Source: Treponemataceae bacterium (GTDB lineage: Bacteria; Spirochaetota; Spirochaetia; Treponematales; Treponemataceae). Taken from it: 39,758 bases of DNA. How positions within the stretch are numbered: position 1 is the stretch's first letter; every line of letters begins with the position of its first letter. A program made the translations under genes and the position numbers. The stretch lies in contig JAILBN010000003.1 of the NCBI GenBank assembly GCA_024680915.1, positions 1 through 39,758 on the forward strand, written 5' to 3'. The notes below the pieces were generated by a model, which was not told where the DNA came from, did not search any database, and was given only the letters and a program-made list of their open reading frames with translations. Below, one piece after another: positions 1 through 39,758 of this stretch.

Positions 1-64
1 TTTTACCTGAGTCAATGTGGGCGCTGATACCGATATTTCTCATCTTAGAAATATCAAAGCTCAT
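1..64 (-). CDS. fusA: Elongation factor G, N-terminal 21 residues (partial)
   Basis: The gene runs off the left edge and only its first 21 codons are visible. They read MSFDISKMRNIGISAHIDSG then K, the start of the GTPase domain with the P-loop form AHIDSGK that is diagnostic of the EF-G/EF-2 group. EF-G is a cytoplasmic GTPase that drives ribosome translocation, or ribosome recycling in some paralogues. The start is ATG at 62-64, with GAGAGG about 10 bases upstream on the minus strand. It is divergent from the YhbY gene. Spirochaetes often carry more than one EF-G-like gene and this fragment cannot say which one it is. Confidence 0.85.
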   Translation of the reverse strand, partial: MSFDISKMRNIGISAHIDSGK

Positions 65-241
65 ATTGTTTGTACCTCTCAAATATGGTTTTTGCAAAAA
101 ACTGCAATGATTTCAACATAAAATCAGATTTAGCAAATATAGCGCAAAGAACAAAGAGTTTCAAGAGGGGGGATTTTTTTTGATTCCATGGGTAATTTGG
201 ACATGTTGCACAAACGCTTTTTTACCGCTATTATCACAAAC

Positions 242-544
242 ATGATTGAACTTACAAGCAAACAGCGTAAATTTTTCGAGAAGGAGGCGCATTCTCTTTC
301 TCCTGTTGTCATAGTGGGCGCTGCCGGTGTTTCTGAAGGTGTTATCAAGATGGTGGATGAGACCTTGGGAATTCATGAGCTTATAAAAGTCAAATTCAAC
401 GAATTTAAAGAAGATAAAAGAAAGCTTTCTGAGGTTATCGCTGAGGAGACGAATTGTGTTCTTGTCCGCCTGATAGGTAATGTCGCCATTTTCTATCGGC
501 CGGCCGAGGAAGAGGACAAACGCAGGTACCCGGATATCGCATAA
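242..544 (+). CDS. yhbY: YhbY/CRS1-YhbY (CRM) domain RNA-binding protein
   Basis: A 100-residue protein that is a single CRM domain, the usual length for bacterial YhbY. It starts MIELTSKQRKFFEKEAHSL and carries the family's VVIVGAAGVSEGVIK block near residues 19-33 (GxxG loop of the KH-like fold), ending in the typical YRP segment. YhbY binds pre-50S ribosomal subunits and is thought to help 23S rRNA assembly. The reading frame extends upstream to 188, but the family start is the ATG at 242; no convincing Shine-Dalgarno stands before either start. It is divergent from EF-G, so both neighbours are translation genes. Confidence 0.85.
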   Translation: MIELTSKQRKFFEKEAHSLSPVVIVGAAGVSEGVIKMVDETLGIHELIKVKFNEFKEDKRKLSEVIAEETNCVLVRLIGNVAIFYRPAEEEDKRRYPDIA

Positions 545-655
545 GTCGATAGATTCTCCTTTTTTTCAGCCTTCCATATCTATGTTTTCCCTTTAAGTGA
601 TATTTACTGCATTTTTTTTATTGCCTGTTGTCTTGCTTTCTGCTATTCTGTCGAT

Positions 656-2182
656 ATGAAAAATTCTACACTTGATAATCTTAGATTTATTAACGAGATA
701 GTTAGTAAAGCTGAAATATACGCACATGCTGCCAATGTGCTGAATTATGACATGGAGACGATATGTCCTCCTGATGGAATGGAGAAAGAAGGGGAGGTTA
801 TTTCCTTCCTTGGGAACGAAGCTTTCAAGCTTCTTAAGCAGCCGGATTTTATAAAAGCTGCCGAGGAATTGTATGAAAACCGGGATGAGCTTGAAGAGAC
901 TGACCGTGCGTTGGTAGAAAGCTTTCACCGGGATTACCTGAGGACAAAGAATATAACTCCTGAGATGAACCATGAATTCAGCTTGACTTATAACAAGGCT
1001 TTCATAAATTGGTCAAGAGCAAGGGAGAAGAATGATTTCTCAATCTTTGCCCCCTCCTTGAAGGAAGTCCGTGACGTGGAGCTTAAGAAAATCTCTCTCC
1101 ATGCGGCGCCAGATAAAGTCCCCTACAATAATCTGCTGGATGAATATGAGCGCGGAATGACCACAGAGAAACTTGACGCTGTCTTTGACCGCTGCAAGGA
1201 GCGTTTGATTCCTTTCTTGAGGAAGCTTCAGACATCATCTCTTAGCCAGGGCGGACCCCATTCCATACGTACAGATTTTCTGACAAAGACTGTTACCAAT
1301 GAGCAGCAGAAGAAAATGGCTGAATGGCTTTTGAATCTGTTGGGCTTTTCTTTTGAGAGAGGTAATTTCACCACATCGGAGCATCCCTTCACATCCTCTT
1401 TGGCTAAGGACGATGTCCGTGTGACTACTCATTATTATCCGAATTTGTTTTTGTCCAGCATTTATTCCATCATTCATGAGTGCGGACATGCTCTGTTCGA
1501 GCTGAATCTTCCTGAAGAAGACCACCAGCATCATATAAACGATTTGAAGACTTTGGGACAGCACGAGTCTGTCTCCAGGTTCTATGAGAACGTGATAGGA
1601 AGATCCCGTGCTTTTATAAAGCTTATCTACCCTAAGGTTAAGGAAATTTTCCCTGAGGTTATGAAGGATGTGAGCGAGAAGGAGCTTTATGAGGCCGTTA
1701 ACCTTGTTCATCCTTCTCTTATTCGTACCGAAGCCGATGAATTTACTTATACCTTCCATATTATAATCAGATATGAGATAGAGAAGGCCATCGTTAACGA
1801 CGGGCTTTCTGTTGATGAGCTGCCTGCCTTGTGGAAGAAGAAATATGAGGAATATCTTGGTGTAAAACCACAGAATGACAGGGAGGGCATCCTTCAGGAT
1901 GTCCATTGGACCTCTGGTTTTGGTTATTTCTCCACATATGCTTTGGGGAACATGTACAATGCGATGTATTATAAACGGATGCGATTAGAATTGGATATCG
2001 ATCAGCTTATTTTGGACGGACGTTTTGACGTTATCAACAGCTGGATGAGGGAGTTCGTCTGGAAAAAAGCGAACAGGCTTGCTCCGGCTGATTGGATAAA
2101 GGATATAACTGACCGTGATTTCACACCTGATGATTTCCTTGATTATCTTGAGTCTAAATATTCTGTGCTATATGGAGTATGA
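656..2182 (+). CDS. M32 family metallocarboxypeptidase (carboxypeptidase Taq type)
   Basis: 508 residues, the usual size of M32 carboxypeptidases, which remove C-terminal amino acids from peptides in the cytoplasm using a bound metal. The zinc motif HECGH is at residues 274-278, in the context SIIHECGHALFELNLP. The family segments HESVSRFYENVIGRS (second metal ligand region) and LIRTEADEFTY follow about 30 and 80 residues later. No signal peptide is visible, as expected for the family. It is probably used to recycle peptides. It lies alone between YhbY and a convergent small gene, with a shared terminator downstream at 2281-2318. Confidence 0.93.
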   Translation: MKNSTLDNLRFINEIVSKAEIYAHAANVLNYDMETICPPDGMEKEGEVISFLGNEAFKLLKQPDFIKAAEELYENRDELEETDRALVESFHRDYLRTKNITPEMNHEFSLTYNKAFINWSRAREKNDFSIFAPSLKEVRDVELKKISLHAAPDKVPYNNLLDEYERGMTTEKLDAVFDRCKERLIPFLRKLQTSSLSQGGPHSIRTDFLTKTVTNEQQKKMAEWLLNLLGFSFERGNFTTSEHPFTSSLAKDDVRVTTHYYPNLFLSSIYSIIHECGHALFELNLPEEDHQHHINDLKTLGQHESVSRFYENVIGRSRAFIKLIYPKVKEIFPEVMKDVSEKELYEAVNLVHPSLIRTEADEFTYTFHIIIRYEIEKAIVNDGLSVDELPALWKKKYEEYLGVKPQNDREGILQDVHWTSGFGYFSTYALGNMYNAMYYKRMRLELDIDQLILDGRFDVINSWMREFVWKKANRLAPADWIKDITDRDFTPDDFLDYLESKYSVLYGV

Positions 2183-2280
2183 CCTGCTTGCCGCCGGCGT
2201 AGAATCCTTTAATGCTTCTTGCCCCGGGAAATTTATATCATGAATTGTATACCATGATTAGGTAGGTTTTATGCAAAAAA

Positions 2281-2318
2281 GGGGTTGCCCATCTTTGGAC
2301 GACCCCTTCTTTTTTTTT
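2281..2318. terminator. Bidirectional intrinsic terminator
   Basis: Inverted repeat GGGGTTGCCC...GGACGACCCC with one internal mismatch and a 6-nt loop. It is followed on the plus strand by about ten T with one C near the start, and preceded by six A, which become U on the minus-strand transcript. It sits between the convergent M32 peptidase and the small exported-protein gene. Confidence 0.8.
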
Positions 2319-2336
2319 GATTCCGGATCTTCTTCT

Positions 2337-2786
2337 TCAGTATTGGATACCGAAATAGTACATGTAGAATGTCCATTTGTTCGTATTTGCTGAGTAATGG
2401 CAGAGCACAAGCCATCCTTCCGGAACGAATCCTGTCTCTTCCTCAATGGACCTGGCTATTGTATAAGCGTATACATCATTGTCTTCGACATAGCCCCAGG
2501 CTTCTATATAACCTGCAAGATTGTCGATGACATATTTGTCCTCTTCGTCCATATTTTCTGGGGTTACGTTGTAGAAGCTGTCAGGCTCCTGCCCAAGGCA
2601 TTCCGTTGAGAAATCGTGCCAAGTCTGGATGTTGCTGGCGATTGATTTGAAATTGTCTTCTGTTGTTGATGCTATCCATTCTCCTGCTACAACGATTTCA
2701 TCAAAATTCTGATCATAAGCGAAAAGACCCAAAAAACATAGCGAAACTATTAAAAGCATTGCTGCCAATTTACGTATTGTTCTCAT
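2337..2786 (-). CDS. Small exported protein of unknown function
   Basis: 149 residues with a clear N-terminal signal peptide: Arg/Lys at 2-6, hydrophobic core AAMLLIVSLCFLGLF, probable cleavage after FAYD or just before. The mature part is acidic and aromatic-rich (many D, E, Y, W), with no cysteine pair and no motif I recognise. The start ATG follows GAGAGG at good spacing on the minus strand. It is transcribed alone, towards the shared terminator. Probably periplasmic or surface-located; no function can be assigned. Confidence 0.7.
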   Translation of the reverse strand: MRTIRKLAAMLLIVSLCFLGLFAYDQNFDEIVVAGEWIASTTEDNFKSIASNIQTWHDFSTECLGQEPDSFYNVTPENMDEEDKYVIDNLAGYIEAWGYVEDNDVYAYTIARSIEEETGFVPEGWLVLCHYSANTNKWTFYMYYFGIQY

Positions 2787-3004
2787 AAAAAACCTCTCAC
2801 AAAAACTAAAAAAACAATGCAGGAAAAAGTTTCATTTTCCTGTATTCCTTAGTAATCTAAAAAAAAGCAGATTACGAACAACCATCTTCAAGATAGAGAA
2901 TAACACATCTGCATTAATAAAACAATATTATGAGGAAAAAAGTGGTGAAACTTGATTTGATTTATATTCTTGCGCAATAAAAGAATTAGTTGTAGTATTA
3001 TATA

Positions 3005-3823
3005 ATGCTATTGTGGAGAATTAGTCTTTATTCAACGTTGTTGCTGACTCTTATCAGCATCCCCTTCGTCGGGTTTGACTCCGCCGCAAAGATATTGACT
3101 GTCGGAGGCATTCTTATAGGTATCTATCTGGCTGTTTCTGTACTTCTATGGTCGCTTCTTGCTCTTATCTGCTGGACTATTCCTCTTAACAAGGAATACG
3201 AGAGACCTTCGAAAGGTTATTACAAGGTATTCAACGCAGGTTATTCCTATTTGTGCAGACTCGCAGGTGCCCGTATTCATGTGTCAGGTCTTGAGAAAGT
3301 TCCTTTGGACAAGCCCTTCCTTTTTGTTTCCAACCATCGCTCGAAATTCGACAACATGGTTGAGAGTGTGGTGCTTAAAAAGAACGTCATAGCTTTCATA
3401 ACAAAACCTGAGAACTTTAAGATTCCCATCGGCCGCCATTACATGAAAAGAAGCTGTTATCTTCCTATAGATAGGGATAATCCCAGGGTCGCGCTGGAGA
3501 CTATTGTAAAGGCCTCTGAAATGGTTAAGAACGGGATTTGCTCAGTTGGAGTTTTCCCGGAGGGAACCAGAGGGGATGGAACTTCCTTGCTGGAATTCAG
3601 ACCGGGTTGTTTCAAAATTGCTGTGAAGGCAAAATGTCCTGTTGTCGTGGGAACGATAAGAGGAACGGAAATGCTTCATAAACGCTTCCCTTTCAGACGT
3701 ACTGATGTATATTTTGATATTGTAAAAGTTCTGTCCGAGGAGGACATAAGTAATATGAAAACCGTTCAGATCGCGGCTGACGTGAAGAGCCTTATGGAAG
3801 CTTCTCTGGCCAAGGCTGTCTGA
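3005..3823 (+). CDS. plsC: 1-acyl-sn-glycerol-3-phosphate acyltransferase (PlsC family)
   Basis: 272 residues. Two hydrophobic stretches at the N-terminus (about residues 8-24 and 30-60) anchor it in the inner membrane. The acyltransferase motif NHRSKFD (catalytic H111 and D116 of HX4D) is followed by FPEGTR at 184-189, which contacts the glycerophosphate. It adds the second acyl chain to lysophosphatidic acid to make phosphatidic acid. The next gene encodes a diacylglycerol-kinase-type enzyme, which fits phospholipid metabolism. The ATG overlaps a TATAAT-like sequence and lacks a Shine-Dalgarno, so the true start is uncertain and may be further in. Confidence 0.88.
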   Translation: MLLWRISLYSTLLLTLISIPFVGFDSAAKILTVGGILIGIYLAVSVLLWSLLALICWTIPLNKEYERPSKGYYKVFNAGYSYLCRLAGARIHVSGLEKVPLDKPFLFVSNHRSKFDNMVESVVLKKNVIAFITKPENFKIPIGRHYMKRSCYLPIDRDNPRVALETIVKASEMVKNGICSVGVFPEGTRGDGTSLLEFRPGCFKIAVKAKCPVVVGTIRGTEMLHKRFPFRRTDVYFDIVKVLSEEDISNMKTVQIAADVKSLMEASLAKAV

Positions 3824-3916
3824 TAGGGAAACGGATTGTGGCTGAGTTCCTGAGAGTCTTCTTTCGGGTTCTTCTTGGAAATGCTGCTTTCCGTGATTAT
3901 AAAAAGGAGAATAACT

Positions 3917-4783
3917 ATGACCTATGTATTATTTAATCCCCTTGCTGATAATAAACAGGGGCAGTCTAATTCCCAGAAGCTCAAAGAGCTGCTTGCCGGA
4001 AAAAATCCAGAGTTCCTCGATATCACCACGAAAAAAGATTATCCTGAGTTTATAAACGGCTTGACGGCAGAGGATGAAGTCGTCATCGCTGGTGGTGACG
4101 GAACTTTGAACCGCTTTGCTAATGCTTTTTACGATGCTGGTATAAGCTTTGAGACCCTGGCTCCTCAGATCCTTTATTATCCATGTGGTTCTGGCAATGA
4201 CTTCATGCGTGATGTCCAGGATTTCGCCGTCAACGGAATCGTCGCAGTGAAGGATTTCCTTAAGGATCTGCCAAAAGTAACTGTAAATGGAAAAACAAGC
4301 CGCTTTATAAACGGTATTGGATACGGAATTGAAGGTTACTGCTGTGAAGTTGGTGATGAATTAAGGAAAAAGAGCGACAAGCCTGTTAATTACGCAGGAA
4401 TCGCTATAAAAGGTGTTCTGTTCCATTTCAAGCCGAGAAACGCAAAAATCACTATTGACGGCAATACTTATATGTACAAGAAAGTTTGGCTGGCTCCGTC
4501 GATGAACGGCTGTTATATGGGCGGTGGAATGAAGATTGCGCCGGAGCAGGAGCGGACAGGAAAGGACAGAAAACTTTCTTGCGTTGTATGGTTCGGTTCT
4601 GGCAGGCTTAGAACACTCATGGTTTTCCCCAGTATTTTCAAGGGAGAGCATGTAACTCACAAAAATATGATTGCGATTCACGAGGGAAAGACAATCACAG
4701 TGGAATTTGATAAGCCCTGTGCCTTGCAGATAGATGGCGAGACTGTGCTTAATGTAAGCTCGTATACCGCAGAACTTAAGTAA
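3917..4783 (+). CDS. Diacylglycerol kinase-type lipid kinase (DagK/YegS/LCB5 family)
   Basis: 288 residues. GGDGTLN (residues 59-65) is the nucleotide-binding signature of the DAGK catalytic domain, and PCGSGNDFMRD (90-99) is the second conserved loop. The C-terminal part is the beta-sandwich with the closing VEFDKPCALQIDGE block. It phosphorylates a lipid alcohol, diacylglycerol or a related lipid, at the membrane surface. I chose the ATG at 3917 because AAGGAG lies just upstream; the frame is open from 3875. It lies 93 bases after plsC on the same strand, so the two could be co-transcribed. Confidence 0.88.
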   Translation: MTYVLFNPLADNKQGQSNSQKLKELLAGKNPEFLDITTKKDYPEFINGLTAEDEVVIAGGDGTLNRFANAFYDAGISFETLAPQILYYPCGSGNDFMRDVQDFAVNGIVAVKDFLKDLPKVTVNGKTSRFINGIGYGIEGYCCEVGDELRKKSDKPVNYAGIAIKGVLFHFKPRNAKITIDGNTYMYKKVWLAPSMNGCYMGGGMKIAPEQERTGKDRKLSCVVWFGSGRLRTLMVFPSIFKGEHVTHKNMIAIHEGKTITVEFDKPCALQIDGETVLNVSSYTAELK

Positions 4784-4803
4784 TACGTGTAGTTTGGAAA
4801 AAA

Positions 4804-4822
4804 AATGCCGGATATACGGCAT
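4804..4822 (+). other. Short hairpin after the lipid kinase gene
   Basis: Inverted repeat ATGCCG-loop-CGGCAT with a 6-nt loop, preceded by eight A. No T-run follows on the plus strand. On the minus strand the A-run would become a U-tract, so it resembles a terminator for minus-strand transcripts rather than for the gene before it. Confidence 0.4.
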
Positions 4823-4849
4823 GTGCTGGATTTCTGATACATGTTTTTA

Positions 4850-4953
4850 CAACGAATAGCTGCATAGCCAGCAGAGTTCCCTGCAAGCCAGTATTGAAGC
4901 ACGAAGTGCTGAACTGACTGAGCTTGTAGGGGTGTTGTCGAAAGCAGCTGTTG
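4850..4953 (+). ncRNA. Possible structured leader upstream of pta
   Basis: A 220-nt gap before pta can fold as a branched structure. CAAC (4850-4853) pairs with GTTG (4950-4953) and AGCTGC (4858-4863) with GCAGCT (4944-4949), with GAAT bulged between them. Inside are a hairpin GCAG/CTGC (4871-4884) and another with CAGT/ACTG and AGCAC/GTGCT arms (4889-4916). This was read by eye and not energy-scored. It matches no riboswitch family I recognise. Confidence 0.3.
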
Positions 4954-5005
4954 GAAAAAAAATATGAACCAGATATTGAATTTGTTAGTATATAAGGAGA
5001 TAAAA

Positions 5006-6037
5006 ATGGCTTTTATTGATAATTTGCTTGATAAAGCAAAAAAAGCAGGAAAGACAATCGTTCTGTGCGAAGGTGAGGATAAACGTGTAGTTGAGGCTGC
5101 CTCAAAAATCGTTAAGGAAGGAATAGCAAAAATCATCCTGGTAGGAACAGAGGAAGAGTGCAAGAAGGTAGCTCCTGGTGTTGACCTCTCCGGTATAAAG
5201 CTGGTAGACCCTGCCACAAGCAGTGATGCTGACAAATATGCAGAGCTTCTTTTCAAGGCTCGTGAGGGAAAAATCAACAAGAAGACCGGTGCGCCTGAAT
5301 ATGCTGACGTGGCTGCCGCAAAGGCTTATATCCAGAAGGACCGCACAATGTTCGGTGCTCTTATGCTTAAAGCCGGCGATGCTGACGGTTTCGTTTCCGG
5401 TGCCTGCCATTCTACCGCAAATACAATCCGTCCGGGACTTCAGGTAATCAAGACAGCTCCTGGAATCAAGACAGTTTCCTCCTGCTTCATCATGGTCGCA
5501 CCGGATGGTGGAAACAAGTATGTCCCAGAGGGAGTCACTCTTTTTGCTGACTGTGCCCTTAACATTCAGCCTACTGCAGAGGAGCTTTGTGATATAGCAG
5601 CTGCTACAGCTGAGACAGCGTCAAAAATCGGTGGAATCGAACCCCGTCTTGCCTTCCTTTCCTTCTCTACAAAGGGCAGTGGAAATGATGACAAATATGG
5701 TCAGACAGTTCCTAAGATGCAGAAGGCTCTTGAGCTTACGAAAGCAGCCCATCCTGAGCTCACAGTGGACGGCGAATTCCAGTTTGATGCAGCCGTTGCT
5801 CCTGAGGTAGGAGAGCTTAAGGCTCCGGGAAGCAAGGTTGCCGGTCATGCCAATGTTTTCCTTTTCCCTGGAATCAATGCCGGAAATATCGGCTACAAAA
5901 TCTGCCAGAGGATGGGCGGTTGGATGGCTATCGGACCTGTCTGCCAGGGCTTCGCAAAGCCTCTTAACGATCTGAGCCGTGGCTGTAACGTAGAGGATAT
6001 CGTTGCCACAGTAGCTGTAACCGCACTTCAGGCATAA
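5006..6037 (+). CDS. pta: Phosphate acetyltransferase
   Basis: 343 residues, the length of the short (PTA/PTB-domain-only) Pta type. It converts acetyl-CoA and phosphate to acetyl phosphate in the cytoplasm and with acetate kinase gives ATP and acetate. Family blocks seen: IVLCEGEDKRVVEAA near the start, DGFVSGACHSTANTIRPGLQ in the middle, then LSFSTKGSGNDDKY and a VFLFPGINAGNIGYKICQR block near the end. The start is ATG 5006 behind AAGGAG, not the upstream in-frame ATG at 4964. No acetate kinase gene is next to it. It is followed by a strong terminator, so it is a single-gene unit. Confidence 0.95.
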   Translation: MAFIDNLLDKAKKAGKTIVLCEGEDKRVVEAASKIVKEGIAKIILVGTEEECKKVAPGVDLSGIKLVDPATSSDADKYAELLFKAREGKINKKTGAPEYADVAAAKAYIQKDRTMFGALMLKAGDADGFVSGACHSTANTIRPGLQVIKTAPGIKTVSSCFIMVAPDGGNKYVPEGVTLFADCALNIQPTAEELCDIAAATAETASKIGGIEPRLAFLSFSTKGSGNDDKYGQTVPKMQKALELTKAAHPELTVDGEFQFDAAVAPEVGELKAPGSKVAGHANVFLFPGINAGNIGYKICQRMGGWMAIGPVCQGFAKPLNDLSRGCNVEDIVATVAVTALQA

Positions 6038-6060
6038 GACGGGTTTACTCCATTGTACAA

Positions 6061-6102
6061 AAGCTCATGCACATAAGTTCCTTGTGCATGAGCTTTTTTT
6101 TT
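6061..6102 (+). terminator. Intrinsic terminator of pta
   Basis: Perfect 13-bp stem AAGCTCATGCACA / TGTGCATGAGCTT with a 9-nt loop, running into a tract of nine T. One of the clearest terminators in the window. Confidence 0.95.
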
Positions 6103-6173
6103 GGTATTCTTTATTTCCCGGAAAAAAGAATCGGACTTCCCCTTGGGGTTTAAGAGTTTTTTAGGAGATATTT

Positions 6174-7526
6174 ATGCTTCAGATGAAATGGATTGTGCTG
6201 ATACTTGCCGTGGTCATGTATCTGTTCGTAATACTTTTTCAAGAAAAAAAAGTATGGTTCACTACGGCTGCCGCCCTTATAGTTATTGCCCTGGGTATAA
6301 TTCTGCCTGATGCGATTTTTCCCCTGCCCGATGCAGTGAAATCCGCTGGAGGAGCCTCCTCCCGGCTTTATTCCCTCTGGCACACCACCGGAGAGATAAT
6401 CAACTGGAACGTTATAATGATTTACTTGGGCAGTATGGTCATCGCCGCCCTCTTCATTTACTCCAAGGTTCCGGCCAGGATTGCCGATGCCATCGTAAAC
6501 TCAAGCAGGAACACAGGCCTTGCCATGATCGCCATACTTGCCATGACAGGCATCATATCCATTTTCGTGGAGAATGTGGCCACCGTTCTTGTTATGGCCC
6601 CTATAGCTCTGGCTCTCTGTAAGAAAATAAAGATGAATCCTACCAACTTCATGATAGGTCTTGCTGTCATGTCGAATCTGGAAGGGACTGCAACCTTGGT
6701 CGGTGACCCGCCCTCAATGATTTTCGCCGCCTACGCTAATTATAATTTCAATGACTTCTTTTTCTATAACGGGAAATTCTCTATATTCTGGATTATACAG
6801 ACAGGACTTGTAACTGGTTGTATCTTCTTTTATTTCTATTTCGCCCGGAAAGCCAAGGCAAAAATCGATGTGGAGAAAACCCAGGTTATATCCTGGTTCC
6901 CCTTCGTACTTCTTATCACGATGATTCTAGGTCTTGCGGGAGCTTCCTTCCTTCCCTTCGAATGGCCCTATCTCAGCGGCTTGTATGTGCTGACCCTGGG
7001 TCTTATCGGAGTCGCCTGGTACTGGGGCAAACAGAAAAAAACAAAGCAGGAAGTCCTTACCTTGGTCAAGGAGCTGGACTGGGAGACGATTTTCTTTCTC
7101 TTCGGTATTTTCATCGTCGTCGGGGCCATTCAGGAAGTAGGACTTCTCATGGATTTCGCCAGCTTCCTTTCCGGAGTCACTGGTGGTTCTGAGTTTGCGG
7201 CTTTCGTGATAATCCTCGTGGTCTCAATCGTGATAAGCGGCTTTGTGGACAATGTTCCTTACATAATTGCCATGCTGCCTGTTGCTGGCGGTATGGCCGA
7301 GAATATGGGTATCAACAAGGAGCTCCTTATGTTCGCCCTGCTTGTGGGAAGCTGCTTGGGTGGCAACCTTACCCCCTTCGGGGCCAGTGCCAACGTTGTC
7401 TCTATGGGTATAGTAAAGAAAGAGGGATATCCTCTGAAATTCTCAGGCTGGCTTAAGGTCGGCGGAGTCTTTACAGTGCTGACCACGGCAGCCGCAGCCT
7501 GTGTACTTTGGCTTATCTGGGCATAA
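6174..7526 (+). CDS. ArsB/CitM/SLC13-type inner-membrane permease
   Basis: 450 residues with about 11-12 hydrophobic membrane segments and no signal peptide. The motif TATLVGDPPSMI near residue 180 is the GDPP loop of the ion transporter superfamily (ArsB, CitM, NhaD). A second inverted-repeat-like half has GFVDNVPYIIAMLP and GGNLTPFGASANVV near the C-terminus. These match uncharacterised 'SLC13 family permease' proteins that move carboxylates, arsenite or sodium. The substrate cannot be set from sequence and no arsenic genes are nearby. The start follows TAGGAG at good spacing. Confidence 0.85.
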   Translation: MLQMKWIVLILAVVMYLFVILFQEKKVWFTTAAALIVIALGIILPDAIFPLPDAVKSAGGASSRLYSLWHTTGEIINWNVIMIYLGSMVIAALFIYSKVPARIADAIVNSSRNTGLAMIAILAMTGIISIFVENVATVLVMAPIALALCKKIKMNPTNFMIGLAVMSNLEGTATLVGDPPSMIFAAYANYNFNDFFFYNGKFSIFWIIQTGLVTGCIFFYFYFARKAKAKIDVEKTQVISWFPFVLLITMILGLAGASFLPFEWPYLSGLYVLTLGLIGVAWYWGKQKKTKQEVLTLVKELDWETIFFLFGIFIVVGAIQEVGLLMDFASFLSGVTGGSEFAAFVIILVVSIVISGFVDNVPYIIAMLPVAGGMAENMGINKELLMFALLVGSCLGGNLTPFGASANVVSMGIVKKEGYPLKFSGWLKVGGVFTVLTTAAAACVLWLIWA

Positions 7527-7541
7527 AAGCTTAAAACAGGG

Positions 7542-7700
7542 GTGCGTCAGCGAGCTGGCGCCGGGCTTTCCTGGCTTAGCTCGAAACTGCGCGCTTCGTG
7601 CGTGTATCCGTGCGCAGGGACCTGCGCCAAAACTGCTGAGTTCTGCGTCAGTAAAACCCGGTAAGCTCGGGCGACGAGAAAGACGCACGAAAGCCAGCTC
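7542..7700. other. GC-rich intergenic region with overlapping inverted repeats
   Basis: Between two convergent genes. GTGCGTC (7542-7548) can pair with GACGCAC (7682-7688), and GAGCTGGC (7552-7559) with GCCAGCTC (7693-7700). These pairings cross, as in a pseudoknot, or are alternatives. Local hairpins: CGAGCT/AGCTCG enclosing GCCGGG/CCTGGC (7551-7583), and GCGCAG-GGAC-CTGCGC (7612-7627). The GCGCAG arm can also pair with CTGCGC at 7587-7592. No T-tract follows, so it is not a plain terminator. Confidence 0.45.
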
Positions 7701-8270
7701 CTACAATCCCTCGCCCAGATATCTTTTCCTTAGATAAAATGCCAGGGCGCAACCCATAAGAGCATGGGTGAAGTCCTCGTTACCGTATTTCTTTATAACC
7801 TCATCTATGGGCATGCTGAAAAAGTTGAGAACCTCGTCCTCGTCCAGATGCTGTTGGTTAGTCTGAATCAGGTCCTCTGCAAGAAAAATGTGGACATGAT
7901 TCTCGAATAAGGCTGGATTTGGGCTTATGGTACCGAGCTTCGTAAGCTTCCCGACCCTGAAGCCGGTCTCTTCCTCCAGCTCCCTGCGGGCAGCGGCTTC
8001 CGGGGCTTCTCCTGCATTTGATACACCACCGGGAAACTCGATAGTAAGACGCTGCTCTGAATGCCGCCATTGCTTAACAAGAATGAAATTCCCGTCTTTT
8101 TCGGGAATCGTCATTATCCAGTCACGCGCCTTCATGGATATGTAATCGCCCTCAATGCCTGTGGGCGAAATCTCGTGCAGGGAGAATATGTCGCAGACTG
8201 GTGTCTGTAGCAAAAGCTTTGAATCAGTTTTTTTCCACATTAGTTTTTTATCGATATTCTTGTCTTCCAT
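7701..8270 (-). CDS. NUDIX hydrolase (ADP-ribose pyrophosphatase-like)
   Basis: 189 residues. The complete Nudix box runs from GGVSNAGEAPEAAARRELEE into ETGF (about residues 80-103), giving the magnesium-binding REXXEE core. After it comes SPNPALFENHVHIF, typical of the ADP-ribose/sugar-nucleotide pyrophosphatase subgroup. It hydrolyses a nucleoside diphosphate linked to another moiety; ADP-ribose is the likeliest substrate. The start ATG follows AAGGG, a weak site. The last codons touch the inverted repeats at 7693-7700. It is on the same strand as the CapA-like gene upstream, 53 bases away. Confidence 0.9.
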   Translation of the reverse strand: MEDKNIDKKLMWKKTDSKLLLQTPVCDIFSLHEISPTGIEGDYISMKARDWIMTIPEKDGNFILVKQWRHSEQRLTIEFPGGVSNAGEAPEAAARRELEEETGFRVGKLTKLGTISPNPALFENHVHIFLAEDLIQTNQQHLDEDEVLNFFSMPIDEVIKKYGNEDFTHALMGCALAFYLRKRYLGEGL

Positions 8271-8323
8271 ACCCTTATTTTATCGCCAAGGAGAGGGAGG
8301 GGCAAGTTCTTTTGTTTCGTGGA

Positions 8324-9529
8324 TTACTCTGAGAATCGGGGCCATACCTGCTTTATCAGCTTTTGGCAGTAATCGTAAGAAAAAGCTGGATCCTGCTTAG
8401 TTATGGCGTTTGTCTCCGCTTTCTTACGTGTGTATGCGGAGAAAAAATATACAGTGATGCCCTTTTTTTCTTCAGAGACATGGCATACCGTAGGCTTTAC
8501 AGAGTAGTCCTCTATAAGGACTGAGCCATCCTCAGATCTTTTTATCTTGACATCGGCAATCCCGCCGACAAACTGGTTGGCACAGTTTTTTTCGATGTTT
8601 GTCGTCCAGTTGACAAAATTTCCAAGCGAATAGTAGACGAGCATTTTTTTTCCTGTTACGGCATCGGTCAGCATTTCTATAGGCTGGATGACATGAGGGT
8701 GGGTCCCTATGACAAGATCTACTCCTTCTTCCATGAAAAGTCTGCACCAATCGCGCTGTGCCTTCGAAATTTCATGGGAATACTCCACACCCCAATGGGG
8801 GCATACTATTATGAAGTCTGCCATTTCCCTTGCTTTTGCAAGGTCGGATCTAACCTTGTCCTCATCCAGTATATTCACCGCGTATTTCATGTCCTTGGGC
8901 AGGGGCAGGTAATTCGTGTGAAGGGTGTAATTCAGTATGGCGGTTTTAATTCCCTTTTTTTCGTAGATGAGAATAATCTCGCTTTCTTCCTTAGATCCAT
9001 ACATTCCTATGATCTTTATCTCAGGATAATTCTCCTTCCAGTATGACAGGCTGTTCAGTATACCCTGCTTGCCCCTGTCAAGGACATGGTTGGTCGCATG
9101 GCAGATGACCTTGAATCCCGCTTCTGCCAGAGTGTCTGCTATTTCGTATGGTGCGTTGAATCTGGGGTAGCCTGAGATGCCCAGTTCCTTGCCTCCTATT
9201 ATTACTTCTTGGTTCACGATGGAAATATCGGCTTTCGATATAATTGATTTTGTACCTGCGAAAATGGATGAGAAATTATAGGAGCCGTCTGAGGTAAGGC
9301 AGTTTTCGAGCACTCTGTCATGAAGCAGGATGTCACCGACCATTATCAAAGAGATAGTATCGTTTTCTTCTGGAAAAGTATAAGGACTGTTTTTCAGTAC
9401 GGTTTTATCAGCCGACAAGGTAGTTTCTGTGAACCTGTTCGCATCTATATTACCTAGAAAACTTCCGTTGAAAAGAAGAATAAAAGAGAAGAAGAGTATT
9501 TTAAGATAAAATATAAGGTTCCGCGACAT
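8324..9529 (-). CDS. CapA-family (PGA_cap) metallophosphatase-like protein
   Basis: 401 residues. An N-terminal hydrophobic stretch (residues 5-24) acts as signal or anchor, so the domain faces the periplasm. The CapA/YwtB calcineurin-like domain starts at SLIMVGDILLHDRV near residue 60. It continues with HATNHVLDRG, CPHWGVEYSH, GTHPHVIQP and YYSLGNFV, the ordered metal-binding blocks of the family. CapA proteins take part in poly-gamma-glutamate or other surface polymer work, but many members have unknown roles and no capB/capC is nearby. I chose the start at 9529 because it begins the signal sequence; the frame stays open to 9607. A second member is at 32059. Confidence 0.85.
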   Translation of the reverse strand: MSRNLIFYLKILFFSFILLFNGSFLGNIDANRFTETTLSADKTVLKNSPYTFPEENDTISLIMVGDILLHDRVLENCLTSDGSYNFSSIFAGTKSIISKADISIVNQEVIIGGKELGISGYPRFNAPYEIADTLAEAGFKVICHATNHVLDRGKQGILNSLSYWKENYPEIKIIGMYGSKEESEIILIYEKKGIKTAILNYTLHTNYLPLPKDMKYAVNILDEDKVRSDLAKAREMADFIIVCPHWGVEYSHEISKAQRDWCRLFMEEGVDLVIGTHPHVIQPIEMLTDAVTGKKMLVYYSLGNFVNWTTNIEKNCANQFVGGIADVKIKRSEDGSVLIEDYSVKPTVCHVSEEKKGITVYFFSAYTRKKAETNAITKQDPAFSYDYCQKLIKQVWPRFSE

Positions 9530-9619
9530 TTTACCGATTATTGGTCCAAACAGTTTTGACCTGATATTATGATAAGTGAAAAGTTGCCATCTTGCAAGAA
9601 ATATCACTATATTCTAAGT

Positions 9620-10711
9620 ATGAGTAACTTGAATGATTATATAAAATGGCGTGGAGACCTGCTCTTCAGTACAGAGACTTTATCTCCTGTCGATATGTTG
9701 ATTTTCTCTCAGCTTGTATATACGCCTTTGGAAAATGTTGATCCGTCCTGTTACGGAAAGACTCTCGGTGAGATTTTTCCTCTTGTATACCCTGATGGTG
9801 TCGCTGCAGGAACTACTTTTATTAATGGCGAGCTTTTCAACCTGTGGAAGCAAGCTGCTGAATGCCGCCGTTTCAGGGAGATAAAGCTTATTGATTTCGT
9901 CTCGAAATTTGATGTTGACGAACAGATGCAGTTCGCTGCGGCTGTTTTTGATTATGGAAATATAATGGTCATCGCTTTCCGTGGGACGGACACCTCCGTG
10001 ATAGGGTGGAAAGAAGATTTCAACATGGGATATGCGACTCCTATTCCTTCTCAGTCTGAAGCAGTGTCATATATCAATTCGGTTTACTCCCGTAAAAAGG
10101 AAATCTATGTTTGCGGTCACAGTAAGGGTGGAAATCTGGCTATGTACGGAGGTGTGTTCTGCAAGCATCCTAAATACATAAAAGCCATATATAGCTTCGA
10201 TGGACCGGGGTTTAATGACGAGGTTCTTGTTTCAAAAGAATGGATGCAATCTGTAGGAAAAATAGAATCCTATATCCCTGAATCCTCAATAGTCGGTATG
10301 ATTTTAGGCTGTTGCAGTGATTATACGATAGTGAAAAGTGACGACATAGGAATCATGCAGCATAATCCCTTCAACTGGCATATAGAAGGAGGTCGATTTG
10401 AGGAAGTGTCCGAGACCTCCTTTGTAAGCCGTCTGTTCAGAGGAACTATGCAGGGCTTCCTCTCTTCTTGTCCTAAAGAGCAGCGTCGTGTACTTGTTGA
10501 GACTGCTTTTAAAATTATAGAGGTGAGTGGGGCGAAGAATGCCGATGATATCCCGGCGGCAGTGTTCATGCATTTGACTGAAATAAGGCATATTCTTCAG
10601 GAGGTTCCTGATGAAGATAAGCAGGCCTTGAAAGAAATGGGACGTATTTTTTCTGAGGCAGGCAGCACCAGCTTAAAGCATCTTCTGAGTAAGCTCTGGA
10701 AAGATGATTAG
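9620..10711 (+). CDS. DUF2974 (Mbeg1-like) alpha/beta hydrolase
   Basis: 363 residues. The lipase-like nucleophile elbow GHSKGGN has Ser168 as the likely nucleophile. Before it, MVIAFRGTDTSVIGWKEDFN (117-136) is the conserved FRGT...W.EDF block of the family. YSFDGPGFND follows. The substrate is unknown; the fold is that of lipases and esterases. No signal peptide is visible, so it is probably cytoplasmic. The start chosen is ATG 9620, which begins the family's SNLNDYIKWRGD segment; upstream in-frame codons to 9569 overlap the promoter space shared with the divergent CapA-like gene. A terminator follows. Confidence 0.85.
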   Translation: MSNLNDYIKWRGDLLFSTETLSPVDMLIFSQLVYTPLENVDPSCYGKTLGEIFPLVYPDGVAAGTTFINGELFNLWKQAAECRRFREIKLIDFVSKFDVDEQMQFAAAVFDYGNIMVIAFRGTDTSVIGWKEDFNMGYATPIPSQSEAVSYINSVYSRKKEIYVCGHSKGGNLAMYGGVFCKHPKYIKAIYSFDGPGFNDEVLVSKEWMQSVGKIESYIPESSIVGMILGCCSDYTIVKSDDIGIMQHNPFNWHIEGGRFEEVSETSFVSRLFRGTMQGFLSSCPKEQRRVLVETAFKIIEVSGAKNADDIPAAVFMHLTEIRHILQEVPDEDKQALKEMGRIFSEAGSTSLKHLLSKLWKDD

Positions 10712-10764
10712 TGAACTACTCTTGAAGGCGTCGCTTTTGCTTGGGAAGAGGCTTTGAATACAGG

Positions 10765-10794
10765 AAAACCGGCAGTCTCATCTGCCGGTTTTCT
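10765..10794 (+). terminator. Intrinsic terminator of the DUF2974 gene
   Basis: 11-bp stem AAAACCGGCAG / CTGCCGGTTTT with a 6-nt loop TCTCAT, followed by CTTCT. The T-tract is short because the T residues are in the stem. Confidence 0.8.
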
Positions 10795-10984
10795 TCTGTC
10801 TTGAAGCTGTATCCAGAAACTTTAGTAGGAATTTCATTTTTTTCGGGCTAAATTATTATTAATATCTAAATACTTTCCAAAATCTCCAAAAGGTGATATA
10901 TTTCCAATTGTAAGGGTCAGAAAAGCAGCGAAGATTGTTACAAAGGCACGTTGCTGTCTTGAAAGAGCCTTGCAAGGAAGGTTT

Positions 10985-11350
10985 ATGAACGAATCTATTT
11001 TGATTGTTGAATCAACAGAGAATCCAGCTTCTGCTGATAAGGTTTTTGACAAGCTTATGTCACTGCTTGAGACAACGGGCTGTGTAAAGGACAGAAAGAG
11101 CGTTGAGAGCGATATCAGGGCGAAAGATTGGGCTATCGGTTCAAGAAAAGATGATAGGCTTGTATTTCACCATTCAAAGACAGATGGAGTTTCTCAGTTC
11201 TGCGCCGTTGTAATCATGTTCCCGGAAAATATATTTCATGGAGTTTTTGCATGGCCGGAAAACAACGATGATAACCTTCAGAAAATTGCGACCATATTCG
11301 AAAGGATGCAGAAAATGCAAGTCAACAGGACAGGAGTAAAGGCCGCATGA
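10985..11350 (+). CDS. Orphan PTS EIIA-like (fructose/PtsN family) small protein
   Basis: 121 residues. The segment from about residue 40 to 70 resembles EIIA type 2 proteins: an ESDI...DWAIGSR block and then LVFHHSKTDGV, where H63 aligns with the phosphorylatable His of IPHxKT. The closing DNLQKIATIFERM matches the last helix of the fold. The usual TGIGNGIAIP glycine run is not conserved, so phosphorylation is uncertain. No EIIB, EIIC or HPr gene is near, so a regulatory role is more likely than sugar uptake. The start ATG 10985 has AAGGAAGG in front. The call rests on motif resemblance only. Confidence 0.55.
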   Translation: MNESILIVESTENPASADKVFDKLMSLLETTGCVKDRKSVESDIRAKDWAIGSRKDDRLVFHHSKTDGVSQFCAVVIMFPENIFHGVFAWPENNDDNLQKIATIFERMQKMQVNRTGVKAA

Positions 11351-11377
11351 TTGTACCATATAGCCCTGTCTCCTCCT

Positions 11378-11845
11378 TCAGGGCTGTATTGGTCCTTTAT
11401 GTACAAGGCAGAACTCTTCGAAGACGACGGGCATATCTGGCGTGAATTCATAGCCCATGATATCCCCATCCTCTTTGAAAAACTCCTCGTGATTTTCCCT
11501 CCAGCTTTCAAGACTTTCGTCTTCTCCTTCCTTTTCCGCCATGCTCCAAGGAACTTGGTTGAAAGGAAGGATATCCACCTTTATTTCCTTTATTATTCCC
11601 AGTGGGTTTCCTTCCCAGTCTGTAAGAACACTGTAGACTCCCGTTTTCGGGAGCTTCTCATTGTCTATTCTGTAGGCTTCCAAGGCTGAGGTGGTACCAC
11701 TTTTCTTTCCTGAAAGCACCAAGGCAGTCAGCTCGGCGGACATCTTTTCGTCTGTTCCGAAGGACATTTCGCCGCCATACGGCAAATTTTTCCTGTCCGG
11801 GCTTTCCTGAACGAAATTATTCCAGTAATCTTCGACTTTTCCCAT
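11378..11845 (-). CDS. ASCH domain protein
   Basis: 155 residues with the layout of the YhfF-like ASCH subfamily. An early LVLSGKKSGTTSALEAY block (residues 43-59) is followed by VYSVLTDWEGNPLGIIKE and then EGEDESLESWRENHEEFF near the end. ASCH domains are PUA-like folds that bind RNA or act on nucleosides; the cellular substrate is unknown. The start has AAGAGGAA upstream. It is convergent with the EIIA-like gene; a short inverted repeat AGCCCTG/CAGGGCT (11362-11385) lies over its stop codon, without a T-tract. Confidence 0.88.
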   Translation of the reverse strand: MGKVEDYWNNFVQESPDRKNLPYGGEMSFGTDEKMSAELTALVLSGKKSGTTSALEAYRIDNEKLPKTGVYSVLTDWEGNPLGIIKEIKVDILPFNQVPWSMAEKEGEDESLESWRENHEEFFKEDGDIMGYEFTPDMPVVFEEFCLVHKGPIQP

Positions 11846-11898
11846 TTGTTTTTTCCTCTTGCCACTATTCTATACTTTGTTGTAAAAATAGGGAATCT

Positions 11899-13314
11899 AT
11901 GGTCAGAGCAGAAAAATTCAATTGGAAAGAATTTGTTAAACAAATATCAGTTATCGCGATACCCGTCGCCATGCAGAACTTGCTTTCAACGACAGGCGGT
12001 ATGATAGACACCATGATGATAGCCTCGCTCGGCGAGCTGTACGTCGGTTCCGTCGGATTGTGCGCCCAGTTCTCGTTCCTGATGTTCGCGGGCTACTGGG
12101 GTTTTGTCGGCGGCGGTATGCTTTTTTTCGCGCAGTATTGGGGCGCGAAAGACTACAAGGGAATCGAGCGGTCTTACGGCATAACGCTCTCTTGTATGAT
12201 GACCGTTTCTCTGATTTTCTCCGTCGCGGCGACATGTTTTCCAGAAGTCGTGCTTTCCATGTATACGGATAAGCTTCACATCCGGGAAATTGGTGTTGAC
12301 TACATACGGATTGTGGGCTTTTCGTACCCGCTGCAAGTTTTGGCGATGGGCATGAGCGCGCTTCTCCGCTCGACTGAGAAAGTGAAGATTCCTCTTTACG
12401 GTGCTATAGCATCAGTTTTTACGAACACCTTTATGAACTGGGTGCTCATTTTCGGAAATTTGGGTGCACCGGCTCTTGGCGTTAAGGGCGCGGCGCTCGC
12501 AACCGTCATTTCTAGCGGCGTGAACGTCCTCGTCGTCATGATTTTTGCGGCAATCTCAAAGTATCCGCATCTTTTCCGGGTTAAAAACTTTTTTAAATGG
12601 GACAAGGCGTTCCTCTCTATTTATTTCAAGAAATGCTTCCCGATTATCTGTAACGAGGTGTTTATCGGCGTTGGAAACATGGTGATAAACATCGTTCTGG
12701 GGCATCAGGTGGAGGAGGCGATTGCGGCGGTCGCGGTTTTCAGGACACTGGAAGGACTCGTAATCGGATTTTTCGCAGGATTTTCAAGCGCAGCGTCTGT
12801 ACTTGTGGGCAAAGCCGTCGGCGCGGGCGAAACGGAGCTTGCTTTCCGGCGTGCAAAACGGATCGTATATTTTTGCCAGATAACGATTTTTGCAATCATC
12901 CTGATTCTGCTTGCGGTGAACTATCCGCTGCTGCACGCCATGAGCCTTTCGGGGCTTTCGTATACATACGGCAGGGGACTTATCATCATTTACGGAATCG
13001 CGTGCATTATCCGCATGGGAAACTGGACTCAGAACGATACGTACCGCTCAGCAGGAGACGCGGCTTACGGCACAATCCTTGAGATAGTGTTCATGTTCGC
13101 TATGGTCCTGCCGTGCCTTCTCGTGGCGAACAACGTCTTTCACGCACCATTCCTTGTCGTTTTTGCGATGTGCTATGTTGACGAGCCGATACGCTATGTG
13201 CTGATGCAGATTCACATGTACTCTGGAAAATGGATAAAGCCCGTCACCCCGGAAGGAGTGGCAGGCCTGGAAGGGTTCAAGAAACGCCGCCTGGAACAGC
13301 GCTCAGAAGTGTAG
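11899..13314 (+). CDS. MATE family multidrug/drug:cation exporter
   Basis: 471 residues with 12 predicted membrane helices in two similar halves. Typical MATE features include AIPVAMQNLLSTTGGMIDTM at the first helix, GVKGAALATVISSGVN and ASVLVGKAVGAGETELA. It exports cationic compounds using a sodium or proton gradient. After the first 15 codons the gene uses many more C- and G-ending codons (gcg, ctc, cgc, cgg) than its neighbours, which suggests horizontal acquisition. It lies next to a ParE-like gene whose end seems to be altered. It is divergent from the ASCH gene with a short 50-base gap. Confidence 0.9.
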   Translation: MVRAEKFNWKEFVKQISVIAIPVAMQNLLSTTGGMIDTMMIASLGELYVGSVGLCAQFSFLMFAGYWGFVGGGMLFFAQYWGAKDYKGIERSYGITLSCMMTVSLIFSVAATCFPEVVLSMYTDKLHIREIGVDYIRIVGFSYPLQVLAMGMSALLRSTEKVKIPLYGAIASVFTNTFMNWVLIFGNLGAPALGVKGAALATVISSGVNVLVVMIFAAISKYPHLFRVKNFFKWDKAFLSIYFKKCFPIICNEVFIGVGNMVINIVLGHQVEEAIAAVAVFRTLEGLVIGFFAGFSSAASVLVGKAVGAGETELAFRRAKRIVYFCQITIFAIILILLAVNYPLLHAMSLSGLSYTYGRGLIIIYGIACIIRMGNWTQNDTYRSAGDAAYGTILEIVFMFAMVLPCLLVANNVFHAPFLVVFAMCYVDEPIRYVLMQIHMYSGKWIKPVTPEGVAGLEGFKKRRLEQRSEV

Positions 13315-13338
13315 AACGGTAAGAACACCGGTATGCGT

Positions 13339-13620
13339 TCAGAAATCGGCTCCGCGCAGAAGTGAGTTCGAATCGTGCTTCCCATAAACTGAGTAATTGT
13401 TGACGGAGAAATAATGAACTCCTTCTGAATTCCAAGGTTCATTCGGATATAAATGATGACTGCCTGCCATAAAGTATAAATCAGTTATATCCGAATACAA
13501 TTTTTCAAGTACGGCATCTGCATTCATTTGTGATTGAAAATGATTGAGTATATAAGAGTAGATTTTGGCCAAATCATTTTCAGTTTGTTCTGATAAAAAA
13601 CTTAATAATTCATCAGGCAA
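13339..13620 (-). CDS. RelE/ParE-type toxin, probably C-terminally truncated
   Basis: 93 residues. The body fits the ParE/RelE toxin fold: TENDLAKIYSYILNHFQ (helix 1), DAVLEKLYSDITDL (helix 2), then GVHYFSVNNYSVYG, the strand pair. After that the family needs another strand ending in an R-rich tail (typically LYGRRD), but here the protein stops within 20 residues in SNSLLRGADF. The last codons (cgc gga gcc) have the GC-rich style of the adjacent MATE gene, so the 3' end may have been replaced. It starts at TTG, overlapping the antitoxin gene by 8 bases, as in intact TA operons. Probably inactive. Confidence 0.65.
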   Translation of the reverse strand: MPDELLSFLSEQTENDLAKIYSYILNHFQSQMNADAVLEKLYSDITDLYFMAGSHHLYPNEPWNSEGVHYFSVNNYSVYGKHDSNSLLRGADF

Positions 13621-13762
13621 ACCGCTTTTTTATATCGGAGAAAGCTTCTTTTACAGGTTTTACACATCCTGCTTTTATGTCATCAAGACCTTTTTTCATA
13701 TCTGCGTTGAATTCTTCTTCTGGTAATTGCTTTACCTGCTCAACTAAAGCTTCGTGTGACAT
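13613..13762 (-). CDS. Small type II antitoxin
   Basis: 49 residues, acidic, with a helical N-terminus EALVEQVKQLPEEEF and a second part DMKKGLDDIKAGCVKPVKEAF. The KGxxDIKAGxVxP pattern is common in short antitoxins paired with ParE/RelE toxins. It overlaps the toxin gene downstream. The start is ATG at 13762 with a very strong AAGGAAGGAGGT upstream. The longer frame to 13939 runs into the lysA repeat and is not used. A TATACT -10-like box lies about 30 bases upstream on the minus strand. Assignment rests on gene order and size plus weak motif likeness. Confidence 0.6.
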   Translation of the reverse strand: MSHEALVEQVKQLPEEEFNADMKKGLDDIKAGCVKPVKEAFSDIKKRFA

Positions 13763-13858
13763 GAAAACCTCCTTCCTTTCGTAGTATAATATGTTTTTTG
13801 ATTTTAACAGCGATAATTTGAAGAACTGATTTTTTCCACGAGATTGATGGGGGCTTCT

Positions 13859-13941
13859 GCGCACATGGATGTGCGCGAAAAGTGGACGAGTTTCGCATAT
13901 GCGAAACTCGATAGGTTGTGCTACATGGATGTTGCACAACC
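13859..13941 (+). repeat. Three-hairpin GGA-loop element, copy A
   Basis: Hairpin 1 (13859-13876): GCGCACA-TGGA-TGTGCGC. Spacer GAAAAGTGGA. Hairpin 2 (13887-13910): perfect 24-nt palindrome with arms CGAGTTTCGC and GCGAAACTCG. Spacer ATA. Hairpin 3 (13914-13941): GGTTGTGC, a T.T mismatch, ACA-TGGA-TGT and GCACAACC. Hairpin 3 contains the lysA stop codon. Copy B has the same order and sizes. Orientation is set by CGCGAAA after hairpin 1 and ACGAGTTT in hairpin 2; in this sense it is antisense to lysA. Confidence 0.85.
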
Positions 13942-15270
13942 GTCCATCAAAGCAAGAATGTCGTCAATTGTTTCCCGTCGCCGGATTACTCTTACGCTTC
14001 CGTCTTTCCCGATAAGAACTTCCGCTGGGCGTGGCCGGCTGTTATAGGGACTGCACATGCTGTAGCCGTAGGCTCCCGTATCAAGGATACATGCTAAGTC
14101 TCCGCGTCTCATAGCCGGAAGCATCCTGGCTTTTGCAAGAATATCTCCGGATTCGCAGATGTTCCCGGTCACAGTCTGTTCTACGAGCACATCATCTCTG
14201 TTGCCGGACGAATCCGCTGAGTCTGTTGAGCCGTCTGCTGTTGAATGCCGAGCTACTGCCTTGCCTTCCCTGAGGACTTCGATATCATGCCAGCTGTCGT
14301 ACATGGAAGGTCTTACCAGCACGTTCATTCCTACGTCAGTACCGCAGTAGGTCACTCCGGAGTTCTGTTTGACAGCGTGGACCCTTCCCAGGATGACGCT
14401 GCCCTCTGCGACACAGAAACGGCCTGGCTCGCTTTTGAAAAGAGGAGCGTAGCCGTAGCGGCTGACGAAGTCATCAAGTATGGGTTCCAGCCTGCTCTTG
14501 AAGTCTTCCATGGGGAAGGGCTTCTCATCCTCAAGCTTGTGGTAGGGGATACCGTAGCCGCCGCCGAAATCGATGAATTCCAGCTTCTTGAAGCCTTCCG
14601 CTATGCGAAGCAGATTGGTCACCGCATCCAGATAGGGCTGGGGATCCATGAAAAGAGAGCCTATGTGCTGGTTTATACCTGCTATGCGGATGCCGTAGCT
14701 GTCCGCAAGCTTGAAAATCTCAGGGATGTCTGCTTCCTGAATACCGAACTTTGTTTTCTTCCCTGCTGTAACTACTTTCTCATGGTGGCCGGCACCTATC
14801 CCTGGGTTTATGCGGACTGCACAGCGTTCCGAGCCGGCGGCGGCTGTTCCGGCTTTTCTCATGCGGCTTTGGGTCTGCCCGTAGAGCTCCAGCTGGGCAA
14901 GGCTGTCCAGACTTGTCATTATTCCCTGTTCTATGGCGAATTCCAGCTCTGTTTCCGCGACATTGTTGGGTACAAAGAAAATACGTTCCTTTGGGAAGCC
15001 TGCCTTGAGCAGCAGCTGTATTTCTCCGGGGCTCATGGCGTCGCAGTTCAGCCCTTCCTCCAGGGCCAGCTTGAGTATGTGTATGTTAGTGTTGGCTTTT
15101 ACCGAATAGTTGGCGGTGTAGGGATATTTCGTTATGACGCGGGCGACTTCGTGCATCCGCTCGCGAAGAATCCTCTCGTTATATACATAGAGCGGAGTGC
15201 CGTATGTTTGGGCAAGCTTTTCAGGTTCGTTTCCTACAAAAAAATCAGATTGCGTAATGTATGATTCCAT
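13921..15270 (-). CDS. lysA: Diaminopimelate decarboxylase
   Basis: 449 residues, slightly long for the family. PLP-dependent alanine-racemase-fold enzyme that converts meso-diaminopimelate to L-lysine in the cytoplasm. K58 in NYSVKANTN is the PLP lysine. Further blocks are HIGSLF, the glycine loop FIDFGGGYGIPYH, SEPGRF, CESGD and YGYSMCSPYNSRPRPAEV. A Ser/Asp/Thr-rich stretch around residues 345-365 (HSTADGSTDSADSSGNRDD) is an insertion relative to usual LysA. The last five codons (CATSM) and the stop come from hairpin 3 of repeat copy A. The start has AAGGAATAAGC upstream. Ddh lies upstream on the same strand, separated by a terminator. Confidence 0.95.
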   Translation of the reverse strand: MESYITQSDFFVGNEPEKLAQTYGTPLYVYNERILRERMHEVARVITKYPYTANYSVKANTNIHILKLALEEGLNCDAMSPGEIQLLLKAGFPKERIFFVPNNVAETELEFAIEQGIMTSLDSLAQLELYGQTQSRMRKAGTAAAGSERCAVRINPGIGAGHHEKVVTAGKKTKFGIQEADIPEIFKLADSYGIRIAGINQHIGSLFMDPQPYLDAVTNLLRIAEGFKKLEFIDFGGGYGIPYHKLEDEKPFPMEDFKSRLEPILDDFVSRYGYAPLFKSEPGRFCVAEGSVILGRVHAVKQNSGVTYCGTDVGMNVLVRPSMYDSWHDIEVLREGKAVARHSTADGSTDSADSSGNRDDVLVEQTVTGNICESGDILAKARMLPAMRRGDLACILDTGAYGYSMCSPYNSRPRPAEVLIGKDGSVRVIRRRETIDDILALMDGCATSM

Positions 15271-15383
15271 GCTTATTCCTTGTTGTTTTTCATTTTAAAG
15301 GGCTTAAAATAATTACACTGCCGGCCTTCCGCTGTATTGGTTCTGTCGGTCAGTTTTAACCCCTGCCGGAAAAAGATGAGGGT

Positions 15384-15435
15384 GTGGGGGAAGGAAAAAC
15401 CGCGCTCGGGAAGTAGGGGTTTTTCTTTTCCCCAC
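15384..15435 (-). terminator. Terminator between ddh and lysA
   Basis: Nearly perfect 18-bp inverted repeat with two mismatches: GTGGGGGAAGGAAAAACC (15384-15401) against 15418-15435, loop of 16 nt. On the minus strand the second arm ends in a GGTTTTTCCTTCC-type run, so the U-tract is part of the stem. It should limit read-through from ddh into lysA. Confidence 0.65.
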
Positions 15436-15442
15436 CTATCAC

Positions 15443-16432
15443 CTAAAGTAAATGAGCCCTTAGTTCTTCACCACTGAGCGGGCTTAAATATGCCGGAGGT
15501 AGGTCGAATACTGTCTTGCAGCCAGGCATTCCTTCCTTATTCATGCGGAATACGGCGCGGGCAAAGGCAACCAGAACACATGAAGTGAAAGCCGGGTTGG
15601 AATCCAGTTTAAGGCTGTATTCGATTACGTTGTCGTATTCCTTGTTCCAGCCGGTTTTTCCTGTCCTGAAGACAAAACCACCGTGGGGAATGCCTGAATG
15701 ATTCTTTTTCAGCTCTTCCTCGCTTATGAAGTGAACGGTGGTGTCATAATCAGCGAAATAGTTGGGCATTTCTTTTATTTCTTTCTCAATACGGGCTTTG
15801 TCTGCATCGGTGGCTCCGTCCTCGGCCACCACGAAGCATTCACGGGTGTGCTTCTGACGGGTTGTAAGCTCCGGGTTCTTTCCTGCACGAACAGCTTCCA
15901 GCGCTTCCTGGACAGGAATCGTGTACTGCTTGCCGTCTTTTACACCCTCTATGCGGCGGATAGCGTCGCTGTGGCCCTGACTTACACCCTTGCCCCAGAA
16001 GGTGTAGTCCTTTCCTTCTGGTAAAATACAGCTGCCGTAAAGACGGTTGAGACTGAACATTCCGGGATCCCAGCCGCAGCTGATAAGGGCCGTGTTGCCG
16101 GCTGCTCTTGCCGCCGCGTCTACCTTGGCGAAATGCTCAGGAATACGGGCGTGGGTGTCGAAGCTGTCGATCACGTTGAAGTATTTAGCATATTCCGGGG
16201 TCTGCTTTGGAAGGTCAGTGGCGCTTCCTCCGCAGATGATGAGCACGTCCACATCATCCTTGTGTTTTTCTATGTCGTTGACGCTGTAAACAGGAACATT
16301 GTCTGTAAGGATCTTTACAGATGCAGGATCCCTGCGTGTAAAAACAGCGGTTAGCGCACAATCTGGATTCTGCTTTATGGCACATTCTACGCCTTTTCCA
16401 AGATTTCCGTATCCTAAAATTCCGATTCTCAT
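15443..16432 (-). CDS. ddh: meso-Diaminopimelate dehydrogenase
   Basis: 329 residues, the expected length. It makes meso-diaminopimelate in one step from tetrahydrodipicolinate, ammonia and NADPH, bypassing the acylated branches. The N-terminal Rossmann motif GILGYGNLGKG binds NADP. CGGSATDLPKQTPEY and the SCGWDPGMFSLNR segment are diagnostic, followed by WGKGVSQGHSDAIRRI. ATG 16432 has AAGGAGG at good spacing. It lies 11 bases after the TrmB-like regulator gene and must share its promoter. Its product is the substrate of lysA just downstream. Confidence 0.95.
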   Translation of the reverse strand: MRIGILGYGNLGKGVECAIKQNPDCALTAVFTRRDPASVKILTDNVPVYSVNDIEKHKDDVDVLIICGGSATDLPKQTPEYAKYFNVIDSFDTHARIPEHFAKVDAAARAAGNTALISCGWDPGMFSLNRLYGSCILPEGKDYTFWGKGVSQGHSDAIRRIEGVKDGKQYTIPVQEALEAVRAGKNPELTTRQKHTRECFVVAEDGATDADKARIEKEIKEMPNYFADYDTTVHFISEEELKKNHSGIPHGGFVFRTGKTGWNKEYDNVIEYSLKLDSNPAFTSCVLVAFARAVFRMNKEGMPGCKTVFDLPPAYLSPLSGEELRAHLL

Positions 16433-16443
16433 GATTTTCCTCC

Positions 16444-17181
16444 TTATATATTCAGAAGCGTGATTTTGTTCTTCAACGCTTCTTTCATCACCGAAACTAA
16501 GTTTTTTTGCCCTGAATAAAGGCAGGTGTCACTTTCCGAGCCGGTCATCTCTCCTGTAAGGACATAGGCGGAGTCTGTTATGAAGCGTATCTGTCCTTGC
16601 TCCGCATCTGTTATATATACTGCTGACCCCTGTTTTTTTGCTTCTTCCGTAAAGCTTTCCTCTAATCCGGCAGAAGGCTTGTCGGTCAGGATCACAACCT
16701 TACGGCCATTTTTCATACAAGCGATAATATCTTTCTCGAACAGGCTGATTATGGAATAAGGAGCCATCAGATACATACGGTATTCCATCTCCTTCACCAT
16801 CTGGCGGATTTTCATGCAGATATTACAATTCCCCTGGATAGTCATGTAACCGTCTGTTGTATCTATTCGCTCCGGGGCATGGGCTTTTAGGAATTCTCCT
16901 TTTTCAGCGAGTCCCGTAAGGGTGTTGTCCACAAAATTCTCTACAGTGACGGGACTGTATTTTACGGCTTCTCCCCTTATTGTGTAGGCCGCACCTTTGT
17001 CCGATAGCGCGGCAAGGGAGGCATAGGCATTTGATCGGGAAATGCCGGTTTCTTTCGAGACTTCGTAGCCGGTCATTTCTCCGTGTTTCAGAAGGCTTTG
17101 GTAGATAAGGGCTTCCTGGCGGGTCAAACCTAGAGCGATGAGGCATTCCGTAAATGTAGTTTTTTCAAAAGTGCATGTCAT
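16444..17181 (-). CDS. TrmB-family transcriptional regulator
   Basis: 245 residues. The N-terminal winged helix (about 10-80) contains LGLTRQEALIYQSLLKHGEM and GYEVSKETGISRSNAYASL, the TrmB HTH, then a linker and an effector-like C-terminal domain with YRMYLMAPYSIISLFEKDI and VVILTDKPS. TrmB proteins usually sense sugars. Here the gene is co-transcribed with ddh, so an amino-acid or DAP-related ligand is more likely. A 13-bp inverted repeat directly downstream of its promoter -10 box is the probable autoregulatory operator. The start ATG at 17181 has a poor Shine-Dalgarno. Confidence 0.8.
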   Translation of the reverse strand: MTCTFEKTTFTECLIALGLTRQEALIYQSLLKHGEMTGYEVSKETGISRSNAYASLAALSDKGAAYTIRGEAVKYSPVTVENFVDNTLTGLAEKGEFLKAHAPERIDTTDGYMTIQGNCNICMKIRQMVKEMEYRMYLMAPYSIISLFEKDIIACMKNGRKVVILTDKPSAGLEESFTEEAKKQGSAVYITDAEQGQIRFITDSAYVLTGEMTGSESDTCLYSGQKNLVSVMKEALKNKITLLNI

Positions 17182-17187
17182 AATTTG

Positions 17188-17217
17188 TTTAGGTGGTTCT
17201 AAAAAGAACTACCTAAA
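17188..17217 (-). promoter_or_regulatory. Operator palindrome upstream of trmB-ddh
   Basis: Arms TTTAGGTGGTTCT (17188-17200) and AGAACTACCTAAA (17205-17217) match at 12 of 13 positions around AAAA. It lies just downstream of the -10 box and 6 bases before the regulator's ATG, so a bound protein would block transcription. The transcript could also form a hairpin here. Confidence 0.75.
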
Positions 17218-17244
17218 AGTATAGCAATAGTTAGCTTTTGTCAA
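17218..17244 (-). promoter_or_regulatory. Promoter of the trmB-ddh operon
   Basis: On the minus strand TTGACA (17239-17244), a 15-bp spacer and TATACT (17218-17223). The -35 is consensus and the -10 is near consensus, but the spacer is short, which often marks a regulated promoter. Confidence 0.7.
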
Positions 17245-17320
17245 CTGTTTGTGATCAGGAAGTTTTTTCAGTTCCGGGGTGTTTTGTGCTGTCTTGTATG
17301 ATTTGTTGGTCTGTAGGGAC

Positions 17321-17352
17321 GGAGCCGTATCCTGTCTTTATGATACGGCTCC
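17321..17352. terminator. Strong hairpin between trmB and the outer-membrane-type gene
   Basis: Perfect 11-bp stem GGAGCCGTATC / GATACGGCTCC, 10-nt loop. It is 12 bases beyond the stop of the minus-strand gene at 17364, where a terminator is expected, but that strand has no U-tract after it; the plus strand has CCTTTGCT. It shares the arms GGAGCCGT/ACGGCTCC with the terminator at 23230. Confidence 0.5.
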
Positions 17353-17363
17353 TTTGCTATGGG

Positions 17364-17885
17364 TTAAAAGGGCAGGTAGCAGGAAAAACCGGCTTTGACT
17401 TTGAATATGTTGAAAATAGTGGTGAAAATAGAGCCGATTACGGCTTCTGCTGGATCTTCTGAATCTACGACGCTTATTGTCGGGGAAAAGTCAATTCCTA
17501 TATCAGCAGTACCAATTCCTGGGCCCATCTGCCAGTTTCCTATGGTAAATCCTGCCTGTCCGTAATAGAGCATAGAATCAGAAGATAAATCTATATCCGG
17601 GTAGAAGAGGATTCCTCCTTTGATGTAGAAATGGCCGGCATATAAGAGGAGAGAGGGGGAGAAATAGAAATATGGGTCGTAAATAAAATTTTCCATGAGA
17701 TCGATGCCGATATCACAGCCGAAAGTGTCATTGAACTCAAGCCTGAAAGCTACGTCTTGGAAAACATAGGTGTTTACCAGGCTCTGCTTTAACCCTGCAT
17801 TTAAATTTATACCAAAGTCAACTGCAGCCACTGGAGCAAGTATCACAACAATAATTAATGCCGCCATTGAAATTTTTCTTTTCAT
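17364..17885 (-). CDS. Outer-membrane beta-barrel-like exported protein
   Basis: 173 residues with a signal peptide (MKRKISMAALIIVVILAPVA, cleavage near AVA/VDF). The mature chain is rich in Gly, Phe, Tyr with alternating hydrophobic residues (FYIKGGILFYPDIDL, MLYYGQAGFTIGNWQM), as in small beta-barrels. It ends in a C-terminal Phe (CYLPF), the usual recognition signal for outer-membrane assembly. No specific family recognised. The start at 17885 is chosen for AGGAGG eight bases upstream; the frame continues to 17978 but without a signal sequence. Divergent from the nucleotidase gene. Confidence 0.65.
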   Translation of the reverse strand: MKRKISMAALIIVVILAPVAAVDFGINLNAGLKQSLVNTYVFQDVAFRLEFNDTFGCDIGIDLMENFIYDPYFYFSPSLLLYAGHFYIKGGILFYPDIDLSSDSMLYYGQAGFTIGNWQMGPGIGTADIGIDFSPTISVVDSEDPAEAVIGSIFTTIFNIFKVKAGFSCYLPF

Positions 17886-18011
17886 ACAAACCTCCTGAGA
17901 GTTTTCTGGCTCCGTATGTTCACGGTTAATGCCTTTACCGGCAAGGCCTTGTCTTTTGTTCTTTGTGAATTCTAACACATTTTTTCATTTTTACAGATTT
18001 ATCTATAAACA

Positions 18012-18040
18012 TTGAAAAAAATGAATGATTAGAATAAAAT
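18012..18040 (+). promoter_or_regulatory. Promoter of the 5'-nucleotidase gene
   Basis: TTGAAA (18012-18017), 17-bp spacer, TAAAAT (18035-18040). A sigma-70-type match, 59 bases before the ATG, which has CGGAGGA as Shine-Dalgarno. Confidence 0.7.
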
Positions 18041-18098
18041 TATCCTCATCGACGTTTATGAGAATGAACGTAAAAGACCTTAATTTTCGGAGGAAAAA

Positions 18099-19772
18099 AT
18101 GAATAAAGGTTTAAAGGCAATAGCCGGTATCCTGGCCTTTGCAGTTCTTGCTTTCAGTCTTATGGGATTTACAGGTTGGAAAAACCTGCCGGATGATGAT
18201 ATCGTTGTTCTTTATACTAACGATATACATTGTGGAATTGAAGACGGAATAGGTTTCGCCGGGCTTGCTGCCATGAAGAAAGATCTTATGAATACAACTC
18301 CTTATGTAACTCTCGTTGATAATGGAGATGCTGTTCAGGGAACACTCATAGGAACTGTTTCAAAGGGTTCTTATATCGTAGATATAATGAATGAAGTTGG
18401 ATACGACTATGCGACATTGGGTAACCATGAATTCGATTATGGAATGGATATCCTGGACGGACTTATTGCCAAGGCTGATGCAGAATATCTTGTTTGTAAT
18501 ATCGATTTCTATGGAAAGAACAAGACCTTCCTCGACAGGACAGCTCCCTATGCTATAAAGTCATACAACGGCTACAACGTCGCTTTCGTAGGTGTTACGA
18601 CTCCTAACTCAATAACAACATCAACTCCTGCTTTCTTCCAGGAAGACGGAGAGTTTGTTTATGATCTTAACAAAACTTCTACAGGTAAAAAATTGTTCCG
18701 CAAGGTTCAGAACGCTGTCAACGCTGCTCGTCAGGACGGTGCTGATCTTGTTGTTCTCCTTTGCCATCTTGGTACAGACGAGGGAGATGCTCCTTGCAAT
18801 TCTATTTCCTTGATTGAGAACACCGTAGGTATCGATGTCGTTCTTGACGGACATTCTCACAGCGTTATTCCTCAGGAAATCGTCAAGAATAAATATGGAA
18901 TGGATGTTATCCTTTCTTCTACAGGAACAAAGTTCGCTAACGTAGGAAAGCTTGTTATCTCAAGTGAGGGAAAAATCTCAACTTCCCTTATCAGCTCTGA
19001 TGTCTATACAAAGAAAGATCTTTCTGTGACCAAGTTCATTTCAGGAATCAAAGCTTCATACGAGACAGAGGTTTTGAGAGTAGTGGCAAAGAGCAATGTC
19101 GCTCTCAATATCACTGATAATGCCGGCGTAAGAATGGTAAGAAACAGTGAGACAGCTATCGGAAACCTTTGTGCTGATGCTTATCGTGCAGTTGCCCAGG
19201 CTGATATCGGACTTGTGAATGGCGGCGGTATTCGTGCTAACCTTCCTCTTGGTGATATCACATATGCCGACATCATCAATGTGCATCCTTTCGGAAACAT
19301 GCTCTGTAAGGTAAATGCGACAGGACAGCAGATCCTTGACTGCCTTGAGTTCGCATGCAGAAATACAAGAAGTGTTTACAAGGAAGGAACTAAGGCTGTA
19401 GGTGAATCAGGCGGATTCCAGAATGTATCAGGTCTTAAATTCACGATCGATACAAGTATTCCTTCTTCTACAACTACGGATGATACAGGTATGTTCACAG
19501 GTGTTGCTGGTGAGCGCCGTGTCAAGGATGTGGTTGTCCTTAAGGATGGAAAGTGGGTTCCTATCGATCCTAAGGCGAATTACACCGTGGCAAGCCACAA
19601 TTACATGCTTATGCAGGGTGGAGATGGTTTCAACATGTTCCAGGATGATGAGCTTCTCATCAACTGTGGAATGATTGACAATCAGGTTCTCATGACCTAC
19701 ATCGTCGATATTCTTGAAGGAAACCTCAAGGACAGGTATTCATCAATCGAAGGTCGTATCGTAATAAAATAA
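18099..19772 (+). CDS. Exported 5'-nucleotidase/metallophosphatase (UshA family)
   Basis: 557 residues. Signal peptide in the first 26 residues (AIAGILAFAVLAFSLMG). The two-domain architecture is a calcineurin-like phosphatase with YTNDIHCGIE, DNGDAVQGT, TLGNHEFDYG, LLCHLGTDEG and DGHSH (metal ligands in order), then a 5'-nucleotidase C-terminal domain with LVNGGGIRANLPLG and MLMQGGDGFNMF. It dephosphorylates nucleotides outside the inner membrane, letting the cell take up nucleosides and phosphate. It has its own promoter and a strong terminator. Confidence 0.93.
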   Translation: MNKGLKAIAGILAFAVLAFSLMGFTGWKNLPDDDIVVLYTNDIHCGIEDGIGFAGLAAMKKDLMNTTPYVTLVDNGDAVQGTLIGTVSKGSYIVDIMNEVGYDYATLGNHEFDYGMDILDGLIAKADAEYLVCNIDFYGKNKTFLDRTAPYAIKSYNGYNVAFVGVTTPNSITTSTPAFFQEDGEFVYDLNKTSTGKKLFRKVQNAVNAARQDGADLVVLLCHLGTDEGDAPCNSISLIENTVGIDVVLDGHSHSVIPQEIVKNKYGMDVILSSTGTKFANVGKLVISSEGKISTSLISSDVYTKKDLSVTKFISGIKASYETEVLRVVAKSNVALNITDNAGVRMVRNSETAIGNLCADAYRAVAQADIGLVNGGGIRANLPLGDITYADIINVHPFGNMLCKVNATGQQILDCLEFACRNTRSVYKEGTKAVGESGGFQNVSGLKFTIDTSIPSSTTTDDTGMFTGVAGERRVKDVVVLKDGKWVPIDPKANYTVASHNYMLMQGGDGFNMFQDDELLINCGMIDNQVLMTYIVDILEGNLKDRYSSIEGRIVIK

Positions 19773-19795
19773 AGCCTTCCAGCTGATATTGCAGG

Positions 19796-19829
19796 GCCCC
19801 CGGAGCATTTTTGCACGGGGGCTTTTTTT
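19796..19829 (+). terminator. Intrinsic terminator of the 5'-nucleotidase gene
   Basis: GCCCCC / GGGGGC stem with a 15-nt loop followed by seven T. Confidence 0.9.
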
Positions 19830-19905
19830 AGGATTCTCCCTCCTCTCACCCATTAGGGAAAATTTCTTACTAGGGTAAAATTCCTATTCTTAGATTATGA
19901 AAACA

Positions 19906-19949
19906 CTCCTAAACTATAAACAACCTGTATAGGTTAGAATATTTAGGAG
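19906..19949 (+). promoter_or_regulatory. Leader hairpin covering the Shine-Dalgarno of the sugar-binding protein
   Basis: CTCCTAAA (19906-19913) is an exact complement of TTTAGGAG (19942-19949), which includes most of the AGGAGG Shine-Dalgarno. An inner stem AACCT/AGGTT (19922-19935) supports it. A weak promoter (TTACTA, 18-bp spacer, TAGATT at 19891-19896) would start transcription just before the hairpin. It could hold translation back, or the inner repeat could be a DNA operator. Confidence 0.45.
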
Positions 19950-19959
19950 GAAAGTATAA

Positions 19960-21228
19960 ATGAAAAAGATTTCACTTATCATGCTCGTTCTTGTTCTTGC
20001 TTGCGGTATGTTGTTCGCTGGCGGAAAGAAAGAAGCCGCAGCATCAGGCACAAAGACAATCACCTTCTGGCATCTGGACACCACAGATGAACAGCAGGCA
20101 GCTTGGAGACAGATTGCAGACAATTTCGAAGCATCACACCCTGGTGTGAAGATTGAGATTACATGTCTCGAGAATGAAGCTTTCAAACAGAAGGTTGCTA
20201 CTGTAGTTCAGTCAGGTAACCCACCGGACATCTTCCGCTCATGGGGTGGTGGTGTAATGGTTGAGCAGGCTGATGCTGGTATGCTCCGCACTATCAATGA
20301 TTATGTTACAACAGGTAACATCTCTCAGATCGGTAAAGGTGCTATGGGTGTATATGCTTTCGATGGAAAGCAGTACGGTGCTCCTTACTCACTGGGAACA
20401 GTAGGTATTTGGTACAACAAGACAGTATTCGCTGACTGTGGTCTTACTCCAGATGATTTCTCAACATGGTCAAAGTTCCTTAAGAGCTGTGACGTTCTCA
20501 AGGCTAAGGGATATGCTCCTGTAGCTCTTGGTGAGAAAGAGACATGGACAGGATTCTACTGGTGGACATATCTTGCACAGCGTCTTGGTGGTGAGCCAGA
20601 CTTCCTTGCTGCATACAATGGAACAGGCGCTTTCAATACAGGTTCATACCTCAAGGCTATGGAAATGCTCAAAGATTTCGTAGACACAAAACCATTCCAG
20701 GATGGTTTCATGGCTACAACACAGGCAGAGCAGGAAGCTCTCGTTGCTGACCGTGTATGTGCTATGACTCTTATGGGACAGTGGGCTCCATCAACAGGTC
20801 GTGACAATGCTACAAAAGGCTACAACGACGAATGGGGTTATATGTCATTCCCAGAAGTAGAAGGCGGAGCTGGTCTCCTCTCTGATACACAGGGTGGTGG
20901 TGACGGTTACGTTATCGGAAAGAATGCTCCAGATGAAGCAATCGAATTCCTGAAGTCATTCTATGAGCCAGAGAACTACAAGATCATCTGTTCAAAGCTT
21001 AACGCTTGCCCAGTTGTTCCTGGTTATGAAGACATTATCGATCCTGTTATGAAGGACGTTGTTGCTGCTGTTAAGGCTGCTGGTTACTATCAGCTTTACT
21101 ACGATCAGTTCCTCCCAGCTGCTGTTGGTGAAGACATCAAAGCTGCTTGTGAAGCTATCTATGCTGGTACAAAGACTCCAAAAGAAGCTGTTGATATGAT
21201 TCAGGCTTCTTGGGAAGCTAACAGATAA
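19960..21228 (+). CDS. ABC transporter sugar-binding protein (family 1)
   Basis: 422 residues. The signal sequence ends LFAGGKKEAAA, a form common in treponemes; Cys15 in VLAC gives a possible but early lipobox, so the choice between signal peptidase I and II is open. The mature protein has the family-1 solute-binding fold: TITFWHLDTT, NFEASHPGVKIEI, PPDIFRSWGGG, YGAPYSLGTVGIWYNKTVF and DGYVIGKNAPDEAIEFL. It delivers an oligosaccharide or sugar to the two permeases that follow. Codons are biased to few synonyms, suggesting high expression. Start has AGGAGG in front. Confidence 0.92.
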   Translation: MKKISLIMLVLVLACGMLFAGGKKEAAASGTKTITFWHLDTTDEQQAAWRQIADNFEASHPGVKIEITCLENEAFKQKVATVVQSGNPPDIFRSWGGGVMVEQADAGMLRTINDYVTTGNISQIGKGAMGVYAFDGKQYGAPYSLGTVGIWYNKTVFADCGLTPDDFSTWSKFLKSCDVLKAKGYAPVALGEKETWTGFYWWTYLAQRLGGEPDFLAAYNGTGAFNTGSYLKAMEMLKDFVDTKPFQDGFMATTQAEQEALVADRVCAMTLMGQWAPSTGRDNATKGYNDEWGYMSFPEVEGGAGLLSDTQGGGDGYVIGKNAPDEAIEFLKSFYEPENYKIICSKLNACPVVPGYEDIIDPVMKDVVAAVKAAGYYQLYYDQFLPAAVGEDIKAACEAIYAGTKTPKEAVDMIQASWEANR

Positions 21229-21244
21229 TTAATCTGACTTTTCA

Positions 21245-21276
21245 AACCGGAACGGACGGTCCGTTCCGGTTTTTTT
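21245..21276 (+). terminator. Attenuating terminator between binding protein and permease genes
   Basis: Long palindrome with arms CCGGAACG / CGTTCCGG (outer AA/TT too) and a T-run of seven. It lies between genes of one transport system, so it probably stops only part of the transcripts and keeps binding protein far above permease. Confidence 0.85.
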
Positions 21277-21309
21277 CTGAAGATAAATATTTAACGAAGG
21301 TAGTATTAA

Positions 21310-22209
21310 ATGCTGAATAAGAAAAAACAGAATTTTTGGATTGCCATGGCATTCCTTATTGTCCCTCTTATAATTTTCACTTTCTTTGTAGTTCTCCCTG
21401 TTTTCAAGGCGGCAGTATACGGTCTTTTCAATTGGAAGGGGTATGGCCCTCTCGTAGGAGAAGGAGTTGCCTCGACAACTAAGTTTGTTGGCTTAGATAA
21501 CTTTAAAGAAATATTGACCCATGATGTTTTTTGGAAATCTTTTGGACATAATGTAAAAATAATTGTTCTGTCACTTCTTATAGAGCTTCCTATAGCTCTT
21601 ATACTTGCTCTTATAATTTCATCAAAATCTAGGACAAATATCGCACTCCGCACAGTTTTCTTCATTCCTTATGTAGTTTCGGAAGTTATCGCTGGTGTTG
21701 TGTGGACCTTTATATATAGCCCATCTTATGGTATTTCAAACACATTCCTTGCATCTTTGATTCCTGCCAGTGTAGACGGATTCCTTGGAGATCCGAATAC
21801 GGTTTTCAACGCGATATTCGTTGTTGTTATTTGGAAGTATTTCGGTCTTTATATGATTCTTTACATAGCGGGACTGCAGGGAATATCCGATGATATCCGT
21901 GAGGCAGCTGCGATTGACGGGGCTTCTCCCTGGCAGCTTAATACGCGTATCATAATTCCTCTTCTTCTCCCTACAATCGTTGTAACCTTGTTCTTCTGTA
22001 TAGTCGGTTCTCTTCAGACCTTCGATGTAATATGGGCTATGGGTAAGGGTGATCCTGTAAACTCCGCGGAGACAATGGTTACCTACCTCTATAAGTTCGG
22101 TTTCAGACGTTCGCGAATGGGTTATGGTAGTGCTATAGCTATTGTGATTTTCATAATCTGTGTTACTTTCAATGCAGTGTATCAACGCTTGGTAAAGAAA
22201 GGTAATTGA
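21310..22209 (+). CDS. ABC sugar transporter permease 1 (MalF/UgpA type)
   Basis: 299 residues with six membrane helices. The ATPase-contact EAA loop reads EAAAIDGASPWQLNTRIIIP (about 197-216), canonical for this family. Inner-membrane channel half, pairing with the next gene. The start follows GAAGGT. Its TGA is 8 bases before the next ATG. No ATPase gene is in the cluster, so a shared MsiK/UgpC-like ATPase encoded elsewhere is expected. Confidence 0.92.
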   Translation: MLNKKKQNFWIAMAFLIVPLIIFTFFVVLPVFKAAVYGLFNWKGYGPLVGEGVASTTKFVGLDNFKEILTHDVFWKSFGHNVKIIVLSLLIELPIALILALIISSKSRTNIALRTVFFIPYVVSEVIAGVVWTFIYSPSYGISNTFLASLIPASVDGFLGDPNTVFNAIFVVVIWKYFGLYMILYIAGLQGISDDIREAAAIDGASPWQLNTRIIIPLLLPTIVVTLFFCIVGSLQTFDVIWAMGKGDPVNSAETMVTYLYKFGFRRSRMGYGSAIAIVIFIICVTFNAVYQRLVKKGN

Positions 22210-22217
22210 GGTTTAAG

Positions 22218-23057
22218 ATGAATAAGACTAATACAAATATTGTTTATAAATCACTGAAAATTATTTTTCTTATCATTATTCTTATTTATACGGTTTTCCC
22301 CTTATATGTAATGTTGATGGGAGGCTTTAAGTCTACAGGACAGCTGAGGGGTGATTTGCTGGGACTTCCTAATCCTTTCCAGTTCGATACATTTAAAAAC
22401 CTTCTTAGTCCGTCCTCCTCATTCTGGAGAAGCTTGTGGAACTCCTTCTTCATTATGGTAGGAACCGTTATTTTTGACGTCATTCTTTGCTGTCTGACAG
22501 GCTTTACTTTCGCCCGTATAAAATTCCTTGGAAGAGAATTACTCTATAACTACATTCTGCTTGGTCTTTTGTTCCCTCTTGCCGTAGCTATCCTTCCTAT
22601 GTACCTGCAGATGCGTGATATCCATCTTTTGGATACATATCTGGGTGTTATGCTGCCTCAGGCGGCCTTCAATCTTGCCTTTCATACAATGCTTACCAGA
22701 AGCTTCTTTGCTCAGATTCCTATGGATTTGGAGGAGGCTGCTACTATCGATGGCTGTGGTAAGCTGGGCTTCCTTATAAGAATGGTTATTCCTCTTTCAA
22801 AACCGATTATCACAACTATAGCTGTTCTTGCGCTGGTCGGTAGCTGGAACCAGTTCCTTCTTCCTCTTCTTGTTCTTAATGACGAGAAGAAATTCACACT
22901 TCCCCTTGGTGTTATGCAATACCAAGGACAGTATGCCACAGATTGGGCCAGGGTTCTTGCTTACCTTACCCTTTCTCTTATTCCGGCGGTTGTCTTCTAT
23001 GCACTTGCACAGAAACAGATTGTCGCTGGTCTTACCAGTGGTGCTGTAAAGGAGTAG
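22218..23057 (+). CDS. ABC sugar transporter permease 2 (MalG/UgpE type)
   Basis: 279 residues with six membrane helices. The EAA loop reads LEEAATIDGCGKLGFLIRMV, and the closing segment IVAGLTSGAVKE is the usual MalG-type C-terminus (GLTxGAVK). It forms the heterodimeric channel with permease 1. I take ATG 22218, which has GAGG upstream; a TTG at 22206 overlapping the previous stop is also in frame. The final 35 codons are repeated in diverged form 45 bases downstream. Confidence 0.92.
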   Translation: MNKTNTNIVYKSLKIIFLIIILIYTVFPLYVMLMGGFKSTGQLRGDLLGLPNPFQFDTFKNLLSPSSSFWRSLWNSFFIMVGTVIFDVILCCLTGFTFARIKFLGRELLYNYILLGLLFPLAVAILPMYLQMRDIHLLDTYLGVMLPQAAFNLAFHTMLTRSFFAQIPMDLEEAATIDGCGKLGFLIRMVIPLSKPIITTIAVLALVGSWNQFLLPLLVLNDEKKFTLPLGVMQYQGQYATDWARVLAYLTLSLIPAVVFYALAQKQIVAGLTSGAVKE

Positions 23058-23102
23058 GTGCTTGAAAGCAGTCCATAACTATACTATTATGGGCTGGTTA
23101 AA

Positions 23103-23207
23103 ATTTTGGCTTTTCTAACACTTTCGCTTATCCCGGCGATTGTTTTCTATGCGATTGCGCAGAAAGAGATCGTTGCTGGTTTGACAAGCGGAGCTGTAAA
23201 AGAATAG
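23103..23207 (+). pseudogene. Remnant of a second MalG-type permease (last 35 codons)
   Basis: The frame encodes I-LAFLTLSLIPAIVFYAIAQ then KEIVAGLTSGAVKE and TAG. It aligns without gaps to the last 35 codons of the intact permease (22953-23057) and differs at only a few residues, while many third codon positions differ. There is no start codon or upstream part. It is the tail of a related but distinct permease gene, left by deletion or operon replacement. Confidence 0.85.
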
Positions 23208-23229
23208 TGCTTTTTGTTTCTCCCTTGTG

Positions 23230-23269
23230 AGGAGCCGTTCTTCTGTTAGAAGGACGGCTCCTTTTTTTT
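23230..23269 (+). terminator. Intrinsic terminator of the sugar transport operon
   Basis: 15-bp stem AGGAGCCGTTCTTCT / AGAAGGACGGCTCCT with one G.T-type mismatch, 3-nt loop GTT, and eight T at the end. Confidence 0.95.
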
Positions 23270-23291
23270 ACAAAAAAAATAAAAAAAATAC

Positions 23292-23320
23292 TCGACAAAT
23301 GGGCAGATATTGACTAATAT
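23292..23320 (+). promoter_or_regulatory. Promoter of the mgtE leader
   Basis: TCGACA (23292-23297), 17-bp spacer, TAATAT (23315-23320). It predicts a transcript start near 23327 and a leader of about 200 nt before mgtE. Confidence 0.5.
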
Positions 23321-23338
23321 TTTCATGTCTTATCTTGA

Positions 23339-23454
23339 AGAAGGAGGATGCACAGTGGACGAAGGCAGTAGTAGTAGCGGCCCGTATCCGGGGAAGCCTT
23401 TCAGTATGGCTGCTGTAATGACACGTGCGGCTCTTTCCTGAAAGCTCTCCTTTT
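23339..23454 (+). ncRNA. Structured leader of mgtE
   Basis: AGAAGGAG (23339-23346) pairs with CTCCTTTT (23447-23454), with one G.U. CTTTCAG (23398-23404) pairs exactly with CTGAAAG (23438-23444). The outer stem closes over a Shine-Dalgarno and a 28-codon ORF. It does not show the conserved segments of the M-box (ykoK) magnesium riboswitch as I know them, so a different control mode is possible. Confidence 0.4.
23355..23441 (+). CDS. Possible 28-residue leader peptide upstream of mgtE
   Basis: A GTG start lies 7 bases after the perfect Shine-Dalgarno AAGGAGG (23341-23347). The product would start MDEGSSSSGPYPGKPFS and end MTRAALS. It is acidic at positions 2-3 and has prolines at 10, 12 and 15. 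The stop TGA lies within the 3' arm CTGAAAG of the inner leader stem, so translation would open the structure. The same frame has an ATG at 23325, but that is at or before the predicted transcript start. Not proven coding; chance cannot be excluded at this length. Confidence 0.35.
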   Translation: MDEGSSSSGPYPGKPFSMAAVMTRAALS

Positions 23455-23530
23455 ATTCCGTTTTTAACGATTCCCGAATACGACGCCATCTTTTAATTTG
23501 TAAAAAATTCCATGAATAAGGACAAAAAGA

Positions 23531-24904
23531 ATGGCAGAATTCAACGCAACGTTTCAGGGCATGATTAAAACCCTCTTGGAAGAAAAAAAGTTCTCAACAA
23601 TAAAAGATGTTATTACGACAATGGCTGCGACTGATCTTGTAGCCTTATTTGAGCGCATTGACGAAAAATATGTCCCTATCGTATTCCGTCTGCTCCCTAA
23701 ATCAACCGCAGCGGATGTTTTTGTGGAGATGGATAACGATTTTCAGGAGCTTTTGATACGCAGCTTCTCAGATTCAGAGCTGAAGGATATATTGGATGAG
23801 CTCTATGTAGGCGATACCACGGACTTGGTCGAGGAGATGCCGGCCAATGTGGTTGACCGTATTTTAAGCCAGGTTGATCCCGCTACCCGTAAAGATATAA
23901 ACCAGTTGCTGCAGTATCCGGAGAATTCTGCAGGTTCCATCATGACCACGGAGTATGTGGCCTTCCGCTTGGGTACCACTGTGGGACAGGCTATAAATCA
24001 GCTCAGGAACACTGGAATAGAGAAAAAATCCTTCTATGCCTGCTATGTGACTAAAAACAAAAAGCTTATAGGCCGTCTTTCTGTAAAGGACCTTTTGCTT
24101 GCCAAAGATGATAATATAAAAATTGACGATCTGCTTAAAACCAATGTTATAAGTGTTAAGACTCACGAAGACAAAGAGGAGGTCTCAAAGCTCCTTTCAA
24201 AATATAATTTTTATGCCATACCGGTTGTTGACGGTGATAACAGGATGGTGGGTATCATATCCTTTGATGAAGCTCTTGAGGTTATGGAAGATGAGGCTAC
24301 CGAAGATATCGAGATTATGGGTGGTATGACCCCTTCAGAGAAGACCTATCTCCGTTCCACCCCCTTTGATTTGTTCAAGCATCGTATCGTTTGGCTTATG
24401 CTGCTCATGGTCTCTGCGACCTTCACGGGAATGATCATAACTGGTTTTGAGAGCGCCCTTGCGGTGCAGGTCGTGCTTACGGCCTTTATCCCCATGCTGA
24501 TGGACACTGGAGGTAACTCAGGCTCCCAGTCCTCTGTAACGATAATCCGTGCCCTTTCCTTGGGCGAGGTAGAATTCCGTGATTTAGGACGTATAATCTG
24601 GAAGGAAGCCAGAACGGCTCTTCTTTGTGGTCTGACTCTTGCTGTGGTGTGTTTTGCCAAGATTATGCTCGTGGATAAGCTGCTGCTGCAAAACGAGGAG
24701 GTTACCTTCCTTGTTTCTGGAGTGGTCTGTCTGACCATGGCCGCGACTGTATTCGTCGCCAAGATAATCGGTTGTACCCTGCCTTTGATCGCAAAGAAAA
24801 TGCACTTGGATCCCGCCGTGATGGCAAGTCCTTTTATTACAACGATTGTGGATGCTGTTTCTCTTCTTGTTTATTTTGGAATAGCCAGTGCCTTGTTGTT
24901 TTAA
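23531..24904 (+). CDS. mgtE: Magnesium transporter MgtE
   Basis: 457 residues in the standard order. The helical N domain (about 1-130) has VDRILSQVDPATRKDINQLL. The paired CBS domains (about 135-255) carry AGSIMTTEYVAF and VVDGDNRMVGIISFDEALEV. Five membrane helices follow from about 285. The pore motif DTGGNSGSQSSVTIIRALSLGE matches the GGNAGSQ signature of the family. In known MgtE channels the N and CBS domains close the pore when cytosolic magnesium is high. Start ATG 23531 follows AAGGA. A 200-nt structured leader precedes it. Confidence 0.96.
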   Translation: MAEFNATFQGMIKTLLEEKKFSTIKDVITTMAATDLVALFERIDEKYVPIVFRLLPKSTAADVFVEMDNDFQELLIRSFSDSELKDILDELYVGDTTDLVEEMPANVVDRILSQVDPATRKDINQLLQYPENSAGSIMTTEYVAFRLGTTVGQAINQLRNTGIEKKSFYACYVTKNKKLIGRLSVKDLLLAKDDNIKIDDLLKTNVISVKTHEDKEEVSKLLSKYNFYAIPVVDGDNRMVGIISFDEALEVMEDEATEDIEIMGGMTPSEKTYLRSTPFDLFKHRIVWLMLLMVSATFTGMIITGFESALAVQVVLTAFIPMLMDTGGNSGSQSSVTIIRALSLGEVEFRDLGRIIWKEARTALLCGLTLAVVCFAKIMLVDKLLLQNEEVTFLVSGVVCLTMAATVFVAKIIGCTLPLIAKKMHLDPAVMASPFITTIVDAVSLLVYFGIASALLF

Positions 24905-24937
24905 GCTCCTTGGGAGTGGGAAGGTTCATTGCATAAG

Positions 24938-24977
24938 GGAAGGATCGTCAGCATCCTTCCTCACCCCCTCTTTTTTT
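24938..24977 (+). terminator. Terminator of mgtE
   Basis: Stem GGAAGGAT / ATCCTTCC (24938-24960) with a 7-nt loop; a run of seven T ends at 24977 after a C-rich gap of nine bases, so efficiency is uncertain. Confidence 0.55.
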
Positions 24978-24978
24978 C

Positions 24979-26193
24979 TCAGCCTGCTGCTACTATTGCT
25001 ATTCCCTCAATGATGTAGTCGCCGATGCTCAGGACAGCATATACTCCGTTGCTGTAATAAATGTCTTCACCTTCTCCAAGGTTAGTCGCATCTATCCAAA
25101 TGCGGATTGTTCCGTATTCTTTTGTCTGGATGACCTTCTCGTAATACACATTACCATTGATCGTGGCTTTGTAAAGTGTTGAGGTGGCATCATCGAAATC
25201 GTAATATCCATAGACATCATCAGCAAGAGGGGAGTCTTCGTCAACATATGATATATTCATGCCGTATTCTGAGATGAAAAGAGATGGATATTTGCTTCCC
25301 GCCCAATCCTTCTCGAACATGAAGTCTGTTTCCTCTGTTTTTTTTATTTCCCTGTAATCTCCAGGTTTGTATGTTTCGTAGAGAAACTCCGATGAGCCGC
25401 TCTTGCTTGAAAGGGAAGGTATCAGTTCTTTCAGGAAGGTCACGCCGGCTTCTGATTCAAGCTCCTCTTCCTCGGAGTAGTCGTTCCAGCTGTAATCATC
25501 ATACCAGTCGTAGTCGTAATCATAGTCGTAGTCATAATCGTAATCATCATCCCAGTCGTAGTCATAGTCATCGTCCCAGCCATAGTCATAATCATCGTAG
25601 TCGTAATCATAGTCGTCGTCCCAGTCATAATCGTCATCACCATCCCAGCTGCTATAGTCGTAGTCACCTTCTCCCCAGTCATAGTCGACATCGTCGTAGT
25701 CAGAACTACCAAAGCCGATATTTCCAAGGTTTAGTATATCCATAAGCTTTTCTTGGTAATTTCTGACAACATTAATGTCATCTTCAGAAATAAAGGAATT
25801 AAAAAAGTCGAATAGCTGCGTCTGCTCATCATCTTCGTAATAATCCGAGTATAGAGCCAGGATTTGAATCATGGGTTCCATGACAAGATAGGTGGTAGCG
25901 AAAGAAATGGTGAGGGCTTTTTCCAGTGCGTTTGAGCCGCTTATGCCCAGCTTATTAAGCTCTTTAGAAATTGATTTGTTCATTTCTTCCGGGATGTTTG
26001 ACATTATATCGGTATTGTCCGAATCGATGTCTACCATGTCTAAAGAGTTTTCCATGGTCAGATTGATTTTGTCGAAATTTTCGATAAATGCGTTGACGTC
26101 GCTGTCTGTTATTCCGACAGAATTGCCATTCAAGGAAAAGATTGAAGTAATAGAGAAGACGGCAAGAATCACCGCGCAGATAATTTTTTTCAT
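24979..26193 (-). CDS. Exported protein with an Asp/Tyr/Trp low-complexity tract
   Basis: 404 residues. Signal peptide MKKIICAVILAVFSITSIFS with likely cleavage near residue 20. Residues 20-160 are helical and acidic. Residues 165-239 are almost only D, Y, W with some G and S (units such as WDDDYDYDYD). A C-terminal domain (about 250-404) has YYDFDDATSTLYKATINGN and ends in VAAG. I recognise no family. The acid-aromatic tract suggests calcium or cation binding, or a flexible surface spacer, but this is inference. Hexanucleotide-like repeats in the tract could change length by slippage in frame. AAGGGAG precedes the ATG. Confidence 0.75.
   Translation of the reverse strand: MKKIICAVILAVFSITSIFSLNGNSVGITDSDVNAFIENFDKINLTMENSLDMVDIDSDNTDIMSNIPEEMNKSISKELNKLGISGSNALEKALTISFATTYLVMEPMIQILALYSDYYEDDEQTQLFDFFNSFISEDDINVVRNYQEKLMDILNLGNIGFGSSDYDDVDYDWGEGDYDYSSWDGDDDYDWDDDYDYDYDDYDYGWDDDYDYDWDDDYDYDYDYDYDYDWYDDYSWNDYSEEEELESEAGVTFLKELIPSLSSKSGSSEFLYETYKPGDYREIKKTEETDFMFEKDWAGSKYPSLFISEYGMNISYVDEDSPLADDVYGYYDFDDATSTLYKATINGNVYYEKVIQTKEYGTIRIWIDATNLGEGEDIYYSNGVYAVLSIGDYIIEGIAIVAAG
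25480..25700 (-). repeat. Low-complexity GAY-TAY (Asp-Tyr) coding repeat
   Basis: Alternating Asp and Tyr codons give imperfect 6-base repeats, with recurring WDDDYDYD blocks. The repeat also makes long spurious frames on the opposite strand (rich in Ser, His, Arg), which are not genes. Confidence 0.8.
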
Positions 26194-26307
26194 AAAATGC
26201 TCCCTTACTGTTTCAGATATCCATTATTGCGAAACATATAAATATAGTATTGCATTCATTTATAAAATTATTATAAAATTTGTCTCGGAATTATTGTCCT
26301 CACATTG

Positions 26308-27513
26308 TCAGCGTACCCAGGTCCAGACTGTCTTTTCCTTGACCACATCTCCATCCCAATATGAATAGGTATATTCATACCAAATCTGAATACCGGAAGA
26401 GTATTTTTTTGAGAGAAGATTTTTTTCGCCGTCGTAGCTACACCAGAATTCAGTACCGTCTGATATTTTCGTATGGATTTCGTTTCCCTTGTCATCATAT
26501 TCATACCAATATTCAAGACCATCTTTGTTTTTTATATGTTTTTTATTGCCGGATGTATCATATTCATACAAGTATCCGTCACTATCCTCGTATTTTATGA
26601 TGTTACCAGCATTGTCGTACTCGTAGAGCTTTGAGAAACCCTTTATATTCTTGTAACTCGTGACACGGCCTCTTTGGTCATAGGTATACCAGTATTCTTC
26701 GCCATCGTTGTCTTTGTAATGGATCAGGCGCCCACTCTTGTCGTATTCTTTCTGTCGCTCATAACCATTTCCGGAGATGTATGACAGCTCGTTGCCGCGG
26801 GAATCGAGTACATGCATATAGTTATAAGAATCACTGTCCACGAACTCTATGGAATTATCTGTTTTTTTTATTTCATACCAATAATCGTAAGAGAATACAC
26901 CTTTTATATAGCTTTCATTTCCGTATTCATCCAGTTTACACCAATATTCATAGCCTTCGTTGTTGGTGGTATGAATTTCGTTGCCCTTCTGGTCGTATTC
27001 ATACCAATATTCAAGCCCCTTGTTGGTTTTCGTGTGGATTCTGTTTCCCTGGGAGTCGAAGGTGCTCCAGAATTCATAGCCGGAGCTGTCTTTCATATGG
27101 GTCTCGTGGTTGTTCTCATCAAAATCATGCCATTTCTCGAAGCCGTCAGTTGTGCGGCTGTAAATAAGATTGTTGTTGAAGTCATATAATTCCTGCTCTC
27201 CGTTGGCATTCTTGTGTGAAAGCAGTCTTCCGTCCTCATCGTATTCATTCCAGATTTCTTCGCCGCCCAGCTCTTTCAGATGTGTTCTGTAGCCGTTCTC
27301 ATCATATTCCTGCCAGACTTCCTTGCCTTCATGGTTTTTGTAGTGGATTTCTTGTCCGTACTGATTATATTCCGTGCTTTCGTAGAATGTTACCCAGCGT
27401 CCGACGGAAATACCATCCTCCGTAACCTGCATGTATATTTTTTCATCTTGGGCAAATGCGATAAAAAATAATGTGGAGAATATAAAAATACAAAATGATA
27501 TATGTTTTCTCAC
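26308..27513 (-). CDS. Exported YD-repeat-like protein
   Basis: 401 residues. Signal peptide in the first 21 residues (ISFCIFIFSTLFFIAFA, cleavage before QDEK). From about residue 48 there are 16 consecutive units of about 21 residues with the pattern EYDxxGxxIHxKxxxGxEYWY, ending in an aromatic cap (YSYWDGDVV...TWVR). The units resemble the YD repeats of Rhs and MORN-like surface proteins, forming an extended beta sheet. No toxin or protease domain is attached, so it is not a full Rhs protein. It starts at GTG behind AAGAGGAA. Probably surface or periplasmic; partner unknown. Confidence 0.8.
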   Translation of the reverse strand: MRKHISFCIFIFSTLFFIAFAQDEKIYMQVTEDGISVGRWVTFYESTEYNQYGQEIHYKNHEGKEVWQEYDENGYRTHLKELGGEEIWNEYDEDGRLLSHKNANGEQELYDFNNNLIYSRTTDGFEKWHDFDENNHETHMKDSSGYEFWSTFDSQGNRIHTKTNKGLEYWYEYDQKGNEIHTTNNEGYEYWCKLDEYGNESYIKGVFSYDYWYEIKKTDNSIEFVDSDSYNYMHVLDSRGNELSYISGNGYERQKEYDKSGRLIHYKDNDGEEYWYTYDQRGRVTSYKNIKGFSKLYEYDNAGNIIKYEDSDGYLYEYDTSGNKKHIKNKDGLEYWYEYDDKGNEIHTKISDGTEFWCSYDGEKNLLSKKYSSGIQIWYEYTYSYWDGDVVKEKTVWTWVR

Positions 27514-27658
27514 TAATTTCCTCTTGAAGGGTATTTATTTACTGGAACAAGAATATCATTTTAGGATTCAACCGTCAAATAGTCATGAGAAAGATATCGA
27601 TGATTCACTGTGATAAAGAAATGTTGCTTTTTCGCTGTCTGTCTTTTATTATGATATA

Positions 27659-28312
27659 GTGAAGAAAAGCACTATGAAGAAGTTTTTTATAGGTTCCATT
27701 GCAGTAATCGTCGTCTTTGCCGCAATTTTCGGTTGTATCCTGAAATTCCAACAAAGGGAAATCGCCCTTCTTGAAGATCAGATTAAGTATCTTGAGGAAG
27801 AATTTGTGCCGATGAAATTTGAGGTTCAGGAAAGAAAGGATTCCAATATTGCTGTGAAAATCAAATATTATGATATGCTGGGGGATGAGGTAGGTTCCTC
27901 AAATATAAAAGTGAAGGGAGACGAGCTTAATTTTGATTTTCAGGTCATTCAGTTCTCAGATAAAGCCTTTATTTTCTTCCCTTGCGGTGTCTATACCGAT
28001 CAAATGGCTTTGATTGATGAGATTTCTGTCTGTGGAGATTACGATTACAAAGGCTTCCCGCAGATTTATAACGGCATGCAGTTTTTTGACAAGGACTCTA
28101 AGCCCTTAGATGAAGAAGGTGTTTTGCAGATCAAGGAACAGTTTTCCACCTATTATGCCATAGCCAGTAAGGGGGAGCTTGCTTCGAGAACAGAGCAGCA
28201 CGGTGTTGCTGTCCATGATTTGAAGTCTGTTTCTGAGTTCAAGAAGGGTTTTGTGTACAAGGTGGTCTGTCATCCGCATTCAGGCGGAATAGAAATAGTT
28301 AAAATGAAATAA
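27659..28312 (+). CDS. Membrane-anchored protein of unknown function
   Basis: 217 residues. One hydrophobic helix (about 8-28) is followed by a short coiled coil (QQREIALLEDQIKYLEEEF) and a globular domain. It starts at GTG 27659 or ATG 27674; neither has a good Shine-Dalgarno. The domain (from about residue 55) has the order of charged and aromatic residues also seen in the last third of the next gene (a YYDMLGDEV-like start, FDFQ near the middle, VYTD...DE, then a closing VYKV.C), so the two may share an extracytoplasmic module. No known family recognised. Confidence 0.6.
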   Translation: MKKSTMKKFFIGSIAVIVVFAAIFGCILKFQQREIALLEDQIKYLEEEFVPMKFEVQERKDSNIAVKIKYYDMLGDEVGSSNIKVKGDELNFDFQVIQFSDKAFIFFPCGVYTDQMALIDEISVCGDYDYKGFPQIYNGMQFFDKDSKPLDEEGVLQIKEQFSTYYAIASKGELASRTEQHGVAVHDLKSVSEFKKGFVYKVVCHPHSGGIEIVKMK

Positions 28313-28398
28313 ACAGGACTTACCTGTGATGCAGATTTTCAAACAGAAAGCCGCTGAGAGCGGTTGGCTCTATATATGACAGAGGAGATTCGTCACAT

Positions 28399-29610
28399 AT
28401 GAATGCTTTTATCAATACGATTATTTTCGATGTGCTGATAATGATTGCCGTTATTTACGCATTGGTTCTGCTCTTTTCTTTCATAGGATTTTTGGTAACC
28501 CTTGGTACGGAAAAAGCTCCTGCGGGAGAAAAAAGACGTAAATTTCCAATTTTCCGTGACCAGCTCCGCCATTATGGGGCTCTTATAGCTAAAGAGGCCT
28601 TCCCCATACTGATAATCTGCGCGGTCATAATCGTGCTTAATTTAAGTTTCAGGTTCTCTGGGGAAATAAAGACCTGGTTCGCTGCCCGTGTCAGTTATGA
28701 TACAGTTCCTGTCATCGCAGCGGCAGTGGACGGTATCGCCTTGATATGGCCTCTCGTCAAACCCTTCCTCCTTCCTCTTCTTGCTGTTATCGGGCTCCTT
28801 CTTATTCTCTATGCCATAAAAGATTCTTCCGATGCAAGGGTGGCTGCTATGATAAACAACGGAGGAAGAAAGCTTCGTAGTCATGAGAGCCTTTTTCTTT
28901 TTTTCAATTCCCTTGAGAAAGGTTTTTTGAAGATATGCGGCAAGCTCCCCCTTGCAGCGATAATCCTGGCTGTGCTTGTGTGTGTTAATTCCTTGCTTAT
29001 GACAGGGGGTACCCTTAAGAAGATTCTTCAGGCAGGGGAACGTATAAAGGAGCTTCAGACTATAGTCAAGAATCTTTCCCGCTCAGAGACCGTGGCGAAA
29101 GTATCGTTGGAGAGCATGAAGACTCTTCCCGGCCGTAAAAAGCCGGTAAGGCTTTATTCTGTGGAAGTTTTGTCCGCCGCCGGGGATACTGTGTCAAAGC
29201 AGCAGATTGAGCTTGAAGGCTCTGAGTTTGTGATAGACTGCATAAACATAAATTTTGATTATTCCCAGATTTCTTCTGGTGAGCAGAAGAACTTGGCCTA
29301 TCCCTACCGGGTGTATTCCGAGCTTATCCCGGCGGCGGAGGGAATCCAGCTTGACTGTATGTTCAATGAGGAAGGTCTTCCTTTTAATTTCTGTCTGGAT
29401 GATAAGGAGATATACGGGATAAATCCTGAAGCCTTCTATGCCCGTCTTGGTGAGCTTATGAAGGTCTTGAAGAATGAGGATCTGAGTCGTGAGATGGGTA
29501 TTCGTAGTACGATAGGAAATGCTCCCCGGCTTCGTATGAATATCGGTGATGTCTATTACATCGATGTCGAGCAGACCGGTGGAATCAGTGCGTACAAGAA
29601 ACAGTTCTAA
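28399..29610 (+). CDS. Polytopic membrane protein of unknown function
   Basis: 403 residues with about four or five hydrophobic helices in the first 210 residues (near 8-32, 65-85, 105-140, 180-205). A short helical linker (IKELQTIVKNLSRSE) leads to a soluble C-terminal domain (about 235-403) that looks related to the gene before it. AGAGGAG stands before the ATG. Its final 31 bases, including the stop, are repeated exactly 147 bases downstream, with repeat copy B between. No family recognised. Confidence 0.65.
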   Translation: MNAFINTIIFDVLIMIAVIYALVLLFSFIGFLVTLGTEKAPAGEKRRKFPIFRDQLRHYGALIAKEAFPILIICAVIIVLNLSFRFSGEIKTWFAARVSYDTVPVIAAAVDGIALIWPLVKPFLLPLLAVIGLLLILYAIKDSSDARVAAMINNGGRKLRSHESLFLFFNSLEKGFLKICGKLPLAAIILAVLVCVNSLLMTGGTLKKILQAGERIKELQTIVKNLSRSETVAKVSLESMKTLPGRKKPVRLYSVEVLSAAGDTVSKQQIELEGSEFVIDCININFDYSQISSGEQKNLAYPYRVYSELIPAAEGIQLDCMFNEEGLPFNFCLDDKEIYGINPEAFYARLGELMKVLKNEDLSREMGIRSTIGNAPRLRMNIGDVYYIDVEQTGGISAYKKQF

Positions 29611-29611
29611 G
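29581..29611 (+). repeat. 31-bp direct repeat, left copy (3' end of the membrane-protein gene)
   Basis: Starts GGAATCAGTGCGTACAAGAA and ends in the stop codon plus G. It is identical to 29728-29758. Confidence 0.95.
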
Positions 29612-29642
29612 CAGAAGGTCTGCTTGTAGTATGATATGTCTG

Positions 29643-29724
29643 GCGGTCATGGATGACCGCGAAAGCAACGAGTTTTGTGCAAACAAAACTCGTGAAGTTC
29701 TGACAGCACGGATGCTGGAAGAAC
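29643..29724 (+). repeat. Three-hairpin GGA-loop element, copy B
   Basis: Hairpin 1 (29643-29660): GCGGTCA-TGGA-TGACCGC. Spacer GAAAGCA. Hairpin 2 (29668-29693): ACGAGTTTTGT / ACAAAACTCGT with loop GCAA. Spacer GAA. Hairpin 3 (29697-29724): GTTCT, GA/GA internal loop, CAGCA-CGGA-TGCTG and AGAAC. Sizes match copy A to within a few bases, but the stems differ in sequence and stay paired. It lies between the two 31-bp direct repeats, 40 bases before the next start codon. Confidence 0.85.
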
Positions 29725-29727
29725 GTA

Positions 29728-29758
29728 GGAATCAGTGCGTACAAGAAACAGTTCTAAG
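29728..29758 (+). repeat. 31-bp direct repeat, right copy
   Basis: Exact copy of 29581-29611, so a duplicate of the last ten codons of the upstream gene. It also supplies the AAG of the AAGGGG Shine-Dalgarno of the symporter gene. Confidence 0.95.
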
Positions 29759-29764
29759 GGGTAT

Positions 29765-31234
29765 ATGATGAGTGATTCAAAGACACAGGAAATTACAAAA
29801 CCGCTTGATAAGCGGACAAAGTGGAGCTACTGCGTGGGTGCGACTGGCCGCGATATGGCCTATGCGCTTGTGAGTATGTACCTTATAACCTATATACAGT
29901 ATACGATGAAGCTTACTGTCGCTCAGTATGGTGCAATTTCGGCAATCCTTGTGGCGTGCCTTATCTGGGATGCCATCAATGATCCGATGATGGGTATCAT
30001 AATAGAGAATGCCCGTTTCAAAAGCGGTAAATATCGCCCTTGGATTTTACTTGGCGTAATACTCAATGCCATAGTGATAATCCTTTTGTTCACCTTACGT
30101 CCGGAAGGATGGGCTTTCGTTGTCTTCTTCGGAATAAGTTACCTCTGCTGGGGAATGACCTTCACTATGAATGATATATCCTATTGGGGACTTCTTCCCA
30201 GTCTTTCCAGTGATCCTAAGGAGCGTAATTCCCTGGTTTCCCTCATGAGTATTTTCTGTTGTATCGGGCAGTTCGCCATAGCGGGAGTCATCCCTATAGT
30301 AGTCGCAGGAAATGCCGTGAATGCATATCGTATCGCGGCTCTGGTCGTGGCTCTTTGTTTCCTTGCCTTCCAGCTGCTCACCTTTTTCGGTGTGAAAGAG
30401 CGCAAAAGAAGCTCAGTGTCGGAGCAAAAAAAGCTTTCCCTCAAGGATATGTTCAAAATCTTCCTGAGAAACGATCAGCTTGTTATCGCCGGAATCGCCT
30501 GTCTTCTTTTCAACATAGGAAATGGTCTTCTTATCCTTTTGGGAATGAACTTTTTCTATTTTGAATTCGGCTATTCTGAGGGAGGAAGCCTTATTTTCAC
30601 CTTTACAGTCATGTATGGCGTGGGAACCCTGGTATCCCAGGGCTGTTATGCCACGATCGCTAAGAAATTCACAAGACGTTCCATGCTGCGCTTCCTTACC
30701 ATAGCGATTATAGTAAGCTATTTCCTTTTCCTCATAACAGGTCGGATAATCCCGGAGAACCCGATAATACTGAACATAGAGGGCTTCCTTATTTTCTTCT
30801 TCCAGGGCCTTTTCAACATGAATGTTATCGTTATGCTCAACAATACCATTGAGTATGATGAATACCGTTTCCAAGAGCGCCATGACAGTATTATCTCTGC
30901 TGTTCGCTCCTTTGCGGTGAAGCTTTCCAGCGCAATCAATCAGGGAATACAAGCCCTTATCCTTATCGTCAGTGGAATTTATGCCATAAGCCAGAATATT
31001 TCGGCCTTAGAGGTTGAGGCAGGAAAAGGCGCTATTTCTTCCGAGGAAGTTCTCGTGGCAGCTGATGCATACATAAAGACAGCTACCTCGACGCAGCTTC
31101 TTATCCTCCGTATTGGAATAACTCTTATACCGGTAGCGGTTATAGTGGCTGCTGACCTTCTTCTTAAGAAAAAATATAAGATTGATGAGGTGGAGTATAA
31201 GCGTCTTGTCAAGGAAATTGAGGATCGTCATTAG
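29765..31234 (+). CDS. GPH-family glycoside/hexuronide:cation symporter (MelB-like, MFS)
   Basis: 489 residues with 12 membrane helices. GATGRDMAYALVSMYLITYI at the first helix and DAINDPMMGIIIE...GKYRPWILLG are the family's N-terminal signatures (DP and RPW). WGMTFTMNDISYWGLLPSL matches the next conserved loop, and IEYDEYRF lies in the second half. It imports a sugar, glycoside or hexuronide with sodium or protons. I start at ATG 29765 (a second ATG follows directly), with AAGGGG upstream; the frame is open from 29735. First gene of a packed three-gene operon. Confidence 0.9.
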   Translation: MMSDSKTQEITKPLDKRTKWSYCVGATGRDMAYALVSMYLITYIQYTMKLTVAQYGAISAILVACLIWDAINDPMMGIIIENARFKSGKYRPWILLGVILNAIVIILLFTLRPEGWAFVVFFGISYLCWGMTFTMNDISYWGLLPSLSSDPKERNSLVSLMSIFCCIGQFAIAGVIPIVVAGNAVNAYRIAALVVALCFLAFQLLTFFGVKERKRSSVSEQKKLSLKDMFKIFLRNDQLVIAGIACLLFNIGNGLLILLGMNFFYFEFGYSEGGSLIFTFTVMYGVGTLVSQGCYATIAKKFTRRSMLRFLTIAIIVSYFLFLITGRIIPENPIILNIEGFLIFFFQGLFNMNVIVMLNNTIEYDEYRFQERHDSIISAVRSFAVKLSSAINQGIQALILIVSGIYAISQNISALEVEAGKGAISSEEVLVAADAYIKTATSTQLLILRIGITLIPVAVIVAADLLLKKKYKIDEVEYKRLVKEIEDRH

Positions 31235-31235
31235 G

Positions 31236-32051
31236 ATGGGTGCTTTTTTCAGGCAGCGTTCCTTTTGCCGGGGTTTATCCCGACGGATTCCCCGGCAGCT
31301 TTTACTTGTCGCTGCTCTTTTTATGATGATTCCTGTTTTATATGCGGAGGTGAGATATTATTCTCTTGCTGATGTGGAGGTCTTGGCTGTCCATGAGCAT
31401 AACACATCTTCCTTTACCGAAGGATATTTCTTTGATGGGGATGTTTTGTGTGAGAGCGGTGGCTACTGGTTTGAGTCGGCATTCTATGAGAATAATGTAT
31501 GCATGTTCACTATGGACAGGTCGGTGTTCGCGGAAGGTTCTGTGATGCTTGACGGTAAGCTTTTTATGCTTACTTATCAGAATAAGATTGCCTATATATA
31601 TGATGCTGAGACCTTTAAGCTTAAAACGATAGTGCAATATCCCAGGGAGGGATGGGGACTGACAAGCGACGGGAAGAAGCTTATCGCCAGTGACGGAAGC
31701 AGCAGACTTTACTTTATGGACACCAATTATCGGGTAAAAAAAACTCTTTCGGTTACAGAAAAGGGTAAGCCTGTTTCCAAAATAAATGAACTCGAATATA
31801 TAGACGGTTACATATGGGCCAACGTATTCCTGACGGATGATGTGGTCGTTATCGATGCTGCTACAGGGGAGGTCTGTGCCAGGATTGATTTTTCGGAGCT
31901 TTATTTAAAAAAAGAACGTAATAAAAAAGCTGATGTTATGAATGGGCTTGCTTGGAATGCTGATACAAAAAAACTTTGGATGACTGGTAAATACTGGGAT
32001 AAGGCCTTTGAGGTCGATGTAAGCGTCATCATGGACAATCTTGGGAAGTAG
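31236..32051 (+). CDS. Glutaminyl-peptide cyclotransferase-like protein (glutamine cyclotransferase family)
   Basis: 271 residues. A signal peptide ends LYA/EVRYY. The five-bladed propeller family signs are TSSFTEGYFFDGDVLCESGG, REGWGLTSDGKKLIASDGSS, INELEYIDGYIWANVFLTD and MNGLAWNADTKKLWMTGKYW. The enzyme turns N-terminal Gln into pyroglutamate on exported peptides or proteins. The start is one base after the symporter stop, so translation is likely coupled. An exported cyclase would blunt N-termini against aminopeptidases. Confidence 0.88.
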   Translation: MGAFFRQRSFCRGLSRRIPRQLLLVAALFMMIPVLYAEVRYYSLADVEVLAVHEHNTSSFTEGYFFDGDVLCESGGYWFESAFYENNVCMFTMDRSVFAEGSVMLDGKLFMLTYQNKIAYIYDAETFKLKTIVQYPREGWGLTSDGKKLIASDGSSRLYFMDTNYRVKKTLSVTEKGKPVSKINELEYIDGYIWANVFLTDDVVVIDAATGEVCARIDFSELYLKKERNKKADVMNGLAWNADTKKLWMTGKYWDKAFEVDVSVIMDNLGK

Positions 32052-32058
32052 GTGAGGA

Positions 32059-33741
32059 ATGTCTGAGACGCCGACATATTCATCCTTACTAAAAAAGCCT
32101 GATGTTAAGCTTGATCCTTCAAAGAAAAAGACTCTGTCTCATTCAGTGCTCTGCTTTAGGGGCTTTCAAAGGATTCTCGTGTTTTTGCTCTTGTTCTGTC
32201 TGGTTTCATGCAGTCCTGTGGTTTATGAGATAATAGTTCCTACGGATGTTTATAATAGGCTCGAGTCAGATACTGTATTTAAGAATGCCCCTTTCTCAGA
32301 CTTCTTTGAGGATGATATAGCCCGTGAGTTGTTTTCCTGCGAAAAATACAGGATTATTGTCTTGGGTGAAGCCAATGAAAATGTGACGGCTTCAAAAGCA
32401 GGTAATTTTTTTATTTTGGCCCGGGTTTCTTTTCAGGAAGAATTGTCAGAGGCTTTTTACGGCGAAAGACTTCCGGAACAATCCCGACTTTCAAAAGAAA
32501 TATCACGCACTTATTTGTATCCAAGCATTCCTTTTACGGAGGATATCCCCGAACCTGTCTACGATGTGGGAAAAGTATGTGGAAGGGATTTTTCCTCTTT
32601 TTCTTCTGCCGGGTCTCCTGAGCTTCTTGAGCTATCAGAAATACCCCAAGGGAATATAATCCTTCCGGTCAGCTGCAAGGGGGCTGTCTATCTTGCGGAT
32701 AATAATGAATACCCCCTTTATAAAAGCAAGCTTCTTGAATGTGAGTTTTATACTATTCCTGATGTTCCAAGGGAATCTGTAAGGAACCATTACCAAGCTG
32801 CCTGCGATTTTTCTTCTGTTTTTTTCAAAGATAGCGTAATGCCCCTTTATGAATTCGAATCTTTTTTCCCTGATGTTTTTTTTGTCGCAGCTGTAGGAGA
32901 TATAATTCTTAGCCGTGGAGTTCAGGAGACGATGATTTATGCCCGCTCTGCAGAACCTGTGTTAACGGATACTATTCCGATTCTCAAAAACAGCGATTTT
33001 ACCATAGGGAATCTGGAGGGAGCTGTTACTGCCCGGACGGAGAATGCACTGAAGACATATACTTTCAAGTTCAAAAAAGCGGCTTTGCCATATTTGAGAG
33101 AGGCTGGTTTCGATTATCTTATGCTGACAAACAACCACTGCTACGACTATGGGGAAGATGGCTTCAAAGATACTCTGGAGTCTGTCGCCGCCGCCGGCTT
33201 CGTCACTTCCGGGGCAGGCTTGAACAGACAGGAGGCCGGACAATTTTATAGGACCAAGCTGAAGGGACATGATGTTTCTGTTCTTTCTTTCGGGGCTTAT
33301 CCTGTTGAGCGTTCTGGTTTCGACGGGAAAACGATGGCGGCGGCGACAGAGGAGCGGGCCGGTATTCTTTGGGAGTCAGAAGAAGTGCTGGATATGATAC
33401 GCAGGGAAAAAGAAAGCGGGGCCCTTATAATTGTGAATATCCATGGTGGATCGGAATACTATGCGCAGCCCACCAGTAGCCAGCGTGATTTGTATGAAAG
33501 AGTCTGCGATGCGGGCGCTGATGTGGTCTTCGGCTCTCATCCCCATGTTTTGCAGCCTGTGGAATGGTATAAGGAAAGTCTTATTTCCTGGTCCTTGGGA
33601 AATTTTGTCTTTCCGGGAATGGAAGATATGCCTGGTGCGACTGATTCTATGATCATCCGTCTCGGTTTTGTTGATGGCCGTCTTTTATATTACGAGAAGT
33701 ATCCGGTGTATATAGACCAAATTGTGGTGAGCCTTAAATGA
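32059..33741 (+). CDS. CapA-family lipoprotein
   Basis: 560 residues. Hydrophobic stretch ILVFLLLFCLVSC with lipobox LVSC, lipid-anchored Cys51. The first 33 residues would be an unusually long n-region; a GTG at 32146 would give a normal 22-residue signal but has no Shine-Dalgarno, while ATG 32059 follows GGTGAGG. Residues 55-270 are an extra domain without a family I recognise. The PGA_cap metallophosphatase domain runs from AVGDIILSRG (about 278) through NLEGAV, TNNHCYDYGEDG, NIHGGSEYY, GSHPHVLQP and SWSLGNFVF. Seven bases after the cyclotransferase gene. Confidence 0.88.
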   Translation: MSETPTYSSLLKKPDVKLDPSKKKTLSHSVLCFRGFQRILVFLLLFCLVSCSPVVYEIIVPTDVYNRLESDTVFKNAPFSDFFEDDIARELFSCEKYRIIVLGEANENVTASKAGNFFILARVSFQEELSEAFYGERLPEQSRLSKEISRTYLYPSIPFTEDIPEPVYDVGKVCGRDFSSFSSAGSPELLELSEIPQGNIILPVSCKGAVYLADNNEYPLYKSKLLECEFYTIPDVPRESVRNHYQAACDFSSVFFKDSVMPLYEFESFFPDVFFVAAVGDIILSRGVQETMIYARSAEPVLTDTIPILKNSDFTIGNLEGAVTARTENALKTYTFKFKKAALPYLREAGFDYLMLTNNHCYDYGEDGFKDTLESVAAAGFVTSGAGLNRQEAGQFYRTKLKGHDVSVLSFGAYPVERSGFDGKTMAAATEERAGILWESEEVLDMIRREKESGALIIVNIHGGSEYYAQPTSSQRDLYERVCDAGADVVFGSHPHVLQPVEWYKESLISWSLGNFVFPGMEDMPGATDSMIIRLGFVDGRLLYYEKYPVYIDQIVVSLK

Positions 33742-33855
33742 GGAAGAGAGGATGCGGAGTTAATACCTGAATTCGTGGAAGAGAATATTTTTTTCATCTT
33801 AGGATATTAACTTTATTAAATTTTTTGTTTAAATTGCAGTTTTTAGAGAAAAAAC

Positions 33856-33884
33856 TTGAATTCTTTAGTTTTTTGCACGATAAT
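33856..33884 (+). promoter_or_regulatory. Promoter of the Ig-repeat lipoprotein gene
   Basis: TTGAAT (33856-33861), 17-bp spacer, GATAAT (33879-33884). It lies in an AT-rich 274-base gap, about 130 bases before the ATG, which has GGGAGGT as Shine-Dalgarno. No terminator is evident after the CapA-like gene. Confidence 0.6.
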
Positions 33885-34015
33885 ATGATGGGGAGCACAG
33901 GTGGGAGAAAGAGGGAAATTTATCCGAATCTATAGGTTTTGATAAATTTAACTGTTTTTAAGACGCTTTGAAAACCGAATTCGTTTGGGGAAAAAACTTT
34001 TTCGGGAGGTGCTTT

Positions 34016-37000
34016 ATGAATATGAAAAAAAAATCTATCAGTATTATTTTAAAACTTACTTTCATTTTCTTTTCGTTGATGACACTCGCTACGTGTGATG
34101 TAGGTCTTGGTTCGAGTGTTGATACGACAGCCCCCGATGTAACGATAGGGAAGCCTTCTGCCAGCGAGGTCCTGCATGGAGAGATCCGGCTTGAAGGTAG
34201 AGCCCATGATGATGGAAATATAGAAAGTGTCATAGTGGAATTTAAGAGAATTGGTTCCAGCTCAAGTGCTTTAACCTATGAATATGCAGCCAACGTTGCT
34301 GATCCTTCCTGGAATCTTGTGGTTGATACTGTGAATGGTAAGGCAGAGACAAACGGTACTACACGGCCTGTCGAGGATGGTACATATCAGTTGACAGTAA
34401 CAGCGACTGATGAGTCAAAAAAATCTTCTATACAGACGACAACCTTCACTATAGACAACACCCCTCCTGTTGTAATTGTGACAAGCCCCGATGAGAAAAG
34501 CGCATCTATGAATTACGACATCCAGATTGACGGAAAGATTTATGATGCTACGGAAATCGATACCATAACAGTAGGTATATATGACAGTAATGATAACTTA
34601 AAGACATCTGAGCAGGCAAAGCTTTCTGGTACTGGAACCTGGACTGTTACCTTTGATGGTGAGAAAAAACTCTTTTCCACCACCGAGAACGCAATCCTGG
34701 GAGATGACACCTATAAATATAGCGTCACGGCTGTTGATAAGCAGGGCAATAAGAGTACCTATTTCTTCCACAAAGAAGACATCTACGCGAAAATAACAGA
34801 TACCATGTCTAAGCTCGTGGAATCTGAACTGGCAGCGTTTGATAAGGGTGACGAGGAGACATATTACGGAATTAATCGTAGTGAAATCGGAAATGTCCGT
34901 ATAGCGGCAGTGGATAATTCCTCTGAGGATGCTCTCAGCAGTCAACCGCAGATTAAGTATTCCCAGAAGAAGCTTGCGACTATAACATGGCAGAACATAG
35001 GTGAAGATGCCATGTTGAATGAGGGTGATTCAATAATCGGTTCCATCGCCCCTGAGATGGGTGTTGATGCACCTTTCAGGAATGATTCCTTCAAAGCTTA
35101 TATTTATAAGGATAAATTAACTGAAGTAGATAATGAAGTAACAGAAAGACCGGCAGAGACAAGCCGGGTTTCTGATGATTTTATTGAGGTCACGAATGCT
35201 GGTACTAACCGTAATTTCAAGATTAACACAGAAGGAAAGGGCGGTGGTATATATTATGTCTATATAGAGATAGAGAATTCTGTAGGAACAAGATATAAAT
35301 CTCAGAAACAGTTTAAAATAAGTCTTTCTACACCGAAGCTTGAGATATTCAATTTACCTGGACTCAAAAAGATTACGAACGATGAAATCTTTACGATAAA
35401 TGGAAAGGCTCTCGTAAGTACAGAAGAAGAGGGCTGTAATCTCTCATACACTATGAAAAAGGATGGCGGGGTGGAGAGTGAGCCGGCAGCAATCGATGTA
35501 AACAAGGCTGATGGTGCTTGGAGTCTTTCTGTTCCGGAAGACGACGGAACCTACGAATATACCTTCACTGCTGAATCTTTTGGATTCAAGTCTACAAAAA
35601 CCCGTACTGTCGTTCACGATACAACATCTCCTGATGTGAACATAACCCTGCTGTCACAGAATGACAGCGGAACGAAAGTCTCAGTCAATGGAACTGCAAA
35701 TGATTCTTTGAGTGGCTTTGATACGAAAGATGATGGCCAGGCTGAGTTCAAATATTGCTTCATAGAAGCGGAGAAAACACCTGTAGAAACAGACTGGATC
35801 ACACTAGAGGATATGTCCTTCTACAATTGGAAATTTGATATTGATTCTTCTGAATTATCAGAAAAAGAGTATAAACTTCATATCCGTATCAAGGATACCG
35901 CAGGAAATATAGGAATAGCTGACAAGAGTATCGTCATAGATAAATATAAGCCGACCCTTACGGTGGAGAATGGCAATTGGGTTTCCAATACTGTAGAGGC
36001 TATTACTGGAACTGCCGCCGATACTCATTTCAAGGAACTAACGGTCTCAATCAACGAAAAAGAACCTGTCGTCGTAACAGTTGAGGATGAGGCATGGACC
36101 TGGTCTCCTGCTGCTGACACAGCTGACGGACTTTATAATGTGGTCTTTGAGGCAAGGGATACAGCTGGAAAGACTAAGAGTCTTTCGACGAACTTCACTC
36201 TTGACAGGACAAAGCCTGAGATTGAAGTGTTGAATATCGAGAATGGAGCTGTGTATACCAATGGTGGCGAAAGTCCGCTTGTCATAAAGGGATCTGCCAT
36301 AGACAGCCTTGCTGGCTTGGGCAGCATACAATACAAAGTGAACGGTGCGTCTGAGTATACCGCGATAAAGAATTTGTCACAGAACTGGACGATAAATCTT
36401 ACTGGTTTGAATGAGGGCATCAATACAATACAGGTAAAAGCTACCGATAAAGCAGGCAACGAAAATGAGCGGCCTCTTATAAGCTTTAAGGTAGATTATT
36501 CAACTCCTGAAGCCTTCTTTGGAAACCAGGATAGCTGGAATACTGAGAATTCCAGTAAAATAGAGACAAAAGAAGATATCGTTCTTTCAGGAAAAATCCT
36601 TGATGGAAACAATACTTCCGAAGCTATTGTTTCTTTAAGCTACAGCAGGGACGATGGCGGAACCGCAGAGATAAGCGGTGATGATTTTACTTGGAACAAG
36701 GACTCCAGCTCCTCTGATTACGGAAAATGGACATATAATCTTCCTATATCCATAGGTGACGGAACTTATATTTTTACGCTCTCTGTTTCTGATATCGCTG
36801 GAAATACAGTAAAGAAAACCCGCACGGTTCTTATTGATACGACAGCCCCAGAGCTTGATGTGACAAAACCCTTGGAAGGTGAATCGCTTACAGCGGCTTA
36901 TAAGGTTGCAGGAACCATACGTGATACAGGTGCAAGGTTCGGAAATGAGACAAGCGGTGTATTCTATTCCTTCGACAATGAGGAGTGGACCCGTGTTCCT

Positions 37001-39758
37001 GTGTCTACGGCAAATTGGGAGTCTTCTTTGATACAGCTACCTTCTTCTCAGGGGCGTCAGCTTGTATATGTAAAGGCTTCTGATAATCTGGGAAATACAA
37101 CGGGTGTCGTCGAAAGAGAGTTTTATTACGATGAGGCAGCCCCGGTTATTATTGAAAGCTCCATAAACAGCATGGATATAGTCGCCAAGCAGGAGTCGTT
37201 TACCCTGGGTGGCACTTGGACAGAGACAAACGAGCTTTCTAAGATAACTATTGTATATACGAAAAATGGTGGTTCGACACAGACCTTCAGAACAATAGAA
37301 CCTGCCGGGACGGATGCAGATCCTGATAAAGGCGAAGCCGTGGCCTGGCAGTGTGAGGTTGCTGTTGATACGAGCGAAGACGGGTCGGGCGAAGGTCTTG
37401 ATTCCGGACTTTATGAGTTTACTATCACAGCTGAGGATGGAGCGGAAAAACAAAGCTCCGTCATAAGAAGAATCCGTATAGATCTTATACCGCCTGAGGA
37501 TCCTGATGTAACAAGTATAAGCGGTGAGTCAAAAACCTATGGTGGAAAGACATATTATAGCGGTAATGTCACTATAAGCGGAACTGCAAGTGATGGTGGA
37601 GAAGAAATTTCGTCACAGTCAGGAATTTCTAAGGTCCAGTATTCAATGACTGGCGGCAGTGATGAATCTGCCTGGACAGATTGTACAGGAACCACAAGCT
37701 GGACGGCAGCCATAGATGGAAGCGAATTTACAGAAGAAAAAGAATACACATTATATTTCCGTGCCATAGATGGAAGTGGCCTTGTGAACCAGGGTTCTGT
37801 AACCAGAAGCATATTTATAGATAAGAGCAGTCCTCAGGGGACTATAAGTGTGGCTGGTGACAACGGATCTGGAATATTCCAGACGAATGGAACAGGAACG
37901 GAAGAGGATGGCAGCAAGTATGTCCTCTTCTCAGGAAGGGCTGATGATGGTGTGCACACACCGACACGCAAGGCTGCAACGGCAGTACTTTCCAGTAGCA
38001 AGGATGGTGCTGATTCTGTAACCATAAGCGACGGATTTATCTGGGATAACGACCCGGCTTCTGATACTTTTGGTGAATGGTCCTATAAAATGCCTGTACC
38101 TGGAGACGGTTCTGGAGATGGCAATTATCAGTTAACTCTTACTGTGACGGATGTAGCCGGAAAGACAAGCACAGCTACAAAGAATATTCTCCTTGATACG
38201 ACAGGACCGGTAATAAGTACGTCTTTGAGTGACAATATGTCATTCTTCTCTCGTACTAATAATATTACCATCTCTTGTTTTGATATGCATGCCGGACTTG
38301 ATAGTTCCCGCAGGCTTTACTGGAAGCTCAATGATGAAGATGAAGAACATCTAATTACAGGTTCTGCGGCAGAAATTGTATTTACAGAACAAGCTTCGAA
38401 TCAGAAAATAACGCTTGTCGCTTATGACAAGTTGAACAATAAGACAGAAGCCATTTTTACAGGCATCACTGTGGATACCGAACCTCCGGAATTGAAGGAT
38501 GTGTTCGGTACAGCTCCGCAGTATATAAAAGCTGGTGAAAGCTTTAGTCTCCTTGAATCTATTAATGGAGATGAGAATGTTGCGGAAGATGCTATAGCGA
38601 TAGATAGATTTGAGATTTCCGCCACTAAGAATGGTATTATTCAGAGAAGTTCTGGAAACAATTATTGGTACAGTAAATCAGGAGATATAGGCAGAGCTCT
38701 TAAAGCCGCGGATTTAGCCGATATACCGGTTTTCGATGGAAATAGTGACAATGATGGTAACTGGGTAGTCAATGTATCCGTATACGACAAGAGTTCACAA
38801 AAGTCAGAAAAGACATTTACCTTTGCTATAGATGCGACTCCTCCGGTTGTTTCTATAACTAACCCTGAAAACAGTAGTTTCATAAGCGGTAGTACAGTTG
38901 AAATAAGTGGAAGTATAGGAGAGTCTGATATTGGAAGTGGAGTGGAGAGCGTAACTCTTACAATCACTGGAAAGAAAGATGGTGACGAGACAAGCTCCCC
39001 TCAAAGGGCTTCTGTAAGTGGAAGTGTTTGGTCGGCAGTCCTGCCGCTCGACGGCTGGGACGAAGGCAACATCACTATCAGTGCGACAGCGACCGACAGG
39101 GCCGGAAACGTGAGTGCCGCTTCTGCTGCTTCTTATACAATCGACCAGAACAAGCCTGTGGCAAGTCCTATCACGATAAAAGTAGGCGAAAACGAGACAT
39201 CATCCTCATGGCTGAACGGAGACTTCAGGGCCAGCGGAAGAGTGACGGATACACTGGGACTATCCAAAGAGAATCTCGTGCTCCAGGTGAAGAAAGACGG
39301 CACAGCTCAGGATGGAATAAATGCAGAAACGACAAAAGTTTCTGACACTGAATATACTTGGAGCTTGGTTGTTTATGCTGAAGCTTCCGGCCGTTACGAA
39401 ATTACTGTAGGTGCGGCTGATAACAGCGGCAAGCATGCCGAACAGGTGACGAGGACAGTCCGTATGGACAAGAGCGCACCTGAGGTGAGCATAAGCAACG
39501 TCCCTGCAGGAACGAAACTATCAGGAGACTCATACATAGTACGTGGAAGCACCACAGAGCTGCCAGCGGGAGCAAGCTCGGGCCTTGAGGGCATGGAGTA
39601 CCGGCTCGACGGCGGATCATGGCAGGCGATGACGGCAGGCGAGAGCTGGACGCAGAGCCTGCAGCTGGGAAGCGGCGGACTTGCGGAAGGCAACCATAGC
39701 ATAGAGATAAGGGCCACGGACGTGGCGGGCAACGAGTCGGCGGCAGCGAGCGCCAGCT
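34016..39758 (+). CDS. Very large Ig-like-repeat lipoprotein (partial, open at the right edge)
   Basis: Open for at least 1914 codons with no stop where I checked the frame. The signal sequence has lipobox LATC (Cys27), so it is anchored in a membrane and probably surface-exposed. Then come tandem Ig-like modules of about 95-120 residues. Each module begins IDxTxPxVxI and ends in a WxxxxxxxxLxEGxYxxxVxAxDxAGN pattern. I see about 15 module starts in the window (for example near 34121, 35617, 36200, 36835, 37818, 38193, 38828, 39467). The part between 34490 and 35617 is less regular. Such proteins act in adhesion or as long stalks. From about 39020 the codons become GC-richer. Confidence 0.85.
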   Translation, partial: MNMKKKSISIILKLTFIFFSLMTLATCDVGLGSSVDTTAPDVTIGKPSASEVLHGEIRLEGRAHDDGNIESVIVEFKRIGSSSSALTYEYAANVADPSWNLVVDTVNGKAETNGTTRPVEDGTYQLTVTATDESKKSSIQTTTFTIDNTPPVVIVTSPDEKSASMNYDIQIDGKIYDATEIDTITVGIYDSNDNLKTSEQAKLSGTGTWTVTFDGEKKLFSTTENAILGDDTYKYSVTAVDKQGNKSTYFFHKEDIYAKITDTMSKLVESELAAFDKGDEETYYGINRSEIGNVRIAAVDNSSEDALSSQPQIKYSQKKLATITWQNIGEDAMLNEGDSIIGSIAPEMGVDAPFRNDSFKAYIYKDKLTEVDNEVTERPAETSRVSDDFIEVTNAGTNRNFKINTEGKGGGIYYVYIEIENSVGTRYKSQKQFKISLSTPKLEIFNLPGLKKITNDEIFTINGKALVSTEEEGCNLSYTMKKDGGVESEPAAIDVNKADGAWSLSVPEDDGTYEYTFTAESFGFKSTKTRTVVHDTTSPDVNITLLSQNDSGTKVSVNGTANDSLSGFDTKDDGQAEFKYCFIEAEKTPVETDWITLEDMSFYNWKFDIDSSELSEKEYKLHIRIKDTAGNIGIADKSIVIDKYKPTLTVENGNWVSNTVEAITGTAADTHFKELTVSINEKEPVVVTVEDEAWTWSPAADTADGLYNVVFEARDTAGKTKSLSTNFTLDRTKPEIEVLNIENGAVYTNGGESPLVIKGSAIDSLAGLGSIQYKVNGASEYTAIKNLSQNWTINLTGLNEGINTIQVKATDKAGNENERPLISFKVDYSTPEAFFGNQDSWNTENSSKIETKEDIVLSGKILDGNNTSEAIVSLSYSRDDGGTAEISGDDFTWNKDSSSSDYGKWTYNLPISIGDGTYIFTLSVSDIAGNTVKKTRTVLIDTTAPELDVTKPLEGESLTAAYKVAGTIRDTGARFGNETSGVFYSFDNEEWTRVPVSTANWESSLIQLPSSQGRQLVYVKASDNLGNTTGVVEREFYYDEAAPVIIESSINSMDIVAKQESFTLGGTWTETNELSKITIVYTKNGGSTQTFRTIEPAGTDADPDKGEAVAWQCEVAVDTSEDGSGEGLDSGLYEFTITAEDGAEKQSSVIRRIRIDLIPPEDPDVTSISGESKTYGGKTYYSGNVTISGTASDGGEEISSQSGISKVQYSMTGGSDESAWTDCTGTTSWTAAIDGSEFTEEKEYTLYFRAIDGSGLVNQGSVTRSIFIDKSSPQGTISVAGDNGSGIFQTNGTGTEEDGSKYVLFSGRADDGVHTPTRKAATAVLSSSKDGADSVTISDGFIWDNDPASDTFGEWSYKMPVPGDGSGDGNYQLTLTVTDVAGKTSTATKNILLDTTGPVISTSLSDNMSFFSRTNNITISCFDMHAGLDSSRRLYWKLNDEDEEHLITGSAAEIVFTEQASNQKITLVAYDKLNNKTEAIFTGITVDTEPPELKDVFGTAPQYIKAGESFSLLESINGDENVAEDAIAIDRFEISATKNGIIQRSSGNNYWYSKSGDIGRALKAADLADIPVFDGNSDNDGNWVVNVSVYDKSSQKSEKTFTFAIDATPPVVSITNPENSSFISGSTVEISGSIGESDIGSGVESVTLTITGKKDGDETSSPQRASVSGSVWSAVLPLDGWDEGNITISATATDRAGNVSAASAASYTIDQNKPVASPITIKVGENETSSSWLNGDFRASGRVTDTLGLSKENLVLQVKKDGTAQDGINAETTKVSDTEYTWSLVVYAEASGRYEITVGAADNSGKHAEQVTRTVRMDKSAPEVSISNVPAGTKLSGDSYIVRGSTTELPAGASSGLEGMEYRLDGGSWQAMTAGESWTQSLQLGSGGLAEGNHSIEIRATDVAGNESAAASAS

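Follow-up and report, generated by a model that had tools for sequence, protein, structure and literature searches.

TD-2 RNA (RF03162) is grouped with TD-1 (RF03155) in Rfam clan CL00124. The two families have the middle hairpin in common and cross-match on opposite strands; TD-1 differs in being labelled cis-regulatory, in lying on the other strand and in having outer loops that lack the GGA motif when read on the TD-2 strand. No published function for TD-2 was found in the literature searched. TwoAYGGAY RNA (RF01731), whose hosts are Clostridiales, gamma-proteobacteria and gut metagenomes (PMC2864571), has two terminal AYGGAY loops and is a predicted binder of CsrA (PMC4333381). GGA in hairpin loops, with several sites per RNA and ANGGAN seated on a stem, is also characteristic of sRNAs of the CsrB/RsmZ type. 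REP/RAYT and MITE repeats are short, dispersed intergenic palindromes with copies at non-orthologous sites.

The window analysed here, a stretch of 39,758 nt from the genome of a Treponemataceae bacterium (G000), contains two copies, A and B, of a three-hairpin element and a degenerate third one. Their features are given below with bit scores for RF03162, for a covariance model of genus copies (R1) and for a second, loop-blind model (R2).

13859 to 13945, plus strand: TD-2 element, copy A (RF03162 41.9 bits, model positions 1-98; R1 89.7 bits; R2 77.8 bits)
13859 to 13876, plus strand: copy A hairpin 1, GCGCACA-TGGA-TGTGCGC, with the CsrA-like loop C-ATGGAT-G (sequence and fold)
13887 to 13910, plus strand: copy A hairpin 2, the CGAGTTT spacer hairpin with perfect 12-nt arms (sequence and fold)
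13914 to 13941, plus strand: copy A hairpin 3, loop C-ATGGAT-G, which includes the minus-strand stop codon of lysA (sequence, ORF and fold)
29643 to 29728, plus strand: TD-2 element, copy B (RF03162 36.4 bits, model positions 1-98; R1 85.1 bits; R2 75.3 bits)
29643 to 29660, plus strand: copy B hairpin 1, loop C-ATGGAT-G (sequence and fold)
29668 to 29693, plus strand: copy B hairpin 2 (sequence and fold)
29697 to 29724, plus strand: copy B hairpin 3, loop C-ACGGAT-G (sequence and fold)
7612 to 7696, plus strand: degenerate third TD-2-like copy (R1 45 bits; R2 41.9 bits; fold z = -0.8)

The preliminary description had placed all stems and loops of A and B correctly. Folding compared with dinucleotide shuffles supported the three hairpins in both copies (z = -6.7 for A and -7.8 for B), and the third copy showed no stable fold against shuffles. 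All four outer loops of A and B match CANGGANG and three of them the fuller form A/U-CANGGANG-U/A, as had been proposed. The number of copies had been underestimated at two: the genus model gave about ten matches in this genome at E < 0.05 after removal of opposite-strand duplicates, some of them marginal, and the degenerate copy in the window is among them.

A scan of the window with Rfam at gathering thresholds gave no match, and TD-2 was seen only in a permissive search, which aligned both sites with the full RF03162 model. E-values were 4e-5 for A and 6e-4 for B in searches of 401 bases, and 7.6e-5 (A, ranking first) and 1.1e-3 (B, ranking third) genome-wide. Both copies score under the family's gathering score of 48.7 bits; three copies from other genomes of the genus pass it (48.8-55.4 bits). 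TD-2 matches were found in six of the seven genus genomes, with several copies each, and in 86 of 145 sampled genomes of the family. Judged by these alignments, A and B are divergent TD-2 homologues that lie below the curated score and are not curated members. The element is therefore not new but a relative of an already catalogued family.

With TD-2, A and B share the three-hairpin layout across the 98-position model, Treponema hosts, AYGGAY loops in hairpins 1 and 3 and the GAGUUU/AAACUC arms of hairpin 2. They differ from the Rfam consensus in a shorter linker between hairpins 1 and 2 and in fewer A-U pairs in hairpin 3. The stem layout of TwoAYGGAY is different from that of A and B, and RF01731 is a doubtful identity: it had no match in this genome, but control genomes gave none either.

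The complete genome G051 (2,843,201 bases) yielded 60 TD-2 matches, one opposite-strand duplicate being set aside. About half of them have no GGA loops, and two such matches checked with Rfam proved to be TD-1 on the opposite strand. At TD-1-type loci of G051 (for example L210 and L212), 22 of the 31 GGA-less copies lie between two genes on the TD-1 strand, and some of these loci are flanked by repeats of CTCCTATAAAAACTTTTT. At some loci of the same genome (L239, G051:C1:1952795-1953156, and others) two to four TD-2 units follow one another in tandem, repeating about every 93-96 nt. In one otherwise normal copy (L200, G051:C1:1084712-1084806) the loop of hairpin 3 is inverted: it reads CGTCCATG, which is CATGGACG in reverse complement. 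The TD-2 loop and hairpin-2 pattern is also matched in a record with the title Prevotella sp. P5-50 (NZ_NPJA01000013.1, 4483-4540; L112), which might reflect transfer, contamination or chance.

Covariation was analysed in an alignment of 12 genus copies, from which R1 was also built. In the three-hairpin structure 96.6% of the pairs are standard, and 18 of 27 pairs have changed on both sides. The covariation score of 0.499 compares with 0.141 for shuffled alignments and 0.03-0.11 when the structure was slid, bearing out the compensatory changes first claimed from the two copies. The pair closing the loops of hairpins 1 and 3 is C-G in all 12 copies. R1 detected 71 matches in the collected genus loci, of which a few are opposite-strand duplicates and one is the decayed copy in the window. 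The covariance-model search suggested by the preliminary description thus revealed further copies in this genome and the genus, with covarying stems and conserved GGA loops.

GGA loops could be an artefact of a model trained on GGA. R2 was therefore built with masked loops to reduce circularity; A and B (77.8 and 75.3 bits) are both in its training set, and the loci scanned had been collected with loop-aware models, so that some GGA bias may remain. Among the 66 non-redundant R2 matches, CA(N)GGANG occurs in hairpin 1 of 45, in hairpin 3 of 40 and in hairpin 2 of none. Within this motif C, A, G, G, A and G hardly change, and free variation is confined to the two N. The artefact was rejected on this basis, again with the reservation that some bias may remain; even with the loop-blind model GGA is conserved across copies and species. 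The structure is under selection.

Different species carry copies at corresponding sites of two genes: lysA, with copy A and L151 of G003, and ilvE, with a copy each in G000 and G006. At these two loci GGA is retained in the loops, and the stems differ in sequence with pairing maintained. In the lysA copies hairpin 2 is nearly unchanged and hairpin 3 wholly different in sequence.

That the hairpins arose by chance is hardly credible. The motif CAYGGATG by itself is no rarity in the window, since equally many matches turned up in 13 of 100 shuffles. It is the whole architecture that departs far from chance; full-length Rfam matches, covariation far above shuffles, detection by a loop-blind model and several copies in six of the seven genus genomes all argue against coincidence.

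The surroundings of copy B contain a long direct repeat.

29581 to 29611, plus strand: direct repeat, first 31-nt copy, comprising the end of the upstream gene and its stop codon (exact match to 29728-29758; none expected by chance)
29728 to 29758, plus strand: direct repeat, second copy, beginning at the 3' end of copy B (target duplication; single copy at the orthologous site of G003)

In G003 this site has the gene end once, then directly the start of the next gene, and no element. This empty site, together with the 31-nt repeat at B, indicates that insertion with target duplication has spread the copies. Exact 37-nt repeats flank the pfp copy of G004 and touch both ends of the element. For 12 of 65 genus copies a direct repeat was found to start at, or only a few bases from, the 3' end of the element. 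Control positions at least 60 bases further on gave 0-1 repeats, and a control at +30 gave five, which lie inside the longer repeats themselves. Three of the 12 repeat-bearing copies, all from G001, share the motif GAGAACCGTCCCC and may not be independent. The distance from the end of the upstream repeat to hairpin 1 is variable (-31 to +18). Most copies lack a repeat of this kind, which would fit with their being old. The copies thus appear to have been inserted with duplication of adjacent DNA; the direct repeats are a new observation, and from them we infer the means of spread. The earlier account overlooked the repeats that mark copy B as an insertion.

Several observations concern other inserts at gene ends. 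The copy-B site of G006 (L179, G006:C279, after 9568) holds a different hairpin-rich insert, which also lies between repeats of the same gene's end, AAGCAGTTTTAG; this gene end was thus used twice. A shorter variant, which lacks both hairpin 1 and the GGA loops, was found at gene ends in G001 (L133, G001:C30:20427-20498, and L148, G001:C48) and in G000 (L140, G000:C106). The L133 variant, located at ppdK, is flanked by a 25-nt repeat of the gene end; GGA loops would accordingly not be required for spread. At ilvE, the duplicated gene end (L157 of G000 and L165 of G006) encodes WVVEIK in either species, whereas for the gene proper this ending occurs in G000 and WIYEIK in G006, G001, G002 and G003, a distribution that suggests conversion of the gene end in G000.

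GAGAACCGTCCCC stands on both sides of the three G001 copies (among them L130, G001:C26:3904-17325, and L081), and the sole Y1 transposase gene of the genus (G001 C26:13850-14176) is about 1 kb from one of them. GAGAACCGTCCCC may be the REP sequence of this transposase. Searches for Y1 transposase (PF01797) were negative in this genome and in five of the six other genus genomes, which are draft assemblies, and a RAYT was discarded as the mobiliser because the enzyme is missing from most of the genus.

The insertion signature raises the possibility that the element is a REP- or MITE-like DNA repeat, with hairpins and loops that serve, as single-stranded DNA (or an RNA intermediate), a recombinase or reverse transcriptase by which it spreads, and that play no part with CsrA. 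We regard this as a real but doubtful possibility. The anchored target duplications and the empty site fit it, as do the near-identical copies that G003 and G006 carry at sites that are not orthologous, the near-neutral gene orientation described below and the repeat-flanked L133 insert without hairpin 1 and GGA loops. An enzyme acting on DNA, however, would not predict stems that vary with pairing kept, a loop that alone is fixed and free positions that coincide with the N of a CsrA site; GGA loops also persist in the old lysA and ilvE copies. This genome, unlike REP/RAYT and MITE systems, has no Y1 transposase match, and TD-2 duplications measure about 13-60 nt. To our knowledge, duplications of about 13-60 nt are not a trait of that class.

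The loops themselves point to CsrA. The high-affinity RsmE site is an ANGGAX hexaloop directly on a stem (PMC4005645), and A and B each present two ANGGAN hexaloops in this way. The freely varying loop positions of TD-2 are the two N of the CsrA/RsmE ANGGAN site (PMC4005645, PMC7652899), and the loops are close to the CsrA SELEX consensus RUACARGGAUGU (PMC7652899). The two GGAs of an element are 59-60 nt apart, and a CsrA dimer bridges sites 10-63 nt apart (PMC7652899); the idea that two loops and a spacer hairpin would suit one dimer therefore agrees with the measured spacing. Two features count against CsrA: at least one loop is off the motif in about a third of the copies, and the TD-2 stems, with 6-11 pairs, are longer than those of most CsrA SELEX ligands (PMC7652899). 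TwoAYGGAY and Bacillaceae-1 were predicted as CsrA binders on the same kind of evidence (PMC4333381), and CsrA binding by TD-2 is likewise a good inference from sequence.

The gene for CsrA is present. T. denticola CsrA has been noted within a flagellar gene cluster (PMC9481697), and in this genome csrA (G000:C75:38299-38454, 85.5 bits) adjoins fliW; its absence would have refuted the original proposal. Across the family csrA is near-universal (138 of 145 genomes) and TD-2 patchy (86 of 145). No TD-2 was detected in G002, which does have csrA; CsrA therefore does not depend on TD-2. With csrA this widespread, a correlation between the two across the family was of no use. Two TD-2-bearing genomes apparently lacking csrA, G001 and G104, were considered as a natural experiment and set aside, since the assemblies may account for the apparent loss. 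G001 is missing csrA, fliW, flgL, tsaE and tsaB together, with flagellins and fliD present; the joint loss of flgL, tsaE and tsaB with csrA and fliW looks like an assembly gap. In G104, fliW lies at a contig end.

Compared with CsrB/RsmZ-type sRNAs, A and B have only two sites, occur in many genomic copies and lack a terminator. We know of no Csr sponge RNA in these bacteria.

Neighbouring genes were assigned from simple ORF calls and not by a gene finder. Those next to A and B are as follows.

13921 to 15270, minus strand: lysA-like PLP decarboxylase gene, ending within hairpin 3 of copy A (Pfam PF02784 and PF00278; ORF)
28399 to 29610, plus strand: gene upstream of copy B, whose 3' end is the duplicated target (ORF; no Pfam match)
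29768 to 31234, plus strand: MFS_2 sugar transporter gene downstream of copy B, on the same strand (Pfam PF13347)

Copy A is indeed antisense to lysA, whose stop codon on the minus strand falls in hairpin 3. Copy B lies in sense between two co-directional genes, the second being the MFS_2 transporter. Across the genus, the genes on either side ran (-,-) with respect to the element in 22 cases, (+,-) in 20, (+,+) in 12 and (-,+) in 6; sense and antisense placements are thus about equally frequent, and this lack of sense bias argues against a simple cis role. A 3'UTR element that acts in cis to end or stabilise the mRNA of the preceding gene is distinctly unlikely. Many copies do lie a few bases past a stop codon, and copy B follows its gene in sense, but a sense gene upstream is missing for about half of the copies, A among them with its antisense position to lysA. 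Hairpin 3 is not followed by a T-run, and the G051 copies do not follow gene ends in sense. A sense-strand 3'UTR element is thus unsupported by the orientation counts. Neither at A nor at B was an intrinsic terminator found after hairpin 3.

Rfam's type label for TD-2 (Gene; sRNA) would suit independent sRNA genes with a promoter each, and one plus-strand promoter-like site does lie 70 bases upstream of copy A. This site is at chance level, promoter-like sites being no more frequent in our scan than in shuffles, and the copies have unrelated upstream sequences, in which inspection by eye revealed no common promoter; we consider such genes very unlikely. For copy B, transcription of the GGA strand by read-through is plausible from the gene arrangement.

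Taken together, we find it somewhat probable that A and B belong to a dispersed Treponema homologue of TD-2 that acts as a CsrA-binding reservoir or local transcript modifier and spreads by target-duplicating insertion. A and B are copies of one small dispersed element. RNA of the plus strand folds into three hairpins, of which 1 and 3 display an ANGGAN hexaloop on a stem closed by C-G, and hairpin 2 is a spacer conserved in sequence. Where the GGA strand is copied, by read-through or by local transcription, one element would most likely bind one CsrA dimer. The copies could then form a distributed, sponge-like reservoir that binds CsrA, or change the host transcript locally. Spread would proceed via insertion that duplicates adjacent target DNA, and some copies would afterwards be retained with structure and loops intact. 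Fairly improbable, and held only tentatively, is the further-reaching proposal that the element is a mobile, RNA-structured repeat bringing with it a complete CsrA platform of two sites. It would make long, variable target duplications, with a precise 3' and a variable 5' junction reminiscent of target-primed reverse transcription, and the CsrA-binding sites so seeded would buffer the Csr network of Treponema or rewire it.

The loop pattern provides a concrete candidate partner, CsrA, for the catalogued TD-2 RNA, and the insertion signature would account for its multicopy state and its patchiness between species. If both CsrA binding and insertion are true, a spreading repeat would distribute sites for a global post-transcriptional regulator.
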